Source of the DNA: Sacculina carcini
Lineage: Eukaryota; Arthropoda; Thecostraca; Sacculinidae
Assembly (NCBI GenBank): GCA_916048095.2
Contig: OU696575.1
Coordinates: forward strand, 11,685,468-11,749,467
DNA length: 64,000 nt
Reading direction: 5' to 3'
Shown here in pieces: positions 1-64,000 of this stretch. Position 1 is the first letter of the stretch. Each line of letters begins with the position of its first letter. The translations under genes were made by a program, and so were the position numbers. The notes below the pieces were generated by a model that worked only from the letters and a program-made list of their open reading frames with translations, was not told the origin of the DNA and searched no databases.

Positions 1-1438
1 TCACCGGCGGGGACGGATGTAGAGGCAAAAATGAGACTCGAAGTGAGCGGCCTTTGGAAGTCGTTCGGGATTCCCGTGGTGAATTCCATCAACACTGCAA
101 CTGATCTGCGGGCAAGGATGACTGAGACTCCAATCTTCGACGAAGCGGTAGCACTCGTGACGCGAAACATGTTTCGCAAGGTTTTCTGTCGAGCGTTCTT
201 CTCCCGACACAATCGCTGGCCTAGGTGCCTTCTACTGCCTGGAGTGAGGACGGACATAGAGAAGTCTGTTCGCGACAACAAATGGCTCGAAACAAGTCAA
301 GGCGCATGGTCGTCCTCTGATTTTGAACTGGTGATACTTGAACAAAACTTGACATACGACTACACAACGGACATGTCCGAGCTGCTGACGGACAAAGCTA
401 TCTGTACCGGCAGAGACGACTGCATCACAAATTTCGATCGTCATGCCCACTACGCCATCCACGGGATCCGGGCGCCACTCAGGAAAGGCCGTGAAAGTCG
501 GGTCCTCAGCAAGTACCTGTGTGAGTCCAATCTCTCAGTAAAGGAAGTACTCCAACATATTGAAGAAGGTACGATCCCGTACGAGTGGAGAATAATGATC
601 GGAATCATGAAAGAAAAGGAAGCGAAAATTGACAACGCGCGTTGCTTCTGCAAATTGACCCAAGAGTTGAGAGTGTACCAAACGTCGACCGAGAGGAACA
701 TCGCCAAGAACGTGTTCCCTTACATCCGAGAGCAATCCATGACAATGACCGAAAAAGTGCTTCTCGATACACTGTGCACAATGACAGCCCCGTTTGGAGC
801 CGACGAACCGAAATACGGGTTTGTGAGCCTCGACTATTCCCGATGGTGCCTGTCGATGTCGCACGACTCTTGCTCGGCGTTATTCTTGGAGCTCGATGCT
901 CTGTTCGGGCTAAAACGAGTGTTTTCCTTCTCACAGCTGTTTCCCTACCTCTGCACGGTAGTTTTCCAAGACCGGTTTAGACCTCCTCTCTTTCGGTCCG
1001 ACGAGCCAGATGATGGTCCACAGGTGTGGAGAGCCCCGACCAGGTGAATGGAAGGGATGCGACAGAAGGGTTGGACTCTCCACACCCAATGCACCATCCT
1101 GGCGGTCGCTGAGGAGCGCGGGACGACTGCGACGTTGCTTGGTCAAGGCGATAACCAAGTGATCGTCATCGAGATACCGCCACCTCACGTGTTGGATCGC
1201 CTTGGCCAATCAGCGTCGGAGTTTATGTCCGCGTTCGTCACGAGCTAGGCGAACAGGTCGGCGCTGTTGGGTATGACGCTGAAACCCGATGAAACGTGGC
1301 TGTCGACGGTGCTATTTGAATATAGCAAGGCCTATCACTTCAGAGGCGCCGCCGTCAGCTCCGCGTTGAAACGGGCTTCACGTGTCAATTCGGAGAGCAA
1401 CGACGGGATCCTTAAGTTCTCAAACAGGGTCTCGTCGT
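1..1438 (+). pseudogene. Endogenous viral element: L polymerase fragment, copy 1
   Basis: Conceptual translation in frame 1 resembles the RNA-dependent RNA polymerase part of the L protein of non-segmented negative-strand RNA viruses. Visible motifs are the palm motif A aspartate (DYSRW), a motif B-like segment (GMRQKGW) and the motif C tetrad GDNQ at 1147-1158, which is diagnostic for this virus group. In-frame stops are TGA at 1045-1047 and TAG at 1246-1248, so this copy cannot encode a functional polymerase. It aligns with 3373-4810 at a constant offset of 3372 with no indels and only about a dozen substitutions. It enters from the left window edge, so its true 5' end is unseen. Homology to copy 2 stops at 1438/1439, where retroelement sequence begins. 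The virus family is not resolved. Confidence 0.88.
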
Positions 1439-2017
1439 CGTCGCCATCGAGCCGCCATCCAGCAGCCGCACTGGTGCCGTTGCGGCTCAATGACCGACCG
1501 ATGGGGCCACCACAGTCTGTCGTGCTGCCACAACGTCGGCCGACTGCCGCGTCACACTGCCCTGAACGACATCGTCTATCACAGTTTGGCGTCGGCAGGA
1601 GTCGCGGCAGTGCTGGAACCTCGCGGTCTGAACCGAGGCGACGGCCGCCGGCCGGACGGGATCACCGTCTTTCCCTTCCGGCGCGGCAAATCGCTCGTCT
1701 GGGACGTGACGTGCACCAACACCTTCAGCAGTGCACACCTGTTGGAGGGTGCAGTCGCTCCCGGGGCAGCGGCTCGGGCGGCCGAGGAGACAAAGAAACG
1801 ACGCTACTCGGACCTGAGCCAGCGATATGACTTCGCGCCGCTGGCCATCGAAACAACCGGCGTGCTAGGGTCCGCATTCGACGACCTCATCAAGATCATC
1901 GGTCGTCGAATAACAGAGCGTTCGGGAGAGCCGCGCGAGACCGCCTGGCTCAGAGAGCGGATCAGTCTGGCGGTCGTGCGGGGCAACGCGGCAGCTATCA
2001 CCGGGTTGCTGAACTGA
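1439..2017 (+). mobile_element. 3' end of an RLE-type non-LTR retrotransposon (zinc knuckle plus restriction-like endonuclease)
   Basis: The reading frame 1382-2017 (frame 2) holds, after the viral segment, a Cys-His knuckle (CRCG, then HHSLSC), then RH..LND, and then RPDG followed 13-14 residues later by WDVT. This is the C-terminal arrangement of retroelements that use a PD-(D/E)XK restriction-like endonuclease (R2/NeSL-like groups and relatives). The frame ends at TGA 2015-2017. Everything 5' of the knuckle, including the reverse transcriptase, is missing, as expected for a 5'-truncated copy. The element is in the same orientation as the viral fragment it abuts. Its endonuclease domain is open, but the fragment is not autonomous. 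Confidence 0.75.
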
Positions 2018-2121
2018 TGTGTTTGTGTGTGTGTGTGTGTGTTTGTCAGTTGTATATCGTGTTTTGTATGACTGTATGATTGTGTATGTATAATATAAAT
2101 TGTGTGTGTGTGTGTGTTTTA
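2018..2121. repeat. (TG)n-rich tract
   Basis: Two TG-rich runs (about 2018-2045 and 2100-2117) sit directly after the RLE stop codon and may be part of its 3' UTR or tail. Confidence 0.8.
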
Positions 2122-3026
2122 ACATTTGATCCTTACATAGCAGAAATATGTCGCCTCTGCCACTTTCAAATACGCCGCATTTACTATATTCGTAAATTCA
2201 TTGATATCTCTGCTGCTCATAAACTGGCTAATTCCTTTATATTATCTAAAGTTATGTATTGCTGTTCTCTCTTTCTATCTCTCAATCATCGCCAACTCCG
2301 AAAAATTCAGTCAATTATTAATAAGGCATGTCGTCTTGTTTATTTCCTCCCTTATGGTTCTCATGTTTCTCCCTATCTTCTGAAATTAGGGTGGCTTCCT
2401 ATCAAGGCCTTAATTGAATTCCGTATTTGTATATTAATTCACTCTGCTCTTTTGTTCCACAAGCCTGATTACATTTTCAAGCTGTTATCCTATAAATCCA
2501 ACTCCTACTCTCTCAATCTCAGATCTGCTAACAGACTTTTGTTATCCGAGCCTCCATTTCCTTCTCGTCACTCGCATTTTCATCGTTCTTTTTCAATTCA
2601 AGGTCCTCGCATTTATAATAGGCTTCCGCTCTCTCTCCGGTCTATTCAATCGATGTATTCTTTCAAAAAGCAATGCAGAAAACACTTCCTTATTCAATCT
2701 TTTTCTTACATAGGATCTGGACAGTCGCGGCGCGTCACTATTTCTCCATCTTGCCATATTTAACTGTCATTGTTGTAATCTAAACCGACATTATATTTTG
2801 AGTGTGGGTGTGATAATATGTACATATATGTACATAATGTGACATACATGTATATATATGCTCGTCTCATTTGCTGTGTAGATTATCTAAATATGCACTT
2901 TCTCAAAATCTCTATTCAGTTATTTAGTATGTATGTGTATGCTTTCGCGTGTATGTGTGTGTGTGTGGTTTGTTCATGAAAAAAACAAACAAAAAAATCA
3001 AAAAACAAAAAACAAAAAAACAAAAC
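2122..3026 (+). mobile_element. 5'-truncated L2/CR1-like non-LTR retrotransposon fragment
   Basis: The frame ending at 2763 encodes the C-terminal part of a reverse-transcriptase ORF2 (LANSFILSKV, LSLNHRQLRK, INKACR, GPRIYNRLP). It matches the region 13350-13890 of the larger element in this window at the protein level, roughly 60% by eye. The catalytic RT domain and the endonuclease are absent. About 210 bases of AT-rich 3' UTR follow, ending in an A-rich tail (about 2978-3026). The fragment lies between the two viral copies and in the same orientation. Confidence 0.75.
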
Positions 3027-3060
3027 TGCCAATGTCATTGTTCTCATTTTCTTGATGTGT

Positions 3061-6000
3061 TAACTATGTCACACTTGTATGTTGTTCATACCTGTGTTCG
3101 AGGGTTCCCTGCTCTATAGTCGCATCGCCGATGTGTACCAGAAGTACGGAGACTTTAGCCTGTATAATGAGGTGACACGCTTCCTGGAGGCTGGGCGTCG
3201 AGACCTGATTGCCCACGGTAATCTGTTCGCCAATGTTTGGAAACTGATCCCTTCGCTCGGGATTGCTGTAGTTTTGGAAGGCCACGAGCGCATCATGCGG
3301 CACACCTTCAGCCAGCAGATGAGGAGGACGGAGAGATGCATTACCCAGACCCACATGTACCGCTACATGATGTCACCGGCGGGGACGGATGTAGAGGCAA
3401 AAATGAGACTCGAAGTGAGCGGCCTTTGGAAGTCGTTCGGGTTTCCCGTGGTGAATTCCATCAACACTGCAACTGATCTGCGGGCAAGGATGACTGAGAC
3501 TCCAATCTTCGACGAAGCGGTAGCACTCGAGACGCGAAACATGTTTCGCAAGGTTTTCTGTCGAGCGTTCTTCTCCCGACACAATCGCTGGCCTAGGTGC
3601 CTTCTACTGCCTGGAGTGAGGACGGACATAGAGAAGTCTGTTCGCGACAACAAATGACTCGAAACAAGTCAAGGCGCATGGTCGTCCTCTGATTTTGAAC
3701 TGGTGATACTTGAACAAAACTTGACATACGACTACACAACGGACATGTCCGAGCTGCTGACGGACAAAGCTCTCTGTACCGGCAGAGACGACTGCATCAC
3801 AAACTTCGATCGTCATGCCCACTACGCCATCCACGGGATCCGGGCGCCACTCAGGAAAGGCCGTGAAAGTCGGGTCCTCAGCAAGTACCTGTGTGAGTCC
3901 AATCTCTCAGTAAAGGAAGTACTCCAACATATTGAAGAAGGTACGATCCCGTACGAGTGGAGAATAATGATCGGAATCATGAAAGAAAAGGAAGCGAAAA
4001 TTGACAACGCGCGTTGCTTCTGCAAATTGACCCAAGAGTTGAGAGTGTACCAAACGTCGACCGAGAGGAACATCGCCAAGAACGTGTTCCCTTACATCCG
4101 AGAGCAATCCATGACAATGACCGAAAAAGTGCTTCTCGATACACTGTGCACAATGACAGCCCCGTTTGGAGCCGACGAACCGAAATACGGGTTTGTGAGC
4201 CTCGACTATTCCCGATGGTGCCTTTCGATGTCGCACGACTCTTGCTCGGCGTTATTCTTGGAGCTCGATGCTCTGTTCGGGCTAAAACGAGTGTTTTCCT
4301 TCTCACAGCTGTTTCCCTACATCTGCACGGTAGTTTTCCAAGACCGGTTTAGACCTCCTCTCTTTCGGTCCGACGAGCCAGATGATGGTCCACAGGTGTG
4401 GAGAGCCCCGACCAGGTGGATGGAAGGGATGCGACAGAAGGGTTGGACTCTCCACACCCAATGCACCATCCTGGCGGTCGCTGAGGAGCGCGGGACGACT
4501 GCGACGTTGCTTGGACAAGGCGATAACCAAGTGATCGTCATCGAGATACCGCCACCTCACGTGTTGGATCGCCTTGGCCAATCAGCGTCGGAGTTTATTT
4601 CCGCGTTCGTCACGAGCTAGGCGAACAGGTCGGCGCTGTTGGGTATGACGCTGAAACCCGATTAAACGTGGCTGTCGACGGTGCTATTTGAATATAGCAA
4701 GGCCTATCACTTCAGAGGCGCCGCCGTCAGCTCCGCGTTGAAACGGGCTTCACGTGTCAATTCGGAGAGCAACGACGGGATCCTTAAGTTCTCAAACAGG
4801 GTCTCGTCGTTGTTTTCTTCTGGTGCGACCGTTGCAGGGGTAGAATACACGCCACACAGTGCCTACCTGTTGACGCTCATCGAATGTTGCGACGTGCTCT
4901 ACGACGAATTTTGTAACTTGTGGGCTGAAGAAGACGTGTGTACATTGCTGTCGGTCCCTGCCTGTGTAGGAGGGCTTCCGGTAATGCTCTTCAGTGATTT
5001 CCGTTTCAGAGGGATTCTCAGATTCTCTCTCAGACTGCGTTTCTTGGTTATCATTTGTGTCTCAGGCGGATCGTGTTCTTTTCTCATCAATCTCACGACT
5101 GATATATCTCACACCCTCGCCGAGACGCGACCTGGAGTTGTTGTTGCTCAACCCCTTCGCTCTGAACCTGGGAGTGCCTCACACGGCCGAGAATGTGATA
5201 CGCCGACGTGTGAAGGATGATTTACCAATGATAGTGAGAAATCCTGACATTGCTGGACTCTTCTCTGTTCAATCTGCACAACAGAGGAAGGAACTGATCT
5301 CGGACCTCTTAACCATCACTCCGTTCAACCCACGAGTTGCTGCCCACCTATTTAAGTTATCAAACGTCGCCCTCAGCGACAAGGTGGTGGGGCAGTATAG
5401 CACCTCTCATACTGTCCGGCAAACTCTTGAACGGAGTGAGGGAACGGACATTTCAGAAACCGATTTCCGCCAGATGGTCAGTGCTATGGACGAAGGGTTG
5501 ATCACTTACATGCGCACTCGACTCACCCACGCAGATGTACGGAGTATCGAATCGGTTTTACTACACCCGTCTTCATCATGTAGCAACTCGATTGCACAAA
5601 TGCTGAGAGAAAGATCATGGGACAGGAGCATGGAAGGAGTGACAATGCCCAGTACCACAGAACAATGCCTACTATCACGGTGGGATTCGGATGTGATTGA
5701 TCCCAGCCGCTCGATCCTTATCACAGTTGGCAGCTCCTCAGGCAAGCTCTCGACACGTGGACCTCACAAGCCCTACGTAGGCTCATTAACGGCGATGAGC
5801 ACCCGACGATCAAACTTGGCTATCATAGATAGCACATCTATGGTTTCTTCGCTTAAGCAAATAACAGATATGCTCTCGTGGGTTGTGGGTGACGACTCAA
5901 ACCTCGCAACACTTCTTCTCAAAATGTGCTCTGAAAACACTACTGTTAACATCGATGACCTGGTAAAAGTGACCCGCAACGTTGTGGGTGGTTCCGTACA

Positions 6001-8139
6001 ACACCGCCTGCTTGATGACTAATCGTCCCACGGTGCAATGATAAACTCATTGTACAACTATTGTACTCATTGCATCGTGGCGACTGATACTGCAATACAA
6101 TTTGCCAAGCAATCGACAGACTATACGCTCTGTTTTCAGGCTTCGATCCTGTGCGCCTTGTCTAGGCTGTGTATTCTTGAGGCTGAAAACGTGGAAACAT
6201 CCGGCAAATGGGCACTTAGCTTCAACTGTCATGAGTGCACAGTGGAGGTGGGACGATCCTGCTTCGACTTACCAGCGCCACCGACGTACAGCGGACTGCC
6301 TCTTGGGATGCAGGTGACGGAGATCGCGGTAAGTGGGACGGATAATAAGGAGGAGCGTGAAATCGTTGACGCTAGTACAGGACTTGCGTATTACGCCGCC
6401 GACAAGTAGACGACACACATGACCCAATGGGAGAGCAGACATCTGCAGAGCGTGGACATCGGCTCTTCGCATGCATCGGGGCTACCGGGATTCGGTAATC
6501 TGACTGAGATGTCTCTCACTGACCTCAACACGTGTGTACACGGGATTGCACTCTACCTCATCGAACAAGTCGGAGATATTCCTAGAGCTGTCGCGCTTGT
6601 AAGCCGGCTGGCATCTTTCGCGGGAGATGACTCACCCATGAGCCAGCTCGCACGATCGGCTGTGATGAGTGGGCTCAGACATCCTCTGCTCAAGGTCTCG
6701 AACAGGACTGGAGGGACTGCGGTATCTCGGATCGCTGCTTCTCTGACACGACGATTGCTTCGCTTACTCTCTGAGCCTAGTCGCCTTCTCAACTATATGT
6801 TTCTACCTTCACACTACACTTCCGATCGATTTCTCTCCTTCTCTTTGACCATGAAACGTGTGATGAAGCTGCCCGCGAGAGCAGTAAGGCTTAGCTGCCT
6901 CGAGGACGAAGCTACATATATTCAGGCTGCCCGCTCACGTGGCAGAGTTACAGCGAGCGACACGTCAGGCGTTGTTCCGAGAATCCGGGCCTTCGACAAT
7001 CGGTGGCTGAGGCTGAGCGAGGACAACAAGAACCGTCTCAAGCCTTGGCATCAGGACCCATTTGCAGATGCCAACATAGCTTGGTGTCTGGGCTCGGAAG
7101 AGAGGTGCTCACAAGATTTGTTAGCAATTCCGATCCCCGAGGCACCTACAAGGATTGTGAGCTATTCCGACAGGTCGGGGGAGTGTTTCGCTGCTCTCTC
7201 GCACAGGTTCGCAAACCTCGCACCGGGTGTAGTCGTGTTGCCGCTGGGACGGATTGAGAACGCTATAGATGTCAACATAGAACCGTGCGCAGTGAGGTCG
7301 AGAGTGGAGAGTGTGGGTGCGGGTTGGCACTTGATGTGGCAGAAACACTACGATGTAGCATGATTCAACGCCTACCCGTGCTCAGTTCCACGGATCTGAG
7401 TGTGTCGTGTGAGGTATTGCAAGGAGTGCAGTCAGGAATCAGGTGTTTGGTACTGACAAGCCGCTTTTTCTACGGGAAGGCTGAGCACTGCTGGAAGTGC
7501 ATTCTTGGACGAAAATACTGGGTTTATGGACTCACAGGCGACAGGCAATGTGATATCCTAGAAATGATGCCGGCGATACCAGACTATCGAGGTGCGACAA
7601 GAGATATGGAGAGCTGCGTGGCGACTGCGTCTACGTTCGACAGTACATGGCACCTTGAGTGCTTGCAGAGGAGTGAAATCATGCGGGAGGAGTACCTAGG
7701 AGGTTTCAAGGATCAAGTTTCTATTGAAGACAGTCTAATCACAGAATCGAAGGAGTTTATTAAGGCCTTGCAAGGGATGACGAGGGAGAGTCTGTCCAGG
7801 AGGAGGACCCTGTCTCATACACACGGTCGCGGTCGGGCCCGGATGATCCGGCGACATCTGCGTGGGATCGTTCGTAACTTTACTGTTATGCAGTTTCTGT
7901 GTACAACTAGGCCAGCAGCCGTCTCTATCCGTGTGCATTTGCACATTGTGTTGGGAAGATACAAGCTTTGCTGGCGGCCGGAGTACAGACATGCATCGGA
8001 GTTTGAGCTGGATTCCAGGGATTGTGATGTCGCTTTGAGTCGAGACGATATGCTTGTCTTATGGATGATCGGTCGAGATCTGTGTTTTTGCGAGGCGGGG
8101 GCGTTTGCTCAAGCGTTTGGGCGTTTTAATGCTTGTTGA
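3061..8139 (+). pseudogene. Endogenous viral element: nearly full-length L protein gene, copy 2
   Basis: About 5 kb encodes a degenerate L protein (RNA polymerase plus mRNA capping enzyme) of a Mononegavirales/Jingchuvirales-type virus. Polymerase motifs: A at 4204-4218, B at about 4420-4446, GDNQ at 4519-4530. Capping (PRNTase) motifs follow in the usual order: R-x3-W at 5606-5620 with GVT at 5636-5644; Y-x-GS-x-T at 5774-5791; a lone Trp at 5879-5881; His-Arg at 6002-6007; Phe-Gln at 6134-6139. Breaks: TGA 3655-3657, TAG 4618-4620, TAA 4663-4665, a frame 1-to-2 shift near 5010, TAA 6020-6022, TAG 6407-6409, and a frame 2-to-1 shift near 7285-7363. The last frame stops at 8137-8139. The extreme N-terminus is missing. 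A methyltransferase motif after 6419 is not clear to me. Some open stretches exceed 900 bases, which suggests a fairly recent insertion. Confidence 0.9.
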
Positions 8140-8271
8140 CCTGTGATGTAGTGTATCTTTATCGCCTACCACGTGTCTGAGTTGTGTTTGTGCTTTGCGG
8201 CGGTAGGGTACTGTGCTCTCGCGTTTGGCATCTGTGTGCGCTTTTTATATCAATTGTATGCTTGTTGGTTT

Positions 8272-8278
8272 AAAAAAA
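8272..8278 (+). terminator. A7 run after the viral L frame, possible viral gene-end signal
   Basis: Seven consecutive A, preceded by TTT, lie about 130 bases after the last L stop. Negative-strand RNA viruses use a short homopolymer as the slippage site for polyadenylation at gene ends. The match here is only a short A run, so this is weak. Confidence 0.25.
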
Positions 8279-8320
8279 GTATAAGAGTGATGCGTTGGCG
8301 GTGTCTGAATTCTTTATCTG

Positions 8321-8328
8321 TGTGTGTG

Positions 8329-8375
<47 letters not shown>

Positions 8376-8388
8376 GTGTGTGTGTCTG
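8321..8388. repeat. (TG)n microsatellite between the viral copy and the L2-like element
   Basis: A nearly pure TG run, with CG interruptions, that ends exactly where retroelement ORF1 similarity begins. Confidence 0.9.
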
Positions 8389-8690
8389 AAAGGAAACGTG
8401 AAACGAGTCTCCGAGGCCCTCAAGTCTGTGCCCATCGTCAAGATGAAGACAACCAAGCGTGGCGCAATCGAAGTGAGTCTCCCTGACTCAAAAGCAGCCG
8501 ACAATGCGATACTGGTGATGAAGACTGACAGCCAGCTCAAAGCTTCCTGCCGTGGTCAGATCGTGCCTAAACTTACGATAACGTCAGTCAGTTCTGACAT
8601 CGCAGATACTGAAATTCGTGAAGCTGTGTGCCGAAAAAACGCTGAAGTCAAAGCGGCCATCAAGCATGCATCTGACTTCAAGGTGCTTTT
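8389..8690 (+). pseudogene. ORF1 (gag-like) of the outer L2-like element, first part
   Basis: Open frame encoding a segment with VKMKTTKRG, LPDSKAA, VPKLTI and EAVCRKN. This is the N-terminal half of a retroelement ORF1 that normally precedes CCHC zinc knuckles. The missing continuation appears at about 10510, after the inserted element. Confidence 0.65.
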
Positions 8691-10509
8691 GTGCCTTACC
8701 TTCTCCACCTTATCAACTCTTCTTTTCTGCATGGTGTTTTCTTCCCAGACAAACATGCTATTGTTCGACCCATTATAAAAAAACCTACTCTTGATCCCGC
8801 TGCTCTCACCAATTACCGTCCTATATCTCTCCTCAGTCTTCCCTCCAAACTCCTTGAATCCGCTATTTCATTGCAACTCTCTCCTTACATCTCTAAATTC
8901 CTTGACCCGTGTCAATCTGGTTTCCGCTCTGCTCACTCTACTGAATCTGTACTTATTTCCTTGTGTAATGATACCTTTCACACTTCTCCTACCGTCAATC
9001 TGTCCTCTTGGTATTACTTGATCTGTCCTCGGCTTTTGATCTTGTTAGTCACCCTATTATTATTCGTGATCTTTCCTGTTTGGGTCTATCTTCTTCCGCC
9101 CTTTCTCTTCTGAAATCTTACCTCACTGATCGTACTTACTCAGTTGACTTCAATTCCTCTACCTCTGCTCACTTCCCTCTTCGATCTGGTGTTCCCCAAG
9201 GTCCTTGGCCCACAATTATTTAATCTTTATATGTCTTCTCTTTGCCCTGTTCTCCGAAAACATTCCATTACTTTCAAAATATATGCCGATGACATCCAAT
9301 TCCTCATTCCTGTCACTCCTGATACTCCCTCCTTTCTCTCTGATATACTTTCTGAAATTTCCTCATGGGCCGCCTCTCGGCAGTTGTACTTAAATACTTC
9401 TAAGTCTGAGTTCATCGTCCTCCATCCACCACGTATTTCACCTCCTCTTCTCCCATTTCCTATCTCAACTGCTGTTCGCAATCTCGGCTCTATCTTTGTC
9501 TCTTCGCTCTCCTGCTTTGACAATATCGTTTCTGTCGCCCGCACTTGTCGTCTTATTCTGCGCTCTCTCTACCCTATACGTCCCTATCTTGATAAAAATT
9601 CCGCCATCACCCTTGTTCATACTCTCATTTTCCCCAGGTTAGACTACTGCAACTCGCTTTACTTTAGTGCTCCTCGTTCTCATCTCTTAATCCTTCAGCG
9701 TGTGATCAACCAATCTTGTCGATTTGTCTTTCATCCTAACTTTTCTCGCCACACGTCTCACCTACTTTTTCAACTCCACTGGCTTCCTATCATCCCACGA
9801 ATTCATTTTCGCCTTTGCTGTCTCATTTACAAGCTTTTGCATGATCCTCACCAACCTTCTTATCTTGCTAATCTTTTGTCTCCCACTGACTCACACTCCT
9901 CTCGTCGCCCTCTTCCTCTCGCTTGTCCTCGTGCATCTAATGAATCTTCCTGGTCCTCTAAATCGTTCTTCTTTTACGCCCCTCGCTTGTATAATTCTCT
10001 TCCCTCTCATATCACCCGCGCCTCTTCATTTCGGTCATTCCGCCGTCGGCTTCGCCTGTACCTTTTTGACATTTCATTTGATCCCGTCTCTCACTCTCTC
10101 TCTCCTTTCGCCTCTCTGTGATATTGTTTGAACTATTTCTCCGTTTCATGATTGTTTCAATTATCCTCGTTGTCTTATTTTTCCCTGTCTTGAGCACAGT
10201 TACTGCTTCCTTTCCTTCCTTGCTGCTTTATTTATTCTATTGTGAATGTTCTCTGTAATAATTCTCTGTCGATTTTATTGTTCGAACATACCACTTGATT
10301 TTTTGGAACTGTGCCCTTTGTGCTTGTGCTTGCTATTTACCAATTTCGGTTGTTTTGTGACTTCTCTTTCTTTTACTTGCTCATTTCTCCCATATTCTTT
10401 ACAATTGTCGCTTTATCTCAATTGATGCTTTCCGTTTTTCGCGCTTGTGTTTTACCGGCGCTATAGCAAATACACGTTGTTGTTGTTGTTGCTTTTTGTT
10501 TGTTGTTTG
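8691..10509 (+). mobile_element. Inner 5'-truncated L2/CR1-like element inserted in ORF1
   Basis: Encodes an RT domain split over shifted frames: NYRPISLLS at about 8813, SGFRSAHSTE, GVPQG, then YADD at about 9282-9293 and a long frame 9144-10121 covering the RT C-terminus (WLPIIPRIHFR, PRLYNSLPSHI). A frame shift separates GVPQG from the YADD block, so it is not functional. The 3' UTR ends in a GTT-rich tail at about 10474-10525, beyond which ORF1 of the host element resumes. It belongs to the same broad clade as the outer element but is clearly divergent from it. Confidence 0.8.
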
Positions 10510-10884
10510 TTTGTTGTTGTTGTTGCCGCCGTTTCTCCTGCCATCCGTGACATCGTGATGAAGTCCGGATACTTGTACCTGGGTGACCGACGGTGTGTGG
10601 TGCACGACCGCTACTGGGTCACTCGCTGTGCCAAGTGCCAGCGCCACGGCCACACGGCTGACAAGTGCCAGGCCCGCGAGAACACTTGTGGCTGGTGTGC
10701 AGGCAAACACGCCACAAAGTCGTGTCGCTTGAACGATGTGCGCAAATGCGCCAACTGTGTGCGAGCTGGCCGTGGCAACGCCAGCCACTCGTCATTCGAC
10801 CCTGCATGCCCCTGTCTCATCTCGGCGAGGACTCATGTCTTCCATCGCACCCAGATCAGCGATGACAGCCGTCCGGGAAACTGA
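10510..10884 (+). pseudogene. ORF1 of the outer L2-like element, second part with zinc knuckles
   Basis: Contains tandem Cys-His knuckles (CAKCQRHGHTADKC, CGWCAGKHATKSC, and a third starting CANC). This is the nucleic-acid-binding part of a non-LTR retroelement ORF1 protein, which coats the element RNA. It stops at TGA 10882-10884, two bases before the ATG of ORF2, so ORF2 may have been expressed by reinitiation. Confidence 0.8.
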
Positions 10885-10886
10885 TT

Positions 10887-13800
10887 ATGTCTAATGATAA
10901 GCCAGGTCTACCAGTCTCGTCCACATCCAGCGACAACGAGTCTACATCTCATCTTCACTCTCGTCGTTTTGCTGATAACTCATCATCCGCTGATAAGTGT
11001 CTTTTTTATCTCTCTGATTCTTTTCCAGTGATTTCTCGTTCTAAGTCTAATAATGAAATTGGCTTATTGAAATGTGCTTTTTTGAATTTCAGGTCTATTA
11101 GGTCAAAAGTTTCACTTTTTGCGTCCATTCTTCCTATGTATGATATTTTTCTGGTTATTGAATCATGGCTCTCTGTTGCTGAAATATCCTCCTTTGACCG
11201 CTCTCTTCCTGCTGGCTACTCAGCTTTTCATAATTGTCGCCCTATGAATGTCACTAATTCCACTAAGTGCTCTGGCGGTGGTGTTTCTTTTGTCTATAAT
11301 TCAAATATTATTAAGGCCCATCTTTGTAGTGTAGATATAACTATCATAATAGTCATTTGAGTATATTTGCTGTAAGGTTTTAGGTAAAAATACTTTTCCT
11401 GTATGTATTATCAACATTTACCGTCTTAATTATGTTTCTTCCTCAAAATTTTCGTGATGAGTTTTCTTCTCTTCTAGACACACTTCTTCCTATGTTCTCT
11501 TCTAGAATAGTGATTTGTGGTGACCAACCTTTCCATCAACATTAACCATCAACCTTTGGGTTGATGCGCCCCATCTCAAGTCTTGTTCTTCTACGTTTTT
11601 ACAATTAATTGACTCATTTGGTCTTTGTAATCATATATGCTGTCCTACTCATGTTCACGGTCACACACTTGATCTTCTCCTTTCTTTTTCTGATTCTTCT
11701 GTTCTGATTAAAGATATCACTGTTTCTCCTATTGATTCCTCCATATCTGACCATTCATTAATAGAATTTTCGGCTTGCCTCCCTATCACTTGCAAATCTC
11801 CTAAAATGATTAGTTTCTCGGATTATCGTAATGCTGACTTAGATTCTCTTTATATCAATATGCACTTGTGTTTTGCTACTGAATGTTTCGTTCATATACC
11901 GCCTGCTTCTCTCTTAGGGTATTTCAACACATCCCTTGATTCTCTTAAGTCCACCTTTATTCCTGTTAAAGTTTTCAGCTCCAATAATACTCGCTGTCCT
12001 TGGTTTAACTCTGATATTAAAAACTCTAAAATCTCCCTTCGTCGTCTTGAACGCCAATGGCGTCGTCTCAAACTGACTCTTCTTGGCAAACTTTCTGTTC
12101 TGCTCGTCGGCATCATCATCTTCTCTGTGATTCCGCCAAAAAAAAATCTTACTATAATACTAAAATCTCTTCCTGTCTCAATTCTAAGAAACTGTGGAAG
12201 CTTTTTAACAGTCTTTTAGGTAATTCCCGTAGTCTCATCCTTCTTGATTTGGCATCTAACCAATTACCTTCTTTATTCATGAATTTTTTTCAGTCCAAAA
12301 TTGATAAGATTCGTTGCTTGTTCGCTTCGGTTCTACCATTATCCTCTCCGTGCTCAACCTCGTCTGTTTTTAACTCTTGCTTTAGTAAGCATCAATGACT
12401 GTAAAGCTATTTTAAGGCATGTTAAAATTCATTCTTCATCTCTCGACCCCATTGATCTTTCCAGGATTCCTCACTCCATGGAACTGCTTCTTCCTTTCTT
12501 AGCTGATTTCATCAATGTTTCTTTCACTCATGGGGAATTTCTGGCATGTAAAACTGCCAGTATTCTCCCTATACTTAAGAAATCTGATATGGATGCTAAC
12601 ATGCTTTCTAACTATAGACCTATCTCTAGAATTCCTTGGCTGTCCAAAGTTCTTGAAATGGCTGCCTATATACAGCTATCTGACTACCTTGAGTCTGACA
12701 ATTTGTTTCTTCCTGAGCAGTCTGGCTTCCATCACTTTCACTCTACAGAAACTTCTCTAATATATCTCTATGATTCTATTCTCAAATCTACTCTCTCTGG
12801 CAAGGATGTTCTACTTATACAACTAGAATTTTCTGCTGCATTTGACACTGTTGATCATCTGCTTCTTATTGATACTCTGTTAGATTTAGGCATTAGCGAC
12901 ACAGCTCTCTCTTTCTTTCGCTCTTATCTTTCTGATAGACTTCAGTTTGTTTCTACCTCTTCTGATTCTTGTAGTGAGGCTTGCCCGCTAACTTGTGGTG
13001 TACCTCAAGGCTCTGTCTTAGGCCCTCTCCTCTTCAATATCTATCTAACCTCTGTAGGGAAAGTGCTTCGACGTCACGATGTGTCGTTTCAAATATTCGC
13101 TGATGACATTCAAATCCTTCTCTCGTCCGTGTCTATTTCTCACTCTTCAGTCAGTACCATCTTATCTGATATTGAAAGTTGGGCGTTCACTCGTCATCTC
13201 AAACTTAATCCTGATAAGACTAAGTATATTCTCTTTCCATCTTCTAATAGTACTACTTCTCTTAGTATACCTCTATCCTGCTCTGTACGTAGTCTTGGTA
13301 TCATTCTCGATAGCTCTCTTTCTTTTGATTCACACATCTCTGACATTATTAGGTGCTGTAACTTTCAACTTAGGCGTATCTATTCCATTCGAAGATATAT
13401 AACTATTTCTGCTGCTTTCAAGTTAGCTAACTCATTCATCTTCAGTAAAATTCAGTATTTCTGTTCTCTCCTACTATCTCTCAACCACCGCCAGCTTAGG
13501 AAACTTCAATCTATAATTAATAAGGCCTGTCGTATGATATTTAATCTTCCTTCGGGCTCTCGTGTTTGTTCTTCTTTACAAAAACTTAGGTTACTTCCCA
13601 TTAAGGCTCTTGTTTGAGTATCGTATTTGTTTAATTATTCATTCAGCTCTTCATCTTCGTAAGCCTGCGTATATATTTGACCTTCTGTCTTATAAAACCT
13701 CATCTGTTTCTCTTAGGTCTTCTAACGATCCTTTTCTACTAGTTGAACCTTCCTTTCCTTCTAGGCATTCTCACTACAATCGTTGTTTCTCTATCTTAGG

Positions 13801-13891
13801 ACCTCGTATCTACAATAGATTTTCTCCCTCTATACGCTCAATCAAATCTATCTCTTTTCAAAAAACATACAAAAAAATTATTCATCACTAA
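10887..13891 (+). pseudogene. ORF2 (endonuclease and reverse transcriptase) of the outer L2-like element
   Basis: The N-terminal frame (10887-11360) shows the start of an apurinic-type endonuclease (FLNFRSIRSK, DIFLVIESWL). Frames 11806-12219 and 12301-13617 continue it. The RT part has NYRPISRIP at about 12607, FSAAFDTVDH at 12830, GVPQGSVLGPLLFN at about 12999, FADD at 13099-13110 and LNPDKTKY. The last part (13562-13891) is shifted by one frame. At least three frameshifts or stops make it a pseudogene. The RT makes cDNA at a nicked target site; the FADD box and C-terminus are of L2/CR1 type. Confidence 0.85.
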
Positions 13892-14350
13892 GTCTTATTA
13901 CTGTCTTAATAATATTGTATATATTAGTACTGAATATAAGGTCTGATTGTTTCCTAATTCTGTCTTCTATGTGTATGTGCTTCATGCGTGTGTTTTCCGT
14001 TCTTGTGTATGTATGTTTCTCCATTGTATGATGTCTGTGTGTTGTTGTGTTGAGCTCTGTTATCTGTGTTTGTGTGTCTGTTGTGTTGTGTTCTCTGTCT
14101 ATTTGTTTGAGTGTATGTCATTGTGTGTCTGTTATGTTGTGTTTTCTGGTTTGTACTTGTGTGTCCATTGTGTTGTGATTTGTCAATCTGAGTGTATGTC
14201 GTTGTATGCTTGCTGTGTTGTCTTAATGTGTTGTATGTTGTGTTGTGCTATCTTATTCAATATGTATGTGTGTGTGCGTGTGTATTTTTGTGTTTCTGAG
14301 TATGTTAACGTGAGTGTATGTTTGTGTTTGTGCGTATATGTACTTGTCTG

Positions 14351-14404
<54 letters not shown>

Positions 14405-14464
14405 GTGAGTGTGTATGTTCGTGATTGTTGTATGTGTACGACTCTTGTGTGTGCGTGTGTGAGA

Positions 14465-14494
14465 GCGCTTTTGAGACCCTCGGGTGAAAAGCGC
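14465..14494 (+). other. 3'-terminal hairpin of the L2-like element
   Basis: GCGCTTTT (14465-14472) pairs perfectly with AAAAGCGC (14487-14494). It is followed by GATATAAATG and a TAATG-repeat tail. Hairpins of this kind at L2/CR1 3' ends are thought to recruit the element's reverse transcriptase. The same 30 bases occur in reverse complement at 63078-63107. Confidence 0.8.
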
Positions 14495-14527
14495 GATATA
14501 AATGTCCTAATGTAATGTAATGTAATG

Positions 14528-14692
14528 TGTGAGTGTGTGTGTGTGTGTGTCCGTGTGTCAGTGTTAGTCAGTGTATCAGTGTGTCAGTGTGTTAGTGTGT
14601 TAGTGTTAGTCAGTGTATCAGTGTGTGTCAGTGTGTTAGTGTTAGTCAGTGTGTTAGTGTTAGTCAGTGTGTTAGTGTGTGTGTGTGTGTAT
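14528..14692. repeat. GTGTTAGT/GTCAGT tandem array
   Basis: Imperfect short repeats of TG, GTCAGTGT and GTTAGT adjoining the L2-like tail. The array separates the element from the last visible valyl-tRNA synthetase exon. Confidence 0.85.
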
Positions 14693-14710
14693 CTGGCACA
14701 GACATGTTCG

Positions 14711-14913
14711 GGCAGACTTGTTTGTGCTTGCACGGAGACGAAGTAGGCAGGCACACGATGACCCCACCATAACTGCCTCGACACACACCAGTCACGTGAC
14801 TCGGATAACCAGCGACGCCATGTGGTCACGTGACTGGCAGGCACCAAGCGCACGTCGCCCTTCTCCACCGCTGACATTGCATCAGCAGCCATATCGGCAC
14901 ATCTCACGTACCT

Positions 14914-14948
<35 letters not shown>

Positions 14949-17900
14949 TACACACACAAACACACATATTGGCATTGCCTCAATTGAATTGTAGTGTTGT
15001 ATGCACATGTAAATGTATGTGTCTTGTGTAAAAAGCACATATATACACACATTCACACATACATACACATTTACACACACACACACACATACACATACAT
15101 AAGCGTATATATACACACACACACACACACACATACATACACACACATGTATACACACACAAACACTCACATACATACACATTCAATCGCACACACACAT
15201 AATAAATACTAATAGTTTTAAGATACCTAAAATATTTATAAAAAACTGGCTGGTTGAAAACAAGGAGCAATACAAAACGCATGTCACGTGCAGAATAAAA
15301 GTGAGAATGGTAAAATTAAACAAACATAACTAAAACGATTAAATGACAGCTTAATATGGATATTTTCACATCGTATTTATACGTTAAATAAAAGATGAAT
15401 AGTCCAAAAAACACCGCAAAAAACGTCTAATTGAACGGCACTACGGAGTGAGGTTTGAAAAATAGAACTGCAGGCCGCTCTTATAGGGGCTTTACGGTGA
15501 TTATGTTTGGCATTCACCACTGAGGTTTGATGAGCGGTTCAATGATATCCTTGGAGCGCGTGCACACAGGCACCACCATGGCATTATCACAAGTACCGCG
15601 GTACAGGCCCAGCTTCTGCAAGGCCTCCAGCACGGCACGACGAGCATCAAACCGCTTCATACCCTACAAACACACACACACAAACACAAACACATGCATA
15701 AAACACACACACACACACACACACACCCACACACATGCATAAAACATGCATAAAACACACACTTTGGCGCTGAGCTGAGCTGTGTGATTTCATGATGAAA
15801 TGATACAAGCGTTGAACAAACTTTCCGAAAATGAATGTGTCAGTATGTGTCAACTGTGTCATTCTTTCAGTGTGTCAAATGTGTCAGTGTGTCAATGTGT
15901 CAAATGTGTCAGTGTGTGATTCTTACAGTGTGTTAGTTTGTTAGTGTGTCAGTTTGTGTCAATATGTTAGTGTGTCAAATGTGTCAGTGTGTCAACTGTG
16001 TCAGTGTGTCAAATGTGTCAGTGTGTGATTCTTACAGCGTGTTAGTTTGTTAGTGTGTCAGTTTGTGTTAATATGTTAGTGTGTCAAATGTGTCAGTGTC
16101 TCAAATGTGTCAGTGTGTCAAATGTGTCAGTGTGTATGACTATATCAATACTTCAATGTGTCTGTATATGTCAATATTTCAATGTGTCAGTGAGTGTCCA
16201 TTTTTCAATATTTGTCAATGTGTCCGTATATGCCATTATATCATATGTATGTGTCAGTATGTGTCAGTATGCCATTATATCAGTATTTCAATGTGTCAAT
16301 ATATCATTATTTCAATGTGTCAGTGTGTGTCAATGTGTCAGTGTATGTGTCAGTATGTCAGTATGTCATTATACCAATATTTCATTATGTGTGTCGGTGT
16401 GTGTGTGTGTCAGACGCGTGTATCAATAAATCAGCGGTGTAATTGGAGGTGTAATTGGTGGTATAATTGGTGGTGTAATTGGTGGTGTAATTGTCGGTGT
16501 AATTGGTGGTGTAATTGTCGGTGTAATTGGTGGTGTAATTGTCGGTGTAATTGGTGGTGTAATTGTCGGTGTAATTGGTGGTGTAATTGGTAGTGTAATT
16601 GACGGTATAATTGGTGGTGTAATTGGCGGAGTAACGTGTGGTGTAATTGGTGGTGTAATTGGTATTGTAATTGTTGGTGTAATTGTTGGTGTAATTGGCG
16701 GTGTAATTGGTGGTGTAATTGGCGAAGTAATGTGTGGCGTAATTGCTGGTGTATTTGGTGGTAATTGACGGTGTAATTGGTGGTGTAATCGGCGGAGTAA
16801 TGTGTGGCGTAATTGGTGGTGTAATTGGTGGTAATTGACGGTGTAATTGGTGGTGTAATTGGCGGAGTAATGTGTGGCGTAATTGCTGGTGTAATTGGTG
16901 GTAATTGGTTGTGTAATTGGTTGTGTAATTGGTGGTGTAATGTGTGGCGTAATTGGTGGTGTAATTGGTGGTGTAATTGGTGGTGTAATTGGTGGTGTAA
17001 TTGCTGGTGTAATTGGTGGTGTAATTGGTGGTGTAATTGCTGGTGTAATTGGTGGTGTAATTGGTGGTGTAATTGGTGGTGTAATTGGTTGTGTAATTGC
17101 TGGTGTAATTGGTGTTGTAATTGCTGGTGTAATTGGTGTTGTAATTGCTGGTGTAATTGGTGTTGTAATTGGTGTTGTAATTGGTAGTGTAATTGGTGGT
17201 GTAATTTGTGGTGTAATTGGTGGTGTAATTGGCAGTGTAATTGGTTATGTAATTGGTGGTGTAATTGACGGTGTAATTGGTGGTGTAATTGATGGTGTAA
17301 TTGATGGTGTAATTGGCGGAGTAATTGGCGGTGTAATTGGCGGTGTACTGACGGAGAACTGGGCACATTGGTCGTTCATTAGTCCGTCATCTGTGAGTAG
17401 AGTGATGGCGGGAAGTTGGTGTCGCTCGCCCACTTGATAATCATTATGATCGTGAGCCGGTGTAATTTTCACCGCACCGCTGCCAAACTGCATGTCCACA
17501 AACGAGTCACACACCACGGGCAACTTGCGCGAGCAAAATGGATGTTGCACGTGGCGACCGTGCAGGTGCTGGTATCTGCCACCCGTCCAACACACACACC
17601 GACACACACACATACACACCGACACACACACCGACACACACACAGAGAGATGCAAGAATCCGTGAAGAAACAACACAAATCCAAACAATACTGTAAAACA
17701 GGGATTATTAACCTTTTGATGGCTCCATACCCCTAATGGATGGTCTAATATGGTTTCATACCATCTTCACTTGACTGTTCAAATAATTATCACCAATCCT
17801 ATTATTTTCCAGTATGTTTTCTAAATCCACGAGTGTTTTAATTGCTTGAATTTATTGTACTGTAGATACGGATTACTAGCAAAAGCTTACCATTGATAAT

Positions 17901-20900
17901 TTCATTATTTATAAGCCATTAATAATGTATGCCAGTACCCAGAAATATAGTCCCATACCCTCCGATTTCGGTTCTCAGATCCCCAAGGGGTATGAATACC
18001 CCCGGTTAAGAACCTATGCTGAAAAATAATAGCAAAAATAATAACAATTATAAATAATATTCACACGTTACATATGGCAACGAGAAATATTCAATAAAAG
18101 TGTGAACAACAGAGCGAAAAAGAAAGATGAAATAGAACAGAACAGAAAAAGCAACAAACAAATTACTCAGAATTAATTATGTGCTAATTGTTGGAGAGTT
18201 GAAAACACTTTCACAACAAATTATATTCTCTTTCCCACACAGCGAGCGGTATAAACAAGGACATTATTAACACACACACTCTGTGTATATAAATATTTAG
18301 TTCTCAATATGTTGGGCTATGTCGTTATCTATGTGTGTGTGTGTGTGTGTGTATGCGTGAGTGTATCGTGTGTGCATATATGTGGTCGTATGAGTGTGTG
18401 TGTGTTATAAGCGCTACTGCATTCGCTGTATCAAACACACTGATAACTAATTGTACATGTATTGATGTATTTGTGTATTTGATTTGACATTATGTATTCC
18501 TAAATGAAATTGTCCTCCATCACAAAATAGTGGAGAATTATTGAAATGATATGAGCATCAAATAGCTGCGGCTCGATGCACTTGTGCTACTAATATGTTG
18601 ATATTGTTCTTGTTTTCTTATGATGCATGTTATTGTGGCAAATAAATGAACATACTCACCGCGGGTCATCGGGGTGTACCGCCACGGCCGTATCTCCTAG
18701 CATTGTCTCGAGTCTGGTGGTAGCCACGACCACCTCACTGCACGAGCTGGCATCATCGCCGTGTTCACCAACCAGCTTATAGGCGAATGAGACGAGCACG
18801 CCAAACTCCACGCGCTTCTCATAGCCAGGCACCGCTAATAATGTGCGACCACTCAGCTCGCGCTTCTCAACCTGAACAAAATCACAGACAAACACACACA
18901 CACACACATACAGTCAAACAGACACACACAGACACACACAAGCACACGCACACACAGACACAAACACACACAGAGACACACACACACACACAAAAGCACA
19001 AAAACACACACACACACAAACCACGTGCATGTGAGTGTGTGTGTGTATGTAAAGTAAAGTAAAGTAAATATATTTGCCACTCATCATAACATGTACACAA
19101 TAAAGAAAGATAAAGCAATATATGTGGCGCATGTTCATTAAGCCGAAGCTCCTGATGGACATTTAGGATCAATATATAGATACATGAACAATTATACACG
19201 CACAACACATACACGAACACTTATACACTTATACATACATACATGTTTGCATACACATCAGTGATTCATCTTCATCAATGCGATGGCTGTCAGTCGCAAC
19301 AACCACCGGGAACTATTGCTGCTGATCAAGCTGTTGTTGGCGAAAGTGTTTTTTTATCTCTATCTTAACAGAGTTCAGTGAGCCAGTGCTTGCTAAGGTT
19401 TTAATTTTTGCTGGTAGATTATTATATATTTGAATGCCTGAATAAAATATACTGTTTCTGAATAGACTGGTTCTGAATTGGGGTGTAATTAGATGCAAAT
19501 GTGTATGAGTATGTGTTTGTGTGCCATTGTATGCTATGATTATGCATTTTGATTGTATGCTACGATACTACACATGACACCTACAATTACATCAAATTAT
19601 TAACAACAAGCTTGACAGATTATTCAGCCCACTGTGAAGATATACCTCAGTACAGAACAAAACAGAGAACAGAAAGTGACAAGATATTAATCACTCGATC
19701 CTTGTAATTAGTGAGCAATGCAAAATAGTCTATCGAAATGTCTTAATGGATCATTTTGAGATGATGTTTCAGCGCCCACACAATCCTGGTTGGGGTGTAA
19801 AGAGCACCGGAAACAGACAGAAAGAGAGAGGGGGGAGTACCTCGATATCTGAGATTGCAGAGTGGAGAGCACAGGACCAGTTGACCAGGCGGCGACTGCG
19901 GTAGATGAGACCAGTGTCGTGTAGTCTGATAAAAGCCTCGGTGACGGCACGACATAATCGCGGCTCCATGGTGAAACTGGCACGAGACCAGTCCAGCGAG
20001 GAACCGAGCCGTCGCAACTGCTCGTATATCACCTCACCCTTCCTGCAACATTGCAACTTCAGTGAATGAGTCAGGAAGACTTATTGATAATGTATGAGTC
20101 AGGAAGACTTATTGATAATGTATGAGTCAGGTAGACTCATTGATAATGTATGAGTCAGGAAGACTTATTGATAATGTATGAGTCAGGAAGACTTATTGAT
20201 AATGTATGAGTCAGGTAGACTCATTGATAATGTATGAGTCAGGAAGACTTATTGATAATGTATGAGTCAGGTAGAATGATTGATAATGTATGAGTCAGGA
20301 AGACTTATTGATAATGTATGAGTCAGGTAGAATGATTGATAATGTATGAGTCAGGAAGACTTATTGATAATGTATGAGTCAGGTAGATTGATTGATAATG
20401 TATGAATCAGGAAGAATGATTGATAATGTATGAGTCAGGTAGATTGATTGATAATGTATGAATCAGGAAGAATGATTGATAATGTATGAATCAGGAAGAC
20501 TTATTGATAATGTATGAGTCAGGAAGAATGATTGATAATGTATGAGTCAGGAAGACTTATTGATAATGTATCGAGAAGTGCGGCATTTATTCTAGTTGTT
20601 TATTCTAGTCAGCAAATCACCAACACACAGCTGCAATCTAGTAATTCAGTGAATGACAGCGGATGTGGTGCATGAATTATTACTGATTACTAACTGCCCC
20701 CTTACTACTGCCTTCTTACTTGTTACTGATATCTCTTGCCTCTGGTATGACAGCGTGAAGAGGGTCGTTTCTGAGGACACAGGTATTTGTACGGGGGTCA
20801 TGTATCGTGTATGTGTGTGACAGCTGCCACTACTTGAGACTAATTCCTTTCACCTTTTCACTTGTTGGACTCCGTGGTGTAGTGGCACCCGCCTCACAAG

Positions 20901-22753
20901 CGGGAGGTCCGTGGTTCAAAACACGATCGAGGAGAATTTCATTGGGCGAATTCTATAATACAACAGTCCCTGTCCACCCAGCAGTAAATGATGGTACCAG
21001 ATATCAGTCATGTGTTGTGTCATGCATTCTGGGGAGGTGGCCCTCTCTAATACGTCTTCCGTCCTTGTGGTGTCATAGCGTGGAGAGGGTCGGTTCTGCG
21101 GTGGCAGCGAGCTGTTTGTGTGTGTTCATAAGCTTGGGTTTCTTCCCGTGTAGCAGCTATCACTTGAGCTGTTATTTATACGTTTATAGAGAAACTCACT
21201 GTTCTTTCCACTGCCACACGCGCTCGACGAACTTCTCCCTGCCCAGGTCGTGCCGAGACAGACCTTGTTCCCGACGCAGTCTCTTCTCCACCACCACTTG
21301 CGTGGCTATGCCCGCGTGGTCGCAGCCAGGCACCCACAATGTCACGTCCCCCTTCATACGGTGCCTGATAGCAACACACACACACACACACATACACACA
21401 CACACACATACACACACGCAGTCAACCGACTGTAGTCCATCGATGTAAGCTGGTTTTGTGTCGGTCATTCAGCATATTATAGCGCACTCACAATCTGTTC
21501 CCGTTTTATTGATATTCAGCCTAAATAATGCAATACAACTGCGCGTTGCTGAAAGATGCCCAGACATAAGATCACGTGACAAACACTAGCAGGTGACACA
21601 GCCAATGTACATTTGCACGGTGATAGTGTCAATTATTGTAGCAAGTTGTATTTTGCGGGACGTTCAGTAGCATGTTTACCACGTGAGTTGTAAAATATTT
21701 GTCTTTGATTTGCAGTGCGTTTTCGAGGTTGTTTAATCGATAAATTCCAGTCCTGAGTAGAAAGTCGCATTTGTGCGTTGTAGGGGAGTTGTGGTTGTTT
21801 TTGTGGTCTGTGTTGTCTTGAGGGTGCGCGTGGGGTTGCAATGTCCCACGCGCCTGTCTTTTTTTGTTGCCTGGGTTTTTACTCAAATTACCATCTGGTG
21901 ATGGCGTCCTCGACCGAGTTGGTGAGCGCGTGACCCAGGTGAAGATTGGCCGTGACGTTCGGCGGCGGGATGACCATGACGAACTGATCTCGTGAGGAAA
22001 CGTCCACACCGTTCCTCTCCTGAACGTCGCACCAACAACATACAAATACATACATCCGACAATCGCCAAGCACTAAGCCTATAGAAGTCGGCTTGTGGAT
22101 TTTAAACAGAAAAAATCACCCGCGTCTCACTCACCATATACTCTGGCGAGAAAAATCCCTCTTTCTCCCACCACGAGTACCACGCGGCCTCCACGTACTT
22201 GGGGCTGTAAGCCTCGGGCAGCGGACGCTTGACATCTTTTTTCTCACCGGCAGGCGTATCGACGTCGTAAATAATCGAGCCAGACGCCTTCTCCTTGCGC
22301 TTTTCCTGCACAGAAACGGCCCAAATTCAACCGATTTGACAGAATCATACACAATTAAGTTCAGTACGGAATACCCAGGAAGACCAGCTGATAATTCAAG
22401 CAGAAAATCGGTAAAATACAACTGAGCACTAGCAGCAAAAGTAGACAAACTTACACGAAACCCCTGACACAATGTAAACCCCTTGACAACACATTCACCT
22501 ACCAATTAACTGCTAATATAGCGCCCAAGCACACGCGCAACAAACAAAAACATGATCTCCCAGAATCACTCACCTCCAATACTTGCGGTTTCTTCTTTTC
22601 TTTTTGCTTTTGTGAAACCTCAGTCATTTTGGCCTGTTTTTGTTTAAGCTTTTCCAGCTTGGCTAGTTTTTTTGCTTCTTTTTCAAGCTGCTTAGCAGTC
22701 TTGACCACTTCTTCACCATTATTATCACCCCTTTCGTTGCTCTGAATAGGCAT
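14711..22753 (-). CDS. VARS1: Valyl-tRNA synthetase, cytosolic type (N-terminal and core exons; 3' part not in window)
   Basis: Charges tRNA-Val with valine. Nine minus-strand exons keep the reading phase across GT-AG introns: 22753-22574 (ATG start; Lys-rich helix [16 protein letters not shown]), 22305-22135, 22019-21892 (class I HIGH box as HLGH), 21364-21200 ([11 protein letters not shown]), 20042-19841, 18871-18660, 17575-17353 (editing domain, [13 protein letters not shown]), 15663-15518 and 14911 to about 14711 (RDWCISRQ-like [12 protein letters not shown]). The order and residues follow animal ValRS closely, except that the GST-like N-terminal domain of vertebrate VARS1 is absent. The KMSKS box and the anticodon-binding domain are not found to the left of 14711. 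They lie beyond the window or were lost when the retroelement/viral block arrived. No stop or frameshift is seen in the nine exons. The donor of the last exon is uncertain. Confidence 0.92.
14917..15205. repeat. (CA)n-rich array
   Basis: CA repeats with ATACA interruptions. The part next to 14917-14943 is the TG-rich tract of the minus-strand acceptor of the ninth ValRS exon. Confidence 0.9.
15838..16375. repeat. GTGTCAATGTGTCA-type minisatellite
   Basis: Degenerate repeats of AATGTGTCAGTGTGTC in the intron between ValRS exons 8 and 7. Open frames through it are repeat artefacts. Confidence 0.85.
16436..17346. repeat. 12-bp minisatellite (TGGTGTAATTGG), about 75 units
   Basis: Almost pure 12-base units with a few slippages. 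Because 12 is divisible by three, long stop-free frames appear on both strands (for example Asn-Tyr-Thr-Thr repeats on the minus strand); these are not genes. The array starts about six bases into the intron after ValRS exon 7. Confidence 0.97.
17586..17645. repeat. CA/CCGACA array
   Basis: Repeats of CACACACCGACA immediately upstream (minus strand) of ValRS exon 7. Confidence 0.85.
17699..18021. mobile_element. hAT-like MITE (degenerate)
   Basis: Terminal inverted repeats: left CAGGGATTATTAACC, right end reverse-complements to CAGCATAGGTTCTTAACC, and both continue to ATACCCC. It is 323 bp, non-coding and sits in a ValRS intron. No clean 8-bp target duplication is visible. Confidence 0.55.
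18022..18655. other. Intron sequence, AT-rich
   Basis: Within the intron between ValRS exons 7 and 6. Apart from a short TG run near 18330-18352 I see nothing. Confidence 0.6.
18890..19048. repeat. (CA)n-rich array
   Basis: CACACAGACACA-type repeats upstream (minus strand) of ValRS exon 6. Confidence 0.9.
19049..19498 (-). mobile_element. Remnant of a non-LTR retrotransposon RT C-terminus
   Basis: On the minus strand, 19498-19313 encodes [16 protein letters not shown] and [11 protein letters not shown], the usual last segment of a retroelement reverse transcriptase. A TTTAC-repeat tail lies at about 19049-19070. It is 5'-truncated, lies in a ValRS intron and is in the same orientation as that gene. 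Confidence 0.6.
20062..20572. repeat. 28-bp minisatellite, about 18 units
   Basis: Units built around ATGTATGAGTCAGGAAG plus ACTTATTGATA, with AATGATT and ATTGATT variants. The array begins 20 bases from the acceptor of ValRS exon 5. Confidence 0.95.
20735..20785 (+). repeat. Partial second SINE copy
   Basis: The block ATGACAGCGTGAAGAGGGTC with TTTCTGAGG resembles 21072-21104 of the adjacent SINE (TCATAGCGTGGAGAGGGTCG). Confidence 0.45.
20866..21160 (+). mobile_element. tRNA-Val-derived SINE
   Basis: The head resembles tRNA-Val(CAC). The polymerase III A box TGGTGTAGTGG is at 20875-20885. The anticodon arm 20888-20904 has a perfect 5-bp stem and a CTCACAA loop (anticodon CAC), and a B box-like GGTTCAAAAC follows at 20913-20922. 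The T arm and acceptor stem are imperfect, so this is a SINE head rather than a working tRNA gene. The body, with GTCCCTGTCCACCCAGCAG (20969 on), looks like a conserved SINE central domain. It lies in the intron between ValRS exons 5 and 4, antisense to the gene. Confidence 0.65.
21370..21418. repeat. (CA)n tract upstream of ValRS exon 4
   Basis: The CA repeat reads as TG on the transcript strand, a few bases before the acceptor. Confidence 0.9.
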
Positions 22754-24034
22754 TCCTGAATCTAAACTCTAAAAATAGAAAAACACGCAAAAATCAAAAC
22801 ACAAAATACACCGCAGTGTAACGTGGTTGTTGTAACCACGCAGTGTAACCATGCACCACGAATCATAATCGTCATTTTTGTACTTCCCAGACGTACACTA
22901 ACTTATACAGAGCCGAATAATATATTTTTCCCCATTTTTAACACAATTCCGCTGCCATTTGAAATATTTTACATCCTACATATTATTCCCATCATTAGTA
23001 GCGTTAGTAGCGTTGACACAGAGAGTCTGCACATTTGCGCGTTGACACAGACTGACGTGTCACATTTCCTGTCGCCAGGTGGCGCTCAAATCCCACGTTT
23101 TTTTTTGTTTTATTGTTAAAATTTACTTATTTTGTTGTCTTGATTGTGTATTGTCCTTATTTTTCGCGTTGAGTAGCTGTGTGCCGGGCTATTTTTCTGT
23201 TTCATTTTATTAGTACCACTGTTTTTTTAAATCGCGTATATATGCTCACGACCACAACAAATTTCCTCAGTCTTTGCGAGTGACCTAGCTGTCGTGTGTA
23301 ATATATGTGTAATGCGTGGTTTAACTGTTTGCCTCTGTGCGAACGCTGGGACCTTCTACCTATCATGTCGATATGTGTGTGTTTACTCTGGCGTTTAACC
23401 TTGACACACAATTTGGTATATGAAAATTTCAAATCTTTCATATATGATATTCTCAATACTAACTTATAAATCCGGGCTAGATTTAGCATAGACACACGAC
23501 TCCACCGCCCCCTTGCGGTGACAAATTGAACTATGTCAGGTGTGTCTGTTCTAGCACAGGTGTGCGTCTCGTTATGAATCACACAGACAAATGTTCAATC
23601 GCCAACCTGATTTTCACGACATCACGTGTCATATACAATCAACGAGTTTGCATGTCCGTGTGTGTGTATGTGTATGTGTGTGTGTGTGTACGACTTCGTT
23701 GCAGGTAGTACAAACACACACACATACACATACACAATACGCTGTCATCACGAATTAAATTGCTGAATTATGACGCTCAAATGCGCAACAAGTGTGATTT
23801 GAGAAATTCACAATCTCGTGCTATGATGTCTTGTGTGTTCCTTGGTGTGTGCTTGTGTGTTTGTGTTGGTGTATATCGTGTCAGTTGTGATGCGCTAGTC
23901 AGGCGTGAGGGGTGTATTTACTGCTCGCTATAAACCCTAGTATTTGAGCGCGACTGTTTGAGTGTGAATTTCGAATCATCAGTTTCAACTGGGTATTTTT
24001 AGCCAAAATATTCACTTATATGTGATTCGGGACA
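22754..24034. promoter_or_regulatory. Probable bidirectional promoter region
   Basis: About 1.3 kb lies between the divergent start of ValRS (minus, 22753) and the coiled-coil gene (plus, about 24035). I see no clear TATA box. Two TG/CA runs lie at about 23655-23735. No supported gene is present. Confidence 0.4.
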
Positions 24035-26186
24035 ATGCGAATAATTTATGATGTCATTAGTGCACAACAACGATGGACAATGTGGCAAATGCTAGTCGAA
24101 TGGAATTCCTCAGTGACGTCAAGTATGACATCATCAGAAGCAGGTTATGACGTCATGAAACCAACAACAGAATGGATTCGTGACTATCTGTATCGTCTAG
24201 TTATTGGAGGTCACCTCATTAACTGGCTTATAACTCATGGTGACTGATTCTGCACTATTTTTATATTTTCAATCAATTTTTAATAAATGCTATCAAACTT
24301 AATGCCTCCTTTAATATTTATGAGTTTAAAAATTTAATATTTGGCGCTTTCTTTGCTTGGTATATTTTGGGTTTATGATATATCGTTGCTGCTTCAATTT
24401 GGAAGTTTACATTTGATGTGCATTTTGCCATGCTGCATAATATTTTTGTATTTAATATTATATCTAATAAATTTTAATCATCTGCTTTTGTGTGTGCGTG
24501 CTTATGTTTTATAACACAGGTTTTATGCCTGATTTAGTGGCATCATTTGCTGCTTATGGGAAGAAGCAGGTGCATGAAGCGGATGATGGGATGAGGCGAG
24601 AATGTTTGCTGCCTCTGCAGTTGTTTCCTTGCTGTGATGCTGGCCATTTCACACGATCACACAGTCTACAGCAGCTTCATTACACAACACAGTCAAATAG
24701 CGACAATAAAGAATGTTACGACATTATGAGTAGAGAGAATTCTGGCAGAGTTGAGTTTGAATCAAGTGAGTTAAATTCGACGGTGAACAGGCACAATAAG
24801 TTTTTTTCAATATCGACTGGGTGCAAAAATGAGCCAGTTTTACAGCAGAAAATCACTGACAATATTGTCCATCAACGAACTGTGATCTTGAACAATCCTT
24901 CATGCGATTCTAGCGTAGAAAACATCAATGATTGCAGGGCGTTCTCGAAGAAAGCTAGTTTTTCGAATAGCTTCAGAGCGTGTATATCGATACAAGACAA
25001 CAACAGCTCACTCACAATGCAATGTTCACAAGCACCACGTGACACCGCTGATCCCGGCAGCTGCAGCCGTCGTCCCAGCAAGCAGCTGATGGCCAGGACA
25101 GCTGCTGTGTATTCCACCATCAAGCAGCTGGATAAACAGCTGACACAGGCACACACTCAGCAAATGAGACTGGCTGCACAGCTCACTCTGGTCACTGAAA
25201 CACGCCAGCAACTGCACCGGCGACTGCGCGCTGAAATCGCCGCACGTCACGCGCTACAACTGCAACTGCGCCACGTGACGGCTCAGCTGAGTGCAGCCGA
25301 GCAGCGCGTGACACGACTGCTGCAGCACGTGGCGCAGTGTGGTCGTCGCGTGGCGCACCAGCGACGTCGCCTGCGCCGCCACGTGGCAACACTACGGCGC
25401 ACCAGCTGCTGGCAACGAAGCAGACTGAGACGCCTGGCTGAGATGACAGCCAGACAGCTGGAAGAACGGCAGCTGTTGGTCGTGCAGCTGCAAGAGTGGA
25501 AGCGTTTGGCAGCCGGCCAGCAGTGGCAGCTGCAGGCGATGAGTGCAGGGACGGCGCGAGCTGTTGAGCGCGTGCTGGAGCAACTGAACGCGGTTAATGA
25601 GCAGAACCAGTGGCTGCTGGAGTTGGACAGACAGAGTGGCAGACAGAGTGGCAGACAGAGTGGAGGAGTATGTGGCAGCAATGACACGTGCTTGTGGCGG
25701 CCGAGATTGTTGCACGAGATGAGAGCCTCAGCTCGTCTGCAGTGTAAAATGAGTGCACAGTGGCGTGCACTGGCTCGCAAGAAACACGAGTGTGTTTTCC
25801 TTCAACTGGAAAATGATTGGCTGCATAGGCAAATGCTCACCTCAAATCGACACAGAAATCACCAGCATCTATCAGATGAGACGTCAACATCCATGGCAGA
25901 AGCACTAGCGAGTAACCCACAAACCTCTCCCCATCTCAACAATATGAATGGCCCACACAGGGGGCATACGATCAGTCAGAAAGGGGGTGCTATTAGCACG
26001 CGAAAAATCCGTCACTTATCCAATAGTGACCCGGCGTATAATTCGTTAACAAACGGAGATGATACGTGGATGAGTGGCGAGGGTTTATCAGCACAAAATA
26101 TGTTCTGCTGTCTGCGCGATACGCAGCTATGCGATGCTACAAATGAGTGTATTGTTGGGTCAAGCGAAATTTCCAATAATCCATAG
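24035..26186 (+). CDS. Unrecognised coiled-coil protein, two exons
   Basis: Proposed exon 1 is 24035-24143 (ATG at 24035) and ends CAG|GT. Exon 2 is 24520-26186 and starts after ACACAG. The join restores one frame (phase 1) of about 591 residues. The first half is Ser/Asn-rich and low in structure. About 200 residues in the middle (genomic 25080-25640) are rich in Gln, Arg and Leu with heptad-like spacing, predicting a long coiled coil (IKQLDKQLTQAH, LEERQLLVVQLQEW). A small SGRQ repeat follows. The C-terminal part is again Ser/Asn-rich. AATAAA signals lie about 30 and 50 bases after the stop. I do not recognise the family; a scaffold or cytoskeletal role would be a guess. Exon 1 is less certain than exon 2. 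Confidence 0.7.
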
Positions 26187-26325
26187 ATGAGCTAAATACT
26201 ATTTCATCAATTTCTAATAAATAATTTACATTTTATAATAAAGATAGATTTTCACATTTAACTGTGTTGAATGAATTTTTTTGAACATCGAAATATACGC
26301 TGAATTTGATTTGGCCATCTGATTT

Positions 26326-26402
26326 CACACACCGTATTTGCCGGTGTATAAGTCGACCTTTTTCGATCAAAAATCGACCGAAAAAATCGATCTCGACTTC
26401 TA
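26326..26402. mobile_element. Possible MITE end cut by an assembly gap
   Basis: CCGTATTTGCCGGTGTATAAG followed by internally palindromic TCGACC/TCGATC words, running into the N gap. The other end is not visible, so the class is unknown. Confidence 0.25.
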
Positions 26403-26602
26403 NNNNNNNNNNNNNNNNNNNNNNNNNNNNNNNNNNNNNNNNNNNNNNNNNNNNNNNNNNNNNNNNNNNNNNNNNNNNNNNNNNNNNNNNNNNNNNNNNN
26501 NNNNNNNNNNNNNNNNNNNNNNNNNNNNNNNNNNNNNNNNNNNNNNNNNNNNNNNNNNNNNNNNNNNNNNNNNNNNNNNNNNNNNNNNNNNNNNNNNNNN
26601 NN
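26403..26602. other. Assembly gap (200 N)
   Basis: Run of exactly 200 N. Confidence 1.
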
Positions 26603-27634
26603 TACTAATGGAGTACTCACTGATGGCGAATACTTTCCTGCTATGCTAATACAAAAATTTCACAACATTTAATGAAACAATCTGTAGATATTTTATTTTT
26701 TCATTCAGTGTCATTTTATTTAGAATGAAGGTTTTGTAAATAAACACTTTCAATATGATTATATGTCTCTGATAATTATTTCTGAAAAACCGCAAACTTT
26801 CTGAAAAAAAGTGGAATTAAAACGTATATTTTTTTGAGTTGGACGATAGTTTTGGTGTTCTGCCAACCTTAAAAAAATATGAGCAATTAATTAATATAAT
26901 AACGTATTTATATACTTATATATATACCAATGTAGGTTGTGTTATGCATTAGACGGTTGTGTAGCCTTGCTCTTGCATTACAATGAAAACTACAGCCAGT
27001 TGATTTTGTTTGAAAAATTACTCGTCTGGTGGAAATTCAGTTTATTCCCACAATATTTATTTTCTTTTTCTACATAATTTTAATATACCAATTAGCAAAT
27101 AGGAGGAAATATACATGGTATATACATTATAGGCGGCTATTATAGGCTTTCTGATAAATGATATCTTCTTAGAAGCATTTCAAGTACTTATTCCACCATG
27201 CGCAAACGAAGTGCGCAAGTGAAGCCATAACGGATCTCAGCTGATTGAAAGAAAGTCGATTAAATCAACCTGCACACGTACACAAGTTGTGATCCAATTT
27301 TCAAAATAAATGCAGCACAGCAAAAAAGTATAAAAATTTGCCAACATAAGATTGATTTATACGATGGAGTATATTGTGACAGTTGGGGGGGGGTATTAAC
27401 CTAGTACTCATCTTGCACTGGCGCTTGCACATGCTGTATGGTACGTATGAGCGAGCATGGTGAGATATGTGTGAGTTCTGGTGACAGAAACATCAGCTGC
27501 CAGCATCGCATTCTCTACAATAAAAACATCGCAACGTGGATCACCGCTTTTTTTACCTCGTTTGGCTTGCGTTGCTAGTCGACATTGTAGCACACAGAAC
27601 ACAGACATCGTAAATGTTTGACGTGTGCACGTGA

Positions 27635-27699
<65 letters not shown>

Positions 27700-29475
27700 G
27701 GACACAGGCCAAATGAGTTTCTGTGGAGCCAACAGCCACTGCTTGGCCCGTCGCTTCGTAATCAATGCTAACATTTGCACGTAAATTGCTCAAGTGTCCA
27801 TCAATTATTTCAACTAATGTCACAAAGTGATTTTCAGTTATAAATACCCTGTTTGTTCTTCTCACAAAAACTTTACTGTTATTTAATATCAAATCAAAAT
27901 TGTTTATGCCACGGCAAAGATATTACGAAGCCTTAATTTATAATTAGCAAATATTTTGTCATCTAGCGTCAGTCTGAACTTATGTCCAAAAATTTCACTG
28001 AATCAGAAATAAGTTGTTCTTATTCAGTCAACGGGCATGTAAATTCATGTATTTGCCAACAATAATTGCAAATATTCATCTTAGTAAATTTACTCAAGCA
28101 ACAGGCGTTATGCCATATTATGTAGGGAATCTAAAATTATCAACGATCATTTGGCAGTTGAAATTATATGAATTTACAGGAGAAATTATTGTAACAGAAT
28201 GACGCAGCCGGATTATAATAATTGTGCCAGTCATTTTTCTTCACCGTCAGTATTTTGCATTAATTATACATTTTCCGTGTGGTTTGTCACAATGATCGTA
28301 TAAGCACAATAATGATCGTATAAGCAGAATACAGGCGTCCTCTATACACACGGGGTTGATGGAATTTCCTTTTGAAAACTAGAATAATGACACATTTTCG
28401 ATTAACATCAATGTGTTCATTTTCTTCGGCCTTTTCAATGTAGATATCAGATGACTAAATTGATGTCATAACACACACAATTATGTTCCCAGCGTCATAT
28501 TGCACAGTGTGGTCCTGGAACCCAGCATTGATGTAATTACGTCATTCTTTGTCTGCACTGAACCAGGTTGTCTTTCTTATTTGCCCTTCATGAGTGATGC
28601 CATCACACTGGTGATATTTCACAATACCCACTTATGCGGCACAAAGTTTAGTTGCACTTCTAAAACACGACGTCACAGAACTTGATGTGTGGACACGAGA
28701 AATATATAGAAATTTCGGAAAATCGGAAAATATTCATGGAAATTTAGGACAATTCAATTAATTGATCTATCATGTCTCTGTCTGTGATGTATCATGTATC
28801 ATGTCTGTATGTATCATGTCTGTATGCATCATGTCTGTGTCACTTGATTCATTAAGCTTGTGAGTTTGGCAAAAATCTCCATACCAGATTAGGCTTTTAT
28901 AATTTTGTTTCTGATAGTAAATTTTCCACTGAAAAAACTCAGAATATTAAAGAGCATAATTACTCGAAATACGAGTAATTATGTAATAGTATACGGAGGA
29001 TGCAACACGCGTAATACATACGAGTAATACTCGTATTCCTCCTCTATAATTTGTGATTCATTAGAACTTATTTATTACCAACAACTCGTTAATACCAAGA
29101 GAAAGCGTCTTTTAATTATTGAAATATTGTCAACTTATATCAAAATATTGTTGTTGTCAATTTTCTGTTGTTAGTGCATTGTTGTCATTTACTGTCAATT
29201 GTCCATAAATGTATAAAATTGTACCAATCATTTGCTGACTTTTTCGTAAACTTAGTAGATACGTAGTTTCTTAGCCAAAAGCCAGCGTATCTGAGCTGAA
29301 TCGAGAAATTAGCTTATTTTATAAATATTATCTTCATTTTCTTAAGCTTGTGTTCCGGCAATAGAAATTGAGGTGAAGGAATTTGGGCGTATATTTTTGC
29401 ATAGCAGTGTTATAGTTGTGTTTCCCACACTTATACGAGCTGTGTGTTGTGTTGTGAAGTATTGTCAGTGAGGCT
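26603..29475. other. Gene-poor AT-rich region
   Basis: No supported gene. It contains a (TG)n array at 27637-27699, a G9 run near 27385 and short ATCATGTCTGTATG repeats at about 28785-28840. A near-palindrome of CGAGTAAT/ATTACTCG words lies at 28975-29035. Confidence 0.6.
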
Positions 29476-29527
29476 GCAGTGAGATGGCAGTACAAGTGTT
29501 GCTGTGTCAGTGATGATCACATCATGA

Positions 29528-30132
29528 TTGTCAGCACGCAGTGTCAGGACAATGTCGCCGGCTCTTCAGAAACTGGACATCGTCTCGCTCAATCACAAGA
29601 GCCTCACCCTCAAATTCGCCTGCCTCAATCTCCCACGTGCTCAGATACGGCGCTTGCAAGCCATCGAGCAAATTGCATGCAGCAACGTCAATCTACCGAC
29701 AGCGCGAGATTGTGTGTTAAACCGGCCGACAATTTGTCTTGTTCCTGCTCGACTCTGTGCCAAAATGCCCCGCTCTCAGCTCACTGCGGCCGCTGCTTCA
29801 ATAGAACGTGCAATAGATGGTCGTCCAATGTCTCCCGTGCTGCCAGTTTGAGAGGCAGCGGCGGGTTGGAGCGCCAATTGTCGCAGCCCCACGACCAGAT
29901 TCACGCGGCCATGACGAGACTGCGGGCCTGGAACAGTTGCAGTCTGCATCATCTTCACTTGCACTCATCAACGCGCCGGTGTCTGGACATTGCTGATGTA
30001 GCTGCCGACACCCTGCGCTGTCAAGGAGCCAGCAAGCTACTAGCTCCGGTCAGGCCCACACCACTTGCACCAGTCTGTCTACCATTATCATCATCATTAC
30101 TACCACTAGCACAGGCACATCCAGTGACATGA
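29528..30132 (+). CDS. Doubtful ORF region, unknown protein
   Basis: GC-richer stretch with two overlapping open frames. The frame from about 29551 (MSPALQKLDIVSLNHKSL) to 29851 has the more protein-like codon use. The frame from 29479 to 30132 stays open longer and is Cys/Ser/His-rich. I recognise neither. It may be one gene with a frameshift near 29800, an exon of a spliced gene, or non-coding. TA-rich DNA with AATAAA (about 30230) follows. Confidence 0.3.
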
Positions 30133-31620
30133 CAAGAGTACAAGCACTATTACAAACAGCTTCAACAATCGTTATTGAACACTCGTGCGGGCAAACATTT
30201 TTTCTAGTTCTAATTATATGACAAAACAATAATAAATATAAAATATAAGTATCGAATTCGCATTTTGCACATTTTGTGGTTCTTTTTTTATATATTAAAA
30301 AATCTTTTAGGCTGGGCGTATCCATGAATGACCGAGCTCACGTTTTCTACACGTAGAAGGCGTCAACTAGGCAATGGAAATGTGTACATTTTGCGTGACA
30401 TGTGCGAATACATGCCTTCCCAGTTGAAACGGCTTGCGCGTGCGCACGTGACTGTGCGATCGATCTGTCAACATGTTCCCCAGTGTGTATGTATGTGTGT
30501 GTGTGTGTGTGTCTGCGTGTTGCATACTGTGCCTTGACGCAACCTCTGCGACACGTAGTTCAACACGTACACAACAATTCCAGTAATCAACATCGGGCAT
30601 TTAGTGAATATTGAGTTCTACAGTGCCGCAACTCACACACACACACAGTTCACTACTGTTCTAAAATGTGACCGTCCCATCTGCTGTACTATGCTACGAC
30701 ATGAGGTCATCGTGTCTGCTAGAAGAGGCGAGTTGTGACAATTATTTGCCTGCTGCCAGTTATTGTCTCAATCGCCATAATGTGGCGCAGGGCTGCTGTT
30801 GTCATGGTGAGCCGTCAATCTAGCTGTCAATCTAGCATTAATTACTTCTGTCATGCGGACAATATGGGCTCATTTATAGTCAACGTTTCGTGTCAAATAT
30901 TCTGCAGTGTTCAAATGGTGAATCGTTTGCAATAAGTCAAGTTTTAAGCGTGTGTCCAGCAAAATAACTTTTTAGGTAATTATTTCAGGAAATAATTTAA
31001 TATTATGTACTTGGTGATATATACGCTCTGCTGTGCAAGTTATATATGAAATATTATACTCTTGACTTATAGTTTTTTCTTTGGCGAATGTTTGATCCGT
31101 ACTAATCATTTTGAGTGCAGATAAGGCAGTTTTCCATGACCTTGTCCCATATTTCAACAGTTACTGCAATCAAGCGGTCCCTCTCGCAGTCACCTGTTGC
31201 ATGATAATCAATAACCCTGGTGCTTATGTTCTGGTCTCGCAAATGAGTTGCACGTGTACACACGACTCTCACTCATGTCAGTGTATCAAAGCACTGCCTG
31301 CCGAAATATCAGCAGAGTATGATGTTTGAGGTCTGATGGCTCTTCACACTGAAGAACCCACCATTTAGAACGATAACTGGAGTTGTAAATCATCTGAGTG
31401 GTTAAAATTTGCAGGTGGATATGGAATGCTAATGTTTATTTAACTTAAACTCTCAATTCCAGATTATCTTGGTCGGGAAGAAGTTATTTTATTGCTGTGT
31501 CGTTGGCCAATGTCCGTTTATTGCATTATTATTAGGATTTGAGTAAATTGTTCAGCTGTTTACTGTTAAATAATTATGCTCATTTACATGGAAATTTATG
31601 TACATTTTCTAATTTAAAAA
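30133..31620. other. Intergenic or intronic DNA
   Basis: A short TG array at 30484-30512 and no supported coding region. Confidence 0.5.
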
Positions 31621-31622
31621 GA

Positions 31623-31929
31623 TAGGGCGGTATTATGTTGCGGTATTGTGTAGCGGTATTGTGTTGCGGTATTGTGTTGCGGTATTGTGTTGCGGTATTG
31701 TGTTGCGGTATTGTGTTGCGGTATTGTGTTGCGGTGTTGTGTTGCGGTATTGTGTTGCGGTATTGTGTTGCGGTATTGTGTTGCGGTATTGTGTTGCGGT
31801 ATTGTGTTGCGGTGTTGTGTTGCGGTATTGTGTTGCGGTATTGTGTTGCGGTATTGTGTTGCGGTATTGTGTTGCGGTATTGTGTTGCGGTATTGTGTTG
31901 CGGTATTGTGTTGCGGTATTGTGTTGCGG
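31623..31929. repeat. 13-bp minisatellite (GTTGCGGTATTGT), about 24 units
   Basis: Nearly identical units with rare TGTTG variants. Because 13 is not a multiple of three, each frame cycles through all three registers without a stop, giving spurious open frames on both strands. Confidence 0.97.
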
Positions 31930-32591
31930 TTCTAATTCTGTCTCGTTTCTATCACTGTGAGTGTAGCACAGCACCAAAGGAAAAGGAGAAGATAGGTAAA
32001 AGAGGTAAAAGTGGGAGGGTAAAGCAGTCAGCCGCTTTTTCTCGCCTCATACGACACGCTGCGCCAAAAACGGAGAACATTTGAACATTTGAGCACCACT
32101 TTCCATATTTACTGCATAAATATATGTGACATTTGCATTAGGAATTTTCGGAAACATGAAATCGCCTCTCTCATGCCCGTTGTGTCTGGCTGTAAGTGCA
32201 ACTCATTAACCACTGGGCTTTCAATAAACCATTTCTAGCCACATGACATAGAGGAATTATCCATCATTTTCCTCAGTGCATTGTGCTACGTCCAGGTACA
32301 CAGTCAACTGTAAATTGTGAATATACAAGAATTGTGAATTATGGGAGATTTGAATGTTTCCAAGTGCGGGTTATCGTTTGTTTATCGCGCGTTTTACTCA
32401 CTAAATTATCATTTTTCTATTATTCTCAAGAACCAGAAGTGAGTACAAAATGGACCTATGCCAAATATAACTTGTGCTGTCAAAAGCCCGAGGAGTTTCT
32501 GGTCAATGATAGTGCGGGCCCGATGAAGTCCAATACTCACTAGGAACTGGAGTTTGAGCATGCGCGAATGTGTTAGCGCACGCACATACGC

Positions 32592-32635
32592 GTGTGTGTG
32601 TGTGTGTGTGTGTGAGTGTGTGTGTGTGTGTGTGC
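32592..32635. repeat. (TG)n microsatellite
   Basis: TG run with one GAGTG interruption, in otherwise featureless DNA (31930-33700). Confidence 0.9.
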
Positions 32636-33699
32636 GATTATGGCACGTTGGCTGCAACTGAGAGACCGGCATTCAGTTAGAGTTTGGCTGCATTGAAAGT
32701 GGTTCCTTTTGTCAAGTTATGTGTCCATTTAATTGCTCGTAACAAATCCTCTCATAAAGTTGACAATGTGAAGCCGCTTGAGCAATAATGAAAGTGGAGG
32801 ACGTTCATACGGTCTGGCACGTAATAATTGTGCACCGTTTCCTGCTACTGTCTCTCACTAATCACCTCTGAGCAATTACACAATTCCTATGTGAAATATT
32901 TCTTTCTCGTCGGCTCTTCATCACTCCAGCTGTCTGAGTTTGATCGCCAATCAGCTGAACTGTCACATTTTCGTGCCAGATTGTTCGAAAGCCAAGTTGA
33001 CTAATAACGCAATGTCGATCTTCTCGTTTAACTCGAATATACCACTTCTAATGAGACTAATGTCACCAAAATAGCTCAGCCTGGAGAAAAACATGAAGCA
33101 GTTTCAACACTGACCTCTCGACATCGACGGCACATGTTTGAGAGCTGGTAACAATTGATAGAGGAGGTTGAACACTGAAAGTCGTCTAGATGAACGGCAG
33201 AGAGAATTGTGAGACGAGCCAAATGCTGGCCCGTCGTAAACAAGCATTTCGACAGCAACGTTGCATGACCGCATACAGCCAGTCTAGGTCCAGCTGTTCT
33301 CAACGACAAGCTTCTGTGGTCAGCATAAAAAATCACCATCATGTCAGTCACTGTGTGAGTTCCACAGTATTTTTATCAGCCCGAGCTCGCGACTTCCTCA
33401 AAACTCTTCGCGTCACGACAAGCCAATATTTAGCTCAATAAGAGCCTAATATATAATGTTATTTGGTTCTACAAGCAACAGCCGATAAATTGGTTATATT
33501 TAATGTAAATAAATTTCTGCTATGAATAATCTTATATTGATAATATTTTTTCATTTATGCATTGTTGAAATTTGGTTGTGTCAGTTTTGTATTGTCATTT
33601 ATACGTCCCTAAGTCCTCGTTTTAGATGGAATTCTACCAGGAATTTTTTTAGACGAAACAATTTTCAGTTTTCACACAGTATTTGTCTTACTATCATAT

Positions 33700-33860
33700 C
33701 AATTCATGATGAGGTATGAGATTGCTCCGCCTCGAATTTTATATTATCCACTCTATTTTTGAACGTTGTTAGGCTGCTTGATACCACAATTTCTTCAAGC
33801 AGAATATTCCACGCTGATCTGACACTGGAACTAATTTTGTGAACTTTTTTCAACTAGCGT
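33700..33860 (-). mobile_element. Small non-LTR retroelement remnant
   Basis: The minus-strand translation reads VRSAWNILLEEIVV and LTTFKNRVDNI, like the conserved end of retroelement RT proteins. It is very short and degenerate. Confidence 0.4.
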
Positions 33861-33971
33861 GGTTAACTAAAGCTTGTTCGTGACCGTTCTACTTTCCTAC
33901 TGACTAACCACACCGATATCTTCTGTTCTCGTCTTCCCCTCCAAACACTCATAAATAAACACAAAATTATG

Positions 33972-33973
<2 letters not shown>

Positions 33974-34059
<86 letters not shown>
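33974..34059. repeat. (TG)n microsatellite, 43 units
   Basis: Pure TG run immediately upstream of the first visible SK channel exon. Confidence 0.97.
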
Positions 34060-34061
<2 letters not shown>

Positions 34062-34062
<1 letters not shown>

Positions 34063-36758
34063 AGTTACGCAAGCCGGTGTCAACCCTGTCGATTCCAGGC
34101 ACGGTGCGGTGTGGAGGAACGGGTGGTGTAGTGGCAGGTAGCAGTGTGACCGCAGCAGGCAGCGCAATATTGTCCGGCTCCAAGGAGGCGGAGGAGTCGG
34201 CTGTGGCGCTAGTAAGCGTGCACAGCGAATATCCCCCGGACTATCTCGAGGCAAACTCCAGTCAAAAACCCTCGGTTGGTTACAGGCAAGTATGAGCTTA
34301 TGTGCAGAATAGACCGCAACACTTGCACACTTTGACAATTGGTCTGTGGCGTACACATCTATGTAATTTTTTGTTCTCTTGTAATTATATTTTTCATGTC
34401 ATTAGATTCGTTTTTGATTCGATGTAATGTGTATATTTTTATATTAACTGCGTTTCCTTATTTATGTGATCGATGATGTGATTTTGCATGATGTCCTGCA
34501 GTAAGGCATGCTAGGTATATATGCTTGTTTTGTGTCTAGTGACAAGCGGTTGTCCGCTGTTAAAATTAGTTGCTAAATTTAGGGCATCTGAGAATGACGC
34601 TATTTGTGCACGCAGTTAGCAATAGGGTTTGCAATCACGTTATCGCTCGCTTGCAATTCCCAGTAGGAGAGCTCAAGCTAGAATCAGGCGATTCTACGTC
34701 ATGTGTGGACATATAAAAAGGCACCTGTTATCAGCATCAGTGGTAGATGTGCTGAACATTTCGAGTATGGCAGAGCTACTCTCTGTGTTTCGGTAGTTTG
34801 GTGTATTCTGTCACTCGGGTCTTGCACAACGCTAGAGTGAAGTGGTTATTCTTCTGCTCACTCGTTCGTTGTTCGCCCGCTGAGGCTAATATCACTTGTA
34901 GAGGTCTAGATATTAGCTCGTGACCCTTTTCAGAGAGTGACTACACCTCTGTCTGGGAGTGTCGCCCATTTCTGTTTTTTTGTAGTTTGCTCGCTGCGCG
35001 TATGTACACTGTGGCCGGCTGCGCCTATTTTTACTTGTGTGTATAACTGCGCGTATTGATTGATTGTATTACTGTATATTGCACTTGCATGTTCTGTACT
35101 GTACACGATTGTATGATGTATTGTTATGTACTGTTGATGTGTAGTAGTAGATAACTGAAACTACAGCTTATTTGTAGCTTGTGGCGAAATAAGCCATTTG
35201 ATTGAAATTAGTAGAAATACGAATTGGACGGAATAAAATTTTCCTAATAACATTTCCAACCAGAAATTAGATGGCTGAATTTCAGCCGTGATACAGTGCC
35301 AGGCTGCTTAATGTGGTACTTTGCCAAGTGTTCAACAAATGTCTTAATTTTGACTGTCAAAAAAGCTTTCACAGCAAAGTTTCATGAGGTTCTGAAGTCA
35401 AATATTAATATTTAAGCAGCCCATACACACACGAAGTGGATGAAGCACATGAAGTGGTGATATAGCTAGAAGGGACTAGACATTCATGGATAATGAAATA
35501 AGCAGATCAGTGAAACATTCATTCTTCAACAACATATAATAACGTTTATTCCTCACCAACATATAATAATGTATATTCGAATATTATATATTTTTATACA
35601 TTAACTCTTTAAAACCCATGTTACGCATATTTAACATTTGTTTCATAAGTTGTTTCAAGAGTATAACACATTAACCAATAATAACACTAACAAATTTACC
35701 CTCAAAACCCAGAGTAACACCATTTCAACATCAAAATCACACCTATTGAGCAAATACGCCACTACAGCTTGCTGAGGGATGGAGGGAAACAGCTGATGCA
35801 CAGGATACAGGAGATCACCTTGTATCCTAGAGGGTTCAATCCAAACTTTACCAGATTTGGTAGAATTGATGGTGTAAGTTAGGCAGCCATGTATTGTGTG
35901 AGTGTGGTGGTTGATCGTAAATCCAGTTGGTGTCAGAGTGGGTTGAGTGTTTGAAATACTTGAATCAGCAGAACAAGAACAGCTAGCTGCTAACTTTCTG
36001 CTGAACAATGTCTCGCCTCTCTCGCTCGCAATCAATTTATCAGCGGATCCCGCAGCCAGTATCCACGAGCCGCACTGATTTGATTTGTCTCAAACACGGA
36101 GACTGTGCTGGCAATAAGACCAAACTTTATAAGCCTCGCGATATGTTGTGCTATATATTTGCTGAGCATGTGCAAATAGTCATCCATTTTCTGATAGATG
36201 TGGTGAAACATATCTGAATATCTTCTTTGGTAATGTGAAATATGACAGTAATATCTTATTTGAAGGATTGAGTTTATATATAACTAAATATATAATATAT
36301 AATAAACATATATAATAATGACAATTAGTAATTTAATGTGATGTTTTCCCAGGTTGGGACGACGGAAAGCCTTGTTCGAGAAACGCAAGAGGATCAGCGA
36401 TTACGCGTTAGTGATGGGCATGTTCGGTATAATTGTGATGGTACTGGAAAACGAACTGAGTAGCGCAGGCTTCTATGACAAGGTATGCGCTAATTGTCTC
36501 CTTAATGAATCAACTTTTAAATACACTGCATAACTCCACTAAAATACACACCATTTTGCCTAGATAGGGAAACAGATTTATAATTTCTCAGAAAATATCC
36601 CAAAATTGTATGTTCTTTTGTATTTCTGATTCGTATAATTTAAATATATCTGTGTATTTGTCTTGCTTATGTCAATTATTCCTGACAATTCATGTTTCAT
36701 TTCACGCAGTCACAGTATCTGCCGTCATACGCCATATGTTAATTTGTACTTGCACCAT

Positions 36759-36802
<44 letters not shown>

Positions 36803-37543
36803 TGTGTGTGTGTGTGTGTAAATACTTGTTCAGGGCTCATTATATTCAGCAGCTTTGAAGACGCTAATAACAGTATCCACAATCGTCTTGCTTGGTCTCA
36901 TATGTGCTTACCACGCGCTAGAAGTTCAGGTGAGGCTGCACTGAATGACTGCTTTATTGACTGTTCTGTTAAATAAAACTCACGTGAGTTATGTAAGTTC
37001 ACACTTCTTGGATGTATTGATGTAATTTCACTAGTTGAATCGTCTGATATGCACGTTTAAATGAGAATTTGATATTGCGCATTAACAGCGAGCTCGTGCG
37101 CTGTTGTTTGGCAGTTGTTCATGATTGATAATTGTGCTGAAGACTGGAGGATCGCCATGACATGGAAGCGAAACATTCAGATCACCATTGAACTGCTAAT
37201 TTGTGCCGTTCACCCCGCTGCCTGGCGAGTATTATTTCGTGTGGACCACCAAGTTGTCGAACAACGGAAACTCGGGACACACAGAGAGTCGTCTTGTTCC
37301 TGTTGATGTGGCTCTGTCACTGCCCATGTTCTTCAGACTCTACTTGATATGTAGAGTGATGTTGCTGCACTCCAAGTTGTTCACTGATGCCTCTTCCCGC
37401 AGCATCGGAGCCCTCAACCGCATCAATTTCAACACTCGCTTCGTGATCAAGACTCTCATGACTATATGTCCTGGCACCGTGCTGCTCGTGTTCATGGTGT
37501 CATTGTGGATCATTGCCAGTTGGACGTTACGCCAGTGTGAAAG
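34062..37543 (+). CDS. KCNN: Small-conductance Ca2+-activated K+ channel (SK/KCNN), exons for N-terminus to S5
   Basis: SK channels are tetrameric K+ channels of the plasma membrane, opened by calmodulin-bound Ca2+. Exons: about 34062-34285 (variable N-terminus ending VGYR), 36353-36482 ([19 protein letters not shown] and S1), 36834-36929 (S2), 37115-37543 (S3, S4 and S5; [29 protein letters not shown]). These words are strongly conserved in the family. The first intron uses a GC donor (AG|GCAAGT). The last exon has an extra base in the run CCCC at 37213-37216, which shifts the frame between CAVHP and LPGEYYFVW. The pore (GYGD) and the calmodulin-binding domain are not found before the next gene. 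The gene therefore either continues in an unusual place or is truncated. Confidence 0.88.
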
Positions 37544-38140
37544 GTATGACCAGCCCGCCCTCTCATTGCTCACATAACAACAACACTTACAACACACTGA
37601 TTGACGAGATATTATCACCACATTCTCACTAGCCCCCGTCAAACCAACATTAACATTCTCTCTCCACATAACGTTCATGCATTCTCCTCATAAACGGCTC
37701 ATAATACTAACATTATAATGGCCAAATTTAAGACAAAAAACGTGGTCTCATATTTCCTTCAATACATTCTAGACAGATCGTTAACAATTCACCAAAAAGT
37801 AATTGCAACAATTAAATGTCTTCTTAAATATTTGATTATAAAAATTTATATCTAACATTTTTGTTTATTTATTAATTTTGGTTTTGCCTTGTTATCTGTG
37901 AAGTAGATCGAGAAATTTTCAACTGCCTGATGTTGAGCTGATAACGTAGTGCTCGTAGCCGCTTATATTCGATCTCAGTGGAGAAATGATTTCATCTGGT
38001 CAATGCTCATGTGTTCGTCGACACTTTCAGATCAATGTGCGCTTATGTCACGCGTCACACGGCTATGCGCATCTATCTGTGTCTTCTGTGTGTGTTCCGT
38101 GTGTGTGTGTGTGTATGTGTGTCTGTGTGTGTGTGTGTTA

Positions 38141-40598
38141 GACCTGTTCAAAAAACAATAGTTTTCGATTTGTATGCCCCCTGCACGCTTTCCCATGCTT
38201 TTTGACCTGAAAAAGCCGAAAATCACAACCATTTCTGACTAAAATGTCTCTATACCCTACCACATTGGACTTGAAGTGCAATCGCGCCTGATACAGCAGG
38301 AAGTACGCAATTTTGCCTTGCACCGCGCAGTTGTTTCACTTATAACTTGTGTTACAGTTGCAATTGGAGGATAAATTGCGTATCAAATTGAAGCATTTGC
38401 TCCTGCAAAAATAATTAGTGTAGTTTTACTAACAAAAAAATCATCATATTTAACAATAGATAAAATGTTAACGAAAAATCACGATTTCTACGAAGATACA
38501 TGCATTTTGACATTTATTGTCAAATATTTAAATATGACTTAATATTATAATTCTAGTTGAGATAATTGTGATCTTGCCTAAACAGCAGCATGCCTTTTCC
38601 TCATCCATTTCCGGCGTTAGAAGCAAATTAAAGGTCTGATCGGCCCAAACAATATACCGAAAGAAAGTCAACACTTCCCTCACTTCCAGCTGGACAACAT
38701 TGGTACATACTCTCGTTCGTATATAAACCTTTATTTTTGTCACTAGCCGGATCAGTCACAGTAGTGGTTATTTGTGCTGGTTTGCGAATCTGTTAAAGTC
38801 GATAAATAGGCTGCAAATTCTTCAAAAGGTAAATTTATTGACATTTTGGAGGCAACTGCGAGAGAGGCAGGTATATACATCAGAAGTGGCACCTGCAGTC
38901 CAGACACGAGTATCAAACCAGCTTACTACAAGATCTTCAACAAGAACGTTCCTGGTTGGACCCCTTCATACAGCATAAGTGTTGGCCAGTTACCTACCAA
39001 CAGACAGGTGTTCCAGTGCTTCCTTCATCTCCATGATATAGTCAGCAGTTCACATGATATAGTCAGCCAAACAGTGGAACCTGTCATTCTATTCTGGCAG
39101 ATGGACAGGATCAAGACGATGACCAGCATACGATGCACAACAATTTGTGAAACTTCACAAAACTTAGAAACCTAACAAGAAGTAAAAGTAGAAAACGTGT
39201 TTGGAAAGGAAAAAAGTAAAGAGACTGTAATTATTATTGGATAAACTGTTTGACATAGGAGCTCAAGACGCCATCACGGAAATTCTGAGGAGCAGGCTAC
39301 TCTCAAGTGAGAAAAACGACAAGGGTATCAAGTTCTACCAAAACGAGAAAACAGAAAGGAAAGCCCGTATGTCGGCCATGACAAGATTTTTTAATCACGG
39401 TCCATGCAACAAGTTGAGAAAGCTGTCAGATTTCGTCATAGAGAAGAGCAAGCAATGAGCATAAGCAGTTCAATGTGAAAATGTTATTAGTTCTTCAGTT
39501 GCCGAACAGAAAATCACTGCTGTTGCCGACTCGTGGGTTTCAAGATAATGTGACTCTCATACTCCTCAGAAGAATCATGGAGCATGCAGATATATGTTGT
39601 ATGTATGTATGCAATACCGCTGCAATGTATGTATGCAATACCGCTGATCGTCTTGGATTGTCAGACGATAAGGTGATGGCGATGGTATCTGCTACTTGAA
39701 AAGCTGGAGGAGCCGACCTTGATTATTTCTTCATTTCACGTTCAAAAACAGGACGGAACAGAATGCTGGTGAGGTATCATATCAGTCAAGACTACATGCA
39801 ATAATTCATCAAGGAATCAGCCAAGTATTCTGTTCTTCACTGGGATACCAAGATGTTGAGAGATGTTAAGGGATACTGTACGGTTTCATAGGAAAATTTG
39901 GCAGTGCTTGTCTCAGGATCACTTACACATCTTGAAGGTAAGTTACTGGGGCTGCCATCAATAAACAGCATCACATGCGAGGCTCGTGCTCAACTGGTTC
40001 GATAGATTAAGAAGAGCTTGTGTGTGCTCAGCTGATCATAGTTTGTTGTGTAGCTGGAAATGAGGAAAGTGTTGACTTTCTTTCGGTATATTGTTTGAGC
40101 CGATCAGACGTTTAATTTGCTTCAAACGCCGGAAATGGATTGGGTAAATGCATGCTACTGTTTAGGCAAGATCACAATCGTCTTAACTGTAATTATAATA
40201 AGTCATATTTATATAATAAATAATATATGTCAAAATGCATGTATCTTCGTAGAAATCGTGATTTTTCGTTAAATTTGTCATCTATTGCTTAATATGATAA
40301 TTTTTTGGTGATTAAAACTACAGTAATTATTTTTGCAGGAACAAATTCTTCAATTTGATACCCAATTTATCCTCCAATTGCAACTGTAACACAAGTTATA
40401 AGTGAAACAACTGCGCGGTGCAAGGCAAAATTGTGTACTTCCTGCTGTATCGGGCGCGATTGCACTTCAAGTCCAATGTGGCAGGGTATAGAGACATTTC
40501 AGTCAGAAATGCTTGTGAGTTTCGGCTTTTTCAAGTCAAAAAGCATGGGAAAGCGTGCAGGGGTATAAAAATATATAAAGTTGTTTTTTGAACAAGTC
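38141..40598. mobile_element. DNA transposon with about 0.55-kb terminal inverted repeats
   Basis: The left end GACCTGTTCAAAAAAC matches the reverse complement of the right end GTTTTTTGAACAAGTC. The inverted similarity, about 90% by eye, extends over about 38141-38702 and 40045-40598. TA flanks both ends (38139-38140, 40599-40600), suggesting a TA target inside a TG array, as for Tc1/mariner-like elements. The 1.3-kb centre has only broken frames (for example 39237-39458, with LFDIGAQDA), so the transposase is decayed or absent. It lies downstream of the SK exons. Confidence 0.75.
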
Positions 40599-40611
40599 TA
40601 ATGTGTGTGTG

Positions 40612-40660
40612 TATGTGCGCGTGTGCGTGTGCGTGCGTGTGTGTGTGTGTGTGTGTCTAG
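40612..40660. repeat. TG/CG array
   Basis: TGTGCGCGTG-type repeat at the right flank of the transposon; it matches the TG array on the left flank (38090-38138). Confidence 0.85.
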
Positions 40661-40847
40661 CATGTATTGTTACTTAACGTGCAATGTGATAAATTCTAAA
40701 TAACAATAGCTTAACGCAGAAATAACACTAGCAGATAATCACGAGAACATTGGCAAATATCAGGTTTTTCTGTAGCACTGCTGCAGTCGTTCACTGCCGA
40801 TTGGGCAGTATAGATGTGAGCAACGCTGTAACGCTATCACTAACACT

Positions 40848-40849
<2 letters not shown>

Positions 40850-40912
<63 letters not shown>
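40850..40912. repeat. (CA)n microsatellite
   Basis: Pure CA run of about 30 units. A (TTG)n run follows at 40969-41002 and a (GTCT)n run at 41441-41466. Confidence 0.95.
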
Positions 40913-40914
<2 letters not shown>

Positions 40915-40967
40915 CCAGTGATATATTCGTGTGTGCTCTGTTGATGTTGTTTGTGTTGTAATTCAGT

Positions 40968-41003
<36 letters not shown>

Positions 41004-42139
41004 GTCGCACTGAAATGCTTCGGCCGACCATGTCAAAGCCTTTGTCGCCATACATCGGAAGCCCACACAAAAGCACACACATACACACACACACACACAC
41101 ACAGTCAGTTTCCGAGGGGCCATTGTGCTCCTGTACTCCTTACTGAGTTATCCCTCTCACAAGCCCGTCATCCATTCAACTACCTCCTGTTCTAATTCAA
41201 CTTCATTGAGTGAGGTAATTTCTCGCAGAATTCACCCGTCCTGCTTGCAATTGTTCCTGTACGCGTCACTTTGTTGCCGACAACATTCAGTAGGCCCAGT
41301 ACAATTAGTTATGCAGTGCCTGCCTGCACTAGCGCACGAGCCGGCATGATAATGCGTGTGAAACACTTTCAAACAGCATGTAATCGCCCGTCTACTGCAT
41401 GTTAAAACTAGTTGCCTCTACACCTGACTGAATTCATCATGTCTGTCTGTCTGTCTGTCTGTCTGTAAGTCGGCATGATGGTCGAAATGCATGAGTTCTG
41501 TTTTGTGCAGCGTTTATGTTTTATGAGATTTTGGTTTGCTTTCTTATCAGTTTATTACTAATTGTTTATTTCACTTCATATATAATTCTAGAGGTTTTCA
41601 CTGCAATAAAAGATTAATCGTTTACATAGCCTGTGTGTGTGTGATAATCGGTGTATTTTGGGTCCCATTCCTTCAGAACAACATACAAATTATATTTCAG
41701 AACAATATATAACTTATTATCAAGAAATAATCAGTTAATTATTGAGTTAGGATGAAAACAGCGGATTCAACGCATCTGCATATTTGAGATGTTTGTTTGG
41801 TAAAAATGTTAAGTTGTAGTTTGTTCTCACTGATGAAATAGTCATCAGTTATCAGTTAATACAACCAGTAATAATTAATCAGCTTGAGATATTTGAAAAC
41901 ATTATCACAATCAATCATACTGGCATCAAACATGTGAATTCAGACTAAATATCGAGAAACAAAACAGTGCAAAGCGGAAAGAGAACAGTGATTATTGTAA
42001 ATGTCTATGTGTGTTCAACTAAACAACGCAATGAGCACAATAAAGAGATTAATAAGAGATGTCCATTAATCTGCTAGTAAATCTGCTAGTGCACTCTTGC
42101 TCAGTTGAACACGCATGTTCACCAAGTCAAACAACACAA

Positions 42140-42150
42140 TCTGTGTGTGT

Positions 42151-42233
<83 letters not shown>

Positions 42234-42240
42234 TGTGTTC
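42140..42240. repeat. (TG)n microsatellite
   Basis: Nearly pure TG run of about 50 units with two TATG interruptions. Confidence 0.95.
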
Positions 42241-42280
42241 ATTCTACTGTAATGCCTCAATACAGTGAGATTTTCTAGCT

Positions 42281-42583
42281 CAGTGGTTCTCAACCTTTTC
42301 TAACTGATTCCCCACTTCTTAATGAGACATATCTTCCTTTTTCCACAACAGCGCTGATAAATTCAATATATTCAGTTGTTACATCAAAGTAAATGTCAAG
42401 TGGTTATTTGAAACAAAATGTACGAATTTGAATTAAATATTGAATAATAATAATTGAATAATAATTTGAATTTGAATTGATAAAAACACACATTTGGCAT
42501 TATGTCCGACCTTTAGCTTCCCACTTGGCAACTCTTCCATTCCCCACCAGACAGGGGAATTTCCCACAGGTTAAGAACCACTG
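42281..42583. mobile_element. hAT-like MITE
   Basis: Terminal inverted repeats CAGTGGTTCTCAACC and GGTTAAGAACCACTG, 303 bp, non-coding. Flanking octamers TTCTAGCT (42273-42280) and ATCTAGCT (42584-42591) match at 7 of 8 positions, as expected of an 8-bp hAT target duplication. Confidence 0.85.
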
Positions 42584-42591
42584 ATCTAGCT

Positions 42592-43531
42592 GATGTTACA
42601 TGCCTTTCTACCAACACTTTCACGCGTGTGCATTATTCTTGAAGCCTGCATGAATGCACAGATGAACGCACGTGGCTACCGTTGCTGATAAATTCTGACA
42701 CAAAATAAACAACAAGCAGTGTGCAGTCCCTCATGAAACAACAATTATTAGCTCAAATATTGCCTAATATCAGTACTGAAGGTGTAATCGAACATTGGGT
42801 TAGAAATACCTGCAAACACTTGAATTTCTTGCTAGCAGTAAGCTTTTAATGCCAATAATTCAGGGCTTGAAAGCATTTAAGCTAAATTAATGACAGTGAC
42901 AGTGATGACAGCTGAGGGGGCTGAAGCCTCCCAAAAATATGCCAAGCCCCCTATAGGAAAAATCCTGGCGCCGCTATTGATTAATCAACATACTAGTTTA
43001 AAATCATATTAATATCAGCAGAAAACATAATCACAAATGTGGCAAAAAATGCCATAAAAATAGAGTGAAAATATATTCGAATCAAGAGATATGATAAGTA
43101 GATAATAGAGAATTATAAAAAAATGAAATAATGATGAAATACTGGTGTGTGTTAGCAAGCGATGTGCATGTATTATTCCAGTTAAAAAATCATTTGTGTA
43201 TGTCAGAATTATGAGTATATCTGCTTAATTGACTGAAAAAAAGCTTTACGGTTTATATTTATGTGCATTGGGCCATGGAGACATTATTAACAAGATTTAA
43301 TACTACGAGATAACATAAGAAACAGTTGTGTAGTAAATTTCAGGCATGTATGCAGTCAGTACCGTAATGCCTGGTGAAACAGGGAGTAAAAAATCTAAAT
43401 AAATAATGTGAGAATACTTAATAAACAGGAAATAAGATAAAATAATAAATGAAGGTTGAAAACAATGCTCATAATATTAATAATAATATTTAATGATAAT
43501 AATAGGAATAATATTTATATATAAATCAAGG
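42592..43531. other. Non-coding AT-rich DNA
   Basis: No supported gene or element seen. Confidence 0.5.
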
Positions 43532-44810
43532 TGGAGCAGTTGTGGTGTAATGTTTGGTGTAATGTGGAGGAGTTGTGGTGTAATGTTTGGTGTAATGTGG
43601 AGGCGTTGTGGTGTAATGTTTGGTGTAATGTGGAGGAGTTGTGGTGTAATGTTTGGTGTAATGTGGAGGAGTTGTGGTGTAATTTTTGGTGTTCAGTGGA
43701 GGAGTTGTGGTGTAATATTTGGTGTTTAGTGGAGGAGTTGTGGTGTAATGATTGGTGTAATTTGGAGGAGTTGTGGTGTAATATTTGGTGTAATGTGGAG
43801 CAGTTGTGGTGTAATGTTTGGTGTAGTGTGGAGGAGTAGTGGTGTAATGTTTGGTGTAATGTGGAGGAGTTATGGTGTAATGTTTGGTTTAATGTGGAGG
43901 AGTTGTGGTGTAATGTTTGGTGTTCAATGGAGGAGTTGTGGTGTAATGTTTGGTGTAATGTGGAGCATTTGTGGTGTAATGTTTTGTGTAATGTGGAGGA
44001 GTTGTGGTGTAATGTTTTGTGTAATGTGGAGGAGTTGTGGTGTAATGTTTGGTGTTCAGTGGAGGAGTTATGGTGTAATGTTTGGTGTAATGTGGAGGAG
44101 TTATGGTGTAATGTTTGGTGTAATGTGGAGGAGTTATGGTGTAATGCTTGGTGTTCAATGGAGAAGTTGTGGTGTAATGTTTGGTGTAATGTGGAGGAGT
44201 TGTGGTGTAATATTTGGTGTAATGTGGAGGAGTTGTGGTGTAATGTTTGGTGTTCAGTGGAGGAGTTGTGGTGTAATGTTTGGTGTTCAGTGGAGGAGTT
44301 GTGGTGTAATGTTTGGTGTAATGTGGAGGAGTTGTGGTGTAATGTTTGGTGTAATGTGGAGCAGTTGTGGTGTAATGTTTGGTGTAATGTGGAGGAGTTG
44401 TGGTGTAATGTTTGGTGTTCAGTGGAGGAGTTGTGGTGTAATGTTTGGAGTTCAGTGGAGGAGTTGTGGTGTAATGTTTGGTGTAATGTGGAGGAGTTGT
44501 GGTGTAATGTTTGGTGTTCAGTGGAGGAGTTGTGGTGTAATGTTTGGTGTTCAGTGGAGGAGTTGTGGTATAATGTTTGGTGTAATGTGGAGGAGTTGTG
44601 GTGTAATGTTTGGTGTAATGTGGAGGCGTTGTGGTGTAATGTTTGGTGTAATGTGGAGGAGTTGTGGTGTAATGTTTGGTGTAATGTGGAGGAGTTGTGG
44701 TATAATGTTTGGTGTAATGTGGAGGAGTTGTGGTGTAATGTTTGGTGTAATGTGGAGCAGTTGTGGTGTAATGTTTGGTGTAATGTGGATGAGTTGTGGT
44801 GTAATGTTTG
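43532..44810. repeat. 33-bp minisatellite, about 39 units, cut by a gap
   Basis: Units read GTGGTGTAATGTTTGG, then TGTAATGTGG, then AGGAGTT, with TTCAGTGG variants. Since 33 is divisible by three the array stays open in several frames; the long open frames are artefacts. It runs directly into the N gap. Confidence 0.97.
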
Positions 44811-45310
44811 NNNNNNNNNNNNNNNNNNNNNNNNNNNNNNNNNNNNNNNNNNNNNNNNNNNNNNNNNNNNNNNNNNNNNNNNNNNNNNNNNNNNNNNNNN
44901 NNNNNNNNNNNNNNNNNNNNNNNNNNNNNNNNNNNNNNNNNNNNNNNNNNNNNNNNNNNNNNNNNNNNNNNNNNNNNNNNNNNNNNNNNNNNNNNNNNNN
45001 NNNNNNNNNNNNNNNNNNNNNNNNNNNNNNNNNNNNNNNNNNNNNNNNNNNNNNNNNNNNNNNNNNNNNNNNNNNNNNNNNNNNNNNNNNNNNNNNNNNN
45101 NNNNNNNNNNNNNNNNNNNNNNNNNNNNNNNNNNNNNNNNNNNNNNNNNNNNNNNNNNNNNNNNNNNNNNNNNNNNNNNNNNNNNNNNNNNNNNNNNNNN
45201 NNNNNNNNNNNNNNNNNNNNNNNNNNNNNNNNNNNNNNNNNNNNNNNNNNNNNNNNNNNNNNNNNNNNNNNNNNNNNNNNNNNNNNNNNNNNNNNNNNNN
45301 NNNNNNNNNN
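44811..45310. other. Assembly gap (500 N)
   Basis: Run of exactly 500 N, between a minisatellite and a TG array. The array lengths here are unknown. Confidence 1.
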
Positions 45311-45343
<33 letters not shown>

Positions 45344-45551
45344 GAGCAGACGAGATAATAATGGGACTTTTTGAAAATCAGCTCATTTCCAAGTCTGTTT
45401 GTGCGTTGAACAGTAAAACTTGTAAAACAACCAGACTGCTGCATGTTTCAGCTGAGTTTTGAGCGTTTGTTTCAATTAAAACGTGCCTTCTTCAAGCGGG
45501 CTCCTCCCTGGCTAGTCTTGCGTGTATAATTCGTGTGTGTGTGTGTGTGAG

Positions 45552-46283
45552 AGAGGCGATTACGTGGCGACCCTGGAGCGCGTGCTTGATGGCGGAACAG
45601 TAGAGAATGTGCCGACTGCACTGCGCGTCTACACTAAGTGGCGCAGTGACAGTGTTGAGTCAGTGAGCCAGCGGCGTGACGTCACCATGCGAGTCTCGGC
45701 ACAGCAACAAAACCTGCCTCTCTCTCACTGTCTCGATGTTGTCGAGGTGAGCCACCTCCAATACACGTCAATTCAACACATCTGCCTCCAATCTTAAAAT
45801 ACTCAATATCTTACCGCGTCGCATTCGCTGGCGCAATAATGTCGGGTCTAAATCGGTGCATTCAGCACGGATGGTGCGTTGCTCAAATGAGCACGTGCCT
45901 GACACAATTTTGCACGGGAAATTGCACGGTTGACTGGACAATTTGCACATGAGCTCAGCCAGATCTTCATCGATTTTATTGAAGTACACGATCTAGTGAA
46001 ATTGCTCACCTTTATTATTAAGTCTTATTGACTGCAGCTCATATTACGTGTGTGTGTGTGTGTGTGTCAGATTGAGTCGGCGGGTAGTGTGTGTTGCATT
46101 GATGTGTGTTCATCGAGCGGTAATATTGCTGCTGCTCGCAATGATCGCTCTGTTCTCATATACTGTCTGCGTCGTGTCAAACACCAACCTCCTCACCAAC
46201 ACTGCTGGTCCTCTCTCTCTCTCTCTATTTTCCTCTCTCTCTCTCTCTCTATTTTCCTCTCTCTCTGTGTGTCTCTGTGTGTT

Positions 46284-46335
<52 letters not shown>

Positions 46336-49300
46336 TGTTAGTGTGTTAGTGTGTGTGTGAGTGTTAGTGTGTTTGTGTGTGTGTGTTAATGTGTGTTAGT
46401 GTGTGTTAGTGTGTGTAAGTGTTAATGTGTGTTAGTGTGTGTTAGTGTGTGTAAGTGTTAATGTGTGTTGGTGTGTGTGAGTGTTAGTGAGTGTTAGTGA
46501 GTGTTAGTGTGCTAGTGTTAGTGTGTTAGTGTTGTATAATTGAGCTAATTGTTGTTATTATTAATAGTAATTGATTGTTGGCGTGTAATGTCAGTCAGGT
46601 GTATAATTGTACATAATTCACGCTACATTAGGCTGATCAGGCGGGTCATTGTGACATTAGTCGCGTGCGTGTCGAGCCAATATTGTTTATTTTTCACCTC
46701 CACATGCTCGTAAATGCTCGCACAATTGTTTGTGTGTGTGTTTGTTTGTGTGTGTGTGCTAATTGCTTTTGTGCGTCTGTGTGTGTGTGTATGAATATAG
46801 GGTGGCGTGAATATATGGTGTATGTATTGGTGAATGTTTGTGTGTATGTATTGGTGTATGTAGTGGTGTATGTATTGGTGTATGTAGTGGTGTATGTATT
46901 GGTGAATGTTTGTATGTGTGTATGTATTGGTGTATGTATTGGTGTATGTATTGGTGAATGTTTGTATGTGTGTATGTATTGGTGTATGTATTGGGGTATG
47001 TATTGGTATATATATTGGTGTATGTAGTGGTGTATGTATTGGTGTATGTAGTGGTGTATGTATTGGTGAATGTTTGTATGTGTGTATGTATTGGTGTATG
47101 TATTGGTGTATGTATTGGTGTATGTATTGGTGAATGTATTGGTATATATATTGGTGTATGTAGTGGTGTATGTATTAGTGTGTGTATTGGTGGATGTATT
47201 TGTATATATATTGGTGTATGTAATGGTGTATGTATTGGTGTAAGTATTGGTGTATGTATTGGTGTATGTTTGTGTGTATGTATTGGTGTATGTATTGGTG
47301 AATGTGTGTGTGTGTGTGTGTGTTTATTGGTGGATGTTTGTTTGTGTTTATTGGTGGATGTTTGTTTGTGTTTATTGGTGGATGTTTGTTTGTGTTTATT
47401 GGTGGATGTTTGTTTGTGTTTATTGGTGGATGTTTGTTTGTGTGTATTGGTGGATGTTTGTTTGTGTTTATTGGTGGATGTTTGTTTGTGTTTATTGGTG
47501 GATGTTTGTGTGTGTTTATTGGTGGATGTTTGTTTGTGTTTATTGGTGGATGTTTGTTTGTGTGTATTGGTGGATGTTTGTTTGTGTTTATTGGTGGATG
47601 TTTGTTTGTGTTTATTGGTGGATGTTTGTTTGTGTTTATTGGTGGATGTTTGTTTGTGTTTATTGGTGGATGTTTGTTTGTGTTTATTGGTGGATGTTTG
47701 TTTGTGTTTATTGGTGGATGTTTGTTTGTGTTTATTGGTGGATGTTTGTTTGTGTTTATTGGTGGATGTTTGTTTGTGTTTATTGGTGGATGTTTGTGTG
47801 TGTTTATTGGTGGATGTTTGTTTGTGTTTATTGGTGGATGTTTGTTTGTGTGTATTGGTGGATGTTTGTTTGTGTTTATTGGTGGATGTTTGTTTGTGTT
47901 TATTGGTGGATGTTTGTTTGTGTTTATTGGTGGATGTTTGTTTGTGTTTATTGGTGTATGTTTGTTTGTGTTTATTGGTGGATGTTTGTTTGTGTTTATT
48001 GGTGGATGTTTGTTTGTGTTTATTGGTGGATGTTTGTTTGTGTGTATTGGTGGATGTTTGCTTGTGTGTATGTATTGGTTGATGTTTGTTTGTGTTTGTG
48101 TTCACGCAGTTACTTGGATTTTGAGTTGTTAGTGACGGTGCAGTACAGCTACTGCGTGCAGGCGGTGTGTTTGTGTGTCAACCTCGTGGCCACGTGCTCC
48201 TCCCACCAACTGCATGTTGTACAACTGCACTCTGCTGCACGTGATTCTGTCACGTGCCACGTGACCGAGACTGCACGTGGCACGTGGTCGACACGTGGCA
48301 GTTGTGCTGAATCACCGCCGGTAATGTTGCATTATATCAGTCCGCCACCACTGCACGTCTTGATGTGTATGTATGTGTCAGTTTGTCAGTGTGTGTGTTA
48401 ATTACTGCCTGACGTGGGTGATGTTGTGTTGTTGCAGGTGATATGGCACGTGGATACGGCGAGACCGGACCTTGATAACCTGGCATCTTGCAGTTACCAG
48501 CACTCCATCACCAACAGTGCTGATCAGGACGGCATCATGCACGCGCCTGCCTCCTTGTTCTGGCCACTACATTCAGCACGTGAAAGTCACGAGCCTCGAC
48601 TGATACCATCTCCCACTGCCCAGCTGCACGAGCGCACGTACACGTTGTATGTCTGTCTGCAGTGGACTGAGCCTGACGCAGAGCGAATAATCGTCGAGTC
48701 GCTGCAACTCTCTCCCTTCTTCCAAGCTTTGTCCGGTGAATTTCTGTTATTCTGCCTGTCCGACGTTGTTCATCACTCAGCTCAGACAATTACAATTTCC
48801 GCTGTGGCTCAATAAATGACTGATTAATGTCCTGCGTTTGTTGTTCCGACCAATTGTTGCTGTCGATTTGTTATTAATCACTTATTTGTTATTGTTATTA
48901 ATCTAATCTTAATGTTATTGTTATTTGTTGTTGTTATTTGTTATTGTTATTGTCAATTTGTTGTTAATTTGTTTTCAATTTGTTGTCGATTTGTTGTTAA
49001 TTTGTTGTGTATTTGATGTGGCAGAGACGCGCGGTGAGGTTGATGTTACAGTGCCTGCCAACGCTCCTGCGGCTGACGGATGTAATGATGATATGAATGG
49101 TGCTCGTGTGCTGAACGACAGCTTGATGTCTCCTCGTCGTCCCCTCGCTGTTTCTGTGTTTTTCTCGGCTTCACACGAGGGTCGCACGTTCCTGCTGGAC
49201 ACACAGGGAGCCAGGGGTACTGCCTGCTGCTGTCATTATGTCGGCACGCACTGCTACACTGCTCCTCTCCTGCTGGCTGCCAGACAAACACATCTTCTGC

Positions 49301-49992
49301 ACGCGCTCACACTGGAGGGTCTCGGTGTGTGCCATCATTTTGCCGTCATCTCACTGACAAGCTGTACTTGCTTGTCTCTCACTGATTCATGTCTGGTTAT
49401 GTACTGGCTGAATGTGTTAATGTGGTATTATGTCATATTTGAATGTATTAATTAATGTGTTAGTATGTGATGTTTGAATGAATTCATTAATGTGTTAGTA
49501 TCTGATGTTTGAATATGTCAATTAATGTGATGGTATGTGTCGATTAATGTGATGTTTGAATGTGTCAATCATTATGGTATTATGTTATTTAATAAATGTG
49601 TAAATTAATGTGATGTAATTTCATGTTGAATATGTAAATTAATGTGTTGTTATTTGCTGCATCAGTGTGTCAGTTCATATGTGTTTGTGTGTTCATAGAG
49701 ACGTGTACAGTTCGTGACACGCGCGTGCTTAGTGAGAGGTGTGAGAGGAAGAGGGGCGGCGGTGTCGCTCCCACGCCCTGTCTTACTGATTGTGTGTGTT
49801 TGCTGGGTCAACATCAGTTATTCAACGTGTCACATATCTGCCCCACTAGATCTCGTCTCTGTTTGTTGTCTTCACCATCAGCACGTGATGGCGATGTTGC
49901 TGGCAGGTGAGTGGGCCTGCTGTTACGAGTACATCACGTGTCACTGTCTGTGAAGCAGTGATATTGAGCCATCATGATGAAGATGATGTAAC

Positions 49993-50041
<49 letters not shown>

Positions 50042-53000
50042 CGGCGGTGGCGAGGAGACGGGCACATTGTACATGATACAGCTGATGCACGTGGCTCAGT
50101 TGTGTGACGAACTGACACGTGCCAGCAAATCGCACGTGCATGAGGCTCGTGTGATGGCTCGTGCATTGCTGGATGAGGCGGTGATGATAGCTCGCGCCAG
50201 TGCTTGTTGGCAGTTGTCCCTCGAGGCTCAGTCCACTGAACTGCTTATTTCAGCTGATAATCTCGAGCGTGGATTGTGTGCTGAAATCGGTCATTTTCTG
50301 CTGAGGTTCATCTGGCCTACACTTTGCTCATATTCTGATTGGGTCATTGTACTTTCCTTCTGTTGTTTTGTCCTATATATTAATGCTTGTAATTCACATC
50401 TGACAAAGCTCTGCATAACAAGTGCATTACAACATTGAAATGCACAGTTTCACAAAAACACAGAGTACTCTAATAACGATATACTCGTTCTGTTAGCTCA
50501 TTGCCCGGCCCCTTGCTAGACGCCATGTTGAGCGACGTGGTTGATATTGTGTGTGTGACAGTTCGGTGGAGCCTGATGACTGGCGCGAGGCGGGCCGCTG
50601 GTTGATGACGTCACTCGAAAGTCTGGCCGCTACGATGAAGCGTAGCTGGCACGAGCCTGGCCTCTCCTCGCACGTGCTAGCTCGTCTCACGAGCGCTTCG
50701 TCCGCGACCACGCCTGCTTATGACGAGGCGAACCGGGCGATATCGCTGATAATTGAGCGCAGTCGCGCTTCATTGCCCAGTCTCCTGTTATCGCCTCATA
50801 AGCAGCTGACTGAGTTCTGCCACCGCGCTGCTCTGCAAGCCCTGCTCTCTCTGCTCGACGACTGTGATTGTGCACGAGACGCCGACTGCTCGGACGTGTG
50901 TGTGGCGGCCCTGTCTCTGGTCCCGTCGCCACGTGATTCTTGTGTGACGTCACTGCTGGCTCGCGTGCATGCTGACACTGTGCACCTCATCCAGCCTCAC
51001 TTGCTACTACACTGTCACCAGTACAAGCAATCCTCGCTCACCCCTCTCTCTCTGCTGCTGGCGGATTGTGAGCGACTGTGCCGCCATCTGTCTCGAAGAC
51101 TGGCAGTTTTATGCGTTGACCGGCAGATGTCGCTATGTGACCTGCTCACTGCGCTCGTTCACGCTGCTCACACGACTAATTCTGCTCGCGCGCGTTCTCT
51201 ACAGATCATACTGCGAGACTCACTCGAGCACTATTACTCACTGGTAACTCACACTATTACTCACTGGTAACTCACACTATTACTCACTGGTGACTCACAC
51301 TATTACTCATTGGTAACTCACACTATTACTCACTGGTAACTCACACTATTACTCACTGGTAACTCACACTATTACTCACTGGTAACTCATACTATTACTC
51401 ACTGGTAACTCACACTATTACTCACTGGTAACTCACACTATTACTCACTGGTAACTCACACTATTACTCACTGGTAACTCACACTATTACTCACTGGTAA
51501 CCCACACTATTATTCACTGGTAACCCACACTATTACCCACTGGTAACTCACACTATTATTCACTGGTAACCCACACTATTACTCACTGGTAACTCACACT
51601 ATTACTCACTGGTAACTCACACTATTAATCACTGGTGACTCACACTATTACTCACCGGTAACTCACACTATTACTCACTGGTAACTCATACTATTACTCA
51701 CTGGTAACTCACACTGTTACTCACTGGTAACTCAACACTATTACTCACTGGTAACTCACACTATTACTCACTGGTAACTCACACTATTACTCACTGGTAA
51801 CTCACACTATTACTCATTGGTAACTCACACTATTACTAACTGGTAACTCACACTATTACTCACTGGTAACTCACACTATTACTCACTGGTAACTCACACT
51901 ATTACTCACTGGTAACTCACACTGTTACTCACTGGTAACTCACACTATTACTCACTGGTAACTCACACTATTACTCACTGGTAACTCACACTATTACTCA
52001 CTGGTAACTCACACTATTGCTCACTGGTAACTCACACTATTACTCACTGGTAACTCACACTATTACTCACTGGTAACTCACACTATTACTCACTGGTAAC
52101 TCACACTATTACTCACTGGTAACTCACACTATTACTCACTGGTAACTCACACTATTACTCAACACTAACTAACTCCTGCCTGCCTACTTGTGTCTAGCAT
52201 TAAGACTGTCAGATTCCAATCTTACATTCTTTCAATCTTATATCATAAGAAGCGATGTGTTACGACACCGATTCATCCGGGCGTGTTTGTGTTTGTATGT
52301 TTGTGTGTTTGTTAGGTGCGTATCAACAAGGAGAGTCATTATCAGCCAGTTTCTATCACACTTTTGATTCGCGCGTATCTCAGCGTTATCAGCAATGTCA
52401 CAACGTCTGTGAGTGATGAATGTGCGAGTGCCACTGAGCTTATAACTGGCCAGCGACAAAATGAAACAAACCGTATTTCCCCGACTAACTCCCATCTTCA
52501 CAATGTCTCCCATAACACCACCAACACTGCGGGTGTACATGGTGAAGTTACTGAAACTGGTGACTCACTCGATGCTGGTACACATGGTGAAGTTACTGAA
52601 ACTGGTGACTCACTCAATGCTGGTGTACATGGTGAAGTTACTGAAACTGGTGACTCACTCAATGCTAGTACACATGGTGAAGTTACTGAAACTGGTGACT
52701 CACTCAATGCTGGTGTACATGGTGAAGTTACTGAAACTGGTGACTCACTCGATGCTGGTACACATGGTGAAGTTACTGTAACTGGTGACTCACTCAATGC
52801 TGGTACACATGGTGAAGTTACTGAAACTGGTGACTCACTCGATGCTAGTACACATGGTGACTCACTCAATGCTGGTACACATGGTGAAGTTATTGAAACT
52901 GGTGACTCACTCGATGCTGGTGTACATGGTGACTCACTCGATGCTAGTACACATGGTGACTCACTCAATGCTGGTACACATGGTGAAGTTACTGAAACTG

Positions 53001-53526
53001 GTGACTCACTCAATGCTGGTACACATGGTGAAGTTACTCGGCAGTTGGACGTGTTCGGAGCTCGAGCGGTCTGGTTGAATCAGTTGCCTCCGTTCAGTGG
53101 ACCCCCTCATCCTCGTCAATTGGCCTCCAATCCTCAACTGGCCGATCTTATATTGTTACAGGTGAGTTCATAGTGTCTCATACGCTGATATAATTCAACA
53201 TGCTGTCAATGAAACACTCTCTCTCTCTGTGTGTATGTGTCAAGGTTTCTGCATGTTTGTGTTTGTGTGGTCAGAGTATTATCGGCAACGGGTTGGCATC
53301 TGGCAAAGATTGTGACGATATTGTCGAGTTTGTGCGAGATCGATCAGCTGACTCGCTGCTGGGCCGGGATTCTTTGTTGATGCTGTGTTCTGATATGACT
53401 GCATCTGTTGATCTGCTCATCTCAAAATACCCGCACGTCGTCACCGAATACGCCAAGGTATCCGTCTGTGACGCTCACTATTATCTCGTCTCTTCAACAC
53501 ATCACATCTCGCCAAACTTTCACTAT

Positions 53527-53570
<44 letters not shown>

Positions 53571-53879
53571 GCGTGTTGTTCTAGTGTTTCGGAGTGGGTG
53601 TTGGTGTTGTTGCGCGTGTCAGCAGCTCGTGTTGAGGCAGTGTTGTGTGCGGCCGTGGATGAGGCCTCAGTACTTGAGGACTGCATGTCTTGTATGATAC
53701 AACACGTCAGTTCACAACTGGACCCACAACAATTACGTCAATTGCTCGATCAACTGACACTTTCCACCACTGGCCAGCCACTGTCTGGCGGTCTGCTGGA
53801 CCGCTGCAAGACGCACTGCAACAATGTGCAACATGCACAACTTGTGCAACATTGGCTGCTGCAACTGACACAACACTGA
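45552..53879 (+). CDS. HPS3: HPS3-like BLOC-2 complex subunit (N-terminus missing)
   Basis: HPS3 is a subunit of BLOC-2, which works in vesicle traffic to lysosome-related organelles. Eleven phase-compatible exons: about 45552-45746 (GDYVATLE, YTKWRSDSVES), 46071-46207 (GSVCCIDVCSSSGNIAAARN), 48110-48320 (YLDFELLVTVQ), 48438-48735, 49025-49324, 49699-49906, 50042-50305 (LYMIQLMHVAQLCDEL), 50562-51243, 52316-53161, 53275-53457 (SVDLLISKYPHVVTEYAK) and 53571-53879 (TGA). The order of these blocks follows animal HPS3: an N-terminal beta-propeller-like half and a helical half. Exon 52316-53161 contains a species-specific Gly/Thr/Glu-rich repeat of about 160 residues. AATAAA lies at 54049-54054. 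The first exon is probably in or before the gap. The donor after 46207 (GTCCTC) is weak. Identity rests on remembered family blocks, so a related propeller protein is possible. Confidence 0.75.
46207..46520. repeat. CT-rich, (TG)n and GTGTTAGT arrays
   Basis: Microsatellite DNA beginning at the donor of HPS3 exon 46071-46207. Confidence 0.9.
46790..48080. repeat. 12-bp then 24-bp minisatellite
   Basis: First part (46790-47330): GTATTGGTGTAT units. Second part (47330-48080): about 31 units of TTTATTGGTGGATG plus TTTGTTTGTG. The second looks derived from the first by duplication and substitution. It fills the HPS3 intron up to about 30 bases before the next acceptor. Confidence 0.97.
49998..50040. 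repeat. (TG)n tract forming a 3' splice site
   Basis: About 20 TG units followed directly by TAG and the HPS3 exon at 50042. Confidence 0.95.
51232..52161. repeat. 23-bp minisatellite, about 40 units, built on a 5' splice site
   Basis: Each unit contains TTACTCACTGGTAACTC. The first unit is the exon/intron junction of the HPS3 exon ending at 51243 (CACTG|GTAACT). The array fills most of the intron. Confidence 0.97.
52540..53036 (+). repeat. In-frame 48-bp coding minisatellite within HPS3
   Basis: About ten units of 16 codons (HGEVTETGDSLDAG), with shorter units lacking EVTETG. Every length change is a multiple of three, so the frame is kept. Acidic and polar, it is probably a disordered loop. 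Confidence 0.9.
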
Positions 53880-54189
53880 TTTCACCTCACACACACACAT
53901 GAATGTTTGGCGTGAATGTCATGTGAGTAAATGTGTTGTGAATAGCATGTATCGAATGTTATATCGTTGAATGTAGGGTCATGAATGTAATGCCAATGAT
54001 GATATTAACTTGTGCTGCCATAAATATCAATTTAATTAGTGTGGCATTAATAAATGTGTCATGAGTGTCATTCATTCTGTGTGACAACACATTGGAAGCA
54101 TTCAGTCTCCAGTGTTGATATATGTCGTGGTTTTTGTGTGTGTGGTGGCGCCATCTCTGTGTCGACAACGAGAAGCTGCTTTATTGAAA

Positions 54190-54375
54190 CTGATTGTCAC
54201 ACACACACACACACACAGTGACCGTCTAATGTGACGTCTAACAGCACGACGCCCAAAATGCTACTGTTCTCGTGTTGCCGACAAAAACGCTGACTGTGGA
54301 TTTTCTCTGGCAAAACATCACTACGTGAAACATCCGACACAAATTGGTCCTCACAAACACACTGACACACACACT

Positions 54376-54407
<32 letters not shown>

Positions 54408-55355
54408 GACACACACTGACACACACTGACACACACTGATACACACTGACACACACACTGATACATTGACACACTGACACACACACACTGATACATTGAC
54501 ACACGCTGACACATTGACACACACACACACACATTGACACACACACACACACATTGACACACTGACAAATTGACACACACTGACACATACACATTGACAC
54601 ACACACATACACACACTGACACATTGACACAAATGAACACTGACACACACACACTGACACATTGACACATTGACATACACTGACACATTAAGACACTGAC
54701 ACATTAACACACTGACACACACACACACTGACACATTGACATACACTGGCACATTAAGACACTGACACATTGACATACACACACTGACACATTGACACAC
54801 TGACACATACACATTGACACACACACATACACATTGACACACTGACACATACACATTGACACACACACATACACATTGACACACATTGACATACACACAC
54901 ATACACATTGACACACTGACACATTGACACACACTGACACACTGACACACACACATACACACACTGACACACACACACACACACTGACACACACTGACAC
55001 ATGCACACTGACACATACACACATACACATTGACACACACTGACACACACACTGACACACACACTGACACATACACACATACACATTGACACACACTGAC
55101 ACACACACACACTGATACACACATACACACACTGACACACACACATACACTGACACACACACATACACACTGACACTGACACACACACACACTGACACTG
55201 ACACACACACTAATACATTGACACACTGACAAACACACTGATACATTGACACACACACTGATACATTGACACACACACACTGATACACACATACACACAC
55301 TGACACACACACATACACTGACACACACACATACACACTGACACATTGACACACC
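54190..55355. repeat. CACACTGACACA-type satellite
   Basis: Imperfect 6- to 12-base units of CACTGACACATTGACACA downstream of the HPS3 3' end. The Cys/Val-rich minus-strand frames through it are artefacts. Confidence 0.95.
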
Positions 55356-55814
55356 CAGCAATTCATCGTGCCGGTTGTTTTTGCAGCCGGAATGAGTTGT
55401 AGAGTCGCAATGGTATGCGATCAGTGTCATTGTGAACGCTGCTCGTATCATATCACGTTTAGCAGCTGGTCTGTGAGATTTGTGTTGTGTTTGTCAGCAT
55501 GTGAGCGTCGTGACATTGTTCTGCTAAACATTCACCGCATGACGTGTATTCACCGCCAGCAAACAACCACATGTCTGTCTGAATCACAATTCACCGGTGC
55601 ATCAAATAGTGCGCTCTTTATTCAACCAAACAATCGCCAATAAATAATCACTTTGGTTTGGCTAGAAGCAGTTCCGTGCTAGCCTCACTCGTGTGTCTGT
55701 GCTAGTGTGTGTAGGTGTGTATGTGTGTGCTAATGTATATGTGTGTACCAGTGCGTGCTTTTGTACAAACAAATATATTTACAAACGTGTACACATATGC
55801 ACAGTGTGCTAGTG

Positions 55815-55845
<31 letters not shown>

Positions 55846-56214
55846 ATTTGTGTGTATGTATGTCTGTGTGTGTGTACTAGTGTGTGCGTGTGTGTGCTAG
55901 TGTGTATATGTGTGTAGTAGCGTGTGTGCTAGTGTGTGTTAGTGTGCTAGTGTGTGTTAGTGTGCTAGTGTGTATGTGTGTGTGCTAGTGTGCTAGTGTG
56001 TGTTAGTGTGCTAGTGTGTGTATGAGTGCGTGACGCACCTGAAGGCAGCTTGAATCCCCCACGTGCGCTCGTGTTATCATCGATCGCTCGAGCTATTAGT
56101 GCACTCCCCTTTCTTGTCGACCATTGCTGGGGTCACCTGCACCATCAACCTGTCGTGCGAGTGGTCTTTTTCTCGACGAAAGTATTGAAAGCGTTTGTGC
56201 ACGTGTGGCCCCGC
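55356..56214. other. Intergenic DNA
   Basis: 55356-55695 has no supported gene. 55700-56035 is TGTG/CTAGTGTG repeat. A plus-strand open frame at 56026-56271 overlaps the cysteine-rich minus-strand ORF and is less convincing. Confidence 0.5.
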
Positions 56215-56538
56215 TCAATAATCAGCGAGCACGCGGCTTGTCACAGTCAGGAACTGGCCACAATAGCCTGAATTAACCTGCATAACGTGCGTAAACTTAG
56301 CACTCAATACTGGACATAGCCACGCAGTGTTCATATTGTATAAACCGCTAGCATTCACTTGAGGAATTTCACCAAAACGCCAGCAAAATTGACCGTTAAT
56401 ACTTGATAATAACATACAACTAACAGGGTAATTACGATTTGGATCTTGGCACCCGCTGACACACCGCAGGTCCGGCCACCACACACGACTTATCTCGCAG
56501 TCACTAACATACAGAAAACTGCACCACTGCCAGCACAC
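56215..56538 (-). CDS. Candidate small cysteine-rich protein or exon
   Basis: The open frame reads CEISRVWWPDLRCVSGC, then SINGQFCWRFGEIP, then MNTAWLCP and NSGYCGQF, with about ten cysteines over about 105 residues and no low-complexity sequence. Just upstream in another frame (ATG at 56554-56552) is MAGLVCVLAVVQFSVC, which looks like a signal peptide and ends at a stop. One base of shift or a small intron would connect the two, so this may be a secreted protein or an extracellular exon. I do not recognise the family. AT-rich DNA with a (TA)n run (56600-56615) lies 5' of it. Confidence 0.45.
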   Translation of the reverse strand: MCWQWCSFLYVSDCEISRVWWPDLRCVSGCQDPNRNYPVSCMLLSSINGQFCWRFGEIPQVNASGLYNMNTAWLCPVLSAKFTHVMQVNSGYCGQFLTVTSRVLADY

Positions 56539-56833
56539 ACACCAATCCCGCCATACGGCAAATTATATGAATATAGACGAATACAGTTACTCTTAAATAT
56601 ATATATATATATACAATGATTCAAAGTGGTAAGTGGATAAATTGGCGACAAAAAAGGACGAATTAGTTCAAGTAAAGATCTTTTCAGTTATTACTACCTG
56701 GTATTTGACCAAGCTTTCAACTAGCTGACTGTTTTAAATGAGTACAAAATGATAGGATCAGTCATGTGTTCAGACATCAAGCTTGTGAACTAGCAATGAA
56801 CACTTGTAGCGCACAACTTGGCACACCCCCAGT

Positions 56834-57089
56834 CAGAGCAGTTGCGAAGACTTATGGGGCCGCCCCCGAAGGCAACACTTGGGGCCCCCATTATAAATAA
56901 AGCACCAAATAATGAATTTATTTATCTGACATAAACTCATAATACAAACATAGGTAAAACAGCTTAGCAAAAAGGTAAAGGATATATAAATTAAATAAGT
57001 AAGCGAGCGATACACAGACGCACACACACACACTCGCAAGGGGGCCCCTCAACACTCGGGCCCCCCGGGGGGCGGTTGCTACGGCTCTG
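56834..57089. mobile_element. hAT-like MITE with perfect 8-bp target duplication
   Basis: The terminal inverted repeat starts CAGAGC and ends GCTCTG; a GC-rich inverted block (GGGGCCCCC and related) lies inside each end. CCCCCAGT occurs directly on both sides (56826-56833 and 57090-57097). It is 256 bp and non-coding. Confidence 0.9.
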
Positions 57090-57190
57090 CCCCCAGTGAG
57101 TGAGAGGACTGAGATGGAACTGATATGCGACCACATTGATGAATGAACATGCACGCAGATGCGACAACAAACACGCACCTCCCTGTCCTC

Positions 57191-57198
57191 GTGTGTGT

Positions 57199-57237
<39 letters not shown>

Positions 57238-57238
57238 T
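57191..57238. repeat. (TG)n microsatellite
   Basis: TG run. The following 57240-58470 has no supported gene. Confidence 0.9.
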
Positions 57239-58477
57239 CAGTCAATGCACAGTGTGAGCTGGCAGTTCAGCAGAACACAACGCTCGAGACTTAATTGAGT
57301 TTCGTCTTCCGGGTGTGAAATTTTAATGAGTGAAGTTCATGCATCACATACGTGCATGCGTCTCACACACGTGACAACTAATTTCTGCACAATAGCATAT
57401 TGTTTTGCCCGTATATTTGACAATTTTGCAGTATCTACAGTATTGATTGTACAAATGAACTGCCGCGCAATTTCGCTTAATGGCAAATAGCTTAATTAAA
57501 TGAGCTGACGCAGACGGAGATATCGAAGGAGGTTTCAGCATCGCCCAGATGAAAACGCCAGTCTTGTCCTGCACACTGCACGCTATCTGGAATCGTGCAA
57601 GTCAGTTTAGTTCGTCCGACACCACATTTCCGGCTAATCAGCACCGTCGTTTCCGCCAAATTCCTGCCTGCTCTTCCTCCATAACACCAGTATATTGTGG
57701 AGATTCACCGACGATGTGCGCTTATCTCAACAACTGGCACCTCGCTATCATAGAATATCTCGCCCACACCGCGGTCATATATGTTTTATCATGTTCAGTG
57801 TTTCCTGTGATGTATCGCGGGTACTTCACATCAACTATGCACGTGGTCTCCTTATTCAATATTATTTATGCTTATTTGTGCTTGTTGTTGTTCAGATTCA
57901 ACCAGTAATCTCGCTGATTAATTGTATAAAAACATGTAATTCTTCTCAAAGCATGTGTGTGTGTTTGTATGCATATTTGCTCCACTCTGATACTGCACCA
58001 TTGTGCATCTTAATTCACTGTACCTGAGCAGCATGAAGGATGCACCTGATATTCAGCACGAGCTAGAAAATGCAAGTAGAAAAGCTCACACGTATATTGC
58101 ATATGAACTGATTAGCACGTAATTGAATGCACTAGCGTTCAAGTGAGGGCAGGCATTGCATAACTGGCACGTGGAAACAGTCAGTGAGATCTCGATGTAG
58201 TGGTATTATCGAAGACAGAGATGGTCGGGTGTTGTATCAGTGGAGGCAATATTAACTGTATATCAGCAAGCTGCCAATGTGAACAATGTTGAATATGTTG
58301 CATTATATCACTTACTGTTCGCAGACAGAACAGAAACAAAGTCATGATGTGTGGTGAAGGACCAGTGTCTGCAGTGTTTGGCGGTGCTTGCTGACATTGT
58401 GCACGTGATTTATCGTGGAAAAGCAATGCTCATATGAGCTAGTAATGATCTGATAACAGGCAGTGAATGCCGGTAGT

Positions 58478-59049
58478 TCAGCAGTGCTTGTGGCTGTGTG
58501 TTTGCAGTGGCAGGTGTTGTGTCGCGGTACCTGACCTCCGCACATTCATCAGCAGCGCGTGCAGCTCGGAGAAGCTGGGTCTTTGTTGAGGTTGTGGTGA
58601 CCAGCACCTCTGCATCACGGTGTACACCTCGCTGCAACATTGCATCGGCTGCAACAATGCTATCTGCAACGACAACATCACCAATTATTTCATGTGCATG
58701 GTATAGTAACATGCTCATACATACATGCATGTACATGAATGTATTGTGCCTGTAAATGTGTTTGCCTGTAAATACATCGACTGAATAATTGGACTGATAT
58801 AATGGTATAACAGCAACATATAACGATATTTTTCACCATCAAAATAATTCACCATTTTTCCTCGTATAAAGCAGTTTGCAATATAGGAAATGAGCGTAGA
58901 AATAATTATAAGCTAGATGAGCGGTTTTAGCCAGCTGAATGCAGGCAGGCTAATTATAATTGTTTGCTCATTGTTCCTGCTAGCTGTGTTCATTCTCACA
59001 CTGTACACACTTTCTACCACTAATAACCGACACGAAATGTCTCACTCAG

Positions 59050-59131
<82 letters not shown>

Positions 59132-60737
59132 AGTACATGTGTGTCAGTGTAGCAAGCGGTGGCGTGACACGTTACAACGAGGAAATCGAACATCATTAAT
59201 ATTGCATCTGGCAGGCTGGTAGGAGACATTGCGAGTTTTCATAACTTATGCACGACATCGAGCCGTCGCTAAATTCCGCCGTGCAACACAATTAGCGCTG
59301 CCAGCTAAACACTGAGCCGCGATAGTACAGTGAGTATTACAGAGGCTTGTGTTACGGTCCCGGTGCCGATTCAAGAAACAAATAACACCAACAATACAGC
59401 CTGCAATTTCTTCACACTGAATATTTGCATGAACGTGTTGTTTTGTCATATTCTCTCGCTATCCTGATATCTTCCTTCTATATCTGTATTCTCCAATGAG
59501 CGTGTTTGATATGGTAAATAAGCAGGGGAATGTCTGCCAGTCTGAGCCGCCTATGATAATGCATCATCGGTGTGCTAGACCCACTTGTGGCTGTTGTTCG
59601 TGGTATATTCTGGCCAGGTTGAGTAGCACGTGGCGGTTGGTGAGCTGGTGCAGGGGTGGGTGTTGACACAGTGTCAGCACGCGCCACATGGTCACACCGA
59701 ACGCCCACACATCTGACTGAGTGCTGAACACTCCCTGTCATTCACATCATCATGTCACAACACTGCTCACAACGCACCAATAAGACAATCACAACAAAAA
59801 TCTCCAGTGCGCTGACATTTAGATGAATCAGCAAATATAATCATTAATATCAAGTGCACATTGCAGGAAACCACACAGCACAGACAGCAATAAACAAAAT
59901 GCAACAATGCAACATGCAATATATATATTTTTTATATTTGATACAAACTCCACGCTTGTGCCGGTATTTCCAGCCGGTATTTCCAGACAGCCATTTGGCC
60001 ATATACTGACGGTATTCACAGTTAATCTCATCTCATTGAAATTTACGGCCAATCTGATTCGATATTCTCGTGATTTCAATACCAATGGACTGTTGCTGAA
60101 TAGACGACGGATGTATTTGCCCAGGCCGCGGTATCGATTTCAACGAAACTTTTAAGACGCTGGCAAAAAGCTTTCTGCAGACAACCATTATAGATGCAAC
60201 ATTATACCAGTAAATTTTTTGCGTGCAAATATTTTAATTTCAGCTCAAACCTTTTACAACTTTCAGTCATTGGTTTCTTTCATACGCTCATTCTGCTTGT
60301 AGGCAATTGTTATAATTTTCAAACATTATATTTCAATTATAGCAATGCAGACAATGTTATTAATTCACCAGTGGAAGTCAAATAGATTTATGATAGATAG
60401 ATGATTCATGCGGAAACGTCATGCCAGTTTGCTCATAACATGTCATAATGGCAGTTCATATGTATGAGTTTGTGATATTTGGCTGATATTGGGAAATAGC
60501 TGGTTGAACAGACGTAGAGGGAGATTGATGGTGGTTCTTGCAGTGCCGGGGAGGGGGGGGAGTTCTAGCAGGATATCTCCCCTTGCTTGACGGCGGACGG
60601 AAGTGGACATCACACAGGGACCGTGCTAAATGAACGCCGCTGAACCACGCGCCACATTCATTTCCGATACACACACACACTGACACACGCATATCGATAC
60701 ACGCCCTTCCAATGCATGTACATGTGTGTGTGTGAGT

Positions 60738-60785
<48 letters not shown>

Positions 60786-62186
60786 GTGTGTTTGTTTCTG
60801 GGAGAAAGTGTTGCCTGGCTGCCAAACAAGTCTATTAAAATTGATTCATCGACAAAATAGTAGTATACAAATATATAACAGAGTATACAAATATATAACT
60901 GAATTTGTGTGTGTGTGTGTGTGTGTGTGGAACGTGAAATGCATCTTCATAGTAAATTCTTGCCATGCAACCACTAGCACGTAAACTCTGCCTGACACAC
61001 CCACGTACACACACACATACACACACACGTCGGCGAGTGTTAAACGTTGAACTGATCCACGGTTGTCGTAAATTCCCCCGGCCACGACACATGTCCACTT
61101 TTATTGGCGAGCTATTCGCCATATCGATCCCTCGCTCACACACACACACACGCACACACACACACACACACACTGCCGAACTCTGAAGCGTATGTATGTA
61201 CCGGCACACTCCCATACAATTTCATATACATTACAGTATAATAAGTGAATTATATATTAACATTGAGGCGTGTGTATGCACGTGCCATCGTAGAGGTGGT
61301 CATATGTGCATTAATTAAATATTAGACCAACTTCAATCACTGAAGCACTCGCATTGTAAAATATCCTACATTGCATGTATGTTATCCTATATTGTTTGTG
61401 TGTGTGATCATGTTTTCCGTCGGCTCAATACATTAGCTCGTCTCTTTGTGTTTGCGTTTTCAGCGTGTGTGTTTGTTTGTGTGTGTGTGTGTGTTTGTGT
61501 GTGTGTCAGTGTGTTTGCGTACGTATGTGTGTGCGGCAGTTTTTGAGGTTGTGGTTTTTGCTCGTTTGTGAGACATTCTACGAGCACGTGTGGGTGTATT
61601 TATGGCGTTGAGTTTGCACGCAGCAGTGTTGGAGTTGAGTTTTTGTAGATCGACTCACTACTGCTGCTGGATTCTATTGGACTGCACAAAACAACAAACT
61701 ATTGACGTCAGGCGAACATATTAAGACCACTCAATATCTCTACATCCCTGCTGTTTCACTACTGACGATTGTGTGTCAGTGTGTCAGTGTGTGTGAGCTC
61801 ACCAGAAAGACAGATTCGCAGGGCATCCAGCGGAGAGGAAGAGGTACATTATCGTCTGATATGACACAGTAATCGGCGGCATACTGAAGTCGGTGTAATT
61901 GTATACAACTGATTTTCACTGTGTCACCATCTCCAACAATACAATTCCTGCAACACGGGACATTATGTCTCAAACACCTCCCAGAACAACCTGATTTTAC
62001 AACATTAAACAGAGTGTGTATCCTGACAGCAAACAAATTGATGAATAAATCATGCGCATTTAGTGTGAGTGACGAGTGATGTTTCGCTGAATACCCGCTG
62101 CTGAATTGACACAAATTACTCACCAATCTGCCGATAACTGTATCTCCCTTTCTCTTATTGCAATCAATGGGTCTGTGTGTATGTGT

Positions 62187-62245
<59 letters not shown>

Positions 62246-62358
62246 AATGTGGAGGCAGTGTTCACCTTGCGGCCAAATCTCGATGCACAAAATTGATAGC
62301 CTCCAAATACTTCATGCCAGATGCAATTTGCAAGCAAATGTTGAGCAGGCAGTCAACA
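58478..62358 (-). CDS. DDR: DDR-like receptor tyrosine kinase, C-lobe exons; DFG motif lost
   Basis: Four phase-compatible exons: 62358-62266 ([20 protein letters not shown]), 61947-61803 (activation segment), 59734-59585 ([19 protein letters not shown]) and 58663-58478 ([19 protein letters not shown], stop TGA). The block order and the words around FVHRDLA and DVWAFGVT fit discoidin domain receptors, collagen-binding receptor kinases. The catalytic loop HRDLAAR is kept. The Mg2+-binding DFG motif is replaced: the segment reads [17 protein letters not shown] where the family has a DFG between the conserved KI and the Y-A-x-DY. The segment also lacks the paired activation-loop tyrosines. This predicts a pseudokinase. 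The N-lobe, transmembrane segment and discoidin domain lie beyond the right edge. The C-terminus is short. Confidence 0.82.
59055..59132. repeat. (TG)n microsatellite
   Basis: Pure TG run of about 38 units in the intron between the last two DDR-like exons. Confidence 0.97.
59741..61800. other. Intron of the DDR-like gene
   Basis: About 2 kb with TG/CA arrays near 60669-60795, 60907-60929, 61000-61030 and 61138-61172, and no further supported feature. Confidence 0.6.
62165..62244. repeat. (TG)n microsatellite
   Basis: TG run immediately downstream (minus strand) of the HRDLAAR exon. Confidence 0.95.
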
Positions 62359-62596
62359 CTGCAAGCAATATCACCCACACGTAAACATAAACGCACTCAC
62401 AAACACAGAGAAGCTGGTGTAATCATGTAATAATGTTGAGACAGGGATTACAATCACGATTCAACAGGAGAAAAAATGTTGCATTTGTTTGTGATATATT
62501 GCCACAATGGTAATGGTCACTTATATTCTGTCAATTATATTCGCTTATTTCGCTCTTGATTCTCTATTGACTGTATCGCTCTTGTTAAAGATTTAA

Positions 62597-62929
62597 AGCA
62601 CAAATGCAGGTGTCAGTATTTGGCAGTGAGACTGGGAGCTGAGCACATTGCACCCAGGTACGTTTTATGCCGCTTCAGTCCCTGCTATCTCTCTCTTTAC
62701 TAAACTAACCTGACTGTTGGCCTCGTATTACGCCGTGTGTGTGTGTGTGCGTTGTAGTGGTAGCGATCACCTGGGCGGGCTGGTTCGTCGTTGCAACAGG
62801 TACTGGCACAAATCACCGTGTGTTGTCCATTGCAACACCATCATGCCAGGCCAGCAACATCCACTCCACACAGACACTATGTGCTCGTCACACAGACGGC
62901 GCAATGTCTCCAACTCTCGCTCAAATTGA
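62597..62929 (+). CDS. Weak candidate terminal exons on the plus strand
   Basis: A possible exon 62597-62658 (KHKCRCQYLAVRLG) ends CCCAG|GTACG. A second, after GTTGTAG (62757-62929), continues in phase (HLGGLVRRCNRYWHKSPCV) to a stop, and AATAAA lies at about 62939. The splice signals, phase and poly(A) signal agree, but the peptide is unrecognised and it lies opposite the DDR-like gene. It may be chance. Confidence 0.2.
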
Positions 62930-62949
62930 CCACTACTCAATAAACGTCA

Positions 62950-62950
<1 letters not shown>

Positions 62951-63046
<96 letters not shown>
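62951..63046. repeat. (CA)n microsatellite
   Basis: Pure CA run of about 48 units directly at the tail of the antisense L2-like copy. Confidence 0.97.
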
Positions 63047-63047
<1 letters not shown>

Positions 63048-63730
63048 TACATTACATTACATTAAGACATTTATATCGCGCTTTTCACCCGAGGGTCTCA
63101 AAAGCGCTCACACACACACACTCACACACACACAACACACACACACACACACACACAAGAGTCATACACACACAGTCACCTACATACACACACCCATACA
63201 CACACACAAAACAGACATATAACAGACATATAGATAAGTACATATACGCACAATCACGAACATACACTCACGTTTACATACTCAAAAACACAAAAATGCA
63301 CACGCACACACACATACATATTGAATAAGATAGCAAAGCCGACATACAGCACAGAAGACAACACAACATACAACACATTAAGACAACACAACAGGCATAC
63401 AACGACATACACTCAGATTGACAAATCACAACACAATAGACACACAAATACAAACCAGAAAACACAACATGACTGACACACAAAGACATACACTCAAACA
63501 AATAGACAGAGAACACAACACAACAGACACACAAACACAGATAACAGAGCTCAACATAACAACACACATACAGCATACAATGGAGAAACATACACACACA
63601 AGAACAGAAAACACACGCATGAAGCACATACACATAGAAGACAGAATTAGGAAACAATCAGACCTTACATTCAGTACTAATATATACAATATTATTAAGA
63701 CAGTAATAAGACTTAGTGAGAAAGAAATTT
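63041..63730 (-). mobile_element. 5'-truncated L2-like element, 3' UTR copy
   Basis: The reverse complement matches 13890-14527 closely (over 90% by eye): the same start CACTAAGTCTTATTACTG, the same TG-rich UTR, the same hairpin (63078-63107) and the same TAATG tail (63043-63064). It carries no coding sequence. DNA 5' of about 63730 is unrelated. Confidence 0.88.
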
Positions 63731-64000
63731 TTAGTATGTTATACACACACACACACACAAACACAGACAACAGATCGAAATACATGTATACTAGGATGAG
63801 GGTAAATAGAAAGCATTGTGCAGCACATTCTTCATTGCAACTGCACAACGTGGCTCCATACTTATTGCTCGTGTTTCGTGAGCACGCGTGTATGGCTGCT
63901 GCTCTTGCTTGCCCGGCCAGAAGACATGAGCGAACAAAGCAAATATGCCAGCATTGAGAGAAAATCACTCATAAACAGCATGTCTTAAAATTTTTACAAT
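63731..64000. other. Unassigned window end
   Basis: A short CA run and AT-rich DNA. A frame containing ARRHERTKQICQH is not convincing. Confidence 0.4.

What the first reader, a model, noticed from the sequence alone, without database searches (positions are those of the whole stretch)
3061..8139. Nearly full-length L gene of a negative-strand RNA virus fixed in an animal genome
Seen: GDNQ polymerase motif plus all five ordered motifs of the capping (PRNTase) domain (R-x3-W...GVT, YVGSLT, Trp, HR, FQ) in one 5-kb tract. Established: GDNQ and the HR-bearing PRNTase are hallmarks of Mononegavirales and Jingchuvirales L proteins. Most endogenous copies of such viruses are short N or L pieces, so a tract covering most of L with few breaks is unusual and probably young. 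It may represent an undescribed virus lineage.
Basis: partly seen in the sequence, partly recalled or inferred. Interest (0 to 1): 0.88.

Follow-up and report, generated by a model that had tools for sequence, protein, structure and literature searches.

The report
Fossil virus polymerase in tandem arrays
The DNA holds a broken, nearly complete polymerase gene of a bornavirus-like RNA virus, one of many such viral copies in this genome, several of which have been multiplied into side-by-side repeats.

Summary
Observation confirmed. Window 3064-8137 (+) is a decayed L gene of an order Mononegavirales virus: five stops, two frame changes, about 178 N-terminal residues missing (inferred), inside an 11.9-Mb contig. 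The window's first 1438 bases are a second copy, 99.2% identical; the 10 kb upstream add further units that carry retroelement fragments along, so this array grew after integration.

The larger result is genome-wide. At least 12 L loci lie on 10 contigs; 7 of the 12 show head-to-tail repeats, the others were only partly fetched. Most loci compared differ at saturated synonymous sites with far fewer amino-acid changes (virus evolution, separate insertions). Array copies differ as neutral DNA does (22 synonymous, 60 nonsynonymous, 4 stop). Three loci keep the order N-P-small ORF-L with a shared border motif and no glycoprotein gene in between, so genomic, antigenomic or read-through RNA was copied there.

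Nearest known kind: endogenous bornavirus-like elements. Family membership is not settled: the N match is below Pfam's cut-off and no G was seen. The host could not be named. A recurrent, possibly glycoprotein-less lineage with amplified DNA copies is the novel part.

The parts
1..1438 (+). second, partial copy of the L gene (equals 3373-4810); continues upstream of the window
   Evidence: 99.235% identity, 11 differences, no gaps; continues in L009
1439..2017 (+). retroelement-like fragment joined to L copy 1; part of the tandem unit. 'Restriction-like endonuclease end of a non-LTR element' is recalled; no Pfam match
   Evidence: 0 families; repeated in L009 and 94% identical to a stretch of L027
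2121..2975 (+). tail of a non-LTR retroelement (CR1-like by recall), part of the tandem unit; no Pfam match itself
   Evidence: 0 families; part of it 74% identical to a stretch of L029, where the open frame on that strand carries RVT_1
2976..3063 (+). A-rich stretch between the retroelement tail and L
3064..3654 (+). L piece a (before the catalytic core)
   Evidence: PF00946 E 5.4e-9; 72-77% over its length to C16, C10, C21 and C29 copies
3658..4617 (+). L piece b, RdRp core with GDNQ
   Evidence: PF00946 E 4.1e-44; PDB L proteins E 1.7e-36; P0001 63%
4666..5217 (+). L piece c (L-like up to about residue 116); the reading frame changes inside 4985-5217
   Evidence: PF00946 E 2.2e-9
4985..6019 (+). 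L piece d, end of RdRp and start of the PRNTase capping domain
   Evidence: PF14318 E 6.9e-21, PF00946 E 5.4e-15; PDB E 3.4e-14
6023..6406 (+). L piece e, rest of the capping domain
   Evidence: PF14318 E 9.7e-9; no PDB match
6410..7360 (+). L piece f, no known domain; L by match to sister loci
   Evidence: 79% to the C29 copy; 61-71% to C10 parts
7258..8136 (+). L piece g, C-terminal part; frame differs from piece f
   Evidence: residues 9-136 63% to C10; the rest is an open frame only
8274..8281 (+). AAAAAGTA, possible L gene-end signal
   Evidence: like motif at gene borders in C20, C24, C16, C21; 5 occurrences on the two strands of the whole window
8676..10121 (+). separate reverse-transcriptase element downstream
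   Evidence: RVT_1 E 1.7e-6 (28.3 bits, cut-off 29.6) and E 1.2e-8 (35.3 bits) in two frames

Best explanation
The tract is a pseudogene: an endogenous viral element made from the L gene of a bornavirus-like negative-strand RNA virus. Viral RNA was reverse-transcribed by a host retroelement enzyme and inserted in the germ line (inferred). A segment carrying the front part of this L together with retroelement fragments was then repeated in tandem (shown), and copies have decayed without detectable constraint (shown for seven arrays as a set). The same happened repeatedly: related but distinct virus strains were captured at many places, and 7 of the 12 L loci found were multiplied in tandem. At three loci more than one gene was captured together, in the order N-P-small ORF-L.
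For: L identity piece by piece. Host context: place in an 11.9-Mb contig, retroelement sequence on both sides, GC 0.52 against 0.417 for window 12001-64000. Tandem: window copy 1 to copy 2 99.2%; L009 shows the unit retroelement-tail-L repeated at a 3714-base period. One stop is shared by both window copies, other stops are private to one of them. Separate captures: among five clade-A loci piece b has saturated dS with dN 0.05-0.14, tree. Neutral after capture: 22 synonymous, 60 nonsynonymous and 4 stop changes over 5289 S and 17016 N sites (my sums), ratio about 0.9; the 19 comparisons are not all independent. Multi-gene template at C20, C24 and C16: gene borders kept with the AAAAGT motif. 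Retroelement contact: Ty3/gypsy-type RNase H and integrase frames directly beside L pieces in L012 and L032, and in L027 a P-like frame runs on into RVT_1.
Against: I did not search for target-site duplications, so the insertion chemistry is inferred. Retroelement contacts are mixed: in L014 a non-LTR-type frame (endonuclease, RT, RNase H) lies about 400 bases from L, in L019 an RT frame lies between L pieces, and the window copy abuts non-LTR-like fragments; contact may also be chance in transposon-rich DNA. The tandem excess was tested only against 156,300 neighbouring bases; the planned control on other retroelements never ran. Five of the 12 loci showed no array in what was fetched, but the C16 match at 1.99 Mb itself was not fetched. 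Stop codons account for 3 of the 11 differences between the window copies, more than I would expect from so few. C24 and C8 differ little (dS 0.48), so their capture may not be fully separate. The template of the window's own copy (L alone) could be mRNA.
Confidence: 0.86

Rival explanations
1. The L copies are a host gene family: virus L genes taken over by the host, kept for a function and multiplied.
For: 26 of 50 matched L stretches have no stop inside; C20 and C24 copies are saturated or nearly so at synonymous sites while their proteins are 82-95% alike; precedent bat eEBLL-1 (PMC4865735).
Against: Within arrays the ratio of changes is near that of neutral DNA; the window copies and stretches at C10 and C29 carry stops; conservation between loci is what replicating virus strains would show before capture.
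Confidence: 0.07
2. Each locus came from one L mRNA copied by a LINE, as for mammalian EBLN/EBLL, and multi-gene loci are exceptions or read-through transcripts.
For: The window holds no N-like or P-like sequence and lies beside LINE-type fragments; a non-LTR-type frame also lies near L in L014; LINE-1 insertion is the route given for bat EBLL (PMC4865735). Target-site duplications were not searched for here.
Against: Three loci keep N-P-small ORF-L in order with the border motif between genes; Ty3/gypsy-type frames abut viral pieces in L012, L027 and L032.
Confidence: 0.18
3. Assembly artefact or contamination: virus reads or unmerged haplotypes make false copies.
For: Two window copies are 99.2% identical, which could be two haplotypes joined; a 200-base N gap lies in L009.
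Against: Copies lie inside multi-megabase contigs with transposons; seven arrays have different units and identities from 97.5 to 99.98%; stops and joins to retroelements are not those of a replicating virus.
Confidence: 0.04
4. The arrays were concatemers of viral DNA before insertion (for example rolling-circle copies of circular viral DNA), not duplicated afterwards.
For: In C24 the end of a truncated L runs straight into a complete N at two places of L018, with six N matches in 27 kb; C10 units join head to tail within a few bases.
Against: The C7 unit contains retroelement DNA; the C16 array repeats an internal L segment behind one N-P-small ORF-L start.
Confidence: 0.12

Closest known systems
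Endogenous bornavirus-like L elements (EBLL; bat eEBLL-1, 1,718 codons, PMC4865735, passages read)
   Same: L of a mononegavirus most like bornavirus L, in animal DNA, nearly full length
   Different: Here a broken copy in a tandem array, many separate captures in one genome, and multi-gene captures; a 264-Mb genome is far too small for a bat (recalled)
Mononegavirales RdRp elements in invertebrates and protists (PMC12548735, passages and section 11 read): Pomphorhynchus laevis 18 sequences, Perkinsus olseni 9, arthropods 96
   Same: Several divergent L-derived copies in one genome
   Different: Those are described as fragmented (P. laevis on unplaced contigs); I saw no arrays or gene order described in the parts I read
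Tandem totivirus-like capsid genes in yeasts (PMC2805616, passages read)
   Same: Virus-derived genes in tandem, explained there by duplication after integration
   Different: Double-stranded RNA virus, two to four divergent copies, yeasts; here up to 18 scored matches at one locus and 97.5-99.98% identity within arrays
Family Bornaviridae (ICTV profile PMC8491894, abstract start and passages seen)
   Same: N, P, a small third ORF and L in that order; N match to BDV_P40 below the cut-off
   Different: No G found between the genes; the profile gives hosts as mammals, birds, reptiles and fish

Membership tests
Mononegavirales L protein | RdRp domain with GDNQ | tested here: met
   PF00946 in four pieces; GDNQ in piece b
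Mononegavirales L protein | PRNTase capping domain | tested here: met
   PF14318 in pieces d and e
Mononegavirales L protein | C-terminal methyltransferase-type domains | tested here: inconclusive
   no Pfam match and no significant PDB match in pieces f and g
Endogenous viral element | joined to host DNA in a chromosome-size contig | tested here: met
   G000:C7:11685468-11749467; contig length 11,928,946; retroelement sequence on both sides
Endogenous viral element | present in independent individuals | not testable with these tools
   one assembly only
Bornaviridae | L closest to bornavirus L | tested here: inconclusive
   best of solved structures, 129 bits against 80.5 and 273 against 181; naming those chains bornaviral is recall; Nyamiviridae, Mymonaviridae and Xinmoviridae L were not compared
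Bornaviridae | bornavirus-type nucleoprotein (BDV_P40) | tested here: inconclusive
   E 3.6e-4 and 1.1e-4, 20.0 and 21.7 bits against a cut-off of 26.3 for C20 and C16; no PDB match; none of it lies in the window
Bornaviridae | glycoprotein gene G | tested here: inconclusive
   no room for a gene between the small ORF and L in C20, C24 or C16; BDV_G search of the genome found nothing but its controls were silent too
Bornaviridae | replication and splicing in the nucleus | not testable with these tools
   no RNA data
Chuviridae / Jingchuvirales | L closest to chuvirus L | not tested
   no chuvirus L was compared

The most novel reading that the evidence does not exclude
This animal has lived with a lineage of bornavirus-like viruses that carry no glycoprotein gene and pass from parent to offspring inside cells. 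Their full-length RNA is copied into the germ line again and again by retroelement enzymes, and the captured copies are multiplied into tandem arrays that feed small-RNA defence, a growing inherited memory of a persistent virus.
Probability: 0.12. Interest if true: 0.85.

Novelty: new variant of a known kind. Interest (0 to 1): 0.62.

Why it matters
[quoted passage not shown] A genome with 12 or more L loci, more than half of them tandem arrays, and multi-gene captures that keep viral gene borders lets one test directly which RNA was reverse-transcribed, by which enzyme, and whether amplification of captured virus DNA is selected. The gene order also suggests an undescribed bornavirus-like group without a glycoprotein, which would bear on how such viruses spread.

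Tried and rejected
Searches that led nowhere: viral contigs with piece b and with alignment A1, no relative; proteins like piece d, none at E 0.001; PDB for pieces e, f and g, nothing significant; tRNA and Rfam scans of the window, empty; PDB with the N alignment, no match.

Considered and rejected: another genetic code (the in-frame stops are TGA, TAG and TAA alike); an intron at the frame change near 5000 (sister loci run on from piece c to piece d without a gap); a programmed frameshift shared with P0001, whose frame ends at nearly the same place (reasoned from its protein only: the direction seems to differ); two independent insertions of one virus for the window copies (they share a stop).

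Not obtained: the retroelement control (PF00078) and a let-7 search for the host's phylum, never answered; the fold comparison with viral structures, never answered. The model of piece b (mean pLDDT 59.8) is weak and was not used. No search for target-site duplications was made.
Full report
What is in the window. The tract 3064-8137 (+) was searched as seven open pieces, never joined. Four pieces match Pfam's Mononegavirales polymerase and two its capping domain. Of proteins with solved structures the best matches to piece b are four L sequences of 1711-1756 residues (up to 129 bits), then a 2127-residue one at 80.5 bits; the first group I take from recall to be bornavirus L. Pieces f and g match nothing significant in Pfam or PDB but parts of them match sister loci. 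The copy is broken: stops at 3655, 4618, 4663, 6020 and 6407 and two frame changes. Compared with a C16 copy that has an L start, about 178 residues are missing in front (inferred). Behind the last stop, at 8274, lies AAAAAGTA, found 5 times on the two strands of the window; a like motif stands at viral gene borders elsewhere in this genome. So L may run to its natural end.

The second copy. Window 1-1438 equals 3373-4810 with 11 differences and no gaps. One stop is common to both copies, two stops are private to the long copy and one to the short copy. The shared stop means decay began before the duplication. Ten kilobases upstream (L009) continue the pattern: retroelement fragment, retroelement tail, A-rich stretch and the front of L, repeated with a 3714-base period. 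The retroelement parts are copied with L, so this array was made in the chromosome. N-like and P-like proteins have no match in the window or in L009 at E 1e-3.

The genome. A search of the window's own assembly (264 Mb, 43 contigs) with PF00946 gave 50 matches, a lower bound because 43 of 253 candidates were scored. My count of that table: 12 loci on 10 contigs, namely C1 (14 matches), C7 (2), C8 (4), C10 (2), C16 at 6.86-6.92 Mb (18), C16 at 1.99 Mb (1), C20 (1), C21 (1), C23 (2), C24 (1), C29 at 1.14 Mb (2) and C29 at 4.20 Mb (2). Within 26 of the 50 matches there is no stop. Seven of the 12 loci are head-to-tail arrays: C7, C16 (6.9 Mb), C1, C8, C24, C23 and C10, with repeated stretches 97.5-99.98% identical, and six nucleoprotein matches in 27 kb at C24. 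The other five showed none, but they were only partly fetched and the C16 match at 1.99 Mb itself was not fetched. In 156,300 control bases next to or between these loci, viral parts cut away, no repeat unit of 500 bases or more was found apart from minisatellites in the window. The better control, other retroelements genome-wide, did not complete.

Separate captures, then neutral decay. For piece b, five related loci (C7, C10, C16, C21, C29) differ by 8-21% in protein while synonymous sites are saturated; dN is 0.05-0.14. C20, C24 and C8 form a second group at about 49% identity to the window; C20 is saturated against both others, C24 against C8 has dS 0.48 and dN 0.009. C1 and C23 form a third, far group (tree; some long branches, so deep joins are unsure). 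Such change is that of replicating viruses, so most loci are separate captures. Inside arrays the picture reverses: over 19 frame comparisons in seven arrays, 22 synonymous, 60 nonsynonymous and 4 stop changes on 5289 synonymous and 17016 nonsynonymous sites (my sums), a ratio near 0.9. The comparisons are not all independent, and codons that are stops in the first copy were skipped. The arrays as a set are thus not under detectable constraint, which speaks against a host gene.

What was copied. At C20, C24 and C16 the L stands behind a nucleoprotein-like ORF (349 residues in C20; 402 from stop to stop in C16), an ORF taken as P by its position, and a small ORF of 95-104 residues; C21 keeps part of the small ORF and L. 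The N-like proteins of C20 and C16 match BDV_P40 at 20.0 and 21.7 bits, below the 26.3-bit cut-off; they are 29% identical to each other. An AAAAGT motif stands at the gene borders: three in C20, three in C24, five in C16 (one before N, two between N and P) and one in C21. A set of separate mRNAs would not keep these borders, so the template there was genomic or antigenomic RNA or a read-through transcript. No gene lies between the small ORF and L, where a glycoprotein would be expected. The genome-wide BDV_G search was empty, but its controls were silent too, so absence of G rests on gene order at three loci in two virus groups. N-like matches also occur on C10, C19, C25, C15, C35, C22, C4, C9 and C2 (24 matches in all, the weakest at E 7.6e-4).

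How it got in. Ty3/gypsy-type frames lie directly beside L pieces in L012 and L032, and in L027 a P-like frame runs on into reverse transcriptase. Others lie some kilobases off (L026, L033). Against a single route, a non-LTR-type frame lies about 400 bases from L in L014, an RT frame lies between L pieces in L019, and the window copy adjoins non-LTR-like fragments. Template switching by an LTR-element enzyme fits some loci but is not proved. In the C16 array the repeated unit is an internal L segment, which fits duplication in the chromosome. In C24 a truncated L runs into a whole N at two places, which could be a concatemer formed before insertion.

Relatives elsewhere. Piece b has 11 relatives at E 1e-5 in the protein collection (only proteins of 0.55-1.75 times its length are candidates), the best P0001 at 63% on a 6.3-kb contig and P0002 at 38% on a 322-kb contig; none is named after an organism or virus. 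The N alignment found one, P0012, 42% over 99% of 349 residues (8000 candidates scored). IMG/VR gave nothing.

Papers. Near full-length L in animal DNA is known (bat eEBLL-1, PMC4865735, passages), tandem duplication of captured RNA-virus genes is known from yeasts (PMC2805616, passages), and many Mononegavirales copies in invertebrate genomes are known (PMC12548735, passages and one section). My eight literature searches listed no title or abstract start that describes tandem arrays of mononegaviral L; most listed papers were not opened. Bornaviruses replicate in the nucleus and splice (PMC8491894, passages), and that profile's abstract gives their hosts as mammals, birds, reptiles and fish (abstract start).

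Verdict. As a single element it is ordinary; the arrays, the recurrence and the multi-gene captures make it a new variant of endogenous bornavirus-like elements. Main gaps: host unnamed, family membership unsettled, retroelement control missing, insertion signatures not searched.

Noticed in passing
L027:5779-7215 (-): A P-like viral frame runs in frame into a reverse-transcriptase domain, with RNase H and integrase in the next frame: a virus-retroelement fusion.
   Followed up: partly
L012-L014 (C1) and L025-L026 (C23): Tandem arrays of a far more divergent L group (about 22-30% to the window) with long open frames.
   Followed up: partly
L021:6814-9129 (C29): Front of L appears twice, the two parts differing in similarity to the window (b 81% and 92%): perhaps two strains joined.
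   Followed up: no
L011 about 5335-5355 and 7705-7730; L019 about 5880-5900: A pyrimidine tract ending in AG just before the starts of L and N, like a splice acceptor; bornaviruses splice their RNA.
   Followed up: no
window 1-1438 and 3373-4810: Three of the 11 differences between the copies concern stop codons, more than I would expect from so few changes.
   Followed up: no
P0001, end of frame: This 63% relative loses its frame within a few codons of where the window copy changes frame near 5000.
   Followed up: partly
window 1-64000: Very many minisatellites and TG/CA repeats (122 rows, periods 2-135 bases), most of them beyond 14000.
   Followed up: no
window 48402-53873: A likely host gene in several exons; the five frames tried there gave no significant Pfam match.
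   Followed up: partly
L032:6618-7595 (-): An L capping-domain piece about 7 kb from the C16 match at 1.99 Mb, next to a Ty3/gypsy-type frame; the stretch between was not fetched.
   Followed up: no
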